64,000 nt of DNA from Pseudoalteromonas ruthenica (GTDB lineage: Bacteria > Pseudomonadota > Gammaproteobacteria > Enterobacterales > Alteromonadaceae): positions 2,232,001 through 2,296,000 of the forward strand of contig NZ_CP023396.1 in assembly GCF_008808095.1 (NCBI RefSeq), given 5' to 3'. Made by a program: the position numbers and the translations under genes. The notes below the pieces were generated by a model. That model was not told the origin of the DNA. It worked only from the letters and a program-made list of their open reading frames with translations, and did no database searches. Within the stretch, counting starts at the first letter, position 1, and the number at the start of each line of letters is the position of its first letter. Positions 1 through 64,000 of this stretch are shown piece by piece.

Positions 1-1235
1 GCCTTGAAGACGCCGTTGAGAATATCGATATCGGCGGCCCAACTATGGTGCGCGCGGCAGCGAAAAATCACAAAGACGTGACCATCGTAGTAAATGCGGG
101 TGATTACACACGCGTAATTGACGAAATGAAAGCCAACCAAGGTTCAACCACCCACGCCACACGTTTTGATTTAGCTATTGCGGCTTTTGAGCACACCGCT
201 CAGTACGATGGCATGATCGCTAACTACTTCGGTAAGATGGTGCCAGATTACACCGAGGAAGCGGCGGCTGAGACTAAATTTCCGCGCACTTTCAACATGC
301 AATTCACCAAAAAGCAGGACATGCGCTATGGTGAAAACTCGCACCAAGATGCGGCGTTTTACGTTGAAAATGACCTTAGCGAAGCCTCAGTGGCCACCGC
401 TAAGCAGCTACAAGGCAAGGCGCTATCATACAACAACATCGCTGATACCGACGCAGCCCTTGAGTGCGTAAAAGAATTCGATGCGCCAGCGTGTGTGATC
501 GTCAAACACGCCAACCCATGTGGCGTATCGGTCGGTGAAAACATCCTTAGCGCCTATGACCGCGCCTTTAAAACCGACCCAACTTCCGCTTTCGGCGGCA
601 TTATTGCCTTTAACCGTGAACTTGATGGTGATACCGCAGAAGCCATCGTTGCGCGCCAGTTTGTGGAAGTGATTATTGCGCCTAGCATCAGCGAAGAAGC
701 AGCGCAAATCGTTTCGGCAAAACAAAATGTACGCCTACTAGAGTGTGGCCAGTGGCAAGATAAAACCACCGCTGTGGATATTAAGCGCGTTAATGGCGGT
801 GTTTTAGTGCAAGACCGCGACCAAGGCATGGTGGCCAAAGAAGAGCTAAAAGTTGTGTCTAAGCGCCAACCTACCGAGCAAGAGCTAAACGATTTAATGT
901 TCTGCTGGAAGGTCGCTAAGTTTGTTAAATCGAACGCCATCGTATACGCCAAAGACGGCATGACCATTGGTGTGGGTGCCGGACAAATGAGCCGCGTTTA
1001 TTCAGCGAAAATCGCCGGTATTAAGGCTGCTGACGAAAACCTCGTGGTTGAAGGCTCGGTCATGGCCTCGGATGCCTTCTTTCCGTTCCGTGATGGCATC
1101 GACGCCGCAGCAGCGGCTGGTATCACTGCCGTGATTCAGCCTGGTGGCTCAATGCGCGATGAAGAAGTTATCGCCGCTGCAGACGAAGCAGGCATGGCCA
1201 TGGTATTCACCGGCATGCGCCACTTCCGCCACTAA
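1..1235 (+). CDS. purH: PurH, AICAR formyltransferase / IMP cyclohydrolase (5' partial)
   Basis: Catalyses the last two steps of IMP synthesis in the cytoplasm: formylation of AICAR with 10-formyl-THF, then ring closure. The reading frame is already open at base 3, where it reads [18 protein letters not shown], a conserved stretch of the N-terminal cyclohydrolase (MGS-like) domain. About the first 115 residues therefore lie outside the window and the internal ATG at 45 is not the start. About 410 residues are visible, including the whole C-terminal transformylase domain with the VKHANPCG motif (Lys-His pair) and a conserved FRH C-terminus. The protein family is usually about 530 residues. A hairpin terminator follows directly. 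Identification is very secure. Confidence 0.97.
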
Positions 1236-1245
1236 AACCGCTAAC

Positions 1246-1278
1246 CACGCCAGTGCATAATTTGTACTGGCGTGTTTT
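1246..1278 (+). terminator. Intrinsic terminator after purH
   Basis: A 9-bp perfect stem, CACGCCAGT pairing with ACTGGCGTG around an 11-nt loop, is followed by TTTT. It lies 10 bases after the purH stop and suggests that purH is at least partly separated from the downstream genes. Confidence 0.75.
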
Positions 1279-1345
1279 CGTAGACTATTCAAATCAATCT
1301 GTTATGTTGGCACTAAATACCAAAAACAACAGCAAGGATTAGATT

Positions 1346-2167
1346 ATGAAACTAGGCTTGAAAACCGCGCTCAGCGCTGCTTTAGCTGTCTCTTTAAGTG
1401 CTTGTGCTGCAACCAGTGGCACCGAAGCACTCACCGATGCCGCGCAAAACGATTTGCGTAGTGAGCAAGCAAAAAGTCGCGACCAATATCGCCACCCGGT
1501 GGAAACCTTGGCGTTTTTTGGCTTCGAACCGTCGATGACCGTAGTTGAGATCTGGCCTGGTGGCGGCTGGTACAGCGATATTATCGCCCCTGCGATGAAA
1601 GGTGAAGGCACCTTTTACGCCGCCCACTTCCCTGCTGATAGCGATGTTGAGTATTACCAACGCTCACTAACCCGTTTCCAAGATAAACTTGCCAGCGACA
1701 GTGCCTACAGCGACGTTAAACTCAGTGAGTTTGCGCCTGGCACACATCATAGCATCGCTCCTGAAGGAAGCGCCGACATGGTGCTGACGTTCAGAAACCT
1801 GCACAACTGGTATATGCAAAAAGACGAACAAGGCGTTAAAGATGCCTTTAAAGCCTTTTATGCAGCCTTAAAGCCCGGTGGCGTACTTGGTGTAGTTGAT
1901 CACCGCTTACCCGAAAGCCGCGATGCAGGTAAAGCGAAACGCTCAGGCTATGTTAAAGAAAGTTGGGTGATTGAGCTGGCTAAACAGGCCGGATTTGAAC
2001 TCGCTGCGAAAAGTGAAATCAATGCAAACCCGAATGATTTTGCCGACCACCCTCGTGGCGTGTGGACATTGCCACCGCGTTTAGCGCTAGGCGATGAAGA
2101 TCGCGCTAAATATGAGGCGATTGGTGAAAGCGATCGGATGACGCTGAAATTCATCAAACCGCAATAG
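1346..2167 (+). CDS. Methyltransferase-like lipoprotein (COG4798-type)
   Basis: The 273-residue product begins with a lipoprotein signal peptide: Lys at positions 2 and 6, a hydrophobic run, then the lipobox LSAC with Cys20. The mature part resembles a class I SAM-dependent methyltransferase. VVEIWPGGGWYSDI looks like motif I with the Gly-rich loop, and an ADMVLTFRNLHNW segment and an LKPGGVLGVVDHR segment correspond to the later core strands. The substrate is unknown. Proteins of this type are annotated as predicted methyltransferases, but a secreted SAM enzyme is odd because SAM is cytoplasmic, so the fold may have been reused. The gene ends 12 bp before purD and is probably cotranscribed with it. 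The ATG follows AGCAAGGATTAG, a good ribosome site. Confidence 0.8.
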   Translation: MKLGLKTALSAALAVSLSACAATSGTEALTDAAQNDLRSEQAKSRDQYRHPVETLAFFGFEPSMTVVEIWPGGGWYSDIIAPAMKGEGTFYAAHFPADSDVEYYQRSLTRFQDKLASDSAYSDVKLSEFAPGTHHSIAPEGSADMVLTFRNLHNWYMQKDEQGVKDAFKAFYAALKPGGVLGVVDHRLPESRDAGKAKRSGYVKESWVIELAKQAGFELAAKSEINANPNDFADHPRGVWTLPPRLALGDEDRAKYEAIGESDRMTLKFIKPQ

Positions 2168-2179
2168 GATTTTTACGCC

Positions 2180-3466
2180 ATGAATGTACTTGTCATTGGC
2201 AGTGGCGGCCGCGAACACGCACTTGCGTTTAAGGCCGCTCAATCAAGCAAAGTAGAAAAAGTATTTGTCGCGCCAGGTAATGCTGGCACCGCTCTAGAGC
2301 CAAAACTAGAAAACGTCGCCATTGGTGTCGAAGACATCGATGCGCTTATCGCTTTCGTCAAAGAAAACCAGGTTGAACTGACCATTGTCGGCCCTGAGGC
2401 ACCGCTAGTGATTGGTGTGGTCGATGCCTTTCGCGAACAAGGCTTGGCTATTTTCGGACCGACACAAGGCGCTGCCCAACTGGAAGGCTCTAAGTCATTC
2501 ACTAAAGACTTTTTAGCACGCCACAATATCCCAACGGCGTTCTACAAGACCTTTGAGCAAATCGAGCCCGCGCTGGCTTACATTAAAGAGCAAGGCGCTC
2601 CTATCGTGGTCAAAGCCGATGGCTTGGCCGCAGGTAAAGGCGTTATTGTGGCGATGACCGAAGCCGAAGCCGAGGCTGCGGTACGCGATATGCTCGCAGG
2701 CAATGCCTTTGGTGAAGCGGGTAGCCGCGTGGTTATCGAGGAGTTCTTAGAAGGCGAGGAAGCCTCGTTTATCGTTATGGTTGACGGTAAAAACGTACTA
2801 CCTTTTGCCACCAGCCAAGACCATAAGCGTGCCTATGATGGTGATAAAGGCCCGAACACCGGTGGCATGGGAGCCTACTCTCCAGCCCCCGTGGTCAGTG
2901 AAGAAATTCACAACCGCATTATGGATGAAGTGATCAACCCTACCGTAGCAGGTATGGCTGCAGAGGGTCATCCTTATACCGGCTTTTTGTATGCAGGGCT
3001 GATGATTGCCGCCGATGGCACGCCTAAGGTCATTGAATACAACTGCCGCTTTGGCGACCCAGAAACGCAACCGATTATGTTGCGTCTGCAATCAGACCTT
3101 GTGTCGTTAATTGAAGCTGCGAATCGTCAAGAACTGGATCGCACAGAAATTAACTTCGACCCACGCGCCGCCGTTGGCGTGGTGCTGGCAGCGAAAGGGT
3201 ATCCAGGTTCTTACCCTAAAGGTGATGCTATCTCCGGTCTAAAGGTAAATTACCCACAGGGCGAAAAAGTCTTCCATGCAGGCACCAAGCAGCAAGGTGA
3301 AGACATCGTCACTGCCGGGGGCCGGGTGCTGTGTGCGACAGCGCTAGGCGATACCGTAACAGCGGCGCAACAACGTGCGTATAAGTTGGTGCAAGAGATT
3401 AACTGGGACGGTGTTGAATACCGCACCGATATCGCTCACCACGCCATTCGTCGCGAGCGTACTTAA
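2180..3466 (+). CDS. purD: PurD, phosphoribosylamine-glycine ligase (GARS)
   Basis: Joins 5-phosphoribosylamine and glycine with ATP in the second step of purine synthesis. The 428-residue product has the usual family length. It starts with MNVLVIGSGGREHAL, the diagnostic N-terminal Rossmann loop, and contains the ATP-grasp core with VVKADGLAAGKGV near residues 143-155, the GPNTGGMGAYSPAP loop near 225 and the metal-binding segment EYNCRFGDPETQ near 287. purH and purD are commonly adjacent in gammaproteobacteria. Here a lipoprotein gene and a terminator separate them. A strong terminator follows. Confidence 0.97.
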   Translation: MNVLVIGSGGREHALAFKAAQSSKVEKVFVAPGNAGTALEPKLENVAIGVEDIDALIAFVKENQVELTIVGPEAPLVIGVVDAFREQGLAIFGPTQGAAQLEGSKSFTKDFLARHNIPTAFYKTFEQIEPALAYIKEQGAPIVVKADGLAAGKGVIVAMTEAEAEAAVRDMLAGNAFGEAGSRVVIEEFLEGEEASFIVMVDGKNVLPFATSQDHKRAYDGDKGPNTGGMGAYSPAPVVSEEIHNRIMDEVINPTVAGMAAEGHPYTGFLYAGLMIAADGTPKVIEYNCRFGDPETQPIMLRLQSDLVSLIEAANRQELDRTEINFDPRAAVGVVLAAKGYPGSYPKGDAISGLKVNYPQGEKVFHAGTKQQGEDIVTAGGRVLCATALGDTVTAAQQRAYKLVQEINWDGVEYRTDIAHHAIRRERT

Positions 3467-3521
3467 CCCCCACGAGAACCTTCGTTCAAAACAGGGTTAA
3501 GAGCTAATAACCGTACATATC

Positions 3522-3548
3522 AAGCGAGGCTAAATGCCTCGCTTTTTT
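3522..3548 (+). terminator. Intrinsic terminator after purD
   Basis: AAGCGAGGC pairs with GCCTCGCTT across a 5-nt loop and is followed by a run of T residues. This marks the right edge of the purine genes; everything from here to about 4865 is AT-rich accessory sequence. Confidence 0.85.
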
Positions 3549-3636
3549 ATGACACTTTTTCTAGCTTGATTTAATCCTATATAGAGGGCTTTTAGGCAAC
3601 ATCGAAACTTTGGGAATTACATTTAAGCTAACAAGA

Positions 3637-3803
3637 ACACATAACGGTTTGCTGCGCCAGTACATTCGGAAAGGTGCCTATTTACGGACGCTAACAGATA
3701 GGAAATTATCAAGATTGAACGAGCAGTAAATGCCATACCTATGAAGTGCCTAGGTTATAAACAGCCTATCATTGTGTTCAATGAATTACACTATGCGGCC
3801 TAA
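3637..3803 (+). pseudogene. Decayed 3' end of an IS30-family transposase
   Basis: No intact frame exists, but two overlapping frames read as the C-terminus of an IS30-type DDE transposase. Frame 1 (3637-3729) gives THNGLLRQYIRKGAYLR, matching the conserved NGLLRQYFPKG block. The frame 0 segment from 3711 to the TAA at 3801 gives ERAVN..PMKCLGYKQP..VF, matching the RPRKxLGYKTPxEVF block that follows it in the family. The switch between frames near 3718 is a frameshift. The N-terminus and left end are gone. This is recognised from family motifs only; a search against ISfinder would settle the family. Confidence 0.7.
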
Positions 3804-3811
3804 TTTAGCGA

Positions 3812-3836
3812 GTGGTGCACTTCGGAGTTGAATTCA
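3812..3836. mobile_element. Probable right terminal repeat of the IS30-type remnant
   Basis: The sequence TGGTGCACTTCGGAGTTGAA lies 9 bases after the stop of the decayed transposase, where the right inverted repeat of an IS30-family element is expected. It resembles the reverse complement of the usual IS30 end (TTCAA....GCACCA). No matching left end was seen between purD and 3637, so the element is truncated. Confidence 0.45.
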
Positions 3837-3890
3837 TGTTTACACCTACTGTCTATATCTTAAAGGAATAAGGTACAGTTTTTTTCCGAC

Positions 3891-3940
3891 AAATTTTGTG
3901 CTACTTTGCACTTTAAAATTTTGTGCTACTTTGCACTTTA
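3891..3940 (+). repeat. Perfect 25-bp tandem duplication
   Basis: Two identical 25-bp units occupy 3891-3915 and 3916-3940, each beginning AAATTTTGTGCTACTTTGCA. They end 25 bases before the first gene of the two-gene islet and just before its AAAGGGA ribosome site, so they sit at the expected promoter/operator position. The rest of 3550-3890 holds only the IS remnant. Confidence 0.85.
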
Positions 3941-3965
3941 AACAGGAATATAAAGGGAATTTAAT

Positions 3966-4301
3966 ATGATATGTCCGGACATTAGTGAATTAGAGTTTTC
4001 TGACCGTGGAAAATTGGCAGTAAAAGAAATAAGAAGAATAAAAGAAGTAAATCAATGGCTCAGCTCCACCATTGTTGTTGGTACCTTTGCAAACATTTTC
4101 GCTGGCAACGGCATAATAAAGAGCCACTATAACCTTACTCAAACAGATTTTAATTCTTTTAATAAGGCTTTAAGAGATTCTCCAAGCATTGCTAAGCGAA
4201 CGATAAAGACTATATCGGGCCTACAAGCAATTAGAGCTAAAACAAGCAAAGAAAGACAGTTTTGGAAGGCTGTATACAATGGGTGCGTGGCTGCAAAATG
4301 A
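3966..4301 (+). CDS. Unknown 111-residue basic protein, islet gene 1
   Basis: I do not recognise this protein. It has no signal peptide or membrane segment, is rich in Lys and Arg, and looks mostly helical, with one hydrophobic, Gly-containing stretch (STIVVGTFANIFAGNG, about residues 34-49). The start is supported by AAAGGGA eight bases upstream. Its stop TGA overlaps the next start as ATGA (4298-4301), so the two genes are almost certainly translated together. The base composition is clearly more AT-rich than the flanking purine genes and an IS remnant lies upstream, which points to horizontal acquisition. A two-gene module such as toxin/antitoxin or effector/immunity is conceivable but nothing in the sequence proves it. 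Confidence 0.6.
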   Translation: MICPDISELEFSDRGKLAVKEIRRIKEVNQWLSSTIVVGTFANIFAGNGIIKSHYNLTQTDFNSFNKALRDSPSIAKRTIKTISGLQAIRAKTSKERQFWKAVYNGCVAAK

Positions 4302-4789
4302 ACTATTTAATTTGTGCTTTTTCTTTATTCTTATCACTTTGCTCCTATGCAAATACGACTGAGCAAACCCTTGAAGACTATCTTACTGTCCAATACCATA
4401 ACTCGATTAAAGCGTACGAGCTTAAGCTTGAAGAGTGCCAAAAAACAGAAGAAGTTATCACCCCTAATGACGTCGAGCATATTTCGAAAGATTGGAACGT
4501 GATCAGTGCTGCTTTGTCTTATCATTATGCAAAGTTTCAGGATTTATGCACGCATGATGAATTACAACACTTCACTGTACTTTCTGCAAAACTGCAGGCT
4601 TTAGAAAGTAGCGATAAGTTAGTGCTTGATAAGTATAATCAGTTAATTATGGCAATACCTTTAACTTATGAACGAACTAAAGCTGATTATTTTGTTTTGC
4701 CTGAAAACTTACGCAAGCAGTTTTCAAGGATAGAAAAACTGAACAGACCATTTGATCTGATGGGAACAATGGAAAATTTTGATTTATGA
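4298..4789 (+). CDS. Unknown secreted 163-residue protein, islet gene 2
   Basis: The start is placed at the ATG of the ATGA overlap with the preceding gene, because from there the product begins with a clear signal peptide (MNYLICAFSLFLSLCSYA, cleavage likely after SYA). An in-frame ATG at 4262 would put a non-hydrophobic leader in front of it. The mature part of about 145 residues is acidic, helical and carries two Cys residues (in EECQK and DLCTH) that could form a disulphide in the periplasm. I know no family for it. A hairpin with a T run follows at 4839. The pairing of a cytosolic basic protein with a periplasmic partner is the most distinctive feature of the pair. Confidence 0.6.
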   Translation: MNYLICAFSLFLSLCSYANTTEQTLEDYLTVQYHNSIKAYELKLEECQKTEEVITPNDVEHISKDWNVISAALSYHYAKFQDLCTHDELQHFTVLSAKLQALESSDKLVLDKYNQLIMAIPLTYERTKADYFVLPENLRKQFSRIEKLNRPFDLMGTMENFDL

Positions 4790-4838
4790 AATAAAGCAGC
4801 CTCTACAGGCTGAGGGTTTTTCTAAATTCAATTCAGAG

Positions 4839-4862
4839 GGCTGCGACTGAGCGGCCTTTTTT
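4839..4862 (+). terminator. Probable terminator after the two-gene islet
   Basis: GGCTGC pairs with GCGGCC (one G-U pair) over a 6-nt loop and is followed by six T residues. A second short hairpin, CAGCC/GGCTG, lies just upstream near 4797-4812 and is also followed by T residues. Between here and 5130 I see no further gene. Confidence 0.5.
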
Positions 4863-5130
4863 ATTTCAATACAAAAGTGGTTTTTCGCTTACATCACCAA
4901 TACTATCTCTCTAATAGTTATCATAAACTCCTAATGTAAACTTAAGACCTGAGACGCATAAAGCGTTCACTGGGTGAGGCAAAACTCATTCTTAGTTGAT
5001 ATATAGTCATAAACCTTTTTCAAGGGTTGATATCAAATCGCTAGTAGCAAAAGTAACTGGGCGTTAATCCGTCCATTTTTCTGTGCTTTGCTACACTTTG
5101 ACCATCTAAACTAGAAGAAAGTATTGCATT

Positions 5131-7653
5131 TTGTTGCCACGGCTGGATTTATTTAACGTACTTGCTGCTTGTTTGCTCGCCACTCTAGTGCTTATCGCCG
5201 GTGTGTTAGCCGCCAATATTACTCAGTCTTCACCCCACAGTCTGGGCAATGAACCAGGGGTAACAGTGGTGCCAAGTTTTATGGTGCTCCCGCAAGCGGT
5301 CACATTTTCAGCGCTTCATGAAAAGCATTTTGATGACTTCACTGCAGGGTCATGGCAACAGGTTCCTTGGCAATTTGGTACACAGCAATATTGGCTACGT
5401 TTAACTATTACCAATAACCAAACTGAGCCAAGATCGCTTATTGCCCGCTTTGATAACCCCATGGTCGATAATTTGCTCGTGTATCACCTTGATGAAGCAG
5501 GCCAAGTGCAACATAGCGTGCAATTGGGCGACCACCGCCGCGATTTAAGCCAGCTTGAATACGCCCTGCCTCACTATGCATTTACTCTGCAAGCGCAACA
5601 GCAACATACTCTAGTTATTGGTATACACACCACGGGCATAAGCAAAACCCCAGTCAACCTTTACTCCGAACAGACCTTTTTTGAGCTTAGCCGCAGTACT
5701 TTCTCGTTGTGGAGCGTATATGTTGGCGTGTTATTAATGACCGCGCTGTATAACTTGATTTTATACTTCAGCATTCGCGATCGCGTGTATTTGCTCTATG
5801 TGGGCTATATTCTTGCGGTGATGACCTTGCTCGGCATCGTGCTCGGCTATGGCTTTTATTTATGGCCCACGTCATGGCAGCAATGGTTTCACCACCAAGT
5901 CATTTTATTTAACTACGCCATCGCCATTACCACGCTGGGGTTTTGCGTTATGTTTTTGCGTTATCACAAAGACCGAGGCAAGCCGTATCGCGTGGCGATA
6001 GGTTATTTGCAGCTTTTGCTGTTGTTGTGCGCGCTCAGCCTGTTTTTACCGGAATTTTATAGCGCACCGATATTTTTTATAACCATGCCGGGGCTGTATA
6101 TCATTTGCTTCTGGCTAATTTTCAAAAAGCTCATCAGTGGTTTTCGGTGGGCTAAATATTACGTGCTTTCGTGGTTTCCGTTGTTATGTGCCGCCGCCAT
6201 CCAGCCGTTAGAATTGACCGGTGTTATTGAATACAGCTATCTAACCCGTCATGCTTTTTTATTTGGCAGCTTAATTGAAATTACCCTGATGGCCCTGGCA
6301 CTGGCCGATAGAGTGCGCTATCAACGCAAGAAGTCACTATATTACGCCATCCATAATAGCCACAGTGGCTTACTAACCTACACCACCTTGATGCGCCGGA
6401 TTGCGCAACTACAAAATCAACGTCGCAGTTTCACACTGTGTATCGTGCATATGGCGAACTTTCAAAACCTACAGAAGACCATTGGCATCGAAAGTAGCTC
6501 GCAACTGCTCAAAAGTATTGCAGCAACGCTCAGTGAACACGCTAAAGCGCTTCGCTGTTATCGCATTCACCCAAGCAGTAAAGAAACCGTGGCTGAGCTT
6601 AACAACGGCTGTTTAGCAGTGCTCAGCGCAGAGCCTGCGGCGACACTCGAGCATCAGCGACTGCCGCACTTGCTTAGCCAGTTACAGGCCGAGTTGAGTG
6701 TGGCCGATTTACGCCTTAAGCCCAGTTACATTCTTGCCACTGTCGCTGCTGAGCAAAGCTCGCAGCCTTTTAAACAGCTAATAGAGCAAGCTTGCCAGTG
6801 CGTACAAAAAGCCCCTGCTGGCCTGCATCGTATATTCTCAGTGGATGACAACAACGATGTCAGCCAGTTACAACGCGCCACTGCACTGCAGCAAGCCATG
6901 CACAACAATGAATTGTGTCTTTATTACCAGCCGCAGCTTAATCTGCAAACTCTGCAAGTATGCGGCGCTGAAGCGCTGCTGCGCTGGCCCCAGCAACAAA
7001 GCCGTGATTTTACCGTTGAAGATATTATTCATTTGGCAGAGCAAACGGGGTTGATCAATCAGCTGACCCTGTGGATTCTTAATTGCGCCTGCAGAGATAT
7101 CGCTGCGCAAGGAGTGCTGTGGCAAGGGCAGCATATATCTGTCAACCTCAGTGCCCGAGACATACATATTGCAGATTTTACCCACAAGCTTGCTGATATC
7201 CTTAATGAGCATGGGGTGGTCCCGACACAGCTGAAACTGGAACTGACAGAGTCAGCCCTTGTTGATGATCCAGAAGCGCTTAAAGCCCTTATTGCTAGGC
7301 TTGCTGAGTTGGGGGTCCACGTCGTGTTAGACGACTATGGTACTGGCTACTCATCGCTCGAGTATCTCGTTAAATACGCCTTCGCGGAGCTTAAAATTGA
7401 TAAATACTTTGTTATGTCATTGGCGCATTCTCAACACCATCAAGCGATTGTAAACACGACTATTATGATGGCCCATAACCTTGGTTTAAAGGTCACTGCT
7501 GAGGGCGTTGAAACGCAAGAAATCGCTCACTTGCTACGCCATTATGGTGCGGATACGGCGCAAGGCTATTTGTATGCTAAACCCATGAATATTGCCGATT
7601 ACAACGCATGGCTGCAGCAGCACAAGCAATGGAGCAACGACAGTCTAGCCTAG
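5131..7653 (+). CDS. 7TMR-DISM receptor with degenerate GGDEF and EAL domains
   Basis: An inner-membrane cyclic-di-GMP phosphodiesterase of about 840 residues. Order: N-terminal membrane anchor, periplasmic 7TMR-DISMED2-type beta-sandwich (about 40-170), seven membrane helices (about 190-390), a GGDEF-like region (about 400-570), and an EAL domain (about 590-830). The GGDEF signature is absent: LNNGCLAVL stands where GGDEF is expected, so no cyclase activity is likely. The EAL domain looks intact, with EAL at 614-616, SVNLSARD, ELTES, DDYGTG from Asp734, the Lys in LKIDK and AEGVET. The DISMED2 domain is thought to bind small ligands such as carbohydrates. The start is uncertain: TTG at 5131 follows AGAAGAAAG; no good ATG lies nearby. 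Confidence 0.9.
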   Translation: MLPRLDLFNVLAACLLATLVLIAGVLAANITQSSPHSLGNEPGVTVVPSFMVLPQAVTFSALHEKHFDDFTAGSWQQVPWQFGTQQYWLRLTITNNQTEPRSLIARFDNPMVDNLLVYHLDEAGQVQHSVQLGDHRRDLSQLEYALPHYAFTLQAQQQHTLVIGIHTTGISKTPVNLYSEQTFFELSRSTFSLWSVYVGVLLMTALYNLILYFSIRDRVYLLYVGYILAVMTLLGIVLGYGFYLWPTSWQQWFHHQVILFNYAIAITTLGFCVMFLRYHKDRGKPYRVAIGYLQLLLLLCALSLFLPEFYSAPIFFITMPGLYIICFWLIFKKLISGFRWAKYYVLSWFPLLCAAAIQPLELTGVIEYSYLTRHAFLFGSLIEITLMALALADRVRYQRKKSLYYAIHNSHSGLLTYTTLMRRIAQLQNQRRSFTLCIVHMANFQNLQKTIGIESSSQLLKSIAATLSEHAKALRCYRIHPSSKETVAELNNGCLAVLSAEPAATLEHQRLPHLLSQLQAELSVADLRLKPSYILATVAAEQSSQPFKQLIEQACQCVQKAPAGLHRIFSVDDNNDVSQLQRATALQQAMHNNELCLYYQPQLNLQTLQVCGAEALLRWPQQQSRDFTVEDIIHLAEQTGLINQLTLWILNCACRDIAAQGVLWQGQHISVNLSARDIHIADFTHKLADILNEHGVVPTQLKLELTESALVDDPEALKALIARLAELGVHVVLDDYGTGYSSLEYLVKYAFAELKIDKYFVMSLAHSQHHQAIVNTTIMMAHNLGLKVTAEGVETQEIAHLLRHYGADTAQGYLYAKPMNIADYNAWLQQHKQWSNDSLA

Positions 7654-7695
7654 GTTTGCTACCATACGCGCTGACTTTTAACATTGGGGCGTTAA

Positions 7696-8517
7696 ATGCT
7701 AGGCACACTAAATAAAATGAAAGCCGCGCTAAGTGATAGCGACGGCGTACATTACCAGCTACCCGTCGGTGACGAACTGCTGTCATTGAATGAGTTAATG
7801 GGTCAGCCCATTACCTTAACTCACACCGGCAATATCTTTTGTAAAAACTGCGGCAAAAAAACCAAGAAGAGCTACTCACAAGGTCACTGCTTCGTATGTA
7901 TGCGCAAGCTCGCTAGCTGCGATATGTGTATTATGAAGCCGGAAACCTGCCACTATGACCAAGGCACCTGCCGCGAGCCACAGTGGGGTGAGGAAAACTG
8001 TATGATCCCGCACTATGTCTACTTGGCTAACACCTCAGGCCTTAAAGTGGGTATTACTCGCCATACACAAATCCCCACTCGCTGGATAGATCAAGGTGCG
8101 ACCGCTGCGCTGCCTATTTTCAAGGTGCAAACCCGCCTACAATCTGGCTTGGTCGAGGTTGCTCTCGCTGATTTTATTGCCGATAAAACTAATTGGCGCA
8201 ATATGCTAAAGGGCACGAGCGTCGATGTTGACTTGAAAGCGGCACGCGATGAGTTAGTGCCACAAATTCAGCACAAATTAGATGAGCTGGCTGAGCTTTT
8301 CGGAGCCACCGCAGTGGAACTGCTCGACGAAGAGGTGGTAGAAATTAACTACCCAGTACAAGATTATCCAAGCAAAGTCAGTTCCTTTAACTTTGATAAG
8401 AACCCTCAGGTCAGTGGTGTACTACAAGGAATTAAAGGCCAGTACTTAATTTTAGATACGGGTGTAATTAATATTCGCAAATTTGGCGCTTACGAAGTAG
8501 AAGTAGCGCACGGATAA
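7696..8517 (+). CDS. DUF2797 family protein
   Basis: A cytoplasmic protein of 273 residues of the conserved DUF2797 family, common in gammaproteobacteria and of unknown function. It has a Cys-rich N-terminal part (CKNC, CFVC, CDMC and further Cys between about 50 and 105) that looks like paired zinc ribbons. YVYLANTSGLKVGITR follows, which resembles the GIY-YIG strand pattern, then RWIDQGA. A nuclease-like fold is my inference from that pattern. The gene lies 42 bp after the EAL gene on the same strand and its last 28 bases overlap the convergent GGDEF/EAL gene. Confidence 0.85.
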   Translation: MLGTLNKMKAALSDSDGVHYQLPVGDELLSLNELMGQPITLTHTGNIFCKNCGKKTKKSYSQGHCFVCMRKLASCDMCIMKPETCHYDQGTCREPQWGEENCMIPHYVYLANTSGLKVGITRHTQIPTRWIDQGATAALPIFKVQTRLQSGLVEVALADFIADKTNWRNMLKGTSVDVDLKAARDELVPQIQHKLDELAELFGATAVELLDEEVVEINYPVQDYPSKVSSFNFDKNPQVSGVLQGIKGQYLILDTGVINIRKFGAYEVEVAHG

Positions 8518-11006
8518 ACATAGCGATTATTAAAGTCTGTGATACTGCAAGGTTCGCCAAGTAAAAAACCTTGCACGTAATCACAGGCTAAGCCTTGTAA
8601 AAACTGGTGTTGGCAAGGCTTCTCCACCCCTTCGGCAACCACCAACAAGTTCAGACTAGAGGCCATAGCAATAATGGCGCTGACAATTTCGCTATTGCCG
8701 TATTCATCCGGCACTTTAGCAATAAAGCTAGAATCAACCTTCAGCTTATCAATCGGTAACTTGGTCAAATAACTAAGCGCCGAATAGCCGGTGCCGAAGT
8801 CATCCAAAGCCACTTTTACTCCTAGTAATTTGAGCGCTAACAATACTTCCCGTGCTTGGCTAAATGAGCTAATGAAGCTACTTTCGGTAATTTCAATTTC
8901 CAGTTGCTCGGCACTCACTCCATGCTCATTGATAGCCGCTGTCACGGTATCGACTAAATCATGGTGACATAAGTGCGCCGCTGACAAGTTAATTGATAAA
9001 GTGCCACTAAAGTGTGTGTGCTGTTGCCACTGGGCAAGCAGCGCGCAGCTTCGAGTGATCACCCATTTATCAATATCAATGATCAATCCGAGCTCCTCGG
9101 CCAGTGGAATGAACTGCCCTGGTGCTACCATGCCCAGTTGCGGGTCTTGCCATCGCAGTAAAGCCTCAGCACCACACAACTGCGTTGTTTGGCAATCGAC
9201 AATAGGCTGTAAAAACAATTCAAACTCATCATTGACCAGCGCCTGTTTAATTCGACTGCTCATGGTTAGGCGCTCCAAAGAGCGGGCATTCATAGTCGCT
9301 TTAAACAGCTGATAAGAGTTTCTACCTAAGTCTTTAGAGCGGTACATCGCAACATCAGCATGCTTTAACAAGGTTTCCATGCTCTCACCATCATCAGGGT
9401 AAATAGCAATACCTATTGATGTAGTAATGGTGATGGCTTGGCCTGCCAACGAAAAGGAGGGCTTAAACTGAGCCAACACTTTCTCTGCACAGGCGATCAC
9501 CTCATCGATATCCGCTACCTCGTTAAGCAGTAAGGTAAACTCATCGCCCCCCAAACGTGCTAGGGTATCGCCACTGCGCACACAGCGTTGTAATCGCTTC
9601 GCCACTTGCTTTAGCAGCTCATCGCCAACACTGTGACCAAGGCTGTCATTGACGCCTTTAAAGTGGTCTAAGTCGATAAACATAATGGCTAAGCGCTGAT
9701 GTTGCCGCTGACCGTGTGCGAGGGCGACACTGAGCCGGTCTTTAAACAAGCGTCGATTCGGCAGCCCGGTCAGGTCATCAAAATAAGCAAGCTTTGTGAT
9801 TTTGCGCTCTGACGCTTTGCGCTCAGTTATATCGGTAAAGATCCCCGCATAGACTAAATCGCTGTCTTGCTTATCTTTAATCTCAATGATGGTGAGCCAT
9901 TCGACATAGGTGTCACCGTCTTTACGGCGATTACAAATCTCGCCTTGCCATACCCCCTGCTGCGATAAACTCTGCCACATCGCCTGGTAAAAACTGCGAT
10001 CATGAGTGCCAGAGCTCAATATTCGCGGGGTCTTGCCTAGTACTTCTTCAGCACTGTAACCAGTTAGTCGAGTAAAAGCAGGGTTAACTTGTAGAATCGT
10101 TCCCTGAGCATCGGTGATCATGATGCCATCTAGAGAAGCGGCAATAATTTTATTCGCTAAATACAAGTCTTTTTGCGAGGCCTGCAACGCACAATCGCGC
10201 TCAGCCAATACCGCTTCCAATTCACTTAAATAAGCAGACTCAATTTCGGTATTGATATGCTTGAGGGTGAGCACCCCCTTTACTCGCTGCGACTCTTTGC
10301 TCGCTGTGACAAGCAAATGACGAATACCATGTTGGTGCAATAACCGATAAGCATGCAGCAAGGTATCTTCACAACTTACAGTGACCAGCTCTTTACTGGC
10401 AAAGGGCCAACAGCATTGCCCCTGTGCCGCGAGCATCATTTCCAGCACATCCGTGGCGGTAATAATACCCACGTGTTGTTGCTGCTCCACCAGCACCGCA
10501 TGGGTATTCGACTTCGCCATGTGTTGGGCTACGACCCGAGCATTGTCGCTGCCTTGCACTTTGGGCACACGGTGATCAAAATGATCGCCAATCAATTTTA
10601 GATTAAGGTAATGATCCAACCCCTGATTGCCGACAATATCAGCCAATGACAACAGCCCTAAGGGGGTATCGTCGTCAGCGACCACAATTAAGTGACGAAT
10701 CGCCAAGGTTGCACACTTATTGGCGGCGTCATTAAGCGCACTATCATCACTAATCGTATGCACTGGGGTCGACATTAAGGTACGAATGGGTTGGCGCAAA
10801 ACATCACCATTGTGCGCTTGCGCACGAACACAATCCGACTCGGTCCAAATCCCGATCACCTTATTTTTCTCACGAATGGCAATCGCACTGACATTGTGGG
10901 TGCGCATGAGCTTGATAACAGCAATGGCTGGCTGGTGAGGCATACAAAAGTGCAACGCCGATAGCTTGGCGTCTTTTACTTTGTAGTCACGAGTGCTCAG
11001 TTGCAT
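8490..11006 (-). CDS. CBS-CBS-PAS-GGDEF-EAL cyclic-di-GMP enzyme
   Basis: A soluble signalling enzyme of 838 residues that may both make and degrade c-di-GMP. Two tandem CBS pairs (about 10-270), which usually bind adenine nucleotides, precede a PAS domain (about 285-400), a GGDEF domain with an intact RLGGDEF signature near 485, and an EAL domain with GAEALLRW near 613, a DDFGTG motif and AEGVE. Both catalytic signatures are preserved, so the direction of net activity cannot be read from sequence. I place the start at the ATG at 11006 because TAGGA sits six bases upstream; earlier in-frame starts (TTG at 11045, ATG at 11030 and 11012) have worse spacing. It starts only 22 bp from a divergent small gene. 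Confidence 0.92.
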   Translation of the reverse strand: MQLSTRDYKVKDAKLSALHFCMPHQPAIAVIKLMRTHNVSAIAIREKNKVIGIWTESDCVRAQAHNGDVLRQPIRTLMSTPVHTISDDSALNDAANKCATLAIRHLIVVADDDTPLGLLSLADIVGNQGLDHYLNLKLIGDHFDHRVPKVQGSDNARVVAQHMAKSNTHAVLVEQQQHVGIITATDVLEMMLAAQGQCCWPFASKELVTVSCEDTLLHAYRLLHQHGIRHLLVTASKESQRVKGVLTLKHINTEIESAYLSELEAVLAERDCALQASQKDLYLANKIIAASLDGIMITDAQGTILQVNPAFTRLTGYSAEEVLGKTPRILSSGTHDRSFYQAMWQSLSQQGVWQGEICNRRKDGDTYVEWLTIIEIKDKQDSDLVYAGIFTDITERKASERKITKLAYFDDLTGLPNRRLFKDRLSVALAHGQRQHQRLAIMFIDLDHFKGVNDSLGHSVGDELLKQVAKRLQRCVRSGDTLARLGGDEFTLLLNEVADIDEVIACAEKVLAQFKPSFSLAGQAITITTSIGIAIYPDDGESMETLLKHADVAMYRSKDLGRNSYQLFKATMNARSLERLTMSSRIKQALVNDEFELFLQPIVDCQTTQLCGAEALLRWQDPQLGMVAPGQFIPLAEELGLIIDIDKWVITRSCALLAQWQQHTHFSGTLSINLSAAHLCHHDLVDTVTAAINEHGVSAEQLEIEITESSFISSFSQAREVLLALKLLGVKVALDDFGTGYSALSYLTKLPIDKLKVDSSFIAKVPDEYGNSEIVSAIIAMASSLNLLVVAEGVEKPCQHQFLQGLACDYVQGFLLGEPCSITDFNNRYVYPCATSTS

Positions 11007-11028
11007 AGCCATTCCTAGAGGTTGTAAC

Positions 11029-11355
11029 ATGGCTATACTAGACAATCACTGCATTGCACAATTTGACATAAAACAAAAAATGACCAACTTTCACTTTCCC
11101 GTTCTGGCCGTTGAAGCCGCTCACCTAATCCGTTGTGATAGCGCCAGCGAACTGGCACACCTTTGCAACAGTGCTCAGGTGCTGTTTATTGTTGATACTC
11201 ACCAGCAGTATTTTGATGTGTCCGGGCAGCGCATTGAGCGCCAGTGGCCGATGTTACAGAAGGCGTTAAAAGCTTACCTGATTGGCGAAGGCGAATGTTG
11301 TGTTAGCAAGCTAAGGCTTGGTGATGAAAGCCAAGTGTGGAAGTTCGTCGATTAA
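11029..11355 (+). CDS. Unknown 108-residue protein
   Basis: A small soluble alpha/beta protein without signal or membrane segment. I do not recognise the family with confidence. It contains a hydrophobic strand (VLFIVDTH) and a C-terminal EGECCVSKLRLGDESQVWKF segment. The ATG at 11029 is chosen because AGAGG lies about eight bases upstream; an upstream in-frame codon at 10993 would overlap the divergent gene. Its 3' end overlaps the convergent deacetylase gene by four bases. The tight divergent pairing with a cyclic-di-GMP enzyme suggests but does not show a shared function. Confidence 0.7.
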   Translation: MAILDNHCIAQFDIKQKMTNFHFPVLAVEAAHLIRCDSASELAHLCNSAQVLFIVDTHQQYFDVSGQRIERQWPMLQKALKAYLIGEGECCVSKLRLGDESQVWKFVD

Positions 11356-12269
11356 CCCAGCTGGCCTCGTAGATAATGCTCAACGCTGCGAGATAAAGCA
11401 GAGAGGTGATAACCCCCTTCTAAAAAAGACACCACCCCTTTCACGTCATGACTTTGTGCAAACTCACTAATGCATTGACTAAACCAGCCGTAATCTTGCT
11501 CGACAAATTTCAGCGCCGACATATCATCTTCTAAATGCGCATCAAAGCCCGCAGAGACGAAGATAAGCTGGGGTTTAAATTCTTGCAGCCTTGGCAGCCA
11601 CTGCTGCGCAACCACTTCGCGCAATGCTTGGCCATCACTGGCAGGCGGCAGTGGTGATTGCACTAGGTTATCGCGCGCGATGAGTTCGGGATCTGGGTAT
11701 AAAGGGCGTTGGAACAGCGAGCACAACAACACCGAATCGTCGTCGCTAAAAATACTCTGAGTACCATCACCATGGTGAACATCAATATCCAATACCGCTA
11801 TACGTTCAATACCCAGTGACTGCGCATAGCGTACAGCGATTGCCAGATTATTGAAAATACAAAACCCGGCGCTGCGGTCTTCGCTGGCATGATGCCCCGG
11901 TGGACGCACCGCACAAAAACCAGCATCGATATGCCCGGCGAGAATTTCGTCTACCGCCGTGAGTCCAGCGCCGACTGCTCGCTCAATAGCATGAAGGGTT
12001 TGTGGACACAGACGCGTATCGCCATCTAAATCGGCGTAGCCAATATCAGGTATGCGCTGCTCTACCTCATGCACTAAGCGCTCACTGTGAACCCGCAGAT
12101 AATCTTGACGTTGCGCCCCACGTGCTTGCAGCTGCCGCACTTCTAAATCCAGGCTGCTAGCAAGTAAACGATCAGAGATAACATCAAGGCGCTCCGGTGA
12201 CTCAGGATGTTCACTGCCCATTTCGTGGCGACGACATGCGGGGTGAGTAATAACAGCGATTCGAGACAT
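11352..12269 (-). CDS. Histone-deacetylase-family amidohydrolase
   Basis: A 305-residue zinc-dependent deacetylase of the bacterial HDAC/AcuC/acetylpolyamine amidohydrolase superfamily. The zinc and catalytic motifs are present: HPESPERL near the N-terminus, RPPGHHA with the His pair, FCIFNNLAIA, LDIDVHHGDGTQ (zinc Asp and His), and SAGFDAHLEDDM (second zinc Asp). It most resembles class II-like family members that act on small acetylated amines or proteins; the substrate cannot be told from sequence. ATG at 12269 is preferred over an in-frame TTG at 12284, neither with a strong ribosome site. Confidence 0.92.
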   Translation of the reverse strand: MSRIAVITHPACRRHEMGSEHPESPERLDVISDRLLASSLDLEVRQLQARGAQRQDYLRVHSERLVHEVEQRIPDIGYADLDGDTRLCPQTLHAIERAVGAGLTAVDEILAGHIDAGFCAVRPPGHHASEDRSAGFCIFNNLAIAVRYAQSLGIERIAVLDIDVHHGDGTQSIFSDDDSVLLCSLFQRPLYPDPELIARDNLVQSPLPPASDGQALREVVAQQWLPRLQEFKPQLIFVSAGFDAHLEDDMSALKFVEQDYGWFSQCISEFAQSHDVKGVVSFLEGGYHLSALSRSVEHYLRGQLG

Positions 12270-12352
12270 AAGCGGTTTAGGCAATTACATGGAGCCTATA
12301 TAGTAAACAAGCTCGCATCAATGCGCTTTTCTCCTTTAGTCTTATAATGAAC

Positions 12353-12372
12353 AAGGCACCCTTAGGTGCCTT
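12353..12372. terminator. Hairpin between deacetylase promoter and serine hydrolase end
   Basis: AAGGCACC pairs with GGTGCCTT around CTTA. It lies 13 bases after the end of the minus-strand serine hydrolase gene and probably terminates that operon, although the following T run is short on both strands. Confidence 0.5.
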
Positions 12373-12384
12373 ATTATCACGGTT

Positions 12385-13941
12385 TTACTGCTCTGTGGCT
12401 CGTAAATCTAAATTACGGAAGTCGAAGCTAAAGTCTGTCACCTGTGGTGCCACCGCACGCATAGAGGCTGACTTTAGCGTATTATCGCTACCCATGGTAA
12501 ATTCGATAAAAGCATCGGCTTCAAGCAATGGCTCGTCCCACTTAACGATAAAGGTGTTGCCACTGTGATGCTTGAGCTGCCCTTTTAAGCGTTTAGTATG
12601 GGTAAAATCGATACGCAACGTGCCGCTCACTTCTTCGATAATCACATCGCCGTACCAAGCATCGTGCAAAGTGCCGGTATAATAATGATTAGGCAATGCC
12701 TGTTGGTAATCTTCCACCATGGCTGGTTTAGCTGAAGCATAGGCTTTTTCCTTGCGGCTAAAGTGCTGTTCAGCGTAAATTTCAACCCAGTCTTTATCTT
12801 CTAGCTCCAGCGCTTGCTCAAAAATTTCCTCGGTCACCGCTGATAAAGCCGAAAACGCCTGCTGGTTTGATAACACCACAACACCGAGCTTTTCTTCAGG
12901 GATCAAAGAAACCTGAGAGACCATGCCAAGAATGCCGCCACCATGGCCAACACGCTTGTAACCGTGATAGTCAACAATCGACCACCCTAAACCATAGCCA
13001 CTGAATTGACGGCGCGAGTCGGCAAAAGCTTTTTTCGACACGGCGCGGTTAATATGCGGTAACCACATCTCACGTTGCTGCTTTTCACTGAAAAGTTGCT
13101 CGCCATTAGCCATTGTGCCGCCATTGAGCTGAGTATTTAACCACGAGCTCATCTCCTCAACATTGGAAGCTATTGCACCAGCACCACGGAAGTCTTCAAG
13201 GTAGTTGACAAAAAACGGGTGCAGCTTGCCACCTAAAGGAATGTGCCCGGTAGCATAGTTAGTATTACCTGGTGCGATACGCGAGAACCCGGCGCGTGAG
13301 CGGGTCATCTCAAGCGGTGTGAGAATCTTCTGTTCAATATAATCCTGCCAACTCATACCACTGACTCGCGCCACCACTTCACCGGCGGTCACGAACATTA
13401 AGTTGTTGTAGGCATATTGACTACGAAAGCTCGACTTTGGTTTTAAATGCTTTAGCCCGGCGAGAATATCCGCCACCGATTTATTGGTGTCTGGCCAAAT
13501 CATTAAGTCACCCTGCCCAAGCCCCAATCCGCTACGGTGACTCAACAGGTCGCGAATAGTCATATGCGCCGATGCATAAGGATCGTGCAAACGAAACTCC
13601 GGCAGATGTGTCTGCACCTTATCATCCCAGTCCAACTTGCCTTCATCTACCAGCATCGCGAGCGCCGCACTGGTAAAAGCTTTGGTATTGGAGGCAATGC
13701 CAAACAAGGTCTCGCTAGTCACTGGCTCTTGGCTTTGAATATGGCGCACACCAAAACCCTGGGCATACACCATTTCGCCATCTTCGACGACAGCCACAGC
13801 CATACCCGGCACATCAAATCGGGCCATAGAGTGCTCAATAGCGGCGGTTATTTTATCTTTATCAAGCGCTGCCGAGGCCGAATTAGGTAGGTGCAGAGCG
13901 GCGAATAGCGCACTCGAAGCTAACAATGTTTTCAGTTTCAT
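12385..13941 (-). CDS. Secreted beta-lactamase-family serine hydrolase
   Basis: A periplasmic or secreted serine hydrolase of the class C beta-lactamase / DD-peptidase fold, 518 residues. A signal peptide (cleavage likely after SASA, residue 24) precedes the catalytic domain. The nucleophile motif SNTK places Ser84 and Lys87; YNN at 178-180 is the YxN motif; a GHGGG segment replaces the KTG triad as in many esterase-type members. A C-terminal beta domain of about 130 residues follows. Substrate may be a peptide or ester; beta-lactam resistance should not be assumed. It is the last gene of a four-gene operon, its ATG overlapping the previous stop as ATGA. Confidence 0.9.
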   Translation of the reverse strand: MKLKTLLASSALFAALHLPNSASAALDKDKITAAIEHSMARFDVPGMAVAVVEDGEMVYAQGFGVRHIQSQEPVTSETLFGIASNTKAFTSAALAMLVDEGKLDWDDKVQTHLPEFRLHDPYASAHMTIRDLLSHRSGLGLGQGDLMIWPDTNKSVADILAGLKHLKPKSSFRSQYAYNNLMFVTAGEVVARVSGMSWQDYIEQKILTPLEMTRSRAGFSRIAPGNTNYATGHIPLGGKLHPFFVNYLEDFRGAGAIASNVEEMSSWLNTQLNGGTMANGEQLFSEKQQREMWLPHINRAVSKKAFADSRRQFSGYGLGWSIVDYHGYKRVGHGGGILGMVSQVSLIPEEKLGVVVLSNQQAFSALSAVTEEIFEQALELEDKDWVEIYAEQHFSRKEKAYASAKPAMVEDYQQALPNHYYTGTLHDAWYGDVIIEEVSGTLRIDFTHTKRLKGQLKHHSGNTFIVKWDEPLLEADAFIEFTMGSDNTLKSASMRAVAPQVTDFSFDFRNLDLRATEQ

Positions 13942-14438
13942 TTTTGTTCCTTGTTATACATCTGTGTTTCCCGTAAATGCCGTTCGCGATTTAAATCCTC
14001 TACGCTGGCCCTGGTTTTAATAGCGTTCACATAATGCTCCGGTAGCTGAGCTTCACGGGCGCCGTAATACACATGCTGAACATACCAATCAAACGGCAGC
14101 GCAACTTTATCTAAGGTATTGGCAATGTAACAAAACACCTGCACGTGTTCATTGCTGTCGATAAGAGTGACCGTGCGAGTTTCAATGTCATAACGCGGCC
14201 CTTCGATATCGTGCAAAATACCTTGTTCGTGATCACTTAATTGCCACACAACCCCATACACGGATTCATCATCACTGGGATGAATCGTACATTTTCCAGA
14301 ACCATCCAGACTGAGCATATCAAAATCAAGACGGTGGCCTTTGAGTTCTGCTACGCCAATGCGCTCAGCCCCTGGCAGGCGAGCGCGAATACGGTGAAGT
14401 GACATATTTGAGCCAAAGGCAAAATAAAACTGTGTCAT
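13938..14438 (-). CDS. Gamma-glutamylcyclotransferase-like (AIG2/GGCT fold) protein
   Basis: A 166-residue cytoplasmic protein beginning FYFAFGSNMSLHRIRARLPGA, the hallmark GSN loop of the GGCT family, followed by LDFDMLS and VYGVVWQLSDHE. HDIEG supplies the expected catalytic Glu. Family members convert gamma-glutamyl amino acids to 5-oxoproline plus the free amino acid. Both ends overlap neighbours by four bases (ATGA), so translation is coupled to the LysE exporter before it and the serine hydrolase after it. Activity on gamma-glutamyl peptides is inferred from the family. Confidence 0.88.
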   Translation of the reverse strand: MTQFYFAFGSNMSLHRIRARLPGAERIGVAELKGHRLDFDMLSLDGSGKCTIHPSDDESVYGVVWQLSDHEQGILHDIEGPRYDIETRTVTLIDSNEHVQVFCYIANTLDKVALPFDWYVQHVYYGAREAQLPEHYVNAIKTRASVEDLNRERHLRETQMYNKEQK

Positions 14439-15061
14439 AAAAGCACCACTTGTGTCGCTAATAGTAGAAGTACTACGCCGATGGCACGGTCAAACCAAAA
14501 CCCCTTAGCAAGGAAGAATGTGCGCACTCGTGCCCGTGTCAGCATAATGGATAAAAAAGAAAACCACGCCCAAGTCGCCAGTGCCATATAGAGCCCGTAG
14601 CCCAGTTGCACCCATTTGGGCGTGTCGATTGAGATCACTAGGGTAAATAACGATAAAAAAAACAGCGTTGCCTTGGGGTTTAACGCATTGGTTAAAAAAC
14701 CACGGCGAAAGGCCACTATAAATGACTCTGTAGGCTGCGTGGTAGTAGGGTGAACTTGCTCAACTTGCCCCGGTTTCGCGTGACGTAAAGCCTGAATACC
14801 CATGTATGCCAAATAGGCGGCTGCCATGTATTTAAGTAAATTAAATAAATCAGGTGCCTGCGAGATAAGTAATGCCACACCTACGAGGCAGTAAATAATG
14901 TGTACGAGAATACCCGCGCCCACCCCAGCGCTGGTAATAAGCGCATTATCGCGACCAAAGCGCACACTTTGACGCAGTACTACGGCAAAGTCAGGACCGG
15001 GACTGGCAACGGCAAAAAAGTGGGCACTGGCAATCGCTAAAAATTCCGGCCAATAGCTCAT
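14435..15061 (-). CDS. LysE/RhtB-family amino acid exporter
   Basis: A 208-residue inner-membrane protein with about six hydrophobic segments. The N-terminal ASPGPDFAVVLRQSVRFG is the conserved LysE/RhtB loop, and FLTNALNPKATLFFLSLF is the second family motif. Relatives export amino acids such as threonine, homoserine, lysine or leucine. It overlaps both neighbours by four bases. Together with a gamma-glutamylcyclotransferase-like protein it may dispose of amino acids released from peptides (inference). Confidence 0.92.
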   Translation of the reverse strand: MSYWPEFLAIASAHFFAVASPGPDFAVVLRQSVRFGRDNALITSAGVGAGILVHIIYCLVGVALLISQAPDLFNLLKYMAAAYLAYMGIQALRHAKPGQVEQVHPTTTQPTESFIVAFRRGFLTNALNPKATLFFLSLFTLVISIDTPKWVQLGYGLYMALATWAWFSFLSIMLTRARVRTFFLAKGFWFDRAIGVVLLLLATQVVLL

Positions 15062-15837
15062 ACTTGCTCCTTGCTCAGCAAGGATAGCAACATCGGGTTC
15101 GGACTATGATTGGCCAGTGTGCTGATAATCTTATGCGCTTTTTTATAATAACTGCGCAAGTGTCCTTTCAAGTGTGCAGTGCCTTGCTTTTCCCCTTTGA
15201 TAAAACAAAATAACGCCAGTAAAAACACATGTTGCTGCTCAGAAAGCTCACTGGCGCGATTAGCGTAGGGGTTATAACACTTGCCACAGCCGCCACGGAA
15301 CTGATAGACGGTGTTGCTAAGCATCACGCCAAAACCAAAGAAGCTGGCCACTACCTCAGTAGCGGCACCTATCATGGCTTCGCCACCTGGTGGCAATACC
15401 CCACGCTGATAAATCATAATGCGCGCAAAAGCTTGTGCATAACTGGCGATTAAGTCTTGAGGTTGATTAATTTGCTGCGGGTTATAAGACACAAAGATCG
15501 CATGACTGTGCTCAACACAGTGCGCTTGCTCGCCTCGTAAACCACCACTGAAACGCATCAACGGAAATTGCTGCTCTGGCATCTGCCCCGGACCGAGTAA
15601 TTGAATAGGCCAATTTTGCAAGCCACTGTGCGCTTTGACTTGGGCAAACACTTGCGCCGCCATTTGCTCTGTACTGCTACTTTGCCCCTGGAAAAATTCA
15701 TTACTGGGCTGCACCAAGCGACTGTGATTGCGAAAGTAATCCGCATCAAAATGTTCGAAGGCCCATAAAAAGGCATCAAGCAGCCACTGCTGTTCGCTCT
15801 CGGTCAGTAACGGCGAGGGTTTTAACCAACTTAACAT
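15058..15837 (-). CDS. Unknown conserved-looking 259-residue protein, first gene of the operon
   Basis: I do not recognise the family. The protein is soluble in appearance, with no signal peptide. A hydrophobic glycine-rich segment follows PPGGEAMIGAATEVV in the middle, then a Cys pair in RGGCGKCYNPYANR, and a basic C-terminal part (LRSYYKKAHKII). The CGKC pair could bind metal or form a disulphide. It heads the LysE-GGCT-hydrolase operon and overlaps the exporter start by four bases, so it is a firm coding gene by context. The start ATG has only a modest ribosome site. Confidence 0.8.
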   Translation of the reverse strand: MLSWLKPSPLLTESEQQWLLDAFLWAFEHFDADYFRNHSRLVQPSNEFFQGQSSSTEQMAAQVFAQVKAHSGLQNWPIQLLGPGQMPEQQFPLMRFSGGLRGEQAHCVEHSHAIFVSYNPQQINQPQDLIASYAQAFARIMIYQRGVLPPGGEAMIGAATEVVASFFGFGVMLSNTVYQFRGGCGKCYNPYANRASELSEQQHVFLLALFCFIKGEKQGTAHLKGHLRSYYKKAHKIISTLANHSPNPMLLSLLSKEQV

Positions 15838-15957
15838 GTAATTTTTTATTGCAACTTATGTCGTTAACTGCAAGCATATCAACTTGGGTAAAAAATGATA
15901 GCCATCAGCGATATGGCTCAGCTATCGATGTCACACTAACGCTCAAGGAGAGCCCTT

Positions 15958-16545
15958 ATGATCACTCGCTCATTGTTGTTAGCCACGACCCTATTTAGCA
16001 GCGTTGCTGCCGCCGATGTAGCCGTGACCCTTTATGGCGGTCAATCATTTAGTCAAAGCTTAGAAACCAAAGAAGGCACCGATATCGACCTTGAAGATGC
16101 CAATCACTTTGCTTTTAGTATCGATAGGACCATTACCGATGCTCGCTATGGCTTTTATTACTCAGCCAACAAGAGCGATATTCAAGGGAATAATGAGCGC
16201 CAAGTAAATATTCAACACTATATGTTTCAAAGTGCCGTAGAGTATCCCCTAGCGAGCTCGACAACGGGTTACTTTGGGGCCCAAATTGGCGCCGCGAATG
16301 TCGACCCCGAATGGTTAAGCAGCGATACCTACTTTGCCACCGGGTTATTCACTGGCGCTGGCTATCATGTCACCGACAACGCTCAGCTTATGTTCGAGGT
16401 GCGCTGGTTAGCGACCATTATTAATAATGACAGCGACTTTAATTGCACCATTAGCAACGATCCAAATGATCAATGCCTCTGGCATTTTGATGGAGATGTG
16501 CTAAACCAATTCAATACCAGCTTGGCATTTAGTATGCGATTTTAA
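15958..16545 (+). CDS. Small outer-membrane beta-barrel protein
   Basis: A 195-residue secreted protein with a signal peptide cleaved probably after VAAA or AAADV (about residue 19), then alternating hydrophobic/polar strands typical of an 8-stranded barrel (VAVTLYGGQSF, ARYGFYYSANKS, TTGYFGAQIGAA, QLMFEVRWLATI) and a C-terminal Phe (SMRF), the usual BAM recognition end. One Cys pair near residues 162-174 may be disulphide-linked in a loop. The ligand and role are unknown. AAGGAG upstream supports the ATG. Confidence 0.8.
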   Translation: MITRSLLLATTLFSSVAAADVAVTLYGGQSFSQSLETKEGTDIDLEDANHFAFSIDRTITDARYGFYYSANKSDIQGNNERQVNIQHYMFQSAVEYPLASSTTGYFGAQIGAANVDPEWLSSDTYFATGLFTGAGYHVTDNAQLMFEVRWLATIINNDSDFNCTISNDPNDQCLWHFDGDVLNQFNTSLAFSMRF

Positions 16546-16556
16546 CGAGTTCAGCC

Positions 16557-16886
16557 ATGCCACACATTGTTGTAGAACACTCAGAAGATTTGCCTGTACT
16601 CCCCCAGGTACTGGTAGAAAAAGTACACCAAGCCACCTTTTCCAGTGGCCTCTTTGAATTAGATGCGATTAAGACGCGAGCCATCGCCTATCGCCATTAT
16701 CAACTTGGCGAAAACAAAGAAGGCTTCATTCACATCTGTGCTTACATTATGGCGGGACGCTCGCCCATGCAGAAACAGCAACTCAGCAATCACTTATTAG
16801 AGTGTCTGCGCACTTATTGTCGCGAATCAGATTGTCTCAGCGTCGATGTGCGTGATCTTGAGCCAGATATATACTGTAAAGGGTAA
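16557..16886 (+). CDS. CHMI-family isomerase (5-carboxymethyl-2-hydroxymuconate delta-isomerase-like)
   Basis: A 109-residue member of the tautomerase superfamily. It begins MPHIVVEHS, so removal of Met exposes the catalytic Pro1, and it keeps the RAIAYRHYQLGENKEGFIHICAY pattern (shown in part) of HpcD/CHMI proteins. In homoprotocatechuate degradation this enzyme isomerises the ring-cleavage product. No other hpa genes are in the window, so an orphan tautomerase role is just as likely. It follows the barrel gene by 11 bases. Confidence 0.85.
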   Translation: MPHIVVEHSEDLPVLPQVLVEKVHQATFSSGLFELDAIKTRAIAYRHYQLGENKEGFIHICAYIMAGRSPMQKQQLSNHLLECLRTYCRESDCLSVDVRDLEPDIYCKG

Positions 16887-16900
16887 TACGGACCAAGACA

Positions 16901-16934
16901 GGTGAGGCGAGTATTCGGTTCTCGTCTTACCTTT
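16901..16934 (+). terminator. Hairpin after the CHMI gene
   Basis: An 11-bp stem, GGTGAGGCGAG with CTCGTCTTACC, pairs completely on the plus strand if two G-U pairs are allowed, and is followed by a short CTTT. The wobbles are A-C mismatches on the other strand, so it most likely acts on the plus transcript. Confidence 0.5.
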
Positions 16935-16939
16935 GGCCG

Positions 16940-19000
16940 TTAGCGATATACCATAATGTCAATTTGCGGGTCTTTATAGGCACTGTACAGCAGCCAGTTC
17001 TTGTGCGGCACAAAGCTCATTCCCAAATTACGAGAGAAGCCGCGCTCTTGCACCCTGATCACATCGGTCACCTTATTCGTGGCCATATCATAGCGACTAA
17101 TACGATAATCGGCGCGATTAACTTTAAAGAAGTACACCTTTTCATTGTGATAATGCCATCCGTAGGCGCCCGACAAGAGCACCTCCTCGGTCAGCGGTGC
17201 CGAAGTGCCATCGCTTAAGTTAAGTAAGTACAATCGCTTACCTTGAGGTTTGGCGTATATCAAGGTCTGCTCATCCATCGCCATTGCATAAGCGCCGCCA
17301 TCTTGAGTCAGCGCCTGCACGCTCAGGGTGTTCAAATCAATACTATAAAGTTGCTTCTGGTCAGAAACATAAAGGTGATGGTTGTCTAGAGACCACGTAG
17401 GACGCCCAAAATAATTAAGCGACACCTCTAGCTGCTGAGCGCGGCCACTGTGCATATCATAGATATACAAATGATTACTGTGTTCACTGAAGGCATTAAA
17501 AGCAATATAGCGGCCATCATGAGACCAGCTCGGGTCCTCTGCGGTCATCTGCAAATGCGTCAGTTGGCGGCGATTGCTGCCGTCGACATCGGCACTCCAT
17601 AGCTCATCAAAGCCTGACTCATTGGAGACAAACACTATTTTTTTGGCTTGTTCGCTGTATGCGGGGTAGCGCACACTGTGCTCACCTAGCAGCAAGGGGA
17701 AAGGAGTTGAGGCCACATCGGCGTTTAGACTTAATCTCACTATCGATTTAGGAATGCGCCAACGGTGGTAATACAAGGCACCATCTGGCCCATAATGCGG
17801 ATAGCTAAAGCCAGGCAAATCGAGGGCTTGTAACTGTCCACTGGGCAAATGCAAGTGATAACCTTGACGACGCCCTTGTTCAATAACAGAAAATGTAAGC
17901 CGAGATAATAAAGGATGCCATGCCACACCACGCACATCGAGAAAGCCTGATGTAAGTTGCTGTTGCTCGCCGCTGGTGGCATTGATCAAGACTAACTCTT
18001 CATGGCCTGAGTCATAGTTGCGGCTAACCACCACCTGCGAGGCATCCGGCGATAAAGCTAATGCTTCATCACGAAACTGGCAAGGCTCATGGATGCAGCT
18101 CAAAGGCCGTTTGCTACCGGTGCGCAAATCACGCAAATAAGCAATGTTAGTAGTACCATCGGCACTCAAGCCGATATACGCTAATGTGTGACCATCTTTC
18201 GAGATAGCAACATCAGCACTGCCTTTACTTAAACACTGATCCAGTATTTGCACCTTATTATTAAGCAAAGAATGTTGCACCACTTGGCAGCCGATATCCT
18301 TACCCTTACGGTAGTAAAATAATGAATGCATATCAGCGCTAAATACCCCACGACTTTCACGATACGGGCTTTGCGTAATTGCCTGCGCACTTTGCTCCGG
18401 TGCTAATAAGCTTTGTTTGTAAAGGTTGGTGGGTTGGCCAAGGCGGCGCCACGAGTACAACAACCATTGACCATCGGGTGATACACTGGGGAAGAGTTCA
18501 CGCCCTAACTCATCGGTGATTTTAGTGCTACTCGCCTGCGCTATTTTAGCTGCCGGTTGCGGCCACCAGAAAAAAATGATCGCAGACAGAGCCATAATCC
18601 CCAAGAAAATCAAAGCGAACGAGCGTTTAAGCGGTTTTGTCTGTGCTTGCTTAGGCTCTTGTGCCTGCGGCGAAATACATAAGCGATAACCCGTTTTGCG
18701 CAATGTTTCAATGTATTCATGCTGCGCATCGCATTGTTTAAAGGCACTACGCAGATGCCAGATAGCATTAGTGAGTGCTTTTTTGCCTACATAGGCGTTG
18801 CCCTGCCAAATATGCGCAATTAACTCGTCGCGACTGACAGGCTCAGGATAGCGCTCGGCTAGATAGCATAATAATTCCATGAATTTGGGCTGCAATGCAT
18901 GACTATTCTGCCCACATGTAATAATGCAACGGCTTACATCTATATGACACGCACCTATTAAAAATTCCTTGCCAAACTGCACTAATTCTATACAACCCAA
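16940..19000 (-). CDS. CadC-type transmembrane regulator with TolB/PD40 beta-propeller
   Basis: A 686-residue membrane-bound transcription factor. Order: N-terminal OmpR-like winged helix (about 5-110; LQPKFMELLCYLAERYP and KALTNAIWHLRSAF are the usual CadC/ToxR patterns), a single membrane segment (about 128-146, FALIFLGIMALSAIIFFWW), then a periplasmic WD40-like/TolB-type propeller with repeats such as LFPSVSPDGQWLLYSW, DPSWSHDGRYIAF and GRPTWSLDNHHLYV. It is transcribed away from the TonB receptor gene and probably regulates it (inference from position). The start is a TTG at 19000, with no better in-frame ATG. Confidence 0.9.
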   Translation of the reverse strand: MGCIELVQFGKEFLIGACHIDVSRCIITCGQNSHALQPKFMELLCYLAERYPEPVSRDELIAHIWQGNAYVGKKALTNAIWHLRSAFKQCDAQHEYIETLRKTGYRLCISPQAQEPKQAQTKPLKRSFALIFLGIMALSAIIFFWWPQPAAKIAQASSTKITDELGRELFPSVSPDGQWLLYSWRRLGQPTNLYKQSLLAPEQSAQAITQSPYRESRGVFSADMHSLFYYRKGKDIGCQVVQHSLLNNKVQILDQCLSKGSADVAISKDGHTLAYIGLSADGTTNIAYLRDLRTGSKRPLSCIHEPCQFRDEALALSPDASQVVVSRNYDSGHEELVLINATSGEQQQLTSGFLDVRGVAWHPLLSRLTFSVIEQGRRQGYHLHLPSGQLQALDLPGFSYPHYGPDGALYYHRWRIPKSIVRLSLNADVASTPFPLLLGEHSVRYPAYSEQAKKIVFVSNESGFDELWSADVDGSNRRQLTHLQMTAEDPSWSHDGRYIAFNAFSEHSNHLYIYDMHSGRAQQLEVSLNYFGRPTWSLDNHHLYVSDQKQLYSIDLNTLSVQALTQDGGAYAMAMDEQTLIYAKPQGKRLYLLNLSDGTSAPLTEEVLLSGAYGWHYHNEKVYFFKVNRADYRISRYDMATNKVTDVIRVQERGFSRNLGMSFVPHKNWLLYSAYKDPQIDIMVYR

Positions 19001-19186
19001 AAAGCCAACATATCCACTTTTGCAGTCTACAGTGATTCACTTTAGTTAACCAAGCCGTTTGCGATAAAGGGTCGAGGAATAAAATTAAACATATGATTTT
19101 TAAGGAATAGATATTTAATAGATATAAAAAAGGTTGATAAAAGAGGCTCCCTTGTTTGCTAGTTGTCAGCAATCAAATTACAACGG

Positions 19187-19215
19187 TTACATGTAATTAA
19201 CCACTGTAATATTAC
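19187..19215. promoter_or_regulatory. Paired palindromes in the regulator/TonB-receptor gap
   Basis: Two perfect 10-bp palindromes, TTACATGTAA (19187-19196) and GTAATATTAC (19206-19215), have centres 19 bp apart, close to two helical turns. They lie in the 322-bp AT-rich gap between the divergent CadC-type regulator and the TonB receptor, about 110 bp before the receptor start. They are candidate operator sites. The remainder of the gap shows no gene. Confidence 0.4.
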
Positions 19216-19322
19216 ACATAATTAAAGACCCATCGCTGCCGCGCAGGCAAACTGATTTCCCCCCAGTTATTGGTTTAAAACGCTGCGGCAGCACCTCGAA
19301 TATAATAATAAAGGGAACAATC

Positions 19323-22300
19323 GTGTCTTACTCCAAAACCCCACTCAAAAAGTGTCTAGTCGCGGCAGCAATTAGCGCCTGTTTTAGCAGCTATGCAGTG
19401 GCTAACGAGCAACAAGTAGCGCGACAAAATAACGCTGCGCCCGCCACCGTTGAACAGCCAGAAGAAGTTGAAAAAATCATCGTCACTGGGTCACGACTAC
19501 GTCGTACCAATTTTGACACGCCTTCACCCATTGTCAGCGTCGGTAAAGACGAACTAAACGACACTGGGCTTGGCTCATTATCTGAGATATTAGTCGATCA
19601 AATACCCGCGATCAGTGAATCATTCAGTAACACCAACAGCCAATCTAGTGTACAAAATACCGGGTTATCCACCATAAACCTACGAGACTTAGGCACTGAC
19701 CGCACCTTAACCCTGATCGATGGCCGTCGCGTTGTCTCCAACAGCTACAGCGGCAACTATATCAGCCTTGGCACCATCCCCTCCGGTATGGTGCAACGTG
19801 TTGAAGTCATTTCCGGTGGTGCTTCAGCCGTCTACGGCTCTGATGCCATAGCCGGGGTGGTTAACATCATCACCCAAACAGATAAAGTCGGCAGCGAAAT
19901 TAAAGTGCGCGGCGGCACCACGCCTGAAGGCGGTGGCGACGAATTTACTCTAGATGCCGAGCATGGCTTTACCTTTGCTGATGGCCAAGGCTACGGCTTT
20001 TTTAGCGCCACATGGGATCGTCAATTTGGCATTAATTGGGAGGACCGTGACCGAGCAGCTATAGAGGCCAGTTATGATTACCTCGCCAGTAAAATGTGTA
20101 ATGCCATGAACACCATCGATGGTGACCAATGTATGCGTGATATCACCCAAGCCGATTGGCGAGAGCGCAGCGATGGTACCTATGGCGGGGTATTCGAAGA
20201 AGGGTTAGATGCCGCTGACGGAGGCTACTATTACACCGCAGATGGCTTACAAAGTGGCTGGAATGAAGAGCGCGATGGTATCAACTTTGAGATGTTTGAT
20301 AAGATTAAAGTCCCCAATGATCGCTTCGCTGCCGCCTTTAAATTTGATTACGATTTGAATGACAGTGTTCGCGGCTATGCGCAAGTGCAATACAGCAAAA
20401 CTGGTTCCCGCAATGTGAAGTCGCCAGAGGACGAATACGAAGGCGCAGATGCACTCATTCTCGACCCATTAACGGGCGCTGCAGGTGAAATTAGCCCAGG
20501 GTATATTGAGCTTGATAACCCCTTCTTGCCCGATGAAATTCGCGATAATGCGAAAGGCCGTATCAACTGGGACCGCCGCTTTGCCGAAGTCGGCCCAGTG
20601 ACCACAGATAACAGCCGAGAAACGATTCGTAGCTGGGCAGGCTTAAAAGGCACGGCCTTTAATGATGAGTGGGACTGGGATGTTTCGGTAGGCTATGGCA
20701 CCTTTGAGCAAAAACAAAAGCGCCTTAATGAGCTAAATACCGTGCGTGTACGCCAAGCCCTCGCCTCTGAGCGTCTGGCTGATGGCACGGTGCAATGTAA
20801 AGATGCCGATGCACGAGCCGAGGGCTGTGTACCGCTGAATATTTTCGGTATTGGCTCGATTACACCAGAGATGGCAGATTGGATCCGGGCCACTCCCGTG
20901 ATCACCACAGATATTACTCAGCTTAACGTGCAAGGCTATATGACAGGCGATCTATTCGAGATGCCAGCTGGCCCAGTGGCGACTGCTTTTGGCTTTGAGT
21001 ACCGCCGCGATACCCAAGATGTGATCACCAATAAAGAGCAGCGATATGGCGGCGTAACCTTTAACGTAGTGCCGACCTTCTCAGGTGATATGGATATTTA
21101 TGAAGCCTTTGCCGAGGCCTCCATCCCCTTACTTAAAGACGCCACTTTAGCAAAATCTCTGGATTTAGAAACCTCGCTACGTATTGCCAACTATAGCCCA
21201 GAAGGCATAGATACCATGGCGAGTTACCGCGCAGGGTTTAGCTGGGTGCCAGCCTCAGGTTATATGGTTCGTGCCAACTACTCTCGAGCACAGCGAGCCC
21301 CGAACATTACTGAGCTAATGTCGCCACCACGCGGTGACTTTGATAGCTTCAGCGATATCTGTGATGGCGTAACAGCAACCTCCACAGAGCTTGGTCATGA
21401 TGCCTGTCGCCAAGAAGCGGGAATTGCCCAAGCGATTGCAAACGAAGGCGTGTTTGAAGATGAAAACAGCGGCTACTCACCTAACACCGGTAACGAACTG
21501 CTCAAAGAAGAAACCGCCGACACCTACACGTTAGGGTTAACCGTACAGCCGGATTTCGCTCCTAATTTAGGCATGTCGTTCGATTATTATGATATCCAAA
21601 TCAGTGACTCCATCGAACAAATTGGCAATGAGGATATTCTCCAAGAGTGTTATGCCTCAGCCTCGGTGCCCTTTGGTGAAAATAATAGTTTCTGTGGTGA
21701 CATTACCCGTGACAGTGATGGTCAAATCACACAAATTTTGCAGCGTGTATTTAACCTGAGCGAAACCCGTACTCGGGGCTATGATATTGCCATCAACTAC
21801 CGTTACGACTTGCCCGAGTACGGTAGTCTGCGCTTAAAGCTCGATTGGAACCACGTCACCGAGTACAGCATTACCTATGAAGGTAACGACGGCACAGTGG
21901 TCAATCGCTACGATGGTGAGCTAGATTCTGGCATTTTCACCGACAAAGCTCGCGCTTCACTCACTTGGTCATATGAAGACTTACGAGTACGTTGGACCAC
22001 CAAGTACAAAAGCGACATCGTTGATAGCCATGACCGCGTTGAAGACATGCGCGAACTCTTTGCCGAGAATGCCGCAAATTGTGCCACTGGCGATGATAGC
22101 TGTGTCGAAAATCCAGAGCAGCCAAAATATTTATATTACCCCTCTTATATCACCCATGATATTTCGCTTTCTTATAACCTCGCATTGCAAGGGGATCAGA
22201 ACGTGCGCCTATTTGCTGGGGTAAATAATATTTTTGACGACCAAGGCCCGTTTATTCCTTACACAGGCGATAATGTCGAGCATGGCGTCGGCAACTTTGA

Positions 22301-22361
22301 TAGTGAATATGGCGGTGGTGTCGGCCGGTTTGTCTATCTTGGAGCCCAATACAGCTTCTAA
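19323..22361 (+). CDS. TonB-dependent outer-membrane receptor
   Basis: A large ligand-gated importer of 1012 residues. Signal peptide (cleavage near AVA, residue 27), then a TonB-box-like segment EKIIVTGSRLRR (about 50-61), plug domain with GVVNIITQTD and the RVEVISGGASAVYGSDAIAG signature around 155-175, and a long 22-strand barrel ending YLGAQYSF. The start is GTG, supported by AAGGGA seven bases upstream. It belongs to the marine-type receptors for oligosaccharides or peptides rather than obvious siderophore receptors, but the substrate cannot be assigned. The divergent CadC-type regulator and nearby sugar-acid enzymes suggest a carbohydrate ligand (inference). Confidence 0.93.
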   Translation: MSYSKTPLKKCLVAAAISACFSSYAVANEQQVARQNNAAPATVEQPEEVEKIIVTGSRLRRTNFDTPSPIVSVGKDELNDTGLGSLSEILVDQIPAISESFSNTNSQSSVQNTGLSTINLRDLGTDRTLTLIDGRRVVSNSYSGNYISLGTIPSGMVQRVEVISGGASAVYGSDAIAGVVNIITQTDKVGSEIKVRGGTTPEGGGDEFTLDAEHGFTFADGQGYGFFSATWDRQFGINWEDRDRAAIEASYDYLASKMCNAMNTIDGDQCMRDITQADWRERSDGTYGGVFEEGLDAADGGYYYTADGLQSGWNEERDGINFEMFDKIKVPNDRFAAAFKFDYDLNDSVRGYAQVQYSKTGSRNVKSPEDEYEGADALILDPLTGAAGEISPGYIELDNPFLPDEIRDNAKGRINWDRRFAEVGPVTTDNSRETIRSWAGLKGTAFNDEWDWDVSVGYGTFEQKQKRLNELNTVRVRQALASERLADGTVQCKDADARAEGCVPLNIFGIGSITPEMADWIRATPVITTDITQLNVQGYMTGDLFEMPAGPVATAFGFEYRRDTQDVITNKEQRYGGVTFNVVPTFSGDMDIYEAFAEASIPLLKDATLAKSLDLETSLRIANYSPEGIDTMASYRAGFSWVPASGYMVRANYSRAQRAPNITELMSPPRGDFDSFSDICDGVTATSTELGHDACRQEAGIAQAIANEGVFEDENSGYSPNTGNELLKEETADTYTLGLTVQPDFAPNLGMSFDYYDIQISDSIEQIGNEDILQECYASASVPFGENNSFCGDITRDSDGQITQILQRVFNLSETRTRGYDIAINYRYDLPEYGSLRLKLDWNHVTEYSITYEGNDGTVVNRYDGELDSGIFTDKARASLTWSYEDLRVRWTTKYKSDIVDSHDRVEDMRELFAENAANCATGDDSCVENPEQPKYLYYPSYITHDISLSYNLALQGDQNVRLFAGVNNIFDDQGPFIPYTGDNVEHGVGNFDSEYGGGVGRFVYLGAQYSF

Positions 22362-22392
22362 ACCAGTAGGCTCATCCCCTACCTTGTTGACT

Positions 22393-22418
22393 AAAGCCTC
22401 TCAATGAGAGGCTTTTTT
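22393..22418. terminator. Bidirectional terminator, TonB receptor / amidohydrolase
   Basis: AAGCCTCTCA pairs with TGAGAGGCTT and is followed by a T run on the plus strand; the minus strand also ends in T residues. The stop codon of the minus-strand amidohydrolase (22417-22419) touches its end. Confidence 0.85.
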
Positions 22419-23259
22419 ATAGCTGGCGATAAAGCTGCCAAGCATTATCGTGCATAAGTTTGTGCTTTTGCGGCAACACCATATCGGCGTACCCCTGCCA
22501 CACCTGATGATAACTTTGCTGCATTAAACACAGGGGAAAGTTACTGGCGAGCATCACCCGCTCAGCGCCCAGCGCGTTAATACAACACCTAATAACCTGC
22601 TGCTGCCACTGCACTGACTTATGCGGATACAACATTTCCCAGCCGCTGCATTTGATCAAGATGTTGTCACAGCTGCGCAATAGCGCTAGGTTGTCTTGCC
22701 ATAATGACCATCCATCCACACTCACCAAGCCACAATGATTAATGACTATGTTGATAGTCGGCACAGCAATGGCCAAATCAATAAGACGTTTACACAATTG
22801 GCTATCAGCAAGTGTAAATTGCGCCTCAAAAATAAGCCCTTGCTCAGCTAACAGCGCGGCGTTGTCGATGCAATGGGGGTTAAGTAATCGCGCTCCATCT
22901 GCGCCTTCGGTGATATCACGAATACCACGCAATAGGGGATGTTGTAACTTGACTAATGCCTCAGAAAAATCAGCAGGGGCCAGGTCAATCGCGGCATGAC
23001 TAATGGCGGCCCCAGTAAATCCCGAGGCAGCCAACCACTGTAGCTCTCGAGCGGGTTCAGCATTGTCAAAACCGGCTTCAATATGCACCGCGCCGCAGTG
23101 TTGCAACGGCTCCTTAAGGTGCAAATCCTGTTGCTTAAAATTGCGCGTAATAGCCTGTTTTTGCGGCCAAAATGGCGGTCCTTTGCGCCTTAACCAGTGA
23201 TAATCACCCCGGCTAAGGTCAAACAAGTGCACATGAGGGTCAAACAGGCGTTGCGACAT
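22417..23259 (-). CDS. Amidohydrolase-2 family (COG3618-like lactonase)
   Basis: A 280-residue TIM-barrel metal hydrolase. The N-terminal FDPHVHLFDL gives the HxH motif, NHCG near residue 175 the third His, and SNFPLC near the C-terminus the terminal Asp-like position (Asn in place of the usual Asp of SDWP). Relatives include L-fuconolactonase, L-rhamnonolactonase and 2-pyrone-4,6-dicarboxylate lactonase. The position directly after an SDR dehydrogenase (stop TAA abuts the ATG) suggests that the pair oxidises a sugar and opens the lactone. Substitution of the final Asp could weaken activity. Confidence 0.85.
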   Translation of the reverse strand: MSQRLFDPHVHLFDLSRGDYHWLRRKGPPFWPQKQAITRNFKQQDLHLKEPLQHCGAVHIEAGFDNAEPARELQWLAASGFTGAAISHAAIDLAPADFSEALVKLQHPLLRGIRDITEGADGARLLNPHCIDNAALLAEQGLIFEAQFTLADSQLCKRLIDLAIAVPTINIVINHCGLVSVDGWSLWQDNLALLRSCDNILIKCSGWEMLYPHKSVQWQQQVIRCCINALGAERVMLASNFPLCLMQQSYHQVWQGYADMVLPQKHKLMHDNAWQLYRQL

Positions 23260-23994
23260 TTACTGGGCCGTGTAACCACCGTCGATCACCTGCAGTGATC
23301 CGGTGATAAACCCAGCTTCATCGCTGGCTAAAAATGCCACTAGGCTCGCCACTTCATGGGCTTGCCCGAGTCGCCCCAACGGCTGCATGGCTGACTCCTG
23401 CGCCACCACTTCTTCTTTGTTAGCGCCACTGCGCTGGCAGTAGTTGTCGATGGCATTGTGGAACAATGGCGTTTCTATGGTACCTGGACACACCGCATTG
23501 GCCCGAATGCCAAACTCGGCGTAATCCAGTGCTGTGGTTTTCGCCATCGAAGCCAATGCAGATTTCGATAGGCTGTAGGCGAAGGAGTTGCGCTTACCCA
23601 CCAGTGCTTGGTCAGAAGAAATATAAACAATCGCCCCTTTATTAGCGCTGCGCATACTGGGCAGCACGGCTTGGGTCGCCGCATAAGCACCTTTTATGTT
23701 GAGCGCGATAACTTCATCCAGCAGCGCTTCATCGGTCTGCTCTATGGTGGCGCTGCGATGAATTCCCGCATTGCATACCAACACATCAACCCCTTGCTCA
23801 CGCTCGCATATCTCTGCAATGATCGCTTTTACGCTAGGCACATCGCGCATATCACAATGGCGATACTCGCCTTGCTCCGACGTGACAATATCCAAGTTAT
23901 AGACGCGATACCCTTGCGCTAATAACTTTTCGACAATGGCCAGACCAATTCCTTTACTACCACCGGTTACAATAGCGATTTCACTCATATTCAT
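23260..23994 (-). CDS. SDR-family dehydrogenase (sugar dehydrogenase-like)
   Basis: A 244-residue short-chain dehydrogenase with the cofactor loop TGGSKGIG at about 10-17, NAG near 89-91, catalytic Ser (YISSD), and YSLSK (Tyr-x3-Lys). The final VIDGGYTAQ segment is the usual SDR end. An Asp after beta-2 (NLDIV) suggests preference for NAD. Partner genes (lactonase, aldonate dehydratase, aldolase) suggest a sugar substrate such as L-fucose or similar; the assignment is by context only. It is translated first in a two-gene operon with the amidohydrolase, with zero spacing. Confidence 0.9.
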   Translation of the reverse strand: MNMSEIAIVTGGSKGIGLAIVEKLLAQGYRVYNLDIVTSEQGEYRHCDMRDVPSVKAIIAEICEREQGVDVLVCNAGIHRSATIEQTDEALLDEVIALNIKGAYAATQAVLPSMRSANKGAIVYISSDQALVGKRNSFAYSLSKSALASMAKTTALDYAEFGIRANAVCPGTIETPLFHNAIDNYCQRSGANKEEVVAQESAMQPLGRLGQAHEVASLVAFLASDEAGFITGSLQVIDGGYTAQ

Positions 23995-24062
23995 TTACGC
24001 CTTGATGTACTGTAATCCCCATACTAGCATCAGCGCCAAATAAAAATATAGGAATTGAGATT

Positions 24063-24452
24063 ATGACCTTTCGTATTGATATGAAAGTACGCGATTACGA
24101 ATGTGATATTCAAGGAATTGTTAACAACAGTGTTTATTTCAACTACTTAGAGCATGCTCGTCACGAGTTTTTACTCGCTCAAGGGGTTGATTTTGCTGCG
24201 CTTGCGAGAGATAAAATCAACTTGGTGGTGCTGCGTAGCGAGCTGGATTACAAGGCATCGCTTATGCCGGGGGATCATTTCTACGTTACCGTAGAGGTTG
24301 TGCGCGAAAGCCGCTTAAAATTTGCTTTTGTGCAAAATGTTTATCGCAGTGCTGATGACAAAGTGGCCCTACAGGCCAAAGTAATAGGGACGGCGGTGAA
24401 TGCCAAAGGTCGCCCTTTTGTTGCCAAAGAACTGGAAACGCTAATCACTTAA
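24063..24452 (+). CDS. Acyl-CoA thioesterase, 4HBT/YbgC-type hotdog
   Basis: A 129-residue hotdog-fold thioesterase. The motif CDIQGIVNNSVYFNYLEHAR near residues 17-36 matches the D-x2-G-x-V-x-N family signature with the catalytic Asp. It likely hydrolyses acyl-CoA in the cytoplasm; chain length is unknown. AGGAATTGAG precedes the ATG. Its last four bases overlap the convergent META-domain gene. Confidence 0.9.
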   Translation: MTFRIDMKVRDYECDIQGIVNNSVYFNYLEHARHEFLLAQGVDFAALARDKINLVVLRSELDYKASLMPGDHFYVTVEVVRESRLKFAFVQNVYRSADDKVALQAKVIGTAVNAKGRPFVAKELETLIT

Positions 24453-24853
24453 GGTGTGGTGCGCTTGAAGGTGAGCACATGCTCGCCGCTCAGCGTCATT
24501 TGACGCTCGCCAAGGCGCACAATCGGCGCTGACTTCAACGTCACCAATAGTGCTTGCTCTGTGCCTGTCAGTGCGGCGTTACATTGTTTATAGGTCATTC
24601 CCAGATTAGTGACTTCTAAGCGTTGCTCGCGAATATTGCTGGCGGCAAAGAAGTCATTGCAACCGGAAAAGCCATTTAGCTGCAAAGCATCAATAAAGCT
24701 GAGTGAGGCTTGATGATGGCGCACATCTTGACCGTCAACCGACATAAGCTGCCAGTCATGGTACTTCGCTGCATCCGCTAGCTGCTCGTCAGTTGATGCA
24801 CAACCGCTCAACGCTAAAACCATAGCCATCGCAAAGACTTGTTTTGCTCTCAC
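24449..24853 (-). CDS. META-domain lipoprotein (HslJ-like)
   Basis: A 134-residue lipoprotein. The signal peptide ends in LSGC with lipid-modified Cys18. The mature part carries a META domain: WQLMSVDGQDV, FSGCNDFFA (the conserved NxFxG-type core with Cys) and a Cys in the MTYKQCNA segment. E. coli HslJ, a relative, is heat-induced and linked to novobiocin resistance. The role here is unknown. Confidence 0.82.
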   Translation of the reverse strand: MRAKQVFAMAMVLALSGCASTDEQLADAAKYHDWQLMSVDGQDVRHHQASLSFIDALQLNGFSGCNDFFAASNIREQRLEVTNLGMTYKQCNAALTGTEQALLVTLKSAPIVRLGERQMTLSGEHVLTFKRTTP

Positions 24854-24989
24854 CTATTACACCTTACGCTTATTCTTAGCCACGTCCGTAGTGGGTATTA
24901 ACTATCGCGCTAATGCTAATGCAAAGCAACGTATAATGCACTGCTTTAACTAAAAGAAAGCGATATAAATCATAAGAGTTAACTTTCTT

Positions 24990-25017
24990 TTTACAGTCTT
25001 ACACGCTTTGATATAAA
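24990..25017 (+). promoter_or_regulatory. Possible sigma-70 promoter for the S41 protease gene
   Basis: TTTACA and TATAAA are separated by 16 bp, ending 33 bases before the ATG at 25051. It is the best match in the 197-bp gap, but AT-rich gaps give such matches by chance. Confidence 0.35.
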
Positions 25018-25050
25018 GTTACTTACAGGCTAACACTAAGGCGAAACTCC

Positions 25051-26625
25051 ATGATCATTAAACATTCTTTTCGAACGGCTTTATGTGCCGCTATCATAGC
25101 CACCTTAAATGGCTGTGGGGGTGGCAGTGACGATACTACATCCCCAGGCCCTAGCCCCGATACAGGTTGGGTAGCCGGTGTTTTTGCTGACTCCGAACAA
25201 TTTAAAGGCCAATGCGCTGCGCTAGACCAAAAGTACTGGCTGCGCTCATGGAGTAATGAAACTTACCTTTGGTACGATGAAATTGAAGACCGCGATCCCG
25301 CGTCCATCACCGATGTCATTGACTACTTCAATGTACTGAAAACGAATGACGTCACCGCGTCCGGTGCGCCCAAAGATAACTTTCACTTTAGCCTGCCCAC
25401 CGATGAATGGGAGCAACAACAGCAAAGTGGCAGTGTGTTAGGCTATGGTTTTAACTTTCGCGTTGTCAAGGCGACTCCTCCGCGCGAGGTCGTGGTGACC
25501 TACAGCGAGCCGAATACTGATGCGAGCACCCAAGGCATTGAGCGAGGTTGGCAAATCGCCGCTGTAAATGGCGTGGATGTTGTCAATAGCGACAATGTCG
25601 ACGCCATTAACGCCGCCTTATTCCCCACGCAAACAGGAGTTGAAACACAGTTTACCTTCACCCTGCGCGGCTCCAACCAGCAACAGCGTATTACCTTAGA
25701 TTCGGCGCAATTCATCCAAGACCCAGTAATGAAGGTGGGCACACTCAGTACCGGCACTGGCAATGTTGGTTATATGCAGTTTAATGATCACAATGCACCT
25801 GCCGAGCGTCAGCTGGTTGATGCTGTTAATCAACTCGCCAGCGCCAATATTTCTGACTTGGTGGTTGATATGCGCTACAACGGTGGTGGCTTTCTCGCCA
25901 TGGCGGCTCAGCTTGGGTATATGATTGCAGGTAGCAATAACACCAATGGGGTGATATTCGAGCAAACTATTTTTAATGATAAAAACCCAGACACAAACCC
26001 GGTAACTGGCGATCCCTTAACCCCCTTTCCTTTTATCGACGAATACATTGGCTTCGATCCCGACTCCGGGATCAGCGCGGGCACAGCCTTGCCAAGTCTT
26101 AATTTGAACCGTGTATTTGTGCTCACCACCGGCAATACGTGCTCCGCCAGCGAAGCGTTAATTAACGGCTTACGGGGTATCCCTGATAGCCGTAACTTTG
26201 AAGTGGTGCTCATTGGCGATGGCACCTGTGGCAAGCCTTATGGCTTTTACCCTACCGATAATTGCGATACCACCTTTTTCACCATTCAATTTACTGGCGT
26301 CAATGACAAAGGGTTTGGTGAATATGCCGATGGCTTTGCGCCGCAGAATATTACTAATACCGAGCGCGCGCCAGTGCTTGTGCAAGGCTGCGCTGTAGCC
26401 GATGACTTTAATCATTTACTCGGCGATCGTAATGAGGCCTTGCTCAGTGCAGCTCTTGGCTACCGCGCGACCGGTAACTGCCCTGCAGCAAGCACTTTAG
26501 CTGGCTTAAAAGGTTATGCTGTTAGCAATGCTGCGGCTAATTCAGGAGCAGCTGCCATCGGCGACAACCGCACGCACAGCAAGTTGCAAAACAACCGGAT
26601 AATGACGCCAGTGATAAAGGACTAA
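25051..26625 (+). CDS. S41-family serine peptidase lipoprotein
   Basis: A 524-residue surface or periplasmic protease. The lipobox is LNGC with Cys22, followed by a Gly/Ser/Pro linker typical of anchored proteins. The N-terminal helical part (WLRSWSNETYLWYDEI) and a PDZ-like domain (about 115-215) precede the tail-specific protease core. NTCSASEAL holds the nucleophile, probably Ser365, with the general base Lys395 in TCGKPYGF; GGF near residue 280 is the usual substrate-binding strand. Relatives are common in marine gammaproteobacteria, with substrates unknown. A small lipoprotein gene follows by five bases. Confidence 0.9.
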   Translation: MIIKHSFRTALCAAIIATLNGCGGGSDDTTSPGPSPDTGWVAGVFADSEQFKGQCAALDQKYWLRSWSNETYLWYDEIEDRDPASITDVIDYFNVLKTNDVTASGAPKDNFHFSLPTDEWEQQQQSGSVLGYGFNFRVVKATPPREVVVTYSEPNTDASTQGIERGWQIAAVNGVDVVNSDNVDAINAALFPTQTGVETQFTFTLRGSNQQQRITLDSAQFIQDPVMKVGTLSTGTGNVGYMQFNDHNAPAERQLVDAVNQLASANISDLVVDMRYNGGGFLAMAAQLGYMIAGSNNTNGVIFEQTIFNDKNPDTNPVTGDPLTPFPFIDEYIGFDPDSGISAGTALPSLNLNRVFVLTTGNTCSASEALINGLRGIPDSRNFEVVLIGDGTCGKPYGFYPTDNCDTTFFTIQFTGVNDKGFGEYADGFAPQNITNTERAPVLVQGCAVADDFNHLLGDRNEALLSAALGYRATGNCPAASTLAGLKGYAVSNAAANSGAAAIGDNRTHSKLQNNRIMTPVIKD

Positions 26626-26630
26626 CGGCT

Positions 26631-26999
26631 ATGACTCTTAAAAAAATCACAACCCTGTTGGCGTCAATGCTGTTTATCACCAGTACCGGTTGCAATAGCA
26701 CCAGCGACTCGCAGCTCAAGCAAACCCTACTGGTCAATGCCGCAGACGAGCAAGTCGCTGAGATTATCAGTCGCATCCTTGACGCTGATAAGGTGCGCCT
26801 CAGTGGCGGCGTGTTCACTCAGCAAAGCTCATTGGTACTAAGCCATCCCAATGTGGTCGATAGCCAAGGCAACCCTATCATGGGCAAACAAATCACCATG
26901 CCCGATCGCTTTATGCTTATGCGCGATAAAGACCAGTGTTATATCCATCACCTTAATAGCGACACCCTAGTCGCGGCACCACAGCTGCAATGCCAGTAA
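26631..26999 (+). CDS. Small lipoprotein of unknown function
   Basis: A 122-residue product with a lipoprotein signal (TGCN; Cys21). The mature domain of about 100 residues contains a leading helix (ADEQVAEIISRILDAD) and a few strands, plus two further Cys residues (DQCY and LQCQ) that could pair. I do not recognise a family. It starts five bases after the S41 protease stop with a good AAAGGA ribosome site, so the two are cotranscribed and may form a complex (inference). Confidence 0.75.
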   Translation: MTLKKITTLLASMLFITSTGCNSTSDSQLKQTLLVNAADEQVAEIISRILDADKVRLSGGVFTQQSSLVLSHPNVVDSQGNPIMGKQITMPDRFMLMRDKDQCYIHHLNSDTLVAAPQLQCQ

Positions 27000-27003
27000 A
27001 AAC

Positions 27004-27036
27004 AAAAAAGGCCAGCGCATAGGCTGGCCTTTTTTG
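27004..27036. terminator. Bidirectional terminator, S41 operon / dehydratase operon
   Basis: GGCCAGC and GCTGGCC form a stem over a six-base loop, flanked by A6 and T7 runs, so the hairpin can terminate both convergent transcripts. Confidence 0.9.
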
Positions 27037-27048
27037 TATCCAGTGAAG

Positions 27049-28224
27049 CTACTTCACTTCAACTCTTGATGAGCGCATCACGACCTCATCATTAAGCTCT
27101 ATGCCAATACCTGGCGCTTCACTGACCTTAAACTTGCCATTCACTGGCTGCGGGTCTTGAATACACAGCTCGCGGTTCCACTTTTTAATGGCATAGGTGT
27201 GATGCTCGTGAATTAAAAAGTTCGGAATCGCACTTTCTAGATGCAAGGACGCCGCCGTAGCTACTGGCCCGCCACACACATGCGCTTGAATACGCACATC
27301 GAAGATATCGGCATAGTCACAGACTTTTTTAGTCTCGGTAAAGCCACCGCACAAACCAATATCCGGTTGCAGTACGTCAATACTTTGATCTTCAAGATAA
27401 GGGCGTACACCCCAGCGGTTATATAAACGCTCACCACCGGCGATGGGCACGGCGACTTTGTCTGCCACCTTTGCATGCAAAGAATGGTTGAGATAATTCA
27501 CCGGCTCTTCGTAATACATACAATCGAATTCTTCAGCGATTTCACCAATCTGAATTGCCGATGTTGCTCCGGGCAGGCTATGACATTCAAAAATAATATC
27601 CACCTCGTCCCCCACCGCTTCACGAATGGCTTGCATCCGCGCGCGGTACAGTTTCATCTCGCCACGGTCGATGATCTTAGTGCGATCGTAGTAAGTGTTC
27701 CCTTGTTTATCATATTGAATTGGGTCCACTTTCACAGCATCGTAGCCTTGCGCCACCGCCTTAAGTGCGGCTTCAGCATACTCTTGCGGCTGCACTAAGG
27801 CCTTAAATTCGCTGTCCCAGTCAAACTGTAACTGCGACGCATAAGTACGCAGTTCATCATTCACCTTGCCGCCCAATAATTGGTATACAGGTAAGCCCAA
27901 AGCTTTACCCTTGATATCCCAAAGCGCGGTATCTATCGCACTCATGGCGGCGTAGACCACCGGCCCGCCACCGAGCCCCCAAAAGCTCTCACGCAGCATC
28001 CGCGACCATAACAGTTCCGTTTGGAATGGGTCATGACCGATTAAAAATGCATCCGCCATTTCTTTAATCATCGCTGCTGCAGCGCTGTGCCCCAAGTCAT
28101 AAGCCAAGCCTGCTTCACCTACACCACTGATCCCCTCATCGGTGTGAATACGCACAAATACGGGTGTCCAAGCTGGGCGCTCTGGGCAGTGAATATCAAA
28201 TATTTCTACACGATTTACTTTCAT
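27049..28224 (-). CDS. Enolase-superfamily sugar-acid dehydratase
   Basis: A 391-residue member of the mandelate racemase/galactonate dehydratase group. The capping domain is N-terminal; the barrel carries VKVD near residue 165, metal ligands in FECHS, EEPVN and GGERLYNR, a QPDIG/HVCGG His-Asp dyad, and a final IHEHH Glu. These are the residues needed to remove water from an aldonate such as galactonate; the exact sugar cannot be told from sequence. It lies 12 bp after a class II aldolase gene on the same strand, which suggests a short dehydratase/aldolase route from a sugar acid. Confidence 0.88.
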   Translation of the reverse strand: MKVNRVEIFDIHCPERPAWTPVFVRIHTDEGISGVGEAGLAYDLGHSAAAAMIKEMADAFLIGHDPFQTELLWSRMLRESFWGLGGGPVVYAAMSAIDTALWDIKGKALGLPVYQLLGGKVNDELRTYASQLQFDWDSEFKALVQPQEYAEAALKAVAQGYDAVKVDPIQYDKQGNTYYDRTKIIDRGEMKLYRARMQAIREAVGDEVDIIFECHSLPGATSAIQIGEIAEEFDCMYYEEPVNYLNHSLHAKVADKVAVPIAGGERLYNRWGVRPYLEDQSIDVLQPDIGLCGGFTETKKVCDYADIFDVRIQAHVCGGPVATAASLHLESAIPNFLIHEHHTYAIKKWNRELCIQDPQPVNGKFKVSEAPGIGIELNDEVVMRSSRVEVK

Positions 28225-28236
28225 GGCTTATCCTTG

Positions 28237-29013
28237 TTATTCAGCAAAGCTAGGGTCAAGACGATACGCTTTACGAAGCATAGCTGGCCACGCTTTTTGC
28301 CCGCCGGTGCTGCCGCTATGGACCACATTCGCTTGATTATAAATATTATCGATAATAGCCTGGGGCACAGGCGTAGGTGGCTGATTCATACTTTGCATGG
28401 CCACTTGAATTTCACACGCCCGCTGCAAGTCATAGAAACGCATAAAGGCATCACCCACCGTTGGCCCGACGGTTAACCCGCCGTGATTCACTAACAACAT
28501 ATGGTTAGTAGTGCCTAAGTCTTGTTGTAAGCGCTGCTTTTCCTCGTCATTCACTGCCAACCCTTCGTATTCGTGGTACGACAATGATGGCAATGAGAAC
28601 ATAGAGTGCTGGCTGTAAGGCTGCAAGCCACCCTTAACACTGGCTACAGCGATGGTTTCTTTGGTATGCAAGTGGATTACACAGTGGGCATCATCGCGCA
28701 CTTCGTGAATGGCGCTATGAATAGTAAAGCCCGCTGGGTTTATTTGATGGGGCGTGTCGTCAAGAATATCGCCTTGCAGATTCACCTTCACTAAATTAGA
28801 GGCAGTCACCTCATCGAAGCTCAGGCCAAATGCATTCACCAAGTACTCATCAGTGCCGGGAATACGCGCCGACATATGGGTGTAAATTAAATCGCCCCAA
28901 CGCATATGCTCAACCAAGCGATAACACGCCGCCAAATCAACGCGTAAACGCCACTCTTGATCACTGACCTTATCGCGTACGCTTAACGGGGGTAATGTCG
29001 GGATCACACTCAT
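28237..29013 (-). CDS. Class II aldolase/adducin-family protein
   Basis: A 258-residue protein of the class II aldolase fold. Zinc ligands are visible in HLHTKE (His-x-His) and in NHGG; INPAGFTIHSAIHE resembles the Gly-rich phosphate/aldehyde site. Members include fuculose-phosphate aldolase, ribulose-phosphate epimerase and non-aldolase decarboxylases. It is the first gene of the operon with the sugar-acid dehydratase, so cleavage of a keto-deoxy acid is a fair guess. Non-aldolase adducin-like roles are possible. Confidence 0.87.
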   Translation of the reverse strand: MSVIPTLPPLSVRDKVSDQEWRLRVDLAACYRLVEHMRWGDLIYTHMSARIPGTDEYLVNAFGLSFDEVTASNLVKVNLQGDILDDTPHQINPAGFTIHSAIHEVRDDAHCVIHLHTKETIAVASVKGGLQPYSQHSMFSLPSLSYHEYEGLAVNDEEKQRLQQDLGTTNHMLLVNHGGLTVGPTVGDAFMRFYDLQRACEIQVAMQSMNQPPTPVPQAIIDNIYNQANVVHSGSTGGQKAWPAMLRKAYRLDPSFAE

Positions 29014-29072
29014 GAGTTACTCCACTTAAAATAGATGTATAGAAGTCTAAACACTTCTAGGGTGTCATTCAA

Positions 29073-29113
29073 TAAAAAAAGCCACCGCAGGCAAACCTAC
29101 GATGGCTTTTTTA
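29073..29113 (-). terminator. Terminator of the cytochrome c gene
   Basis: An 11-bp stem (GCCATCGTAGG with CCTGCGGTGGC around TTTG on the minus strand) pairs fully with two G-U pairs and ends in a T7 run. On the plus strand the wobbles become mismatches, so it belongs to the minus-strand cytochrome c gene. Confidence 0.8.
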
Positions 29114-29124
29114 AAATAATGACC

Positions 29125-29448
29125 TTATTTTACGTTGGCAAGGTATTCGGCAATGGCTTCAAACTCCGCATCACTGATGTTCATTACCATGGCTTTCATC
29201 GCCGCCGACATGCCATTGTTGCGCTTGCCAGACTTAATATCTTTCATTTGCGCTACCATATACTCTTTGTTCTGCCCTGCTAGTTTAGGATACAAAGGCA
29301 TGATCGGTGCTTTACCATCGGCGCCGTGGCAAGTGTGGCAGTTTTTCTCGGTGTAGAGCGCTTTGCCATCGGCAGCATGAACATTCATAGTTAATGCCGA
29401 TAATGCTAAAGCACCAGTTCCCACAAGGACTTTTGTTAGTTTTTTCAT
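29125..29448 (-). CDS. Periplasmic monohaem cytochrome c (c5/class I type)
   Basis: A 107-residue electron carrier. The signal peptide ends at NVHA (about residue 25). One haem site CHTCH (residues about 37-41) lies near the mature N-terminus; the distal Met may be that in KAPIMP, NNGM or AMVMN. It is the size of small soluble class I cytochromes that pass electrons to terminal oxidases. It stands alone with its own terminator. Confidence 0.9.
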   Translation of the reverse strand: MKKLTKVLVGTGALALSALTMNVHAADGKALYTEKNCHTCHGADGKAPIMPLYPKLAGQNKEYMVAQMKDIKSGKRNNGMSAAMKAMVMNISDAEFEAIAEYLANVK

Positions 29449-29579
29449 AGTAGTTACTCTTATGTTGACGGTAGATAAAATGTTAACAATGAGTGTAGAC
29501 CCATGTTCTTAAACCTAGCAACTAAGAATTAACCTACACTGAGTGCCACCGACCACTGTGCTCGTGCCGTCGCCTTTGA

Positions 29580-30122
29580 CTACCAGATTAGATCATCAGG
29601 TACTTCGTAGTCTGCGTACGGATCGTCCTCATCTTTTTGGTCGTCCTCATTTTCCACATGGAAAACAATATATTTTTCATCGACCTCGGCTATTTTACGG
29701 GCTGGCTCATCCTGCAGCACATAAAACTGGCCTTCTAATACGCAAATGGCTAAGCGCCCTTTTGCCAGCGCCTGCTGGGTTTGTGCATTAACATCGATTT
29801 CTTTAATTTTATTGTCGTAGGTGAAGTTGAAAGTAAGCTCACCGCGAATCTCATCTTGATTGTGATGTTCAAGAATTTGTTTTACCCGTGCAACCTGCTC
29901 TCGCTCTTTAAGCTCCTTTTGGCGCTGCTCATTTAGCTGATTAGCTTTTTCTTGCTGCGCTTGTTTGGTTTGCTCAATGTGCTTTTGCAAATCACTTTGG
30001 TCGCTAGTGGCGCCTTTTTTCTTCTTTTTCTTTTGTGCTTTTCGCTTTTCCGACTTGGCCAGTTTAGCTTTGTGCTCGTTGGTTAGCCCGGCTTTAAGAA
30101 GCTGATCTTGTAATGACCCCAT
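29580..30122 (-). CDS. DUF2058 (YaiL-type) protein
   Basis: A 180-residue cytoplasmic protein of the DUF2058 family found in gammaproteobacteria. A Lys-rich basic N-terminus (KRKAQKKKKKKG) and a charged coiled-coil stretch (about 40-90, Gln/Glu/Lys-rich) precede a conserved beta domain and an acidic tail (DDQKDEDDPYADYE). Relatives are annotated as nucleoprotein or polynucleotide-associated proteins, without proven function. The ATG at 30122 is used; a GTG nine bases earlier is possible. Confidence 0.85.
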   Translation of the reverse strand: MGSLQDQLLKAGLTNEHKAKLAKSEKRKAQKKKKKKGATSDQSDLQKHIEQTKQAQQEKANQLNEQRQKELKEREQVARVKQILEHHNQDEIRGELTFNFTYDNKIKEIDVNAQTQQALAKGRLAICVLEGQFYVLQDEPARKIAEVDEKYIVFHVENEDDQKDEDDPYADYEVPDDLIW

Positions 30123-30291
30123 AACTATCACTTGTAAAATACGAACTGAATAAGGTTATTTTACTCATCATTTTCGGAAATGACAGTAACAGAAGTGATT
30201 GCGAGAAACTTTGACTAAGCGCAAGCCAAGGTTTGCCCCTGAACTTATGATACACTGACGCTGCAGCTACTCATTTTATGTACTTGGGTTT

Positions 30292-31434
30292 ATGTCTTAT
30301 TGGTTGTTACTGACCTGCTCGGTCTTTACTTTTTTTATTCTTTACGCCGTACAACCCCTTTTGGCGCTGTTCGCACAGTACTATCAAGTATCCCCAGCCA
30401 CTGCTGGCTCGCTCATGACCCTGACCATGGCCCCTTTGGCCATTGCTCCTTTACTTTATGGTGTCATTCTCAATCGCCGCAACTTATACCGGGTGCTCCA
30501 AGTAGTGATGGTCACGCTCGCCTTAACCAACGCCTTGATACCACTCACCGAGCAATTTTGGCAGTTGCAAGCGCTGCGATTAATTCAAGGTTTGGCACTG
30601 CCCGCCGCACTCACCGCGATGACGGCCAGTATTGCGATACGCTACCAAGGCGCAGATGTGAGCAAAAAAATGAGTGGTTATATTGGCAGTACCATTGCTG
30701 GTGGCTTTTTAGGTCGCGCCTTAGCAGCTGGATTCGCTGAGTATCTCAGCTGGCAAAGCTTTTTTTGGCTTAATTCACTGCTATTGTTGGCACTCGCTGC
30801 ATGCATTCGCGCCCATCGGGCGCCCATACGCCAAGCCCATACACCACTGCGGGGTAACCTTAGCGCACTGTTAAATACGCGCATACTTACGCTTTACGCC
30901 AGTGTTTTTTGTATGTTTTTCTGTTTTGCAGCGCTGTTGAATTATTTGCCCTTTATTTTGCGCAGTACCTACGCCATGACCAATACCAAAAATATTGGTT
31001 TAGTTTATAGCGGTTACCTATTAGGAGCGTTAACGACCTTTGTTACTCCCTATTTGCAAAAACGCTGTGCGAATATTTTCAGTTTATTGGCCACGGTATT
31101 TTTAGGCTACAGCGCCACCATTGCGCTGATGTTTTGGCATAGTTTGCCGGTTTTCCTCGTTGCCTTTACCTGTTTTTGTGCATCGATGTTTATTATTCAT
31201 GCCACCGCGGCTCCGCTAGTAAACCGCCTCAGCAGCGCCAGCGCCAGCCTCACCAATGGAGTGTATGTGTCTTTTTACTACAGCGGCGGCGCACTGGGCT
31301 CGTTTGTTCCCGGGTTGTTGTATCAAGCCTATGGTGAGCGTGCTTTTTTAGGGTGTTTACTACTTGTGTGTCTATGTGGCTACTTACTCATCGCCGTGCC
31401 ACAACGTTTGGGGACCGACAAAACCTGCACTTGA
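30292..31434 (+). CDS. MFS transporter (YnfM-like)
   Basis: A 380-residue inner-membrane transporter with about 12 hydrophobic segments. Short cytoplasmic loops with NRRNLYR after helix 2 match the MFS A-motif region. It resembles the YnfM group of arabinose-efflux-like permeases. Substrate unknown. Its last 55 bases overlap the convergent prolyl-tRNA editing gene. Confidence 0.88.
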   Translation: MSYWLLLTCSVFTFFILYAVQPLLALFAQYYQVSPATAGSLMTLTMAPLAIAPLLYGVILNRRNLYRVLQVVMVTLALTNALIPLTEQFWQLQALRLIQGLALPAALTAMTASIAIRYQGADVSKKMSGYIGSTIAGGFLGRALAAGFAEYLSWQSFFWLNSLLLLALAACIRAHRAPIRQAHTPLRGNLSALLNTRILTLYASVFCMFFCFAALLNYLPFILRSTYAMTNTKNIGLVYSGYLLGALTTFVTPYLQKRCANIFSLLATVFLGYSATIALMFWHSLPVFLVAFTCFCASMFIIHATAAPLVNRLSSASASLTNGVYVSFYYSGGALGSFVPGLLYQAYGERAFLGCLLLVCLCGYLLIAVPQRLGTDKTCT

Positions 31435-31913
31435 TGCTGCCAATGCCTGAACAGACGCAGTAAGTCCTGCTTGGCCACCAGCCAAGTATAACGATTGTCA
31501 AAAGGATGGCAGTGATAAAGCGTACCAGGTGGAGTGTTCTGCCAAATGGCCTCATCTAGCCATAATTCGACCTGATTTTCAGGGTCATTCATCAATGCCA
31601 ACATTGATACACACCCGGGGTGTACGCCTAAGTAACGCTCTAACCGCTCATTCGATGCAAAGCCAAGACGCGATACTTGCTGCGCTTTAGAAAGCGCTTT
31701 GAGATCCACCTGCGCGTCATGGGCGGTGATCAGTAAAAAATGCCGGCGGCCATAGTTGTCTCGTAAAAATAGATTTTTTAGCCTCACTCCAGGGCGCTCT
31801 AAGGCAATGTTGTCGGCCGCTTGTGCCGTGGCTAAGGGCGGGTGAGAGAGCCTCTCACAAGTAATATCCAAAGCCGTAAAAAGCGCCTCCAGCGCTGCAA
31901 TAGCTCGACTCAT
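31380..31913 (-). CDS. YbaK/ProX-type prolyl-tRNA editing domain protein
   Basis: A 177-residue free-standing trans-editing protein. The GVRLKNLFLRDNYG segment with the catalytic Lys, HFLLITAH, and HPGCVSMLAL are typical of ProXp-ala/PrdX proteins, which hydrolyse Ala mischarged on tRNA-Pro. Substrate preference within the family is inferred. Start chosen at ATG 31913, which overlaps the previous gene's TAA by one base (TAATG) and so is translationally coupled; a GTG at 31922 is the alternative. Confidence 0.88.
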   Translation of the reverse strand: MSRAIAALEALFTALDITCERLSHPPLATAQAADNIALERPGVRLKNLFLRDNYGRRHFLLITAHDAQVDLKALSKAQQVSRLGFASNERLERYLGVHPGCVSMLALMNDPENQVELWLDEAIWQNTPPGTLYHCHPFDNRYTWLVAKQDLLRLFRHWQHQVQVLSVPKRCGTAMSK

Positions 31914-32305
31914 TACAGGCACTCACCGCGCAACTGCACACTTAAATCACGCCATAGCACTTGTGTTATTTCATAGTCACCGGGGCAATACTGGCGCTCA
32001 TCGAGCTCTTTTTTTAGGGCTGCGGCACCTTGATCTTCAAGTTCCAGTTTCAGCACCCGCGATTCTTCGAAGTACTCCTTTTCAGCATAACGTTCAAACT
32101 CACGGCGAGTAATGGGTTCATCCGGGTCGAGCATTTCTCTGCGGCTGGCTTTGACGGTAATAACATAGGCGAATATTTTCTGCCCTTGCTCTGTGGTTTT
32201 GCCGTAAAACTGCTGTGACTGCACCTCATATTCGGGTTCATCATAAGATGATGAGCAGGCCGTTAAAGCACAATAAAACAAGGCCACCGTGATTAATTTA
32301 TACAT
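31913..32305 (-). CDS. Small lipoprotein of unknown function
   Basis: A 130-residue lipoprotein with a signal peptide ending LTAC (Cys17). The mature part is charged and mainly helical in the centre (RREFERYAEKEYFEESRVLKLE) with two Cys near the C-terminus (YCPGD and GECL) that may pair. I do not recognise the family. It is cotranscribed with the tRNA-editing gene (TAATG overlap). No functional link is evident. Confidence 0.75.
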   Translation of the reverse strand: MYKLITVALFYCALTACSSSYDEPEYEVQSQQFYGKTTEQGQKIFAYVITVKASRREMLDPDEPITRREFERYAEKEYFEESRVLKLELEDQGAAALKKELDERQYCPGDYEITQVLWRDLSVQLRGECL

Positions 32306-32456
32306 GATAAAGACATTCTTATTATTAACTTTCCCTACTGTATCAAAGCCCCCGCGCTTTGGGGAGCGTATTGTCGCAAAGTGACAGCCCGCACCTTAGT
32401 GCGTGCATCTGATAAAGATAATGTTTAGGTTTGCGTGATTTTTTTTGATGCGGTAC

Positions 32457-32484
32457 TTGACCTTGAAAGTAAAATTAATAAAAT
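32457..32484 (+). promoter_or_regulatory. Probable promoter of tRNA-Ala
   Basis: TTGACC and TAAAAT are separated by 16 bp and end 34 bases before the mature tRNA 5' end, which would give a leader of about 28 nt. Both hexamers lie close to sigma-70 consensus. Confidence 0.55.
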
Positions 32485-32518
32485 ACCAAACGTCTTAACG
32501 GACAAGCCACTTTTTAGT

Positions 32519-32594
32519 GGGGCTATAGCTCAGCTGGGAGAGCGCCTGCCTTGCACGCAGGAGGTCAGCAGTTCGATCCTGCTTAGCTCCACCA
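32519..32594 (+). tRNA. tRNA-Ala (anticodon UGC)
   Basis: A complete 76-nt tRNA with the CCA end encoded. The acceptor stem GGGGCTA/TAGCTCC has the G3-U70 pair that identifies alanine tRNAs. The D arm, a 7-nt anticodon loop with TGC inside CCTTGCACG, and the T loop GTTCGATC are all present. It differs from the E. coli Ala-UGC tRNA at only a few places. It is not inside an rRNA operon in this window. Its last 17 bases are the first bases of the tandem repeats that follow. Confidence 0.98.
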
Positions 32595-33035
32595 TTTCCT
32601 TTCTTTTTTATTACTTTTATAGTCTGGCATCCAAGCCCATCCCCCGGCTCGGTATCCTTACCTCGCGTTCAAAACTAAAAAAGCAGTGCTTTTTTCGAGC
32701 GTTTTTCACCCTGCTTAGCTCCACCATTTCCTTCTTGTTTTATTATTTTCTTAGTCTGGCATCCAAGCCCATCCCCCGGCTCGGTATCCCTACCTCGCGT
32801 TCAAAACTAAAAAAGTGGTGCTTTTTTCGAGCGTTTTTCACCCTGCTTAGCTCCACCATTTCCTTCTTGTTTTATTATTTTCTTAGTCTGGCATCCAAGC
32901 CTATCCCCCGGCTCGGTATCCTTACCTCGCGTTCAAAACTAAAAAAGCAGTGCTTTTTTCGAGCGTTTTTCACCCTGTTTAGCTCCACCATTTCCTTTCT
33001 TTTTTATTACTTTTATAGTCTGGCATCCAAGCCCA
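32578..33035 (+). repeat. Tandem 132-bp repeats seeded by the tRNA-Ala 3' end (rtT-like)
   Basis: Units start at 32578, 32710, 32842 and 32974, each beginning CCTGCTTAGCTCCACCA (the fourth has CCTGTTTAG), that is the last 17 bases of tRNA-Ala. Three are complete at exactly 132 bp and the fourth stops at 33035. Each complete unit ends with an A6-GC-T6 hairpin, a potential terminator or processing site; in unit 2 a stem base change is tolerated as a wobble pair. Units 2 and 3 share one variant block after the CCA while units 1 and 4 share another. The layout resembles the E. coli tyrT rtT repeats, which also start with a tRNA 3' end. Confidence 0.92.
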
Positions 33036-33063
33036 CTGGCCAGACAGCCGTAAGTGTTATTAT

Positions 33064-33660
33064 TTACAACCACCCTTTTTGCCTGGCGATACGCGCTGCA
33101 TCACTGCGATTGGAGGCATTTAACTTACTAATCGCTTCACTGAGATAATTGCGTACCGTGCCTTCGCTTAAATAGAGCTGCGCGGCGATATCACTGGTTT
33201 TAAGCCCTTCTTCGGTGAGCTTAAGTGCGGCACTCTCTTTACGACTTAGGGGGTTATTATCCTCCAGCGCTAACAATGCCAACTCTGGGTCGATAACTTT
33301 TTGCCCTTGATGGACTTTCTTTAATGCATCGATTAGATAATCACTGGACGCTTCTTTGAGAATAAATCCGCGTACACCCGCATCCAGTGCGCGGCGAATA
33401 TAACCAGATTTAGAAAATGTTGTCATAATCACGATTTGGATACCTTCATGGGTGACTTGCTCGGCCAGCTCCAAGCCACTCATATTGGGCATTTCGATAT
33501 CGCTGAGTAGTAAATCAGCCTGTACTTCAGTCAATAATGTCAGCGCTGATTGGCCGTCACTGGCTTCACCAACCACTTCAATAAAAGGGTCTAAATTTAG
33601 TAAAGCAACAATGGCATTACGCACTAGCGCCTGATCTTCTATAACAACAACGCGTATCAT
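33064..33660 (-). CDS. NarL/LuxR-family response regulator (DesR-like)
   Basis: A 198-residue two-component regulator. Receiver domain with acidic pair Glu8-Asp9, phosphoacceptor Asp54 in LLSDIEMPN, the switch Thr (MTTFSK) and Lys (LKEA); then a C-terminal helix-turn-helix (LTEEGLKTSDIAAQLYLSEGT, given in part as the TSDIAAQLYLSEGT core) of the NarL type. It follows its sensor kinase gene by ten bases. The regulon is unknown; homologues of DesR control membrane lipid fluidity. Confidence 0.93.
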   Translation of the reverse strand: MIRVVVIEDQALVRNAIVALLNLDPFIEVVGEASDGQSALTLLTEVQADLLLSDIEMPNMSGLELAEQVTHEGIQIVIMTTFSKSGYIRRALDAGVRGFILKEASSDYLIDALKKVHQGQKVIDPELALLALEDNNPLSRKESAALKLTEEGLKTSDIAAQLYLSEGTVRNYLSEAISKLNASNRSDAARIARQKGWL

Positions 33661-33670
33661 CGCCGCCCCC

Positions 33671-34750
33671 TTATTTTAAAAATGTGCATGTTAAACGCAC
33701 GCCTTGCTCAGTGTTGATATCGAGCTCACCACCTAACTGCTCACAGCGTGTTTGAATGCCCTTAAGTCCATTGCCAAAAGAGACGTTCGTTTCTTTGCCA
33801 TTATCGAACATACTCGCTTGCCAATAGCTATCAGTCTCTTTGAACTCAACCCCAAAGTGAGTCGCCTTGCTATGGCGTATAACATTGGTTGCCGCTTCTT
33901 TGCAGATAAAGCACAGTGCACTCTCAATCGTGCTCGGCAAACGTGGCACCGGCCCAACATGGCATTGAATGTTCTGGCTTTGCAAATTTTTAGTAATGGT
34001 CTCTAACACTCCACCTAGGCCCATTTGCTTCATCCCCGCCACCGCCTGGCGCACTTCGCTGAGTAAGTCCCGAGCCAACTGACTTACCTCGTTTATCTCG
34101 ACGCGGGCTCGCTCACTTTCTTTGGCATCAAGCATTTTTTGCGCGAGCTCTGATTTTAAGGCAATACTTGATAGCGAATGCCCTAGTAAGTCATGGAGAT
34201 CGCGAGCGATGCGCTCACGCTCAGCCACCGCGCCAATATGCTCAATTTGTTGCTCGCTACGTGCTTTAGCTCGTGCATGCTGACGCTCGCGGCGCTCAAA
34301 GACACCAAAAAAGAAAATACCAATACTAACTACCACCGCCGGGAGCAAGTAATAACCGAGCTGCACCGGGGCAAAGACCACACCACTTAGGGTCGCGCCC
34401 AGTAAAATAATCACTAACGCAGCTTTCCCTTGCCAGCCAATAAAGTGAAAACCACATAAAAACGCGATAAAACCAAATAATGCCTGGCTTCCAGGGGTGA
34501 TAGCCGTTGCTGCAATACACAGCACCAGCATGGCAATCACACAGGCAACCAGCTTGCTCCCTTTAACCCGAAGAGCGAAGCCATACAGCCCGACAAAAAC
34601 AATGTAAGCGACGATGGCTAACGCGATCTGTGCCGACGAAAAATAATCGCTCGCCATGATTAAAGGTAAAAAGTAAAAACTTGAGAAAATCAGTGGCATC
34701 CAGTTCCAAAAAGGCTTCTGGTTTTGTGCGATAGTGTAGGAGTAAAGCAT
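33671..34750 (-). CDS. HisKA_3 sensor histidine kinase (DesK-like)
   Basis: A 359-residue membrane kinase. Four to six hydrophobic helices fill about residues 15-150; then a short coiled linker, the phosphoacceptor His186 in RIARDLHDLLGHSLS, and a HATPase_c domain with an N-box-like AATNVIRHSKAT and a GNGLKG G-box. Without a large periplasmic domain, it probably senses a membrane property, as DesK does (inference). It is cotranscribed with the response regulator. Confidence 0.93.
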   Translation of the reverse strand: MLYSYTIAQNQKPFWNWMPLIFSSFYFLPLIMASDYFSSAQIALAIVAYIVFVGLYGFALRVKGSKLVACVIAMLVLCIAATAITPGSQALFGFIAFLCGFHFIGWQGKAALVIILLGATLSGVVFAPVQLGYYLLPAVVVSIGIFFFGVFERRERQHARAKARSEQQIEHIGAVAERERIARDLHDLLGHSLSSIALKSELAQKMLDAKESERARVEINEVSQLARDLLSEVRQAVAGMKQMGLGGVLETITKNLQSQNIQCHVGPVPRLPSTIESALCFICKEAATNVIRHSKATHFGVEFKETDSYWQASMFDNGKETNVSFGNGLKGIQTRCEQLGGELDINTEQGVRLTCTFLK

Positions 34751-34867
34751 ATAACGGTTTTCCTGTGGCCTTTAACTCATAGAGCGACCATGACGCTGTA
34801 TGAGCTAGTAAATAACAAGCGGCGGTGGTTATCAATACCACCGCGCTGATGGGCTTGTGCTCATAAT

Positions 34868-35566
34868 CTACTGATTTTTAGCGATAAGCATTTTCGCCCA
34901 GCCATAATCAGGGTTCACTTGCAGCGCCTGCTGCCAGTCGGCTAAGGCTTGCTCGCCATGGCCAAGCTCCTTTTGTGTTAGCCCACGCCATGTGTAGGTT
35001 TCTGCCTCTCCCCACCCATAGCGAGTGTCCTGTTGCTGAGAGAACAATAACACTGCTTTATTAAAATCACGCAATGCCTGTTGTTTTGAACCGCCAAACA
35101 TGGACGGGGTGTTATAAGCACTAACACCTTTTATAAGGTGTACACGCGGACTATTAGGTGCAAGACGCTCTGCTTGGGATAATAACTTACCAGCTTTAGG
35201 CCCGTAGTACGCCCCTTTGAGAGGGTTAAAGGTGATTTTGAAGCCATACACTTGGGCCAGCAAAGCTTTGGCCTCGCCTAATTCGGTATCTGACAAAGGC
35301 TCAGCTAGAAGTTGTTCTAAGCTCTGCTGCGCCATCTCCAGGCTTTGCTGCGCCGCCTGCTGTTGTGCTTGCAAGTACTGACTCATACTCAAGCGGTAAT
35401 AGGCCAAGCCTTGCTCGTAACCTTGGGCTGATTGACTATGTAAGCGTAGCTCTTGTATATCTAGAGTGGCAGCTGCTTGCTCAATGTGTTGCACATCGGT
35501 TGAGCTGGCAAAGGTCGAAGTGGTCACGGCGCTGATAAGTGCCAAAGCGATAATGGTTATTTTCAT
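34868..35566 (-). CDS. Periplasmic TPR-like protein
   Basis: A 232-residue exported protein. The signal peptide ends near TSTFA (residue 20). The rest is Gln/Ala/Leu-rich helical hairpins that look like degenerate TPR repeats (AYYRLSMSQYLQAQQQAAQQ region and AYTWRGLTQKELGHGEQALAD, cited in part), ending in a clear TPR: GHGEQALADWQQALQVNPDY. AGGAGAG precedes the ATG. It lies 117 bp upstream of the kinase gene on the same strand and could be part of the signalling unit, though the gap contains a small hairpin. Confidence 0.82.
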   Translation of the reverse strand: MKITIIALALISAVTTSTFASSTDVQHIEQAAATLDIQELRLHSQSAQGYEQGLAYYRLSMSQYLQAQQQAAQQSLEMAQQSLEQLLAEPLSDTELGEAKALLAQVYGFKITFNPLKGAYYGPKAGKLLSQAERLAPNSPRVHLIKGVSAYNTPSMFGGSKQQALRDFNKAVLLFSQQQDTRYGWGEAETYTWRGLTQKELGHGEQALADWQQALQVNPDYGWAKMLIAKNQ

Positions 35567-35719
35567 GATGTCTCTCCTGTTGTTTGGACATCTTTATCAT
35601 TGCTTATTTACCATCCGCTGCGCAGTCACCTTTGTCATCAATAGCAGATGACATTTGTCAGCACCTGCTTTGTTACATAGCTCATGGTATGCTGGCAAAA
35701 AAACAGCCTTTGACGCGCT

Positions 35720-36583
35720 ATGAGCTCTCACAAACAAAGCTTATTCTTTTTGCATACAGCGGTTCTACTGTTTGGTGGCACCGCCTTATTCGCCAAGTTA
35801 ATTCACCTGCCAGCGTTAGATATCACCGTATATCGCACCGCAATCGCAGCCTTTGCCTTAGTTATCATGCTCGGTGCAATGCGCCAGCCCATCGCCCTAA
35901 GAAGCACCAAAGACTACCTTATTGCACTGACACTCGGTGCCATCGTTGGCGTGCACTGGGTAACCTATTTTGCTGGAATGCAGCTTGCCGGAATCACCAT
36001 TGGCATTATCGCGTTTTTTAGTTATCCGGTTCTAACCGTTATGATTGAACCGCTTTTTCATCGCGCTTTGCCCAAGCTTAAGGATATGATCAGTGCCATT
36101 GCCGTCAGTGTCGGAATTTACTTACTCATACCAGAAGCAACACTGGGAAATGATGTCACTTTGGGCATAGCGACCGGGGTGTTTTCTGCATTATGCTTTG
36201 CCCTTCGTAATATTTTGCAGCGCCAGTACTTCAACCACTATGGCGGCCCGCAAACCATGTTTTATCAAACCTTGGTCGCCAGTCTAATGCTATGTGCCTT
36301 TGTTGAGGTTCCCCCCATGGCCGTTACGCAGCGTGATATTGCTCTGCTGTTTTTGGTCGCCATAGTATTTACAGCCACTCCCCATGCATTGTTTGCCGCC
36401 TCGTTGCGCCAACTCAGTGCAACAACGGCTGGACTCATCTCTTGCTTACAACCCCTCTATGCCACCATTTTGGCCTTTATTTTATTGCAAGAGCGCCCAG
36501 ACATCGCCACGCTGATAGGCGGTATGCTGGTTGTCAGTGCTGCATTTTTTGAGACTTGGTCAGTATCTCGACAATCGCGATAA
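35720..36583 (+). CDS. EamA-family (DMT) transporter
   Basis: A 287-residue inner-membrane protein with about ten hydrophobic helices arranged as two EamA repeats (VLLFGGTALFAKL near 14-26, and AGLISCLQPLYATILAF near 240 in the second). Family members export metabolites such as amino acids or purines. The substrate is unknown. It is divergent from the TPR gene over 153 bp. Confidence 0.9.
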   Translation: MSSHKQSLFFLHTAVLLFGGTALFAKLIHLPALDITVYRTAIAAFALVIMLGAMRQPIALRSTKDYLIALTLGAIVGVHWVTYFAGMQLAGITIGIIAFFSYPVLTVMIEPLFHRALPKLKDMISAIAVSVGIYLLIPEATLGNDVTLGIATGVFSALCFALRNILQRQYFNHYGGPQTMFYQTLVASLMLCAFVEVPPMAVTQRDIALLFLVAIVFTATPHALFAASLRQLSATTAGLISCLQPLYATILAFILLQERPDIATLIGGMLVVSAAFFETWSVSRQSR

Positions 36584-36650
36584 ATGCTCTTGATAAATTG
36601 GTTGCCATCAACAAAGATAGCAATGACCCTGCTAGACGGACTGATAAGAA

Positions 36651-37349
36651 ATGAAAGTATTTGCTCATCGCGGTGCCAGCGGTAACTACCCGGAAAATAC
36701 GCAAATCGCCATAGAAAGTGCCCTTTCTGTGGGCGTCGATGGTATAGAAGTCGACCTACAAAGCTGCCTTGATGACTATGTCATCATTCATGATACCTGG
36801 CTTGATAGAACCACCTCAGGTCAAGGTAAGGTCAATAAGACCCCTTTAGCAGAAATTCAACGTTATGATGCCGGCCAAGGACAGCGCGTGCCGGGGCTGC
36901 AAGACATGATCGACTGGATAGGGAATAAGACCCTACTGAACCTAGAACTTAAACACACATTCTCACTCGATAAGCTCGTTGCTACCCTTGAGCACAATGT
37001 ACAACAGGGTTTATTACAACGAGAGCAGCTTATTGTCTCTTCTTTTGATCACCATCAACTCGTATGGTTGAAGCAACATCTACCTTGGGTGAAAATTGGG
37101 GCGCTGACTTCCTCTATCCCGCTCAACTATGCTGAGTTTGCTCAACGCTTGCATGCGTATAGCTTGCACTTAGACAAAAACTTCGTAAACCACGAGTTTG
37201 TCGCCGATGCGAAACAGCGCGGGCTCGAGGTCTATGCTTATACTGTAGATAAGAAAGAAGATATTCTTGATATGCGAGCACTGGGAGTTGATGGCATTTT
37301 CACCAATTACCCATGCAATACTAAGATGATTTTAGCGAATGATGCCTAA
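36651..37349 (+). CDS. Glycerophosphodiester phosphodiesterase
   Basis: A 232-residue GDPD of TIM-barrel fold without signal peptide, hence cytoplasmic (UgpQ-like). FAHRGASGNYPENT holds the HRG and the first catalytic Glu; GIEVDLQ and IIHDTWLDRTT complete the calcium/catalytic site. It splits glycerophosphodiesters into glycerol-3-phosphate and an alcohol. It stands 67 bp after the EamA gene. Confidence 0.93.
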   Translation: MKVFAHRGASGNYPENTQIAIESALSVGVDGIEVDLQSCLDDYVIIHDTWLDRTTSGQGKVNKTPLAEIQRYDAGQGQRVPGLQDMIDWIGNKTLLNLELKHTFSLDKLVATLEHNVQQGLLQREQLIVSSFDHHQLVWLKQHLPWVKIGALTSSIPLNYAEFAQRLHAYSLHLDKNFVNHEFVADAKQRGLEVYAYTVDKKEDILDMRALGVDGIFTNYPCNTKMILANDA

Positions 37350-37451
37350 CTAGGCGCTTACTTCATCGCTAAACACTTGAAAATCTTTTGCTTTATACAA
37401 TACTGAGCATGTATACATTGACGTCTACTCAGGCAAACGGAGCCCTCATCA

Positions 37452-38672
37452 ATGAGTTGGTTTATGCGCATGTACAATTATATTGAAGAAACATTTTTTT
37501 ATACGCTAACTCGTAAGATTGTTGGCAACCTTAGCTTTTTGTTTGCTTTACAGTTACTTACTTTAGTTTGGCTGTATCGCGAACTGAGCGCTCAAGAACA
37601 AGGTTTGGCGCTGTTTGCGGTGATCTCGCTATTAGTCGTCGGTGGTTTTATTTTTACGGTGTTCTATATGCGCCATTTAATTGTGCGCCCAGTGCAAGCG
37701 ATGCGCGATACGTTAGAGCAAATCAATCAACAGGATGCCAACTTAAATGCGCGATTACCCCAATTCACGTATGATGAATTTCGTGACTTATCAGAGCAAT
37801 ATAATAAGTTTGTACACCATCTAAGCGCCCTTTTAAATACCACCTATGAAGGTGCAGCCCAAGCTGCTGATAGCAATCAGCAGGTCAATTTATCCATGCA
37901 AAACACAGCTGAATTGGGAGCTCGACAATTACAATTTAGTAGTGAGATTGCAGCGAGCACCACGCAAGTCACGCATAGCCTAGAGCAAATCGTCGCCAAT
38001 ACGGATGCGGTGTTCAGCGACAACAGTGAGAACCTCACCTTTGTACGCACTTCATCTGAAGAGCTTAGCCAATTAGTATCGCAAATTCATAAGATCACGC
38101 AGCTATTAGGGCGATTTGCCGACACCGTTGCAGGCTTGAAAGAAAACTCAGAGAACATTCGCAGTATTTTGCAAATGGTCGAAGGGTTTGCCGATCAAAC
38201 TAACCTGCTCGCCCTTAATGCAGCCATTGAAGCTGCTCGCGCCGGTGAAGCAGGCAGAGGCTTTGCTGTCGTTGCTGATGAGGTACGCTCACTGTCACTT
38301 AAAGTCAGTGATGCGACCCAGCAAATTAGCGACTTTATTAATAAAATGGGCACCTTGGTAAGCGATACTAACCAAGAGTCAGAGCAACTTATTGAGCACT
38401 CTTCAAGCGCTGAACAAGCAATCGGTAACACGGCTTCAGGCTTTAGTGAACTAGTGCAAGACTTTGAGAAAAACCAACAACAATTGCAGGATATTGTCGC
38501 AGCAGTGCATGAACTGGAGCAAACCCAGGCCAATACTCAGCAATCGGTGGAGCAAATTAAAACCTTAGGTGAAGACGCAAAAGCGCAAATAGACCAAGCC
38601 GCAGAGCAATGCGCACGCTCAGAGCACCTAACCCGCACCACTCAAAGCGAGCTAGAGCGCTTCGTAAAATAA
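37452..38672 (+). CDS. Methyl-accepting chemotaxis protein without large sensor domain
   Basis: A 406-residue chemoreceptor. Two hydrophobic helices (about 26-42 and 52-72) separated by a very short loop, then a HAMP domain ([18 protein letters not shown]) and a signalling coiled coil with the tip [20 protein letters not shown] (about 245-265). With no periplasmic ligand domain it may sense via membrane or cytoplasmic signals. GGAG lies ten bases before the ATG. A strong terminator follows. Confidence 0.92.
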
Positions 38673-38684
38673 CCTTTAGAGCAC

Positions 38685-38714
38685 AAAAAAGCCCAGCACT
38701 AAGCTGGGCTTTTT
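38685..38714. terminator. Bidirectional terminator, MCP gene / proA
   Basis: AGCCCAGC pairs with GCTGGGCT, flanked by A6 on one side and T5 on the other, and lies between the convergent MCP and proA genes. Confidence 0.92.
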
Positions 38715-38729
38715 AAATCTTAGTCGTGA

Positions 38730-39977
38730 TTAGCTACGAATTTGTCCTTCACCATTCACTAAGTATTTTTCTGTGGTCAATGACTCTAGGCCCATAGGCC
38801 CGTAAGCGTGCAACTTAGTGGTTGCGATGCCGATTTCAGCGCCTAGACCTAGCTGCGAACCATCAGAGAAACGTGAGGAGGCATTTACCATCACCACCGA
38901 CGCATCAACACTGCGCTGGAACAAGTTGGCAGTTTGCTCGTCTTTGGTACAAATAACTTCGGTGTGGAAGCTACCAAAGCGATCAATATGCGCCACGGCT
39001 GCATCAAAGTCAGCGACGATACGTACCGCGATTTCAAGATCAAGGTACTCTTCACCAAATTCATCATCGCCAATGACATTCGCATTGCTGAAGAACTTCG
39101 CTGCTTGAGCATCAGCATTAACACGTACACCTTTTGCTTCAAGCTCTTTTGCCGCACGAGCTAAAAACGCCTCTGCCACCTTTTGGTGCACAACTAAGCC
39201 CTCTAGTGCGTTACACACACCAGTACGTTGAGTCTTACCGTTCAGCAACAGGTTCATCGCCACATCAAGGTCTGCATCTTTATCAACATACAGGTGACAC
39301 ACCCCTTTAAAGTGCTGAATAACCGGTACGGTACTGTTTTCAGTCACAAAATTAATCAGCCCTTCGCCACCGCGAGGAATAATCAAGTCAATGGTGTCAC
39401 GCTGTTGCATAAGATCCATCAACAGGCCACGGTCTGGATCAGGGATCACTGAGATAAGCGCCGTCGGCAAGTTGTGTTTCTCCAGCACACTGTGCAGTAC
39501 ACTGGCAATGGCTTTACTTGACGCTAAAGCCTCTTTACCGCCACGCAAAATAACCGCATTACCTGATTTGAAGCACAGTGCGCCAGCATCGGCTGTTACG
39601 TTTGGACGGGCTTCATAAATCATGCAAATCACCCCAAGAGGCACTCGCATTTTATTGATTTTGATACCATTGGGGCGCTCACCCAATGAACGCAACTGAC
39701 CTACTGGGTCATCGAGATCGGCAATGGTTTCAATGCCCACGGCCATATCTTCAATACGCTCATCGGTCAGCGTCAAACGGTCGACCATGGCTGCAGCTAA
39801 GTTGTTGTCTCGCGCATTGGCAAGATCTGATTCGTTTTCCGCCTTAATATGCTCTTTATTGGCACGCAGTGCCTCAGCCATTTCTTTAAGTACGTTGTTT
39901 TTACTCTCTGTATCAAGCAGAGCAAGCACCTTAGCGGCTTTTGCTGCTTGAGCTGAAATATCCTTAACTAAACTCAT
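38730..39977 (-). CDS. proA: ProA, gamma-glutamyl phosphate reductase
   Basis: A 415-residue enzyme that reduces gamma-glutamyl phosphate with NADPH to the semialdehyde, step two of proline synthesis. Aldehyde-dehydrogenase fold with the catalytic Cys in KTQRTGVCNALEGL (near 260) and the IYEARPNVTADAG segment. Full family length. It overlaps proB by four bases (ATGA) and is the last gene of a putP-proB-proA operon. Confidence 0.97.
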   Translation of the reverse strand: MSLVKDISAQAAKAAKVLALLDTESKNNVLKEMAEALRANKEHIKAENESDLANARDNNLAAAMVDRLTLTDERIEDMAVGIETIADLDDPVGQLRSLGERPNGIKINKMRVPLGVICMIYEARPNVTADAGALCFKSGNAVILRGGKEALASSKAIASVLHSVLEKHNLPTALISVIPDPDRGLLMDLMQQRDTIDLIIPRGGEGLINFVTENSTVPVIQHFKGVCHLYVDKDADLDVAMNLLLNGKTQRTGVCNALEGLVVHQKVAEAFLARAAKELEAKGVRVNADAQAAKFFSNANVIGDDEFGEEYLDLEIAVRIVADFDAAVAHIDRFGSFHTEVICTKDEQTANLFQRSVDASVVMVNASSRFSDGSQLGLGAEIGIATTKLHAYGPMGLESLTTEKYLVNGEGQIRS

Positions 39978-41080
39978 GATTTCTCCAATACTGCAATGTC
40001 TTCGTCTGAAATAATCGGGCCGATGGAATCTTGTGCTTCATCGCTAAACTCACTGGTTTCATTCTCGGCAATAAAGTTCAGCAAACAGCTACTGTAGTTT
40101 GCTCGTGCCTTAGCCAGCTTAGTGCCGTCGTCGCTGCGCACCAAAATAGTGTCGCCAACGGAGAACTCGCCCCGAACCTCGATAATGCCTTGCGGGTTAA
40201 TCTGCTCGGCGTTTTCATCTAATGGCTCGCTGAAGTCACCTTCAACAATCACCTCACCCTGCTCACTGGCGGTATGTGTACGCCAATGGACTGCCTCTTG
40301 CATTGGTTTTTCATACGGCAAGAAGATAGTGCCCGGGTTTTTACCTTCTAACAACAAGTTAAAGGTCTGCTCTTTAAAGCCATTTAGAATAAATGTGGTA
40401 ATACCATGGGAAGTGGCTTTTTCTGCCGCCTCGATTTTGGTTTTCATGCCGCCGGTGCCAACAGCACTGGTAGCACACCCAGCCATGGCGTAAATAGATT
40501 CATCAATTTCACTGATCTCAGGTAACAGTACAGCGTCGGTATGCAAGTTAGGATTCTTGTCATAAAGGCCATCCACATCTGAGAAAATCATTAATGCGTC
40601 AGCATCAGCGGCCGCTGCTACCATAGCTGATAAGTTGTCGTTATCACCTACTTTCAAATCATCAGTGGTCACCGTGTCATTTTCGTTGATGACAGGAAGA
40701 ACACCGTGATCAAGCAAGGTAAAAATGGTGTCGCGTACACTGGTGTAACGCTCACGGTCACGTAAATCACCGTGCGTTAGCAGAATCTGTGCTGATGGGA
40801 AATCAAAAAAGCGATCCCATGTTGCCATCATCTCCATTTGCCCGGCGGCTGCCATTGCTTTTTTAAGTGCTACAGAGCGCGGCTTATCCTCTGGGAATAA
40901 GTGTGAGCCCGCAGCCACAGAGCCTGATGACACCAAAATAACTTCAATACCTTGGGCGCGGCAACGAACAATAAACTGAGCTATGGTGAGTAAATAGCGT
41001 GAACTACAGCCATTTTGCTCGGGTGCAATTAAGGCACTGCCTACTTTGAGTACGATGCGTTGCCATTTAAAATTTTGCAT
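39974..41080 (-). CDS. proB: ProB, glutamate 5-kinase
   Basis: A 368-residue amino acid kinase with a C-terminal PUA domain (about 275-355), the standard ProB design. Begins with VLKVGSALI (phosphate loop), and has GDNDNLSAMVA and SDVDGLYDKNP in the kinase core. It phosphorylates glutamate and is normally feedback-inhibited by proline; relatives with weaker inhibition serve osmoprotection. Starts 23 bp after putP, so both are probably on one mRNA. Confidence 0.97.
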   Translation of the reverse strand: MQNFKWQRIVLKVGSALIAPEQNGCSSRYLLTIAQFIVRCRAQGIEVILVSSGSVAAGSHLFPEDKPRSVALKKAMAAAGQMEMMATWDRFFDFPSAQILLTHGDLRDRERYTSVRDTIFTLLDHGVLPVINENDTVTTDDLKVGDNDNLSAMVAAAADADALMIFSDVDGLYDKNPNLHTDAVLLPEISEIDESIYAMAGCATSAVGTGGMKTKIEAAEKATSHGITTFILNGFKEQTFNLLLEGKNPGTIFLPYEKPMQEAVHWRTHTASEQGEVIVEGDFSEPLDENAEQINPQGIIEVRGEFSVGDTILVRSDDGTKLAKARANYSSCLLNFIAENETSEFSDEAQDSIGPIISDEDIAVLEKS

Positions 41081-41103
41081 TGCGATTACTTTCCTTACTA
41101 GCT

Positions 41104-42600
41104 TTAGCTAAGTTGCTCAAGTTTTTGCTCAGTTGCATGAAAAGTTTCTTTCACCTCGGCTGACGGTGCCTGAGAAAGCTTACTCACCACAACGATTGCA
41201 AGTGAACTTGCGATAAATCCGGGAACAATTTCGTAAATAACACTGCTCAGCGTGCCCCCGTCACTAAGCACTGGTGCAAATATCCAGAATAAAACAGTTG
41301 CTGCGCCGACTACGATTCCGGCGAGCGCGCCTTGATGGGTTATTTTCGACCAACACAGGCTAAATAATACTAATGGGCCAAATGCGGCACCGAAACCAGC
41401 CCAGGCATTACTGACCAATGACAAAATGCTATTAGATTTGTCCAGTGCCAGTAAGGTAGCAACGAGTGCCACGGCGAAAACCCCTATCCGGCCGATTTTT
41501 ACTAAGGTTTTTTGCTCTACCTCAGTTTTTGAAAAAGCACGGTATACGTCCTCGGTCAGCGAGCTTGATGACACCAACAACTGTGATGAGATGGTGCTCA
41601 TGATCGCCGCCAAAATCGCGGCGAGTAAAAAGCCGCTAATCAGAGGGTGGAACAAAATTTCCGAGAAAATAACGAAAATTGTCTCTGGGTCAGCCACTTG
41701 CAAACCAAATTTGTTGGCATAAGCAACCCCAACTAAGCCTGTTCCTAGCGAACCTAAAATGGTGACTGTCATCCAGCTCATACCAATATTACGCGCCGTT
41801 TTAATATCTTTTACCGAGCGAATCGCCATAAAGCGCACAATAATATGAGGCTGGCCAAAATAACCTAATCCCCAAGCCAAGCTTGATACTATGCCCAACA
41901 AGGTGATGCTCTGCCAAGATTCGCTAAAACTTGGAATTGATTGCTGCGCGAAATTAAGCATATCGGCACTGCCATTGAACTGCATGTAAGCCACAATCGG
42001 CACGAGTATCAATGCCACAAACATAATGCAGCCTTGGACAAAGTCGGTCATGCTCACAGCTAAAAAGCCACCTAATAAAGTGTAGGCCACAACCACCGAA
42101 ACGGTAATGATTAAGCCAAGGTGGTAGCTTAAACCGAACGCCGATTCAAACAGCTTCCCGCCTGCAACTAACCCTGCCGAGGTATAGAGCGTAAAGAACA
42201 AGATGATCACTGCCGCTGAAATCACGCGAATCGGTCCTTTGCTCATGTTAAAACGCTTATCGAAGAAGTCCGGTAGCGTCAGTGCATCATCGGCCATTTC
42301 TGTGTACACCCGCAGGCGCGGTGCAACTAATAAATAATTGGCCAGTGCACCTAAAACCAAGCCCAGTGCAATCCATACGGTGTCGAAACCAGTTAAGAAC
42401 ATGGCTCCTGGCAAGCCCATTAGCATCCAACCACTCATATCCGATGCTCCTGCAGACAAGGCAGTCACATGAGGGCTCACTTGACGGCCACCTAGAATGT
42501 AGCCAGAAATATCACTTGTGGAATTGCGATAAGCGAACAAGCCAATGCCAAGCATGGCTAAAAAATACAATGCGAGAGAGAGATATGTATAAAAATGCAT
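41104..42600 (-). CDS. putP: PutP, sodium/proline symporter
   Basis: A 498-residue SSS-family transporter with about 13 membrane helices. SYILGGRQVSPHVTALSAGASDMSGW (cited by its core GGRQVSPHVTALSAGASDMS) covers the sodium/proline site, and LLVSSSSLTEDVYR is the second family signature. It imports proline with Na+. Usually putP is paired with the catabolic putA; here it is first in an operon with proB and proA, which suggests proline accumulation rather than degradation. The ATG is preceded by AGGATAAGGA. A long structured leader with a terminator lies upstream. Confidence 0.95.
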   Translation of the reverse strand: MHFYTYLSLALYFLAMLGIGLFAYRNSTSDISGYILGGRQVSPHVTALSAGASDMSGWMLMGLPGAMFLTGFDTVWIALGLVLGALANYLLVAPRLRVYTEMADDALTLPDFFDKRFNMSKGPIRVISAAVIILFFTLYTSAGLVAGGKLFESAFGLSYHLGLIITVSVVVAYTLLGGFLAVSMTDFVQGCIMFVALILVPIVAYMQFNGSADMLNFAQQSIPSFSESWQSITLLGIVSSLAWGLGYFGQPHIIVRFMAIRSVKDIKTARNIGMSWMTVTILGSLGTGLVGVAYANKFGLQVADPETIFVIFSEILFHPLISGFLLAAILAAIMSTISSQLLVSSSSLTEDVYRAFSKTEVEQKTLVKIGRIGVFAVALVATLLALDKSNSILSLVSNAWAGFGAAFGPLVLFSLCWSKITHQGALAGIVVGAATVLFWIFAPVLSDGGTLSSVIYEIVPGFIASSLAIVVVSKLSQAPSAEVKETFHATEQKLEQLS

Positions 42601-42642
42601 TCCTTATCCTGTTTGGCCACCCTAGGTGGACTTTGTTTTGGG

Positions 42643-42840
42643 CAATAAAAAGCGTCGCGATATAACAACTGGGGCGACGCTAAATTTTGCTTACGGCTTT
42701 ACCTACCCAACGCTAACAAGCACAGGCATCAAGCTGTTCCAAAACCAATTAAAAGGAAAGCACTAACAGTTGTGGTTTACGCTGTGATAACAGCGGTTGC
42801 ATACGACGAGGCAGGCTAAAAACCACAATTAATTAGCACT
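42643..42840 (-). promoter_or_regulatory. Structured leader RNA with intrinsic terminator upstream of putP
   Basis: On the minus strand, a possible promoter (TTGATT, 42891-42886; TAATAA, 42867-42862; 18-bp spacer) would start RNA near 42855. The leader then folds a long stem, 42840-42818 with 42778-42759, using two G-U pairs that are A-C mismatches on the other strand, closed over a small GCTGT/ACAGC hairpin (42795-42782). A terminator follows: AGCGTCGC (42681-42674) with GCGACGCT (42658-42651) and then TTTTTATT, about 45 bases before the putP ATG. A copy of the terminator 5' arm (AGCGTTG, 42714-42708) could pair with its 3' arm instead, offering an antiterminated form. I match it to no known riboswitch. 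42841-43171 holds no gene. Confidence 0.5.
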
Positions 42841-43171
42841 CTAATAATTTGTCTACGAACGTTATTATGCGGATTTAGATATAAAAATCAAGGTCAAAAC
42901 TTAGCCATAGCCAGTATTCATGCTATTTATAGCGCATTGAAATAGCCCCTAAGCGCGTAAAAATGCACTCTAGCGATGAATACATAAAATTTTGACCTAT
43001 TATGAATTTTTAGTGATCTAAGGCTCTTTTTTACTTAAAGAGTAATCAGCTTCGCTATATCTCACGTTAAAAGGTGGGTAGTTATGCGTGTTTGACTGAT
43101 GTAGCAAAACGTTGTCATCACGCTCTGCTTATCTCATACTGAGTTTTCATGGACAGATAATAAGGGTCTTT

Positions 43172-45025
43172 ATGTCAGCAATTTATATTGCAGGAATTGC
43201 TTTATGTAGTGTTATTGCGCAATGGCTCGCCTGGGCCTTCCGTGTTCCCGCTATTTTATTTCTTTTACTCACTGGCTTATTACTTGGGCCAACCACCTCG
43301 TTACTCGAGCCCGACGAACTCCTTGGCGACTTACTGTTTCCAGTGGTGTCCTTATCGGTGGCGATTATTCTTTTTGAGGGCGCGCTCACGCTCCACTTTA
43401 GGGAGCTAAAGGGCATTGGTAAGGTGGTGCGCAACCTGTGCTCCATTGGCATGCTCATAACCTGCCTAGTCGTCAGCTTAAGTGCTTATTGGTTGCTTGA
43501 GCTCGATTGGCGTGTTGCAGCAGTGCTAGGCGCAGTATTGGTCGTTACCGGGCCCACGGTTATCGCGCCCCTACTTAACGCCATGCGCCCCACTCAAGAC
43601 ATTGACCGAGTGCTGCGCTGGGAAGGTATTGTGATTGACCCCATCGGTGCGCTCTTCGCTGTGTTAGTGTTCGAGGCGGTGATGTTAGTGGGGCAAAGCG
43701 ATGTGTTTAGTCACACCTTAGGGGCATTGGTCACCACGCTGAGTGTGGGCTTTTCGCTCGGTGCTGCCGCAGGATGGTTAACAACGCAATTGATTCGTCG
43801 CGAATGGCTCCCTTATGAGCTGCATAAGTTTGGTATTCTTGCGCTAGTGCTTATCAGCTTTACCGTCTCGAACCATCTCAGTCATGAGTCTGGGTTGCTA
43901 GCGGTGACGGTATTTGGTATTTGGCTTGCGAACCAAGACGATTTGGAAATTGACTCGGTGCTTGAATTTAAAGAAGACCTGTCGATGATTCTTATCTCTA
44001 GCTTGTTTATTTTGCTGGCAGCACGCCTCAAGCTTGAAGATTTACTGGCTCTGGATGCACAAGTCTTTATCTTTTTGGCCATTGTGCTGTTTGTCGCTCG
44101 ACCACTGAATATTTTAATTTCTACTTATGGCAGTGACTTGCCCGTCAAATCGCGGCTGATACTGGCATGGATTGCGCCTCGCGGTATTGTTGCCGCCGCT
44201 GTCGGCTCGGTGTTTGCGCTCAGTATGGCCGATGCCGGTATTGTGGATGCCAATAAAATGGTGCCCTTAATCTTCACGGTGATAATTGTCACTGTGGTTT
44301 TAAATAGCCTCACCGCCATCCCATTAGCAAAAATGCTCGGGGTCCGCCAACCTGCTCCCTCGACCTTACTCATCATTGGTGCGAACCACGTTGCCAGAGC
44401 TATAGCCTGTGGCCTAAAAGAGCAAGATATCGATGTGCACCTCTCCGATCCGGCATGGGAAAACTGTAAAATGGCCCGTATGGATGGTTTGCCCTGCTAT
44501 TATGGTAATCCGCAATCGGAACATGCCGAGCGGTATCTGCCACTAACAAGCATCAGTAAGGTGTTGGCACTGTCACCTAACCGCCATCACAACGCATTAG
44601 GGGTGCAATACTTTAGCCACCTATTTAGCGAAAACCGAGTGTTCTCACTCAAGTCATCACAAAACCACGCGAAAGCCAATAAAGACAGTGCTACTTTCCT
44701 CTCTCGACAAATTCTATTTGGCGAGAATGGTTCTTATGCCAAGCTCAGTAGCCTGATAGCCAAAGGCGGTAAGGTCAGTGCGACTCGATTAAGTGATGAA
44801 TTTGACTGGCAACAATATCAAGAAGTAAATAGCGAAGCGATTCCGCTTTTTATTATTGGTAACGAAAAAGTGGTGCGCATTATTACTGCGCAAATGGAGA
44901 ATCCACCAGCCAGTGGTGAGAAGGTTGTTGCTCTGCAGCCACCAAAAATGTCGATGGTGAAAGATGCACAGCAAAACCCACCGACCAAGAATCCGCAATT
45001 ACAGCCAACAAAAAACCCGACATAA
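43172..45025 (+). CDS. CPA1-family Na+/H+ antiporter with TrkA-N-like tail
   Basis: A 617-residue inner-membrane antiporter. Twelve or so helices (residues about 1-400) of the NhaP/CPA1 type, with VVTGPTVIAPLL and the membrane acidic pair region EGIVIDPIGAL. The C-terminal part (about 410-600) starts LLIIGANHVARAIACGLKEQ, a Rossmann-like TrkA-N domain that binds nucleotides and may regulate transport. The ATG at 43172 has AAGGG five bases upstream; an in-frame codon at 43112 would add 20 non-membrane residues without such support. Its last codons and stop are inside the terminator hairpin. Confidence 0.9.
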   Translation: MSAIYIAGIALCSVIAQWLAWAFRVPAILFLLLTGLLLGPTTSLLEPDELLGDLLFPVVSLSVAIILFEGALTLHFRELKGIGKVVRNLCSIGMLITCLVVSLSAYWLLELDWRVAAVLGAVLVVTGPTVIAPLLNAMRPTQDIDRVLRWEGIVIDPIGALFAVLVFEAVMLVGQSDVFSHTLGALVTTLSVGFSLGAAAGWLTTQLIRREWLPYELHKFGILALVLISFTVSNHLSHESGLLAVTVFGIWLANQDDLEIDSVLEFKEDLSMILISSLFILLAARLKLEDLLALDAQVFIFLAIVLFVARPLNILISTYGSDLPVKSRLILAWIAPRGIVAAAVGSVFALSMADAGIVDANKMVPLIFTVIIVTVVLNSLTAIPLAKMLGVRQPAPSTLLIIGANHVARAIACGLKEQDIDVHLSDPAWENCKMARMDGLPCYYGNPQSEHAERYLPLTSISKVLALSPNRHHNALGVQYFSHLFSENRVFSLKSSQNHAKANKDSATFLSRQILFGENGSYAKLSSLIAKGGKVSATRLSDEFDWQQYQEVNSEAIPLFIIGNEKVVRIITAQMENPPASGEKVVALQPPKMSMVKDAQQNPPTKNPQLQPTKNPT

Positions 45026-45036
45026 AGTCGGGTTTT
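45011..45036. terminator. Bidirectional terminator overlapping the antiporter stop codon
   Basis: CCCGAC (45016-45021) pairs with GTCGGG (45027-45032), flanked by A5 and T4. The antiporter TAA (45023-45025) lies in the loop. On the other strand it serves rpmG, whose stop is 31 bases away. Confidence 0.88.
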
Positions 45037-45066
45037 CAAATTTGGAAGCGTACGCTTAAAATCAGA

Positions 45067-45222
45067 TTACTTGATTTTTGCTTCTTTGAAAATCACGTGC
45101 TTACGAGCTTTAGGATCGTATTTTTTGATTTCCATTTTTTCAGGCATGTTACGCTTGTTTTTGTCGGTAGTGTAGAAAAAACCAGTACCGGCAGTTGAAA
45201 CTAGACGAATCTTATCGCGCAT
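45067..45222 (-). CDS. rpmG: RpmG, 50S ribosomal protein L33
   Basis: A 51-residue ribosomal protein read directly from the minus strand: [19 protein letters not shown] at the start, then [19 protein letters not shown], ending EAKIK. This is the Cys-less form of L33 without zinc ligands, as in E. coli. It follows rpmB by 12 bases in the universal rpmB-rpmG operon. Too short for ordinary gene lists but fully supported. Confidence 0.97.
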
Positions 45223-45234
45223 GACTCAGGCTCC

Positions 45235-45471
45235 TTAAACTTTTTCGCCGCGAGCACGGATATCAGTCAGTACCGCGTCGATGCCTTTTTTGTCGATGAT
45301 ACGCATACCTTTAGTAGTAGTGCGTAGTGATACAAAGCGTTTTTCGCTTTCAACCCAAAAACGGTGAGTTTGTAGGTTAGGTAGGAAACGACGCTTAGTC
45401 GCGTTGCGCGCGTGTGAGCGGTGGTTACCTACCACTGGGCGCTTACCTGTAACTTGACAGACTTTAGACAT
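45235..45471 (-). CDS. rpmB: RpmB, 50S ribosomal protein L28
   Basis: A 78-residue large-subunit protein. Starts [20 protein letters not shown], with the family pattern [12 protein letters not shown] and [14 protein letters not shown]. First gene of the rpmB-rpmG operon, preceded by TTGGAG at a proper distance and by a consensus promoter 89 bp upstream. Confidence 0.98.
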
Positions 45472-45559
45472 GTCTATTTATCTCCAATAACTTCGCTCGA
45501 GCTTAATTTTCCCTTACGGCCTTTTTGTATACTGCCCCGGGATAAATCGAAGGGCGCTC

Positions 45560-45588
45560 TTTATACAGCATAGACAGGCAAAGATCAA
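45560..45588 (-). promoter_or_regulatory. Promoter of rpmB-rpmG
   Basis: On the minus strand TTGATC (45588-45583) and TATAAA (45565-45560) are separated by exactly 17 bp, followed by a GC-rich GAGCGCCC discriminator, the type found at growth-rate-controlled ribosomal promoters. Confidence 0.7.
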
Positions 45589-45694
45589 GAAACCTGATCT
45601 CAGAATCAGCTCATATGTAAATTTGATAGCGGCTAATTATAAAGATCAACGCAGCAAAGGGAAAGCAAAAACTGCATTTAAATTGCACAAATAG

Positions 45695-46369
45695 CTACAG
45701 TAGGCCACGCTCGGCAAAAGAGACCGCGTGACAACCACCTATCACTAAATGATCGAGCACACGAATATCCACCAAACCAAGAGCTTGTATTAGCTTGCGG
45801 GTAATAACTTCATCGGCCTGGCTCGGCTCGGCGATACCGCTGGGATGATTATGCGCAAAAATAACGGCAGCGGCATTATGCTTGAGTGCTGCTTTGACCA
45901 CTTCTCTGGGATATACCGACGCTGCATCTATGGTGCCTTGAAACAACGTTTCTGTGCTTATTAAACGGTGTTGGGCATCAACAAACAACACTAAAAAGAC
46001 TTCCCGTTGCAGCCCTTTTAATTCTAACTTGAGATAATCTTGCACCGCTTGTGGTGAGTCAAAGCTGAGCGCTCGTTCCAAACTTGTTTGTAAATATCGC
46101 CGCGCCAACTCAATTGCCGCCTGCAATTGCGTATACTTAGCGGTGCCCATACCTTTAAAACGGCAGAAATGGTCATGTTCAGCAGCCAACAAAGTATGCA
46201 GCCCTTGGCTTTGGCTGAGTATCTGTTGGGCTAGGTCAATAGCATTGCAACCGGCAATGCCCGTTCTAAAAAAGATAGCGAGTAATTCGGCATCACTCAG
46301 TGCCCCGGCACCCTGAGTAAGTAATTTCTCCCTAGGCCGTTGCTGGGCTGGCAAGTCAGTGAGTCGCAT
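45695..46369 (-). CDS. radC: RadC (JAB/MPN-domain protein)
   Basis: A 224-residue protein. N-terminal helix-hairpin-helix-like part ([30 protein letters not shown]) and a C-terminal JAMM domain with metal motif HNHPSG near residue 175 and SxxD-type end (PSQADEVI). Function in recombination or repair is disputed; the fold is that of a deubiquitinase-like metalloprotease. ATG 46369 is chosen because AAGGA lies six bases upstream; 13 more residues in frame upstream are possible. Gene order radC beside rpmB and opposite coaBC is conserved from E. coli. Confidence 0.95.
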
Positions 46370-46474
46370 GGGCATTCCTTGGCTTTTGCGCTTATGAACC
46401 TTCCTCAACTATAGTGCAATAGCGGCACATCTGGTATCTTCTAAGCTGTCACACAAGCGATATTGTCTATTGTT

Positions 46475-47662
46475 ATGCAAAATAAAAAGGTGGTCCTTGG
46501 GATCAGTGGCGGCATCGCCGCATACAAATGTGCAGAGCTAACCCGACGGCTGAAAGAACGCGGTTGTGAGGTCAAAGTGGTTATGACCGACAGCGCTAAG
46601 CATTTTATCACCCCGCTCACGATGCAAGCGGTATCAGGAGAAATTGTTTCTGATTCACTGCTCGATCCTCAGGCCGAAGCAGCGATGGGCCATATTGAGT
46701 TTGCCAAATGGGCCGACTTGATTCTCGTTGCCCCAGCTACTGCCAATATCATTGCCAAAATGGCGGCTGGTATTGCCGATGACCTACTCACTACTTTGTT
46801 GCTGGCCACCCCAGCTAAAGTTGCTATCGCTCCCGCCATGAACCAGCAAATGTATGCTCATGCGGCAACGCAAGCGAACTTAGCCACCTTAGCACAGCGA
46901 GATATTGCTATTTGGGGCCCAGGTGCGGGCGAACAAGCCTGTGGTGACGTAGGAGCCGGGCGTATGCTCGAGCCCAACGAGCTTGTTGAGTTAGTGTGCA
47001 CTCCTACAGTACAGCCATTATTAGCGGGGAAAACCCTCACCATCACTGCCGGCCCCACCCGTGAAGCGCTCGACCCAGTGCGTTACATTTCTAACCACAG
47101 CTCAGGTAAAATGGGCTATGCCTTAGCCGCTGCAGGGGTGGCAATGGGAGCAACAGTGAATCTGATTTCCGGCCCGGTTAATTTACCAACACCTGTCGGA
47201 GTCACGCGCATTAATGTACAAAGCGCACAACAAATGCACCAACAAGCACTTGCTTTGGCACCAAGCTCCGATATTTTCATTGGCTGCGCTGCCGTGGCCG
47301 ATTATCGTGCTGCTGATATCGCCGAGCAGAAAATGAAAAAGCAAGGCGATGAACTCACCCTCACACTAGTGAAAAACCCGGATATTATTGCTGATGTTGC
47401 TGCGCTGTCTGAGAATAGGCCGTTTACTGTTGGTTTTGCTGCGGAAACACAAGATGTCGCCACCTATGCACAGGGTAAATTAAAGAATAAAAAACTAGAT
47501 ATGATTTGCGCTAATGATGTTTCGGTACAAGGGCAAGGGTTTAACAGCGATAATAATGCCCTGACCTTATTTAGTCATGACAGCACACAAAGCATTGCGC
47601 TTATGAAAAAAGATAAGTTAGCACTTACTGTCATCGAAGCGATTGCTACAAAGTTAGTGTAA
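46475..47662 (+). CDS. coaBC: CoaBC (Dfp), phosphopantothenoylcysteine synthetase/decarboxylase
   Basis: A 395-residue bifunctional coenzyme A enzyme. The N-terminal CoaC flavoprotein half has [14 protein letters not shown], the APAMNxxM motif (APAMNQQM) and the catalytic [13 protein letters not shown]ys loop; the CoaB half has [20 protein letters not shown] and KNPDIIAD with the Asn/Lys of CTP-dependent ligation. ATG at 46475 is used; an in-frame TTG at 46463 is possible. Confidence 0.97.
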
Positions 47663-47756
47663 AGGTCGCAAAAGACTGGAAAGGGACCTCACAAAGCATT
47701 AATATGGCGTTCATAATAAAGGTCAGTGACCACCAAAGTTGTTAAAAAGGAACGCC

Positions 47757-48344
47757 ATGGCTGCCTCACGTCGCACTAACCGTAAAGAGCAGATTTTACA
47801 ATCACTCGCGCAAATGCTGGAAACTAGTCCCGGTCAGCGTATCACTACCGCCAAATTGGCCGCCGAAGTAGGCGTTTCAGAAGCAGCTCTCTATCGCCAC
47901 TTTCCTAGCAAAGCGCGTATGTTCGAGGGATTAATTGAGTTTATTGAAGACACCTTGCTGTCTCGCATTAACTTAATCTTAGAGAACGAGAAAGAAACGC
48001 AAAGCCGTGTCTACAACATTTTGATGCTACTGCTAGCGTTTGCAGAAAAGAATCCTGGGATTACTCGAATTCTCACTGGTGATGCACTGCAAGGCGAAAA
48101 CGAACGATTACGTGAACGCATTCAGAGTCTATTTGAAAAGCTAGAAACCCAGTTCAAACAGGTTTTACGTGAACGTAAATTGCGTGAGGGTAAGGCCTTT
48201 GCAAGTGACGAGGGAACCCTAGCGAACCTTTTCCTTGCGTTTGTTGAAGGGAAAATGAATCAGTTTGTACGCTCTAATTTCACGATTAAACCCAGTGGTC
48301 AATTTGATAAGCAGTGGCAAGAGCTACAGAAAATTTGGTTGTAG
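47757..48344 (+). CDS. slmA: SlmA, nucleoid occlusion TetR-family protein
   Basis: A 195-residue DNA-binding division inhibitor that blocks FtsZ assembly over the nucleoid. HTH near residues 30-55 ([21 protein letters not shown], cited by core [20 protein letters not shown]). AAGGA five bases upstream fixes the ATG at 47757. In E. coli dut lies between coaBC and slmA; here the genes are only 94 bp apart and dut is missing. The final TTG TAG of the gene is part of the following REP repeat. Confidence 0.96.
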
Positions 48345-49325
48345 ATCAGGCTTTAGCCTGACAATGTAAACCGGCCTCACACCCGTGCAAGGCTACAAGC
48401 CTTGCCTACAACAACCAATTACACACCCGTTGTAGGTCAGGCTTTAGCCTGACAATGGACATCAATCTAACAGCTGTGCAAGGCTAAAAGCCTTGCCGAC
48501 AACAACCAACTACACACACGTTGTGGGTCGGGCTTTAGCCTGACAATCAAAATCAATCTAACTCCTGCGCAAGGCTAAAAGCCTTGCCTACAACAACCAA
48601 CTACACACCCGTTGTAAGTCAGGCTTTAGCCTGATAATCGAAATCAACCTCACACCTGCACAAGGCTAAAGCCTTGCCTACAACAAACTACACACCCGTT
48701 GTGGGTCAGGCTTTAGCCTGACAATAGAAATCGACCTAATACCTGAGCAAGGCTAAAAGCCTTGCCTACAACATCAAGCTGCACACCCGTTGTAGGTCAG
48801 GCTTTAGCCTGACAATCGAAAGCAATCTAACTCCTGCGCAAGGCTAAAAGCCTTGCCTACACCAACCAATTACACACCCGTTGTAGGTCAGGCTTTAGCC
48901 TGACAATCAAAATCAATCTAACTCCTGCGCAAGGCTACAAGCCCTGCCTACAAAAATTAAACCACACACTGGTTGTGGGTCAGGCTTTAGCCTGACAATG
49001 GAAACCGGCCTCACACCTGCGCAAGGCTAAAGGCCTTGCCTACAAAATCAAACTTCACACCCGTTGTGGGTCAGGCTTTAGCCTGACAATCGACATCAAT
49101 CTAACAGCTGCGCAAGGCTACAAGCCTTGCCAACAACAACCAACGACACACCCGTTGTAGGTCGGGCTTTAGCCTGACAATGTAAACCGGGCTCACACCT
49201 GAGCAAGGCTAAAAGCCTTGCCTACATCATTAATGGCTTGGTAAAGACCAACGTGGGTCGGGCTTTAGCCTGACAATCGAAATCAACCTAACAGCTGCGC
49301 AAGGCTAAAAGCCTTGCCTACATCA
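48340..49325. repeat. Array of 11 REPIN-like units between slmA and zapE
   Basis: Eleven units of about 91 bp fill the whole convergent gap. Each unit has arm A, GTAG/GTGG-G plus palindrome TCAGGCTTTAGCCTGA, then about 25 bases, then arm B, palindrome GCAAGGCTAAAAGCCTTGC plus CTAC (the reverse complement of GTAG), then a 16-25 base linker ending ACACCCGT. Two inverted REPs with GTAG heads are the mark of REPINs mobilised by RAYT (TnpA-REP) transposases. Both arms share the core AGGCTTTAGCCT. The first arm overlaps the slmA stop. No RAYT gene is in the window. Confidence 0.92.
49225..49254. repeat. Copied zapE 3' end inside the repeat array
   Basis: Thirty bases starting CATCATTAATGGCTTGGTAA are identical to 49321-49350, which is the true 3' end of zapE. 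The copies are 96 bp apart, so the last array unit arose by a tandem duplication that took in zapE's last codons and stop. Confidence 0.95.
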
Positions 49326-50444
49326 TTAATGGCTTGGTAAAGACCAACGTTGCATTTCAATTAAGCGCGACTGGGTACGCGCAAACTCAAAAGCTAAACG
49401 CTCTCCTTGATAAAGTGACTCCAGCTCCACCTCTGCAGTGATAACTAGCAGCTTATGGTTATCATAAAACTCATCAACCAAAGCAATAAAGCGCCGCGCT
49501 TCATCGTCATACTGAGCCTGGCGCTGTGGAACCTGATCGCGGATGTAACCATCTTCTGTGCCTTGGGCTACATGTGCGCTGTTCATAGCGACTCCCATAG
49601 CTGGGACTTTGTCCACATAAAGCACCTGCAGTTGTTGGGCCAGCTCCATATAATCTGCACTGGCGCGGCCATCACCGCACAAGGCAAAGAAATCAATCAT
49701 GGCCACATCGCTGGTATAGGCCATAAAATGCATGCTTCGTCGGTTTATCTCTCGTATGCAAGGCTCAATAGAACAGCGTTGTTGCTGCTTAAACAGCCCA
49801 TTCAACACATCTGGGCCATAGGCGAGATAGTAACGAAAGCCAGCAAACCCTTGCAGCCGATAATCTTGCTCACCGCTGACATCACAGACATGGCAATGCG
49901 CCTCGAGTAAGGCGATGGTAGGTTCAAAGCGCGCTCGCTGTAACCCATTGCGATACAACTGTTGCGGATGGCAATTACTGGTTGCTACCAAGACCATACC
50001 TTGGGCAAACAAAGCCTCGAATAGCCTGGCCATAATCATGGCGTCACCGATATCGCTTACGAAAAACTCATCAAAACACAGCACATCGGTACTTCTGGCA
50101 TACTCCTTTGCCAACTGACGCATAGGATTCTTCACCCCCTGCAACTGCCCCAAACGTTGATGTACAAAAGCCATAAAGTGATGAAAGTGTAAACGTTGCT
50201 TTTTATCACTATTGAGATGCTGGAAGAATAAGTCCATCAGCATTGATTTGCCCCGCCCTACCGGGCCATATAAATATACCCCGGTCGTGACTTTAGGACG
50301 ACGCCAAAAGCAATGAGACGATGAGCGCTGCTCAAGTTCCTGCGCTAAACGCGCAAGCTCCTCGACCGCCCGTTGTTGCGCATCATCAACGGCAAGTATT
50401 TGCGCATCAATTTGCTGTTGGTACTGTGAGAGGATTTTATTCAC
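49326..50444 (-). CDS. zapE: ZapE, AFG1-family cell-division ATPase
   Basis: A 372-residue P-loop ATPase. Walker A GPVGRGKS at 60-67, Walker B VLCFDEFF near 118, and sensor segment VLVATSN. ZapE associates with FtsZ and the ring under stress in E. coli; the related mitochondrial AFG1 handles membrane protein quality. Starts with GTG. Its stop is seven bases from the REPIN array, and part of its 3' end has been copied into the array. Confidence 0.95.
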   Translation of the reverse strand: MNKILSQYQQQIDAQILAVDDAQQRAVEELARLAQELEQRSSSHCFWRRPKVTTGVYLYGPVGRGKSMLMDLFFQHLNSDKKQRLHFHHFMAFVHQRLGQLQGVKNPMRQLAKEYARSTDVLCFDEFFVSDIGDAMIMARLFEALFAQGMVLVATSNCHPQQLYRNGLQRARFEPTIALLEAHCHVCDVSGEQDYRLQGFAGFRYYLAYGPDVLNGLFKQQQRCSIEPCIREINRRSMHFMAYTSDVAMIDFFALCGDGRASADYMELAQQLQVLYVDKVPAMGVAMNSAHVAQGTEDGYIRDQVPQRQAQYDDEARRFIALVDEFYDNHKLLVITAEVELESLYQGERLAFEFARTQSRLIEMQRWSLPSH

Positions 50445-50513
50445 GGTGGCTGTTTTCGCTGAGACGCATAAGCTATACTCGCGCCATTGTAGCGAAATTA
50501 AAGCCCCGACCCA

Positions 50514-51215
50514 ATGAAGTTTCCTTGCCGTTTAGATAAGTTCATTAGCCACGTTACCCAGTTACCACGTACCAAAACCAAGGCCGTGATCAAAGCCAAG
50601 CGGGTATGTGTGGGTGGTGAGATGACCACACAGCAAAACACCGCTATTGATGAAAACACCGTGGTTACTCTAGACGGTGAACAGTTACATTATTTGGGCA
50701 AGCGCTACTTTATGCTTAATAAGCCCGAAGGCTATGTATGTGCTAATAGTGACGATTTACATGCTACGGTGCTCGATTTAATGGATGAGCCCAACTTGCA
50801 GGAATTGCATGTTGCTGGGCGTTTGGATATCGATACCACTGGCCTAGTGTTGCTGAGTAACGATGGTCAGTGGACACATCAAATAACTAGCCCGAAGAAG
50901 CAAAAATACAAAACCTATGTGGTGGAATTAGGCCAACCTATTAGCGAACACGCGGCGCATGAACTTGAACAAGGGGTGCAGCTACATGGCGAACGTGAAC
51001 TCACTCGCCCAGCCAAAGTTGAGGTATTAGCCCCCTATCAAATTCGATTGCATATTGTTGAGGGTAAATATCATCAGGTGAAGCGCATGCTAGCCGCCGT
51101 CGGCAATGAGGTGGTCGCACTGCACCGAGAGGCCATAGCCGGTGTTATTCTTGATAACGCGCTTGCCCCAGGGGAGTACCGAGCATTAAGCGAAGATGAA
51201 GTAAACCTTTGTTGA
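50514..51215 (+). CDS. rsuA: RsuA, 16S rRNA pseudouridine-516 synthase
   Basis: A 233-residue pseudouridine synthase: S4 RNA-binding domain (1-55), then the catalytic domain with GRLDIDTTG (catalytic Asp105) and the C-terminal EGKYHQVKRMLAAVG motif. The length and RsuA-like S4 spacing favour RsuA over RluE/RluF, though these relatives cannot be fully excluded. Divergent from zapE across 69 bp. Confidence 0.9.
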   Translation: MKFPCRLDKFISHVTQLPRTKTKAVIKAKRVCVGGEMTTQQNTAIDENTVVTLDGEQLHYLGKRYFMLNKPEGYVCANSDDLHATVLDLMDEPNLQELHVAGRLDIDTTGLVLLSNDGQWTHQITSPKKQKYKTYVVELGQPISEHAAHELEQGVQLHGERELTRPAKVEVLAPYQIRLHIVEGKYHQVKRMLAAVGNEVVALHREAIAGVILDNALAPGEYRALSEDEVNLC

Positions 51216-51249
51216 GCGTACCTACCAAACATACACTCAAAAAAAATTC

Positions 51250-51294
51250 AACAGAAAAAAGTCTGTTTTTGCGGCTTTTGCCTTAAAAAGCCGC
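51250..51294 (+). terminator. Terminator and strong hairpin between rsuA and the MCP gene
   Basis: AACAGA/TCTGTT followed by TTTT (51250-51270) is a weak terminator for rsuA. Immediately after it, GCGGCTTTT pairs with AAAAGCCGC (51271-51294), a strong nine-base stem without a T run, which may protect or regulate the next gene. Confidence 0.45.
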
Positions 51295-51342
51295 TGAAAA
51301 AGTGATAAGTGTAACAAACCGCTTATCGACTTGGAGCTTGCT

Positions 51343-52974
51343 GTGTTCGCAACGTTCTCTTTACGAAGCAAAATTATTGCTTTTGCTGTCACCCTATTTA
51401 TTGCCCTTATTGCCGTCGCTTTGCTAGGTTTGCAAGCCTTGCGTCATGCTAGTGAAAACGACAATATTGCCCGTATTAATCAACTGATGAAAAGCACCGT
51501 CAATGTGGTTGAGGAGCTCGAAAACTTAGCGGCTCAGGGTGAGCTTAGTGACGCTCAAGCACAAGCTTACGCCAGCACCATATTACAAAATAATACTTAC
51601 CATGACTCTGAGTATGTGTATGTAGTCAGCAGCGATCTCAACTTTGTTGCCGCACCGCATGATCCGCAATTGCACGGTACCAGCTTTAATGACTTCAAAG
51701 ATGCCCAAGGCAACAGCATTGGTGCCATGGTGGAGCGCTTAGTTGGTAGCAAAACGGGTAAGATCATCACCTACCACTGGACTTCTGAGCGCGATGGTGA
51801 AGTCGTTGATTTAACCTCAGTTGTACAAAAAACGCCTCGTTGGGGTTGGTATATTGGTACCGGCATCAGCTACAAAGAAGTCGATCAGCGTTACTGGAGC
51901 ACCGCCAGCTGGTTACTCGGTTTATCGCTTATCATCGCGGTATTACTCACCCTCGCCTTGGCTAAGTTTGGTTTAGCACTGACCAATGCCTTAGGCGCTG
52001 AATTAAGCTCAGTAAAAGATATCGTAACGCAAGTATCACGCGGGCGTTTGAACAATACTATCGCCTATCAAGAGCACAACAAAGATAGCATTATCGGCAG
52101 CATGGCCTACATGCAACAAGGATTGCAGGGAGTGGTAACAGGCATAAAAGAAGTCGCAGACACCTTACAGCAGCAAAGCATGGACTCAGACAAACGCTCG
52201 GTTGAGCTGGAGCGCTTAACGCAATCGTTACAGCAAGACACTGCCATTGTGGCCTCAGCGATTACCCAGCTTACAGCCTCAGCGCAAAGTGTGGTCGACC
52301 TGGCCGAGCAATCAGCTTATGCCGTTGGCGAAGCAGAGCAGCAAGGCCAAGCCGCTAACGCGTTGACAGAGGAGGCTGTTGACACCATTTCCCTTTTAGA
52401 GCAACAAATTGACAGCGCTGGTAATAATATTCAGCTACTCGATGACGAAGTCAATAATATCGCCAACGTGCTCGGGGTTATTCAAGGTATTGCCGAACAA
52501 ACAAACCTACTGGCGCTAAATGCGGCCATTGAAGCTGCTCGCGCGGGCGAGCAAGGCCGAGGTTTTGCAGTGGTCGCGGATGAAGTTAGGCAACTCGCGC
52601 AGCGCACCCAAAGTAGCACCGAAGAAATCCACAGTATGATTACTAATCTACAAAGTGCCACCAGCGAGGCTAAACAGTCGGTACAAATGAGCATTGAGAC
52701 CAGCGAACAAACCGTGAGTAAATCGCAACGAGTGCGCACCGAGTTAGTGCATATCGCACAGTCGTTGAGTACCCTAGCCGGTATGAGCCAAGAAATAGCC
52801 AGTGCCGCGAGAGAGCAGCTCGGGGCAGGTGAAGATACTGCAAATCGCGTGGTGGTGATCTCTGATACCGCCACGAACACAGCGCAGGTATCAAAACAGG
52901 CGCATGTGGCCAGCGAAAGCATGCGTGCACTCACTGAGCAACTAGAGCAACAAACGCAAAAATTTGAAACCTAA
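51343..52974 (+). CDS. Methyl-accepting chemotaxis protein with single Cache domain
   Basis: A 543-residue chemoreceptor. N-terminal helix (about 10-32), periplasmic sCache_2-like domain (about 35-185; [20 protein letters not shown] and [14 protein letters not shown] are typical), second helix (about 195-217), HAMP, and signalling domain with tip [20 protein letters not shown] (about 380-400). sCache_2 domains usually bind small carboxylates. Start chosen at GTG 51343 with GGAG six bases upstream; TTG at 51331 is less likely. Confidence 0.93.
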
Positions 52975-53060
52975 AACCTTGACCTTGAAGGGCTGATGTT
53001 CTCGGCACTTAAGTGCTACAGTGAAGGCATAAGCAGCGAATAAAAGCGATATGATCAGCA

Positions 53061-54428
53061 ATGGATGAGGTGCAAATACGCCATCATGGCGCGGTAAACG
53101 GTGTTACTGGCTCTTGCCATGAACTTCAGGTGAGTAAGGCACAGTCGGTGCTTGTAGATTGTGGGTTGTTTCAGGGTGCCGAGGCCAAGCCAAGTTTGGC
53201 CATCGACTTTGATATAAGTGCCGTGACTGCGGTTATCATCACGCACTGTCATATTGATCATGTCGGCCGCCTCCCTTATTTACTTGCAGCGGGATTCACA
53301 GGCCCTATTTATGCTTCACAGGCGACATCGGCATTACTGCCTTTGGTCATTGAAGATGCGCTCAAACTTGGTGTCACTCAAGAGCAAGAATTAGTGGCCA
53401 CCTGTATTCGTTTGCTTAAACGCCAATTGGTAAGCGTTGATTTTAAGCACTGGTATGATTTACCCAACACCGATTGTCGCTTTCGACTGCAACGCGCGGG
53501 CCATATTCTTGGTTCAGCCTATGTGGAAATTGATTTGCCGCATAACGAGACCCGCCACCGCGTGGTGTTCTCGGGCGATCTTGGAGCCCCTTACACTCCG
53601 TTACTACCAGCGCCGAAAGCGCCCTACAAGGCCGATACTTTGGTTATTGAGTCCACCTATGGCGATAGCCTCCATCATGGCCGTAAACAACGTACACAGC
53701 AACTTAAAGCCGTGATTGAACGCGCGGTGTCAGATAACGGCGTGGTGCTTATTCCAGCCTTTAGCATTGGCCGCACACAGGAATTACTATACGAGCTTGA
53801 ACAGATTATACACAGCGCTAAAAAGCACTCTTTCTGGCAAGATATCGAAGTGATTATTGACTCTCCCATGGCAGCCAATTTCACCCGAGAGTATCGGCGC
53901 TTTAAGTCATTATGGGATAAAGAAGCCAAAGCAAGAGTTGCTAAAGGTCGCCACCCTCTCGATTTCAATAACATAGTGACAATAGATACTCACCAACAGC
54001 ATGTGCAGCTACTACAATATCTTAAGCAAAGACAAAAGCCCGCAATTGTCATTGCTGCTAGCGGCATGTGCAGTGGCGGGCGTATAGTTAACTACCTCGT
54101 TGAGTTTTTACCAGAGCCCACGACCGATGTCATTTTTGTTGGCTACCAAGGTGCAGGCACGCCAGGGCGAGCTATTCAAAAATATGGCCCACGAGGAGGC
54201 TATGTTGAACTAAATGAGCAACGCATTGATATCAATGCACATATCCACACCATCAGTGGTTACAGTGCACACGCCGATCAGGCTGGGCTGATACGCTTTG
54301 TTACCGGCATGCGTAAAAAACCTCAGCATATTAAAATTGTTCATGGCGATAATGAGGCCAAACAAGCGCTGGCAGAACAGCTCAGAAGTAAGCTTGCGCA
54401 GCAAACCAAGGTAGAAATAGCCACCTAA
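53061..54428 (+). CDS. Beta-CASP metallo-beta-lactamase-fold RNA nuclease
   Basis: A 455-residue member of the YSH1/CPSF73-like MBL group. THCHIDHVGR gives His62, His64, Asp66 and His67, GHILGSAYVEI the third metal site, FSGDLG the Asp, and the beta-CASP part has ESTYGD, AASGMCSGGRIVNYL and SGYSAHADQ, ending IVHGD. Such proteins are predicted ribonucleases; bacterial substrates are mostly unknown. Its last codons ACC TAA coincide with the consensus of the repeats that follow. Confidence 0.92.
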   Translation: MDEVQIRHHGAVNGVTGSCHELQVSKAQSVLVDCGLFQGAEAKPSLAIDFDISAVTAVIITHCHIDHVGRLPYLLAAGFTGPIYASQATSALLPLVIEDALKLGVTQEQELVATCIRLLKRQLVSVDFKHWYDLPNTDCRFRLQRAGHILGSAYVEIDLPHNETRHRVVFSGDLGAPYTPLLPAPKAPYKADTLVIESTYGDSLHHGRKQRTQQLKAVIERAVSDNGVVLIPAFSIGRTQELLYELEQIIHSAKKHSFWQDIEVIIDSPMAANFTREYRRFKSLWDKEAKARVAKGRHPLDFNNIVTIDTHQQHVQLLQYLKQRQKPAIVIAASGMCSGGRIVNYLVEFLPEPTTDVIFVGYQGAGTPGRAIQKYGPRGGYVELNEQRIDINAHIHTISGYSAHADQAGLIRFVTGMRKKPQHIKIVHGDNEAKQALAEQLRSKLAQQTKVEIAT

Positions 54429-54933
54429 TACCTATGCAAGGCTGAAGCCTTGCCTACAACAATCGAACTATACATCTGTTGTAGGTCGGGCTTTAGCCTG
54501 ACTGTCTGGATACACCTGATTCCTGTGCAAGGCTGAAGCCTTGCCTACAACAACCAAACCACAAACCAGTTGTAGGTCGGACTTTAGCCTGACTATCTAG
54601 CTACACCTAATACCTGCGCAAGGCTGAAGCCTTGCCTACAACAACCAAGCTACACACCGGTTGTGGGTCAGGCTTTAGCCTGACTGTCTAGATAAACCTA
54701 ATACCCGTGCAAGGCTGAAGCCTTGCCTACAACAATCACACTATACACCGGTTGCTGATCAGGCTTTAGCCTGACTGTCTAGATAAACTTAATACCTGTG
54801 CAAGGCTGAAGCCTTGCCTACAAAAAACCACACACCCGTTGTAGGTCGGGCTTTAGCCTGACTGTCTAGCTACACCTAATACCTGTGCAAGGCTAAAGCC
54901 TTGCCTACAACAACCAAATCACACACCGGTTTG
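54422..54933. repeat. Second REPIN-like array, beta-CASP gene / galE
   Basis: One B arm followed by five A+B units, period about 92 bp. A arms: TCGGGCTTTAGCCTGACTGT, B arms: GCAAGGCTGAAGCCTTGC plus CTAC. The spacer (CTGTCTAG..ACACCTAATACCTG) differs from that of the first array (CAATCGAAATCAATCTAAC), and the B-arm loop is TGAA rather than TAAAA. Copies within an array are thus more alike than copies between arrays. The array occupies the convergent gap up to the galE terminator. Confidence 0.92.
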
Positions 54934-54942
54934 GGTGTCGAT

Positions 54943-54966
54943 AAAAAAAGGAGCTAAACGCTCCTT
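54943..54966 (-). terminator. Terminator at the end of the galE operon
   Basis: On the minus strand AAGGAGC pairs with GCTCCTT around GTTTA, followed by seven T residues. It lies six bases after the galE stop and closes the surface-polysaccharide operon. Confidence 0.92.
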
Positions 54967-54971
54967 CTCTA

Positions 54972-55988
54972 TTAATCTTGATATCCATCCGGGTTTTTGC
55001 TTTGCCAACGCCACGTATCTTGCATCATCTGCTCAATACCTCGCTGTGCATGCCAGCCAAGCTCATCAGCGGCTTTTTGAGCGCTGGCGTAACAGGCAGC
55101 AATATCCCCATCGCGCCGTGGTGCAATTTCGTATGGCACGGCTTTATCGGCGGCTTGCTCAAACGCTTTCACCATTTCCAAAACCGAGTAGCCATTACCT
55201 GTGCCCAAGTTATAGATGTGCACACCGCTATGCAGGCTCAGCCAATCCAACGCTTTTAGGTGACCAATAGCAAGATCAACGACATGGATATAATCACGCA
55301 CTCCGGTGCCATCTTTGGTGTTGTAGTCATCACCAAAAACTGCCAGTTGCTTGAGCTTACCTACCGCCACTTGAGAAATATAAGGCAATAAATTATTTGG
55401 GATACCATTGGGGTCTTCGCCTATTTGCCCACTATGGTGCGCACCCACCGGATTAAAATAACGTAAAATAGCGAACCGCCAACGCTCATCCGATTGCGCT
55501 ACATCCTGCATGATTTGTTCAACCATTAACTTTGACGTGCCGTATGGGTTGGTCGTCCCCCCCACGGGTGCCGATTCCTTAATGGGCAGAGTCTCAGGGT
55601 CACCATAAACGGTCGCCGATGAGCTGAACACTAAAGAAAACACACCGGCATCGCGCATGGCCGAAATTAACGTCAATGAACCTTGTACGTTATTTTGGTA
55701 ATACAGAGTAGGCTTAGCAACAGATTCACCCACGGCTTTCAAGCCCGCGAAGTGCACAACGCTATCAATATCATGGTTCTTAAATACGCTATCAAGTGCG
55801 CCTTTATCACACACATCACCTTTCACAAAGGTGACAGGCTTGTCGGCGAGCACTTCAACGCGACGTAGCGACTCTCTGGAGGCGTTACTCAGGTTATCAA
55901 AAACCACCACCTCACTTCCTTGATTTAGCAGTTCCAACACGGTGTGAGAACCAATGTAGCCGGCACCACCTGTCACTAAAATTGCCAT
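54972..55988 (-). CDS. galE: GalE, UDP-glucose 4-epimerase
   Basis: A 338-residue NAD-dependent epimerase interconverting UDP-glucose and UDP-galactose. GGAGYIGSH at 7-15 binds [11 protein letters not shown] and YGTSK carry the catalytic Ser/Tyr/Lys; [13 protein letters not shown] is a family C-terminal pattern. Last gene of the minus-strand operon, 15 bp after galU. It supplies UDP-Gal for surface glycans. Confidence 0.96.
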
Positions 55989-56003
55989 TTTAACTCCTTC
56001 GCT

Positions 56004-56879
56004 TTAAATACTCTTGAGGTGTTCCGAGAAGTCCGCACCTAACTCAGGGTGTTGCTGGGCATAGCGTACAAACGCCTTCAAATATCCCAACTTGTCGCCG
56101 CAGTCATGAGAAATGCCACTCATGCGAAATGCCTCGACCGCCTCTTGAGCTATCAGCATATCAATGGCATCGGTCAATTGTATTTCACCACCGGCACCAA
56201 TAGGTGTCTTTCTTAGCAGTGGCCAAATATTGTGAGACAGTACATAGCGACCTACAACCGCGAGATTAGACGGTGCGTCTTCGACTTTAGGCTTTTCTAC
56301 CATAGACTTGATGACTGCACTCTGACCAGGTTCAATTTGCTCGCCATTAATATCAGCAATACCGTACTTACTAACGTCTTGTTGCGCTACGGCCTCAAGC
56401 ATAATTTGACTGGTTTGCGTATCCTTAAAACGGGCAATCATTGCCGCTAAGTTTTCACTGGTTTGGTCGGCACTGTACTCGTCTAAGATGACATCCGGAA
56501 GAATAACCGCAAAAGGCGCATCACCCACCACTGGCTCAGCACACATAATGGCATGCCCTAAGCCTTTGGCCTCGCCCTGGCGTACACCAATAATGGTAAC
56601 GTCGTCGGGGCAAATAGAGCGTACTTCTTCAAGCAATTGGCGTTTAACCCGTTTCTCCAAAGTCACTTCCAGTTCAAAGCTAGTATCAAAGTGATTTTCC
56701 ACTGAGTTTTTCGATGAGTGTGTCACTAAAATAATTTCTTTGATCCCCGCTCGCACACACTCATTGACAACGTATTGAATAAGCGGCTTATCAACAAGAG
56801 GAAGCATTTCTTTAGGGATAGCTTTGGTCGCGGGAAGCATGCGGGTGCCCAAGCCCGCAACGGGGATAACGGCTTTCAT
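56004..56879 (-). CDS. galU: GalU, UTP-glucose-1-phosphate uridylyltransferase
   Basis: A 291-residue nucleotidyltransferase making UDP-glucose. [20 protein letters not shown] is the defining N-terminal loop, [13 protein letters not shown] the sugar-phosphate site, and [19 protein letters not shown] a conserved later motif. The start is at ATG 56879, with AAGGAC upstream and the universal MKAVIPVAG start; ten earlier in-frame residues are unlikely. Confidence 0.96.
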
Positions 56880-56963
56880 AAAAGTCCTTGAAATAAAAAT
56901 GGCTAGCAATTGCTAACCATTCTAATATCTTTTTAGGGCTAAACACCAGTGAGAAACGGCTTG

Positions 56964-58133
56964 CTAATCGGTGCCAAAAATATCTCGTGTATACACTTTG
57001 TCTGTGACATCGTTTAAAGATGCAAACATCCGGTTGGCAACAATCACATCAGCATGAGCTTTAAAATGCTCTTCGTCTTTAAAGACTTGAGAATTAAAGA
57101 AGCTATCTTCTTCGAGTGTTGGTTCAAAGATAATTACTTCGACCCCTTTAGCCTTAATGCGCTTCATCACTCCTTGAATCGCTGAGGCCCTAAAATTGTC
57201 GGACCCCGCTTTCATGACTAAGCGGTAAAGCCCAACTACGCTGGGTTTTTTAGCCAAAATAGACTCAGTAATAAAGTCTTTACGGGTGCGGTTCGCTTCA
57301 ACTATCGCTGAAATCAGGTTATTCGGCACATCCTGATAATTAGCTAAAAGCTGCTTGGTGTCTTTCGGCAAGCAATAACCGCCATAACCAAACGACGGGT
57401 TATTATAATGATCACCTATACGCGGGTCTAAGCCAACGCCCTCGATGATCTGACGAGTATTCAAGCCATGCGTCTCTGCGTAGGTGTCCAGCTCATTAAA
57501 ATAAGCAACCCGCATCGCCAAATAGGTATTTGAGAATAGCTTGATAGCCTCAGCTTCGGTGGAGTCAGTTAGCAGCACCTGAATATCCTGCTTTTTTGCC
57601 CCTTCAACAAGCAAATCAGCAAACGATTGCGCGGTTTGTGAGCGCTCACCCACAATCACCCTCGAAGGGTACAAATTGTCGTGAAGCGCTTTGCCTTCAC
57701 GCAAAAACTCAGGAGAGAAAATGACATGTAAGCCGGGAAATTGCTCAGCCACACTTTGCGTGTACCCCACCGGCACGGTCGACTTAATCACCACGACCGC
57801 ATTCGCAGCATAAAGCTGAACATCGGCTAATACCGACTCCACAGAGCTCGTATCAAAGTAGTTGGTTTGCGGGTCATAGTCCGTTGGTGTTGCTATCAAA
57901 ACAAAGTGCGCGTCGGCATAAGCCGCTTGCTTGTCCGTAGTCGCGTGGAAGCGAATATTGGCATCACCTAGGTATGCATCAATATCGGCATCAACAATGG
58001 GAGAGACGCCCTTGTTAAGGGCCTCTACCCGGCCTTGGTCTATATCCAACGCCACTACCTCATTGTGTTTGGCCAACAACATGGCGTTAGACAAACCCAC
58101 ATACCCTGTGCCAACGACAGTAATCTTAGTCAA
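56964..58133 (-). CDS. ugd: Ugd, UDP-glucose 6-dehydrogenase
   Basis: A 389-residue enzyme oxidising UDP-glucose to UDP-glucuronate. GTGYVGL (8-14) binds [23 protein letters not shown] is the substrate signature, and [11 protein letters not shown] has the catalytic Cys. It is the short form as in E. coli Ugd. TTG is the start, with GGAAAGG eight bases upstream. Placed in an operon with galU and galE to supply acidic sugar donors. Confidence 0.96.
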
Positions 58134-58148
58134 AACGACAACCTTTCC

Positions 58149-58850
58149 TTACGCCGACTGGTTTTCTAATAAACTAGGCAGGTGCTCTAGTGACATGATC
58201 ATTGCGTAGCAGTGATACAGCACACCCAGTTTTTTAAGTTCGATATACTTACGCTGTGATAGACCTTCGAGCTTTTTCTGGTTAAGTACGAAGAAGCTTT
58301 GCAGTTCTTTTTTCTCACCTTGCGACTCAACCACCAACTGACGAGGCTCAATTAACTCATATTCCACTAATAGCTTAGTAAATTCACGAGTTTGATGTTG
58401 CTGCTGGGTGAAGTGTACCAAATGCTGTTTACGGCCTTTAAGCGCCTCGGTCTCAGAGCCATCATCATTAAACATGGCGACGGTAGACTCATCTTCGGCA
58501 TTGGCGATCAGCTCGCTTTGCATATCAACCGCAACAATATAATCATTGCCCTTAGTTTGGCTGAGTATCAACGGTTGATTAAACAGCGCTAATGGAGTGC
58601 GCTTTGCCAGCCATTTGCCCTGCTCAACGAAGTTGTTGCGCTGTGGCTCAAGCGAAAACAATGCAAAAGGGGCCAACTCACCATTACTTTGGCGTAAAAA
58701 TACTAAAGGAAACTCAGCTGCTAGCTTTGGCATCTCCGATAATACAACCGGCACAGCCTGCTGTTTCTCTAGTGAATTCAGTGGTAAGTCTTTTTTAATT
58801 CGTAAATTTTTATGCGTTTGGGCATTTAATCCCTGAAATTGACGAGCCAT
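58149..58850 (-). CDS. SapC-family protein
   Basis: A 233-residue soluble protein of the SapC family. The N-terminal part (VPVVLSEMPKLAAEFPLVFL) and ELAPFALFSLEPQRNNFV match the usual family pattern. SapC was named for its link with S-layer export genes in Campylobacter; other members occur beside sulfotransferases or tryptophan halogenases, and the biochemical role is not known. GGAG precedes the ATG. Nine bases separate it from the sulfotransferase gene, and an S-layer-like gene is at the head of the locus. Confidence 0.85.
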   Translation of the reverse strand: MARQFQGLNAQTHKNLRIKKDLPLNSLEKQQAVPVVLSEMPKLAAEFPLVFLRQSNGELAPFALFSLEPQRNNFVEQGKWLAKRTPLALFNQPLILSQTKGNDYIVAVDMQSELIANAEDESTVAMFNDDGSETEALKGRKQHLVHFTQQQHQTREFTKLLVEYELIEPRQLVVESQGEKKELQSFFVLNQKKLEGLSQRKYIELKKLGVLYHCYAMIMSLEHLPSLLENQSA

Positions 58851-58859
58851 TGACTGCTC

Positions 58860-60578
58860 CTACTTGTCGTCAAATGATAAAGAATAACCGTAGTGAGCGG
58901 CTATTGATTCTAATTGTGGCGCGTATGGCAACAATTTATCTGCATAATTATGCCATGTATTGATAGACCCTTTATAGAGCTTTTGCGTTACTTGGCCTTT
59001 TGATGCTGAGGTCACATGCTTTTTCTCGCGTGCAAACTTATCAAACTCTTTGTAACTGTCATCAGCCTCAATACCAATAAAGTCGAACACCTGCTGCATT
59101 TGATTGTCGAAATCTTGCACAATGTCTTCATACTTTATTTCTAAAAAGTTCTCCCCTACTCGCTCCTTGAAGTAAAGCCACATTTCAAATGTTGTTTTAT
59201 ATAACTCTGTAGCACTATCAAGCGTCAATAAAAGGTCATTGAACGCATGGGAGCTGAAGTTTTGCTTGAAGCAACTCAACAGTACATCGAACGGATGACG
59301 AATAGGCGTTATCACCCGAGCGTTGGGGAATAGCGTTAAAATCAGAGGCAGCGCAATGGTATGGTATGGGCTTTTATCGACTATTTGTCCAAGCTTCACA
59401 TCATCGTTATTGAAGTAACGTTTTGCATAACTTAGATACACGCCTCTTAAGAAGTCTATTTTTTCATCATCTAGCTTAGCTAAATCCTGAGGGTAGGTAT
59501 AACCGTATTGGCTATACATTGCCGCGATAACCGGCGCCATAGTATCGGCTTCACTAAAAATATAAAGCTGCTTTTGCGTATCTAAAGCTGTTTCTAATAA
59601 CGTTGTTCCAGAGCGTGGAAAGCCCCCCATGAAAACTGGGCTCTCGGTATTATCTTTTTCACCGCTTTCGCGTCTATCTAATACTTTCGTCAGTAGCTTT
59701 TTAACTGCTTGACGATTTAGTGGCGTTAGTGTTCGTTCTTTTAAATGAAGCTGAGCGGCACGTTGCACTAACTGGAATGACTCTTCATAGTTTCCAAGCT
59801 TGTCATAGACTCGAGCTAAATCATAATTGATTGCCTTATGATCGCCACTACGGATAGCCTCATACTTTGTCACACACTTTTGATACTCGCCATTATGAGC
59901 CAATAGCAATACCTCAGCTACTTCATTGAGGATATTAGGTTCGTGTTTACTTTTCTCTAGCAGCTTTCTCGCTTGCTCGTAATAACCTGCATCTATCAGC
60001 ATTAAGGCGGCATGTAGAGCCTGCTCAATAGACCCTTCTAACAGATATCTTTGCGTTAGTTGCTCCACTAGCGCATGCGCGTCTTGTTTGTGGCCTTGCT
60101 TTGAATAGGCTTCAATCAATAAGTTACACGTATGTAGGTAAAAATCTGATTTACTTAGCAGTGGTAATAGCACATCTACTGATCTTTGAAAGTCACCCAG
60201 CTTGTTAAAAAGCTCAGCGGCAGCGATACGAGATGCGTCGGCATATGAGTCATTACCGGCCTGAGTGGCTTGAACAAAATACTCTGATGCCAAGGCCGAG
60301 TCACCCAGCTTGAAACTGGTTCTGCCTTTCAAATTAAGCTCAATGGGCGTTAAATTGGTATATTTAGCAGTTAAATTCTCCAATAGAGCCCACGCTTTAC
60401 TAAAGTCGAGTAGTTGGAAGCGGCACTCCGCTAATAAATATAACCCTTGGCGCGAGAGGCCAGCATTGCTTCTTTGAATTTTTTGCAGTGCCGAGATGGC
60501 AGCCTTGTAGTTACTGCTATTGAAGGCACTTTGTGCCGTTTGCCATAATTTATCTAGTTTTTGTTGTTTAATTGACAT
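58860..60578 (-). CDS. TPR-sulfotransferase fusion protein
   Basis: A 572-residue protein. The N-terminal half (about 1-270) is TPR-like helical repeats (AISALQKIQRSNAGL, ASEYFVQATQAGNDSYADAS and others); the C-terminal half is a sulfotransferase with the 5'-phosphosulfate loop GGFPRSGTTLLE near 316-325 and the 3'-phosphate strand RVITPIRHPFDVLLS near 415. It would transfer sulfate from PAPS to a protein Tyr or to a sugar; bacterial TPR-sulfotransferase targets are largely unknown. It overlaps the upstream dehydratase gene by 11 bases, so it is tied to the surface locus. Confidence 0.9.
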   Translation of the reverse strand: MSIKQQKLDKLWQTAQSAFNSSNYKAAISALQKIQRSNAGLSRQGLYLLAECRFQLLDFSKAWALLENLTAKYTNLTPIELNLKGRTSFKLGDSALASEYFVQATQAGNDSYADASRIAAAELFNKLGDFQRSVDVLLPLLSKSDFYLHTCNLLIEAYSKQGHKQDAHALVEQLTQRYLLEGSIEQALHAALMLIDAGYYEQARKLLEKSKHEPNILNEVAEVLLLAHNGEYQKCVTKYEAIRSGDHKAINYDLARVYDKLGNYEESFQLVQRAAQLHLKERTLTPLNRQAVKKLLTKVLDRRESGEKDNTESPVFMGGFPRSGTTLLETALDTQKQLYIFSEADTMAPVIAAMYSQYGYTYPQDLAKLDDEKIDFLRGVYLSYAKRYFNNDDVKLGQIVDKSPYHTIALPLILTLFPNARVITPIRHPFDVLLSCFKQNFSSHAFNDLLLTLDSATELYKTTFEMWLYFKERVGENFLEIKYEDIVQDFDNQMQQVFDFIGIEADDSYKEFDKFAREKKHVTSASKGQVTQKLYKGSINTWHNYADKLLPYAPQLESIAAHYGYSLSFDDK

Positions 60579-62514
60579 AGTTTGATTCGTATTTCTTTGA
60601 TGATGTCCACAGCAAGTCGACCAAGTTACTTTGTGGTTGGTACTCCAACGGCGCCGCTAACAATATGGCTCTTACTTGCTCACAATCAAATTGATTGCAT
60701 GCTAAACGCAGCTGCTCTAAAGTCACACGCAATTGTGAATAAGGCAAGAACTGCTCCTGAGCGGTCATAATACGCTCATGAGTCGTGCCTTGTACATTAT
60801 CCCCAATCAAAAGCTCTTCATACAGTTTCTCGCCCGGGCGCAACCCAGTGCATTGAATCTCAATATCACCATAAGGGTTGGCGTCATCACGCACTTCTAA
60901 TCCAGACAGGTGCACCATCTTGGTTGCTAAATCTTTGATTTTGACTGGCTCACCCATGTCTAATACAAACACATCACCGCCTTGTCCCATCGCGCCCGCT
61001 TGTATCACTAACTGCGCCGCTTCTGGGATGGTCATAAAATAGCGGGTAATATCATAGTGGGTTAGGGTTATAGGCCCGCCACTGGCGATTTGCTTGCGAA
61101 ATAAAGGCACTACAGAGCCGGAAGAGCCCAGCACATTGCCAAAGCGCACCATACAGAAGCGCGTTCCCTTTTGGTGCTTGGCAAGGGCTTGCAGGATCAT
61201 CTCTGACATGCGTTTACTGGCGCCCATGGTATTAGTGGGGCGAACCGCTTTGTCGGTCGAAATTAACACAAAGGTTTCTACTTTGTGTGTTATAGCGGCT
61301 TGCGCGGTATTGAGGGTTCCGAATACGTTATTCTCCACCCCTTCTATGGTGTTGTATTCAACCAAAGGCACATGCTTATACGCTGCTGCATGGTACAGGG
61401 TTTGTACATTGAAGTGATGCAACACTGAGCCGATGCGCTCGGCATTTTGCACTGAGCCGAGAACAGGGGTAATAGTACAATTAAGGTTTTGCGCTTTCTT
61501 AATACCGTTTAACTCTTTATCTATGCTGTAAAGGTTAAACTCTGAGGCTTCGAATAAAATTAGCTGTGTGGGTTGCTGAGCAATAATTTGACGGCACAGC
61601 TCAGCGCCAATAGAGCCGCCAGCGCCGGTAACCAGCACCACCTTGTCACGAATATTGGCCTGCATCAGCTCAGGGACTGGATCAACGGCGTCGCGACCCA
61701 GTAAATCGGCGACATCAACCTCGTTAAGCTCATCAATGCGGTGCTTACCGGCAACAATATCGGCAATACAGGGAATGGTCAGCACTTTAATACTGAGTGG
61801 CTCAAGCCCTGAGAGAATTTGTTTACGTTTAGCGCGAGTAGCGCTGGGAACCGCTAACAGTAATTTGGTTGCACCCTTACTTTTTATTAGCTCTGGGAGC
61901 TGATCACGGCGATAAACGTTAATGCCCATGATCATCTGCCCCTGTAGGCTGGCATCATCATCAATAAAAGCGGCGGCATGGTACTCACCACTATTTATCA
62001 GTCCGGTGGCCACTTGGCGTCCGGCAGACCCAGCGCCATAAATAATGACCGGCTCAACCCCTTGTAATTGTTTGGCAGAAATTAGCGCGCGAATAAAAAC
62101 ACGGCTTCCACCAACGCCTAACAACAAATAACAGGCATAAATTAACACCGATGGCCAGGTAATGGTTGAAGGTAGAATATGGGAGAACACATATAAACTC
62201 AGGGTGCTGGCTAGGCTTGCGCTGAGCACCACGCCCACAGCACGGCTACTGATATAGCGCAGTACTGCACGGTATAAACCAATGCGAATAAAAATAGCTA
62301 AGCTGGTCAGTGATACCGCAGCAAGCACAACCCAGTTCGCCGGTGTCGCCAACGCCGTGGTAATCGGCGATATCAGGGCAACAGCCCCCCAAAATGCGGC
62401 AACGATAAAACTTAAATCAACAGCAAGTGTAAATAAACGTTTGTGGGATTGGTGAGCACCCAGTAATGGTTCAAGAAAAGACATAACGGTTATTTGATTG
62501 GCCTCGAAATCCAT
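60568..62514 (-). CDS. WbpM/CapD-type UDP-sugar 4,6-dehydratase (membrane-anchored)
   Basis: A 648-residue membrane enzyme of the FlaA1/WbpM/CapD long type. Four N-terminal membrane helices (about 25-130), a first Rossmann-like domain (IIYGAGSAGRQVATGL near 157), then the catalytic SDR domain with VTGAGGSIGAELC near 295 and STDKAVRPTNTMGASKR near 430, where Met replaces the usual catalytic Tyr, as in this group. It makes UDP-4-keto-6-deoxy sugars for O-antigen, capsule or protein glycosylation. Start at ATG 62514; an ATG 30 bases downstream is possible and neither has a good ribosome site. It is the first gene after the S-layer gene's terminator. Confidence 0.9.
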   Translation of the reverse strand: MDFEANQITVMSFLEPLLGAHQSHKRLFTLAVDLSFIVAAFWGAVALISPITTALATPANWVVLAAVSLTSLAIFIRIGLYRAVLRYISSRAVGVVLSASLASTLSLYVFSHILPSTITWPSVLIYACYLLLGVGGSRVFIRALISAKQLQGVEPVIIYGAGSAGRQVATGLINSGEYHAAAFIDDDASLQGQMIMGINVYRRDQLPELIKSKGATKLLLAVPSATRAKRKQILSGLEPLSIKVLTIPCIADIVAGKHRIDELNEVDVADLLGRDAVDPVPELMQANIRDKVVLVTGAGGSIGAELCRQIIAQQPTQLILFEASEFNLYSIDKELNGIKKAQNLNCTITPVLGSVQNAERIGSVLHHFNVQTLYHAAAYKHVPLVEYNTIEGVENNVFGTLNTAQAAITHKVETFVLISTDKAVRPTNTMGASKRMSEMILQALAKHQKGTRFCMVRFGNVLGSSGSVVPLFRKQIASGGPITLTHYDITRYFMTIPEAAQLVIQAGAMGQGGDVFVLDMGEPVKIKDLATKMVHLSGLEVRDDANPYGDIEIQCTGLRPGEKLYEELLIGDNVQGTTHERIMTAQEQFLPYSQLRVTLEQLRLACNQFDCEQVRAILLAAPLEYQPQSNLVDLLWTSSKKYESNYVN

Positions 62515-62568
62515 TTATGCGGCGGCAAGTTTAGCGCCTGCGTCATGAATTTGCAATGAAGGCAATAA

Positions 62569-62595
62569 AAAAGGCACCCGTAGGTGCCTTTTTTT
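62569..62595. terminator. Terminator after the S-layer-like gene
   Basis: AAGGCACC pairs with GGTGCCTT around CGTA, flanked by A and T runs. It lies 23 bases after the stop of the minus-strand surface-protein gene. Partial readthrough would feed the polysaccharide operon. Confidence 0.92.
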
Positions 62596-62617
62596 AAGTT
62601 AGTAAACTAACTTGGAA

Positions 62618-64000
62618 TTACTGCCATTGACGACCGTCAATAGTGTAAGTACCACAAGTAGTTACTACGTCATTTACGTTAGCTACGCCACCGTCAGTCT
62701 CAGTGCTGAACTTACGGCACTCAGTTTCTTGAGTTTGGTTGATGAAGTAAAGAACTGGTGAATCGGCACGGCCGTTCGGGTTCTTGTTCTGTGCAGCAAC
62801 GTGTACTTTGTTCTGCGCAGCTTCAACAAGTAGCTCGATTTCGATGTGGTAGTTAGTCGCAGCATCTAGGCCTAGGCTCTCGATGATGTGCTTACCGTCG
62901 AACGTTAGGTGACCTTCAGCAGGAACGTGACCTAGTGATTCGATATCGAACGTGTAACCGCCTTCTAGACGACCAGTTGCTGCATCAACAGCAGTTTGGT
63001 AATCACCAGACTCAAGTACTGCAGACGCTTTGTTACCTAGCTCACCAAGGATAACTTTAGCAGAAACGTTTGCTTCGTTTGCGCTTTCGTTAACAATCTT
63101 AACTACTGAAGACCAGTCGTCAGCATTGATGTTGTATAGGTAAGGGATTTTCGCCTGTAGACCATTGATAGTCCACGTGTGCGTTTTGCCGTCAGCGTTG
63201 TCGCCTACTGGAACGTTGTAAGTACCAGAAGTTACTTCGCTACCGTCAGCGCCGTCATCAGTTACTGTTAGCTCAGCCATCCAGTCAACTGCGTCTTCAA
63301 CGTTAGGGTAAAGGATAGTTTCACCGTCAACGTTGATTACTAGGTTTGCACCGCTAAGTAGTGGATCAGCTGCGTTCAAGAACTCAACGTCGCCAGTAGT
63401 CCAAGAACCGTCACCGTTGTCAGTTAGCGCAACACCGTTGAAAGTGATTGACTCAACTGCTTCAGAGTTCTCGCCGTCTTTACGCTTAAGCGTTAGGTTC
63501 CAGCTGTCGCCTGCGTTTAGAGTGATACCGTAGTCAGCACCGTTCTCTAGGTCGAAACCAGCGATTGACGCTTCAAGGTCAGTATCAACTGCTTCGTCAA
63601 CAAACTGTAGACGTGAACCAGCTTCTGCTTCTACGTCGATTTGTGAAGTTGCGTGGTCAACGTCAACCATTAGGCCTGAAGTGATAGTCACAGCAGTAGT
63701 AGCGTCAGCTAGTGCAGCAGTGATATCAACACCTGCGGTGTTTTTCGCTTCTGGGATAGAGATATCAATCTTATCGCCAATCTTAGAACCTTCAGTTACT
63801 ACGAAGTCAACTGGAGCGTAATCTGCAGTGGTTGGCTTAGCTAGGTATAACTGAGTACGACGTGGAAGGGCTTCACCTTCTTCAAGTACGCCAACGTCGT
63901 TGCTGTACGCGCCAACTGGAGCACCGTTAGTGTCAACGATTGGAGTTGCAGGAGCTGACACGTAGCTTGCACGCCATACGTCATCTGCAGTACCCGCTGT
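62618..64000 (-). CDS. Probable S-layer / major surface protein (5' partial)
   Basis: At least 460 residues; the frame is open to the window edge, where it reads TAGTADDVWRASYVSAPATP, so the start lies outside. The protein is acidic, rich in Ala, Asp, Thr, Val and Gly, poor in Cys (two near the C-terminus, ECRKF and TTCGT), with repeated beta-type segments and no membrane helix. Codon choice is strongly biased to a few codons, as in highly expressed genes, unlike its neighbours. Together with a SapC gene and polysaccharide genes on the same strand this fits an S-layer protein, possibly related to Slr4 described in Pseudoalteromonas tunicata. That last comparison is from memory and untested. 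Confidence 0.6.
   Translation of the reverse strand, partial: TAGTADDVWRASYVSAPATPIVDTNGAPVGAYSNDVGVLEEGEALPRRTQLYLAKPTTADYAPVDFVVTEGSKIGDKIDISIPEAKNTAGVDITAALADATTAVTITSGLMVDVDHATSQIDVEAEAGSRLQFVDEAVDTDLEASIAGFDLENGADYGITLNAGDSWNLTLKRKDGENSEAVESITFNGVALTDNGDGSWTTGDVEFLNAADPLLSGANLVINVDGETILYPNVEDAVDWMAELTVTDDGADGSEVTSGTYNVPVGDNADGKTHTWTINGLQAKIPYLYNINADDWSSVVKIVNESANEANVSAKVILGELGNKASAVLESGDYQTAVDAATGRLEGGYTFDIESLGHVPAEGHLTFDGKHIIESLGLDAATNYHIEIELLVEAAQNKVHVAAQNKNPNGRADSPVLYFINQTQETECRKFSTETDGGVANVNDVVTTCGTYTIDGRQWQ

What the first reader, a model, noticed from the sequence alone, without database searches (positions are those of the whole stretch)
32578..33035. rtT-like tandem repeats grown from the 3' end of tRNA-Ala
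Three complete 132-bp units and a partial fourth each begin with the last 17 bases of tRNA-Ala(UGC). Each complete unit carries an A6/T6 hairpin, with one stem change kept pairable by a wobble. This layout is known for the E. coli tyrT operon (rtT, about 178-bp repeats starting with a tRNA-Tyr end), but here the tRNA and the unit are different. Units 2-3 and 1-4 share variant blocks, which points to unequal exchange rather than simple duplication. The transcript may be processed at each CCA to release small RNAs.
Basis: partly seen in the sequence, partly recalled or inferred. Interest (0 to 1): 0.75.

Follow-up and report, generated by a model that had tools for sequence, protein, structure and literature searches.

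The report
Mobile hairpin element beside tRNA-Ala
The repeats behind this tRNA gene look like tandem copies of a small mobile DNA element that settles in tRNA genes, CRISPR-like repeats and gene ends, and leaves the host gene whole because the gene's end is present twice.

Summary
The array is real: three 132-bp units and a partial fourth, each starting with the last 17 bp of tRNA-Ala(UGC). Each unit is a tRNA tail plus flank (T, about 45 bp) and an unrelated hairpin element (E, about 89 bp: two hairpins with TCC loops, one long hairpin, end CACCC). E is not specific to this tRNA. Of 186 distinct copies tested, 63 have the neighbouring gene end duplicated, and the duplicate starts 36-46 bp before E; 123 show no duplication. 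Sites with and without E exist at tRNA-Met and gor. Four relatives carry 1, 1, 2 and 3 units. So the array is best read as a non-autonomous mobile hairpin element, inserted and then tandemly amplified, not as a repeat grown from the tRNA as proposed for E. coli rtT. Hairpin stems covary. Rfam has no match. Y1 transposase, Cas1 and reverse transcriptase are each missing from carriers, and three carriers lack all three, so the mobilising enzyme is unknown. Small-RNA release at CCA is untested.

The parts
32457..32484 (+). promoter-like site upstream of the tRNA (TTGACC, 16, TAAAAT)
   Evidence: consensus scan, 10 of 12; 2 sites found against 1.1 expected, so weak
32519..32594 (+). tRNA-Ala(TGC), the target gene, intact
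   Evidence: ARAGORN and Rfam
32578..32709 (+). unit 1: T (tRNA tail and flank) plus most of element copy 1
32623..32711 (+). element copy E1; hp1 about 32626-32637, hp2 32651-32662, A6/T6 hairpin 32677-32695, ends CACCC
   Evidence: covariance model R1, 97.7 bits; this copy was in the model's alignment; hairpin limits read
32710..32841 (+). unit 2
32755..32843 (+). element copy E2, differs from E1 at 3 positions
32842..32973 (+). unit 3
32887..32975 (+). element copy E3, core identical to E1
32974..33035 (+). partial unit 4: T copy ending just after hp1; 1 difference from T of unit 1
33064..33660 (-). next gene, convergent: LuxR-type response regulator; not part of the element

Best explanation
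The array is a small non-autonomous mobile element inserted at tRNA-Ala(UGC) and amplified in tandem. The element E (about 85-100 bp) has two short hairpins with TCC loops, a long hairpin, and an end usually ..CACCC. It sits 36-46 bp after a CC in a hairpin-forming stretch (tRNA T-arm or D-arm, CRISPR-like repeat) or near a gene end (gor). Its right end is joined to a second copy of the target that starts just after that CC, so the gene stays whole and only its end (T) is duplicated. Exchange or repeated insertion at the same CC then multiplies [T+E], here 132 bp. Shown by the sequences: the dispersed family, the duplicated gene end at a near-constant offset in a third of the copies tested, sites with and without E, copy-number differences, covarying stems. 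Inferred: that an enzyme acting in trans cuts after CC in the hairpin; that T arises at first insertion (long target duplication or template switch); that filled sites later also spread by homologous recombination. The enzyme is unknown. I expect no dedicated host function.
For: Unit without the tRNA part: BLAST matches in 8 of 108 genus genomes (own included), at tRNA-Ala in G000, G011, G111, G112 and elsewhere in others. Model R1: 73 of 108; R2: 42 of 394 order genomes, 13 of 114 genera, E<=1e-4. Own genome: further copies at tRNA-Met and tRNA-Lys. 63 of 186 copies with the gene end duplicated, offset 36-46 bp within an allowed 28-62; mismatched pairings 39 of 3603. By my reading of the listed rows the 63 are: tRNA-Lys 21, CRISPR-like 19, tRNA-Ala 7, tRNA-Phe 5, gor 4, tRNA-Met 4, tRNA-Val 1, tRNA-Thr 1, other 1. 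Sites with and without E: tRNA-Met (G112 without; G011, G111 153 bp longer), gor (G011 without; G111, G112 126 and 129 bp longer). Covariation: 4 of 10 predicted pairs with both sides changed; 117 of 140 pairs in 28 distinct hp3 stems against mean 73, maximum 91 of 2000 shuffles.
Against: 123 of 186 copies show no such duplication by the test used. No mobilising enzyme found; no movement observed. Left and right gor ends differ at 13 codons in four genomes, 12 synonymous, so at gor the two copies have separate histories and T there is not a fresh target duplication. G011 at gor may be a loss rather than an empty site: its gene end is of the left-copy type, and G011 is closer to G111 (filled) than to G112 (filled). 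At trkH and purL ends E abuts the stop codon with no T copy seen. At tRNA-Ala, L160, L258 and L226 the last right copy runs on through hp1, which a simple target duplication does not predict. The copies tested were mostly chosen by score.
Confidence: 0.72

Rival explanations
1. rtT-like: the tRNA-Ala tail and its flank were duplicated in place by slippage and unequal exchange, and the transcript yields small RNAs or a terminator region.
For: Same layout as E. coli rtT and the same restart point in the T-arm; block sharing between units.
Against: E occurs at many unrelated sites without this tRNA; single-unit forms already end with a tRNA-tail copy (G112, G011); no Rfam RtT match; terminator scan 0 found, 0.9 expected.
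Confidence: 0.1
2. Casposon- or CRISPR-like integration: a Cas1-type integrase inserted E with a long target duplication.
For: Insertion at tRNA genes and among CRISPR-like repeats; casposons target tRNA gene ends with 14-15 bp duplications (passages of PMC6977970).
Against: PF01867 matches in only 40 of 108 genomes; carriers G000, G100, G125, G111, G011, G112 and G122 are not among them. Duplications here start 36-46 bp away, against 14-15 bp for casposons.
Confidence: 0.04
3. REP-like element moved by a Y1 (RAYT/IS200-type) transposase.
For: Short hairpin repeats in many copies; PF01797 matches in 91 of 108 genus genomes.
Against: No PF01797 match in the copy-rich genomes G062, G093, G094, G095, G096, G100, G122 and G130, with 15-39 element matches each.
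Confidence: 0.05
4. Transfer by homologous recombination alone: filled loci pass between species by uptake of DNA, and E has no mobility of its own any more.
For: Mostly synonymous differences between gor copies; one subfamily at the same site in G111, G112 and G086.
Against: Different cores at the same site (tRNA-Met in G000 against G011; gor in G016 against G111) and E at many different genes need separate insertions at some time.
Confidence: 0.08
5. Remnants of tandem tRNA-Ala genes whose bodies were deleted.
For: Tandem tRNA-Ala genes exist in relatives (L017, L020, L021).
Against: Only 17 bp of each unit is tRNA; most of the rest is the dispersed element.
Confidence: 0.01

Closest known systems
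E. coli tyrT/tyrV rtT repeats (rttR, tpr)
   Same: Tandem units after a tRNA gene, each starting with the tRNA's last bases; restart in the T-arm after ATCC
   Different: Unit 178 bp, unrelated sequence; no TCC-loop hairpins seen; rttR and tpr are annotated there, while here no reading frame is conserved
Small dispersed hairpin repeats and MITEs (REP, ERIC and the like; recalled)
   Same: Short, non-coding, many copies, hairpins
   Different: Gene end duplicated at a near-constant 36-46 bp; repeated use of tRNA D-arm and T-arm, CRISPR-like repeats and gor; no Y1 transposase in several copy-rich genomes
Integrative elements at tRNA genes (tyrosine recombinase type; recalled)
   Same: Host gene stays intact because a copy of its end flanks the insert
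   Different: About 90 bp and non-coding; also enters tRNA D-arms, gor and CRISPR-like repeats; integrases were not searched for
Casposons
   Same: Insertion at tRNA genes with a duplicated target (PMC6977970, passages)
   Different: Much shorter, no inverted ends seen, longer duplicated stretch, Cas1 absent from several carriers

Membership tests
RtT RNA (rtT) | match to Rfam's RtT model | tested here: not met
   only tRNA in the window at gathering score; no RtT among matches with E<=1 in 8 loci, array included
RtT RNA (rtT) | tandem units starting with the 3' end of a tRNA | tested here: met
RtT RNA (rtT) | discrete RNA released from the tRNA transcript (PMC4986893, passages) | not testable with these tools
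   no expression data
REP/RAYT system | Y1 transposase in the host | tested here: not met
   no PF01797 match in 8 copy-rich genomes
Casposon / Cas1 insertion | Cas1-type integrase in the host | tested here: not met
   40 of 108 genomes have PF01867; several carriers do not
Casposon / Cas1 insertion | terminal inverted repeats | not tested
   none noticed in the alignment, no dedicated test
Retroelement (RT-driven) | reverse transcriptase in the host | tested here: not met
   58 of 108 genomes have PF00078; G000, G062, G075, G111, G011, G112 and G122 do not
tRNA-integrated elements with tyrosine recombinase | integrase that recognises the site | not tested
   no integrase family searched
Non-autonomous mobile element | dispersed copies and sites with and without the insert | tested here: met
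   with the reservation on G011 at gor

The most novel reading that the evidence does not exclude
A new kind of mobile element: a hairpin DNA of about 90 bp that acts at a CC in a target hairpin (tRNA D-arm or T-arm, CRISPR-like repeat), enters by copying about 40-60 bp of the target onward from that CC so that it rebuilds the gene it enters, and amplifies as [gene end + element] units with a fixed start and a ragged end, perhaps through a small single-stranded circle or a template switch, driven by an enzyme not yet linked to any mobile element.
Probability: 0.25. Interest if true: 0.85.

Novelty: new variant of a known kind. Interest (0 to 1): 0.62.

Why it matters
A widespread non-coding element family without an Rfam match repeatedly sits in highly conserved genes (tRNAs) without breaking them. 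It makes an unidentified hairpin-directed insertion activity testable, and it suggests that tRNA-tail repeats such as E. coli rtT, read as local duplications, might be checked for an inserted core.

Tried and rejected
Rfam on the window and on 8 element loci: tRNA, rRNA and sub-threshold matches. Plasmid records: no match to the unit. Viral contigs: none with the exact core pattern. The 237-aa frame over the array is rejected as a gene: in G111, G011 and G112 unit spacings are 126, 132, 128 and 133 bp and stops interrupt most frames. Terminator role: scan found none, and a T-tract at hp3 is not shared by all copies. A CsrA-like reading of the opposite strand (GGA in hairpin loops) was considered and not tested; orientation to the host gene is not constant. 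Y1, Cas1 and RT as required enzymes: each absent from carriers; G122 (15 element matches), G007 (2) and G090 (1) have no match for any of the three. Loss after insertion cannot be excluded. My first view, that T is simply a target-site duplication, was weakened. An early guess of tRNA-Asp for L131 was wrong: ARAGORN says tRNA-Val; notes 3 and 4 keep older wording. Ten paper searches listed no paper that I recognised as describing this element; they cover open-licence papers and my terms only. I saw listings with starts of abstracts, and passages of PMC4986893, PMC6977970 and PMC2267715.

Full report
What is there. tRNA-Ala(TGC) ends at 32594; from 32578 a 132-bp unit is repeated three times with a partial fourth to 33035. 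The exact tail recurs beyond chance. The tRNA-Ala at C1:40499 of the same genome shows no such repeats in the stretch printed. The next gene is a convergent response regulator. Unit by unit, the first 62 bp pair 1 with 4 and 2 with 3, while the rest of unit 1 equals unit 3.

The unit is not tRNA-specific. BLAST of the unit without the tRNA hit 8 of 108 genus genomes, the own one included. In G011, G111 and G112 it lies at the same tRNA-Ala in 1, 2 and 1 complete units, each followed by a partial one. In G093 and G095 it lies among CRISPR-like repeats with its right end joined mid-repeat; in G100:C2 the array carries such a half repeat. I judged CRISPR by the repeat-spacer layout; Rfam gave only sub-threshold CRISPR-DR8 matches, in L090 of G100. 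In G111 it follows a gene that NCBIfam names glutathione-disulfide reductase (gor), with the gene end on both sides. In G125 one copy lies near a 5S rRNA gene. In 12 of the 28 loci L011-L038, those the script printed, no unit follows tRNA-Ala in the roughly 330 bases shown.

A family. Model R1, from 14 copies, hits 73 of 108 genus genomes at E<=0.01. Model R2, from 42 copies, hits 42 of 394 order genomes and 13 of 114 genera at E<=1e-4. Contigs of G112, G111, G016, G096, G033 and G122 have the same lengths as contigs named Pseudoalteromonas sp. T1lg48, sp. T1lg75, sp. G4, P. rubra S2599, sp. OOF1S-7 and sp. XMcav2-N, so the genus is Pseudoalteromonas by inference. The element has hp1 and hp2 with TCC loops, a long hp3, and a right end that reads CACCC in 77 and CAGCC in 22 of 134 copies. 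Covariation: 4 of 10 predicted pairs change on both sides. For 28 distinct outer stems of hp3, 117 of 140 pairs form, against a mean of 73 and a maximum of 91 in 2000 reshuffles. That test covers only copies that fit one search pattern; the window copies do not fit it.

Targets and offset. In the own genome copies also sit at tRNA-Met and tRNA-Lys, each with a copy of the first bases of that tRNA. Six loci with tRNA-Lys arrays repeat the scheme with units of 230, 231 or 260 bp. For the duplication test I gave a hand-made list: 134 of the 177 matches, 24 of the 49 and 31 of the 39. After dropping rows with short flanks or identical sequence, 186 remained. 63 have the right flank duplicated upstream, the duplicate starting 36-46 bp before E although 28-62 was allowed; 123 do not. 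Mismatched pairings gave 39 of 3603. 41 of the 186, and 36 of the 63, have a tRNA within 150 bp. An earlier, stricter run gave 23 copies at 39-48 bp, counted from the CC, and none from 49 to 84, among 77 of 132 copies with any repeat within 400 bp. Outside the genus the duplication is seen at tRNA-Phe (L191) and tRNA-Met (L199), and at tRNA-Thr of a contig titled Gammaproteobacteria MAG (L226). The junction follows CC: ATCC|TGC in the T-arm; TACC|AAC, reverse strand, in the D-arm; CCC|TCT or CCC|TAT in CRISPR-like repeats; ACCC|AAC in gor.

Sites with and without E. tRNA-Met: G112 lacks E; G011 and G111 are 153 bp longer; G000 carries a different core at the same place. gor: G111 and G112 are 126 and 129 bp longer than G011. 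But over 800 bp of the EamA gene G011 is closer to G111 (0.879) than to G112 (0.825), and its gor end is of the left-copy type, so G011 may have lost E. The left and right gor ends differ at 2, 6, 3 and 2 codons in G111, G112, G086 and G016; 12 of these 13 are synonymous, against 22% of random single changes (G111 and G112 probably share one insertion, and of G016's three copies the first and last were compared). So right copies seem to have been working gene ends, and filled sites probably also move by homologous recombination.

Mechanism. Best supported: insertion with a second copy of about 40-50 bp of the target, then tandem amplification. Right copies that run on through hp1 (tRNA-Ala, L160, L258, L226) suggest a fixed start at CC and a ragged end. 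At a trkH end (L137, scanned; L174 by its reading frame) and a purL end (L161, scanned) E abuts the stop codon and no T copy was found. Y1_Tnp, Cas1 and RT are each absent from carriers, and G122, G007 and G090 show none of the three.

Compared with rtT. E. coli rtT also restarts in the T-arm at ATCC, but its unit is unrelated by eye and Rfam's RtT does not match here. The layout is like rtT; it is not shown to be a member. Small-RNA release is untested.

Noticed in passing
window 48338-49322 and 54422-54931: Two other arrays of 91-bp units (10.8 and 5.6 copies) with hairpin-like GTTGTAGG..CCTACAAC motifs.
   Followed up: no
window 14641-14729 (-): Weak match to the element model, 17 bits, E 0.018; may be chance.
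   Followed up: no
own genome C1:20653-20870 (L137): Two model matches in tandem right after a TrkH-family gene whose last codon and stop abut the element.
   Followed up: partly
L263, L269, L272, L273, L278-L282: Nine identical element copies embedded in a larger dispersed repeat in G011, G111 and G112.
   Followed up: no
G093:C99:1041-2747: RT and Cas1 matches lie in one open frame of 686 aa, which looks like an RT-Cas1 fusion.
   Followed up: no
L258 (G016 gor): A different core at the same gor site, in a damaged tandem array; gor looks like a repeated target.
   Followed up: partly
L180 (E. coli NC_000913, tyrV/rttR): rtT repeats restart at the same T-arm position (ATCC) as the array here, a hint of a shared kind of origin.
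   Followed up: partly
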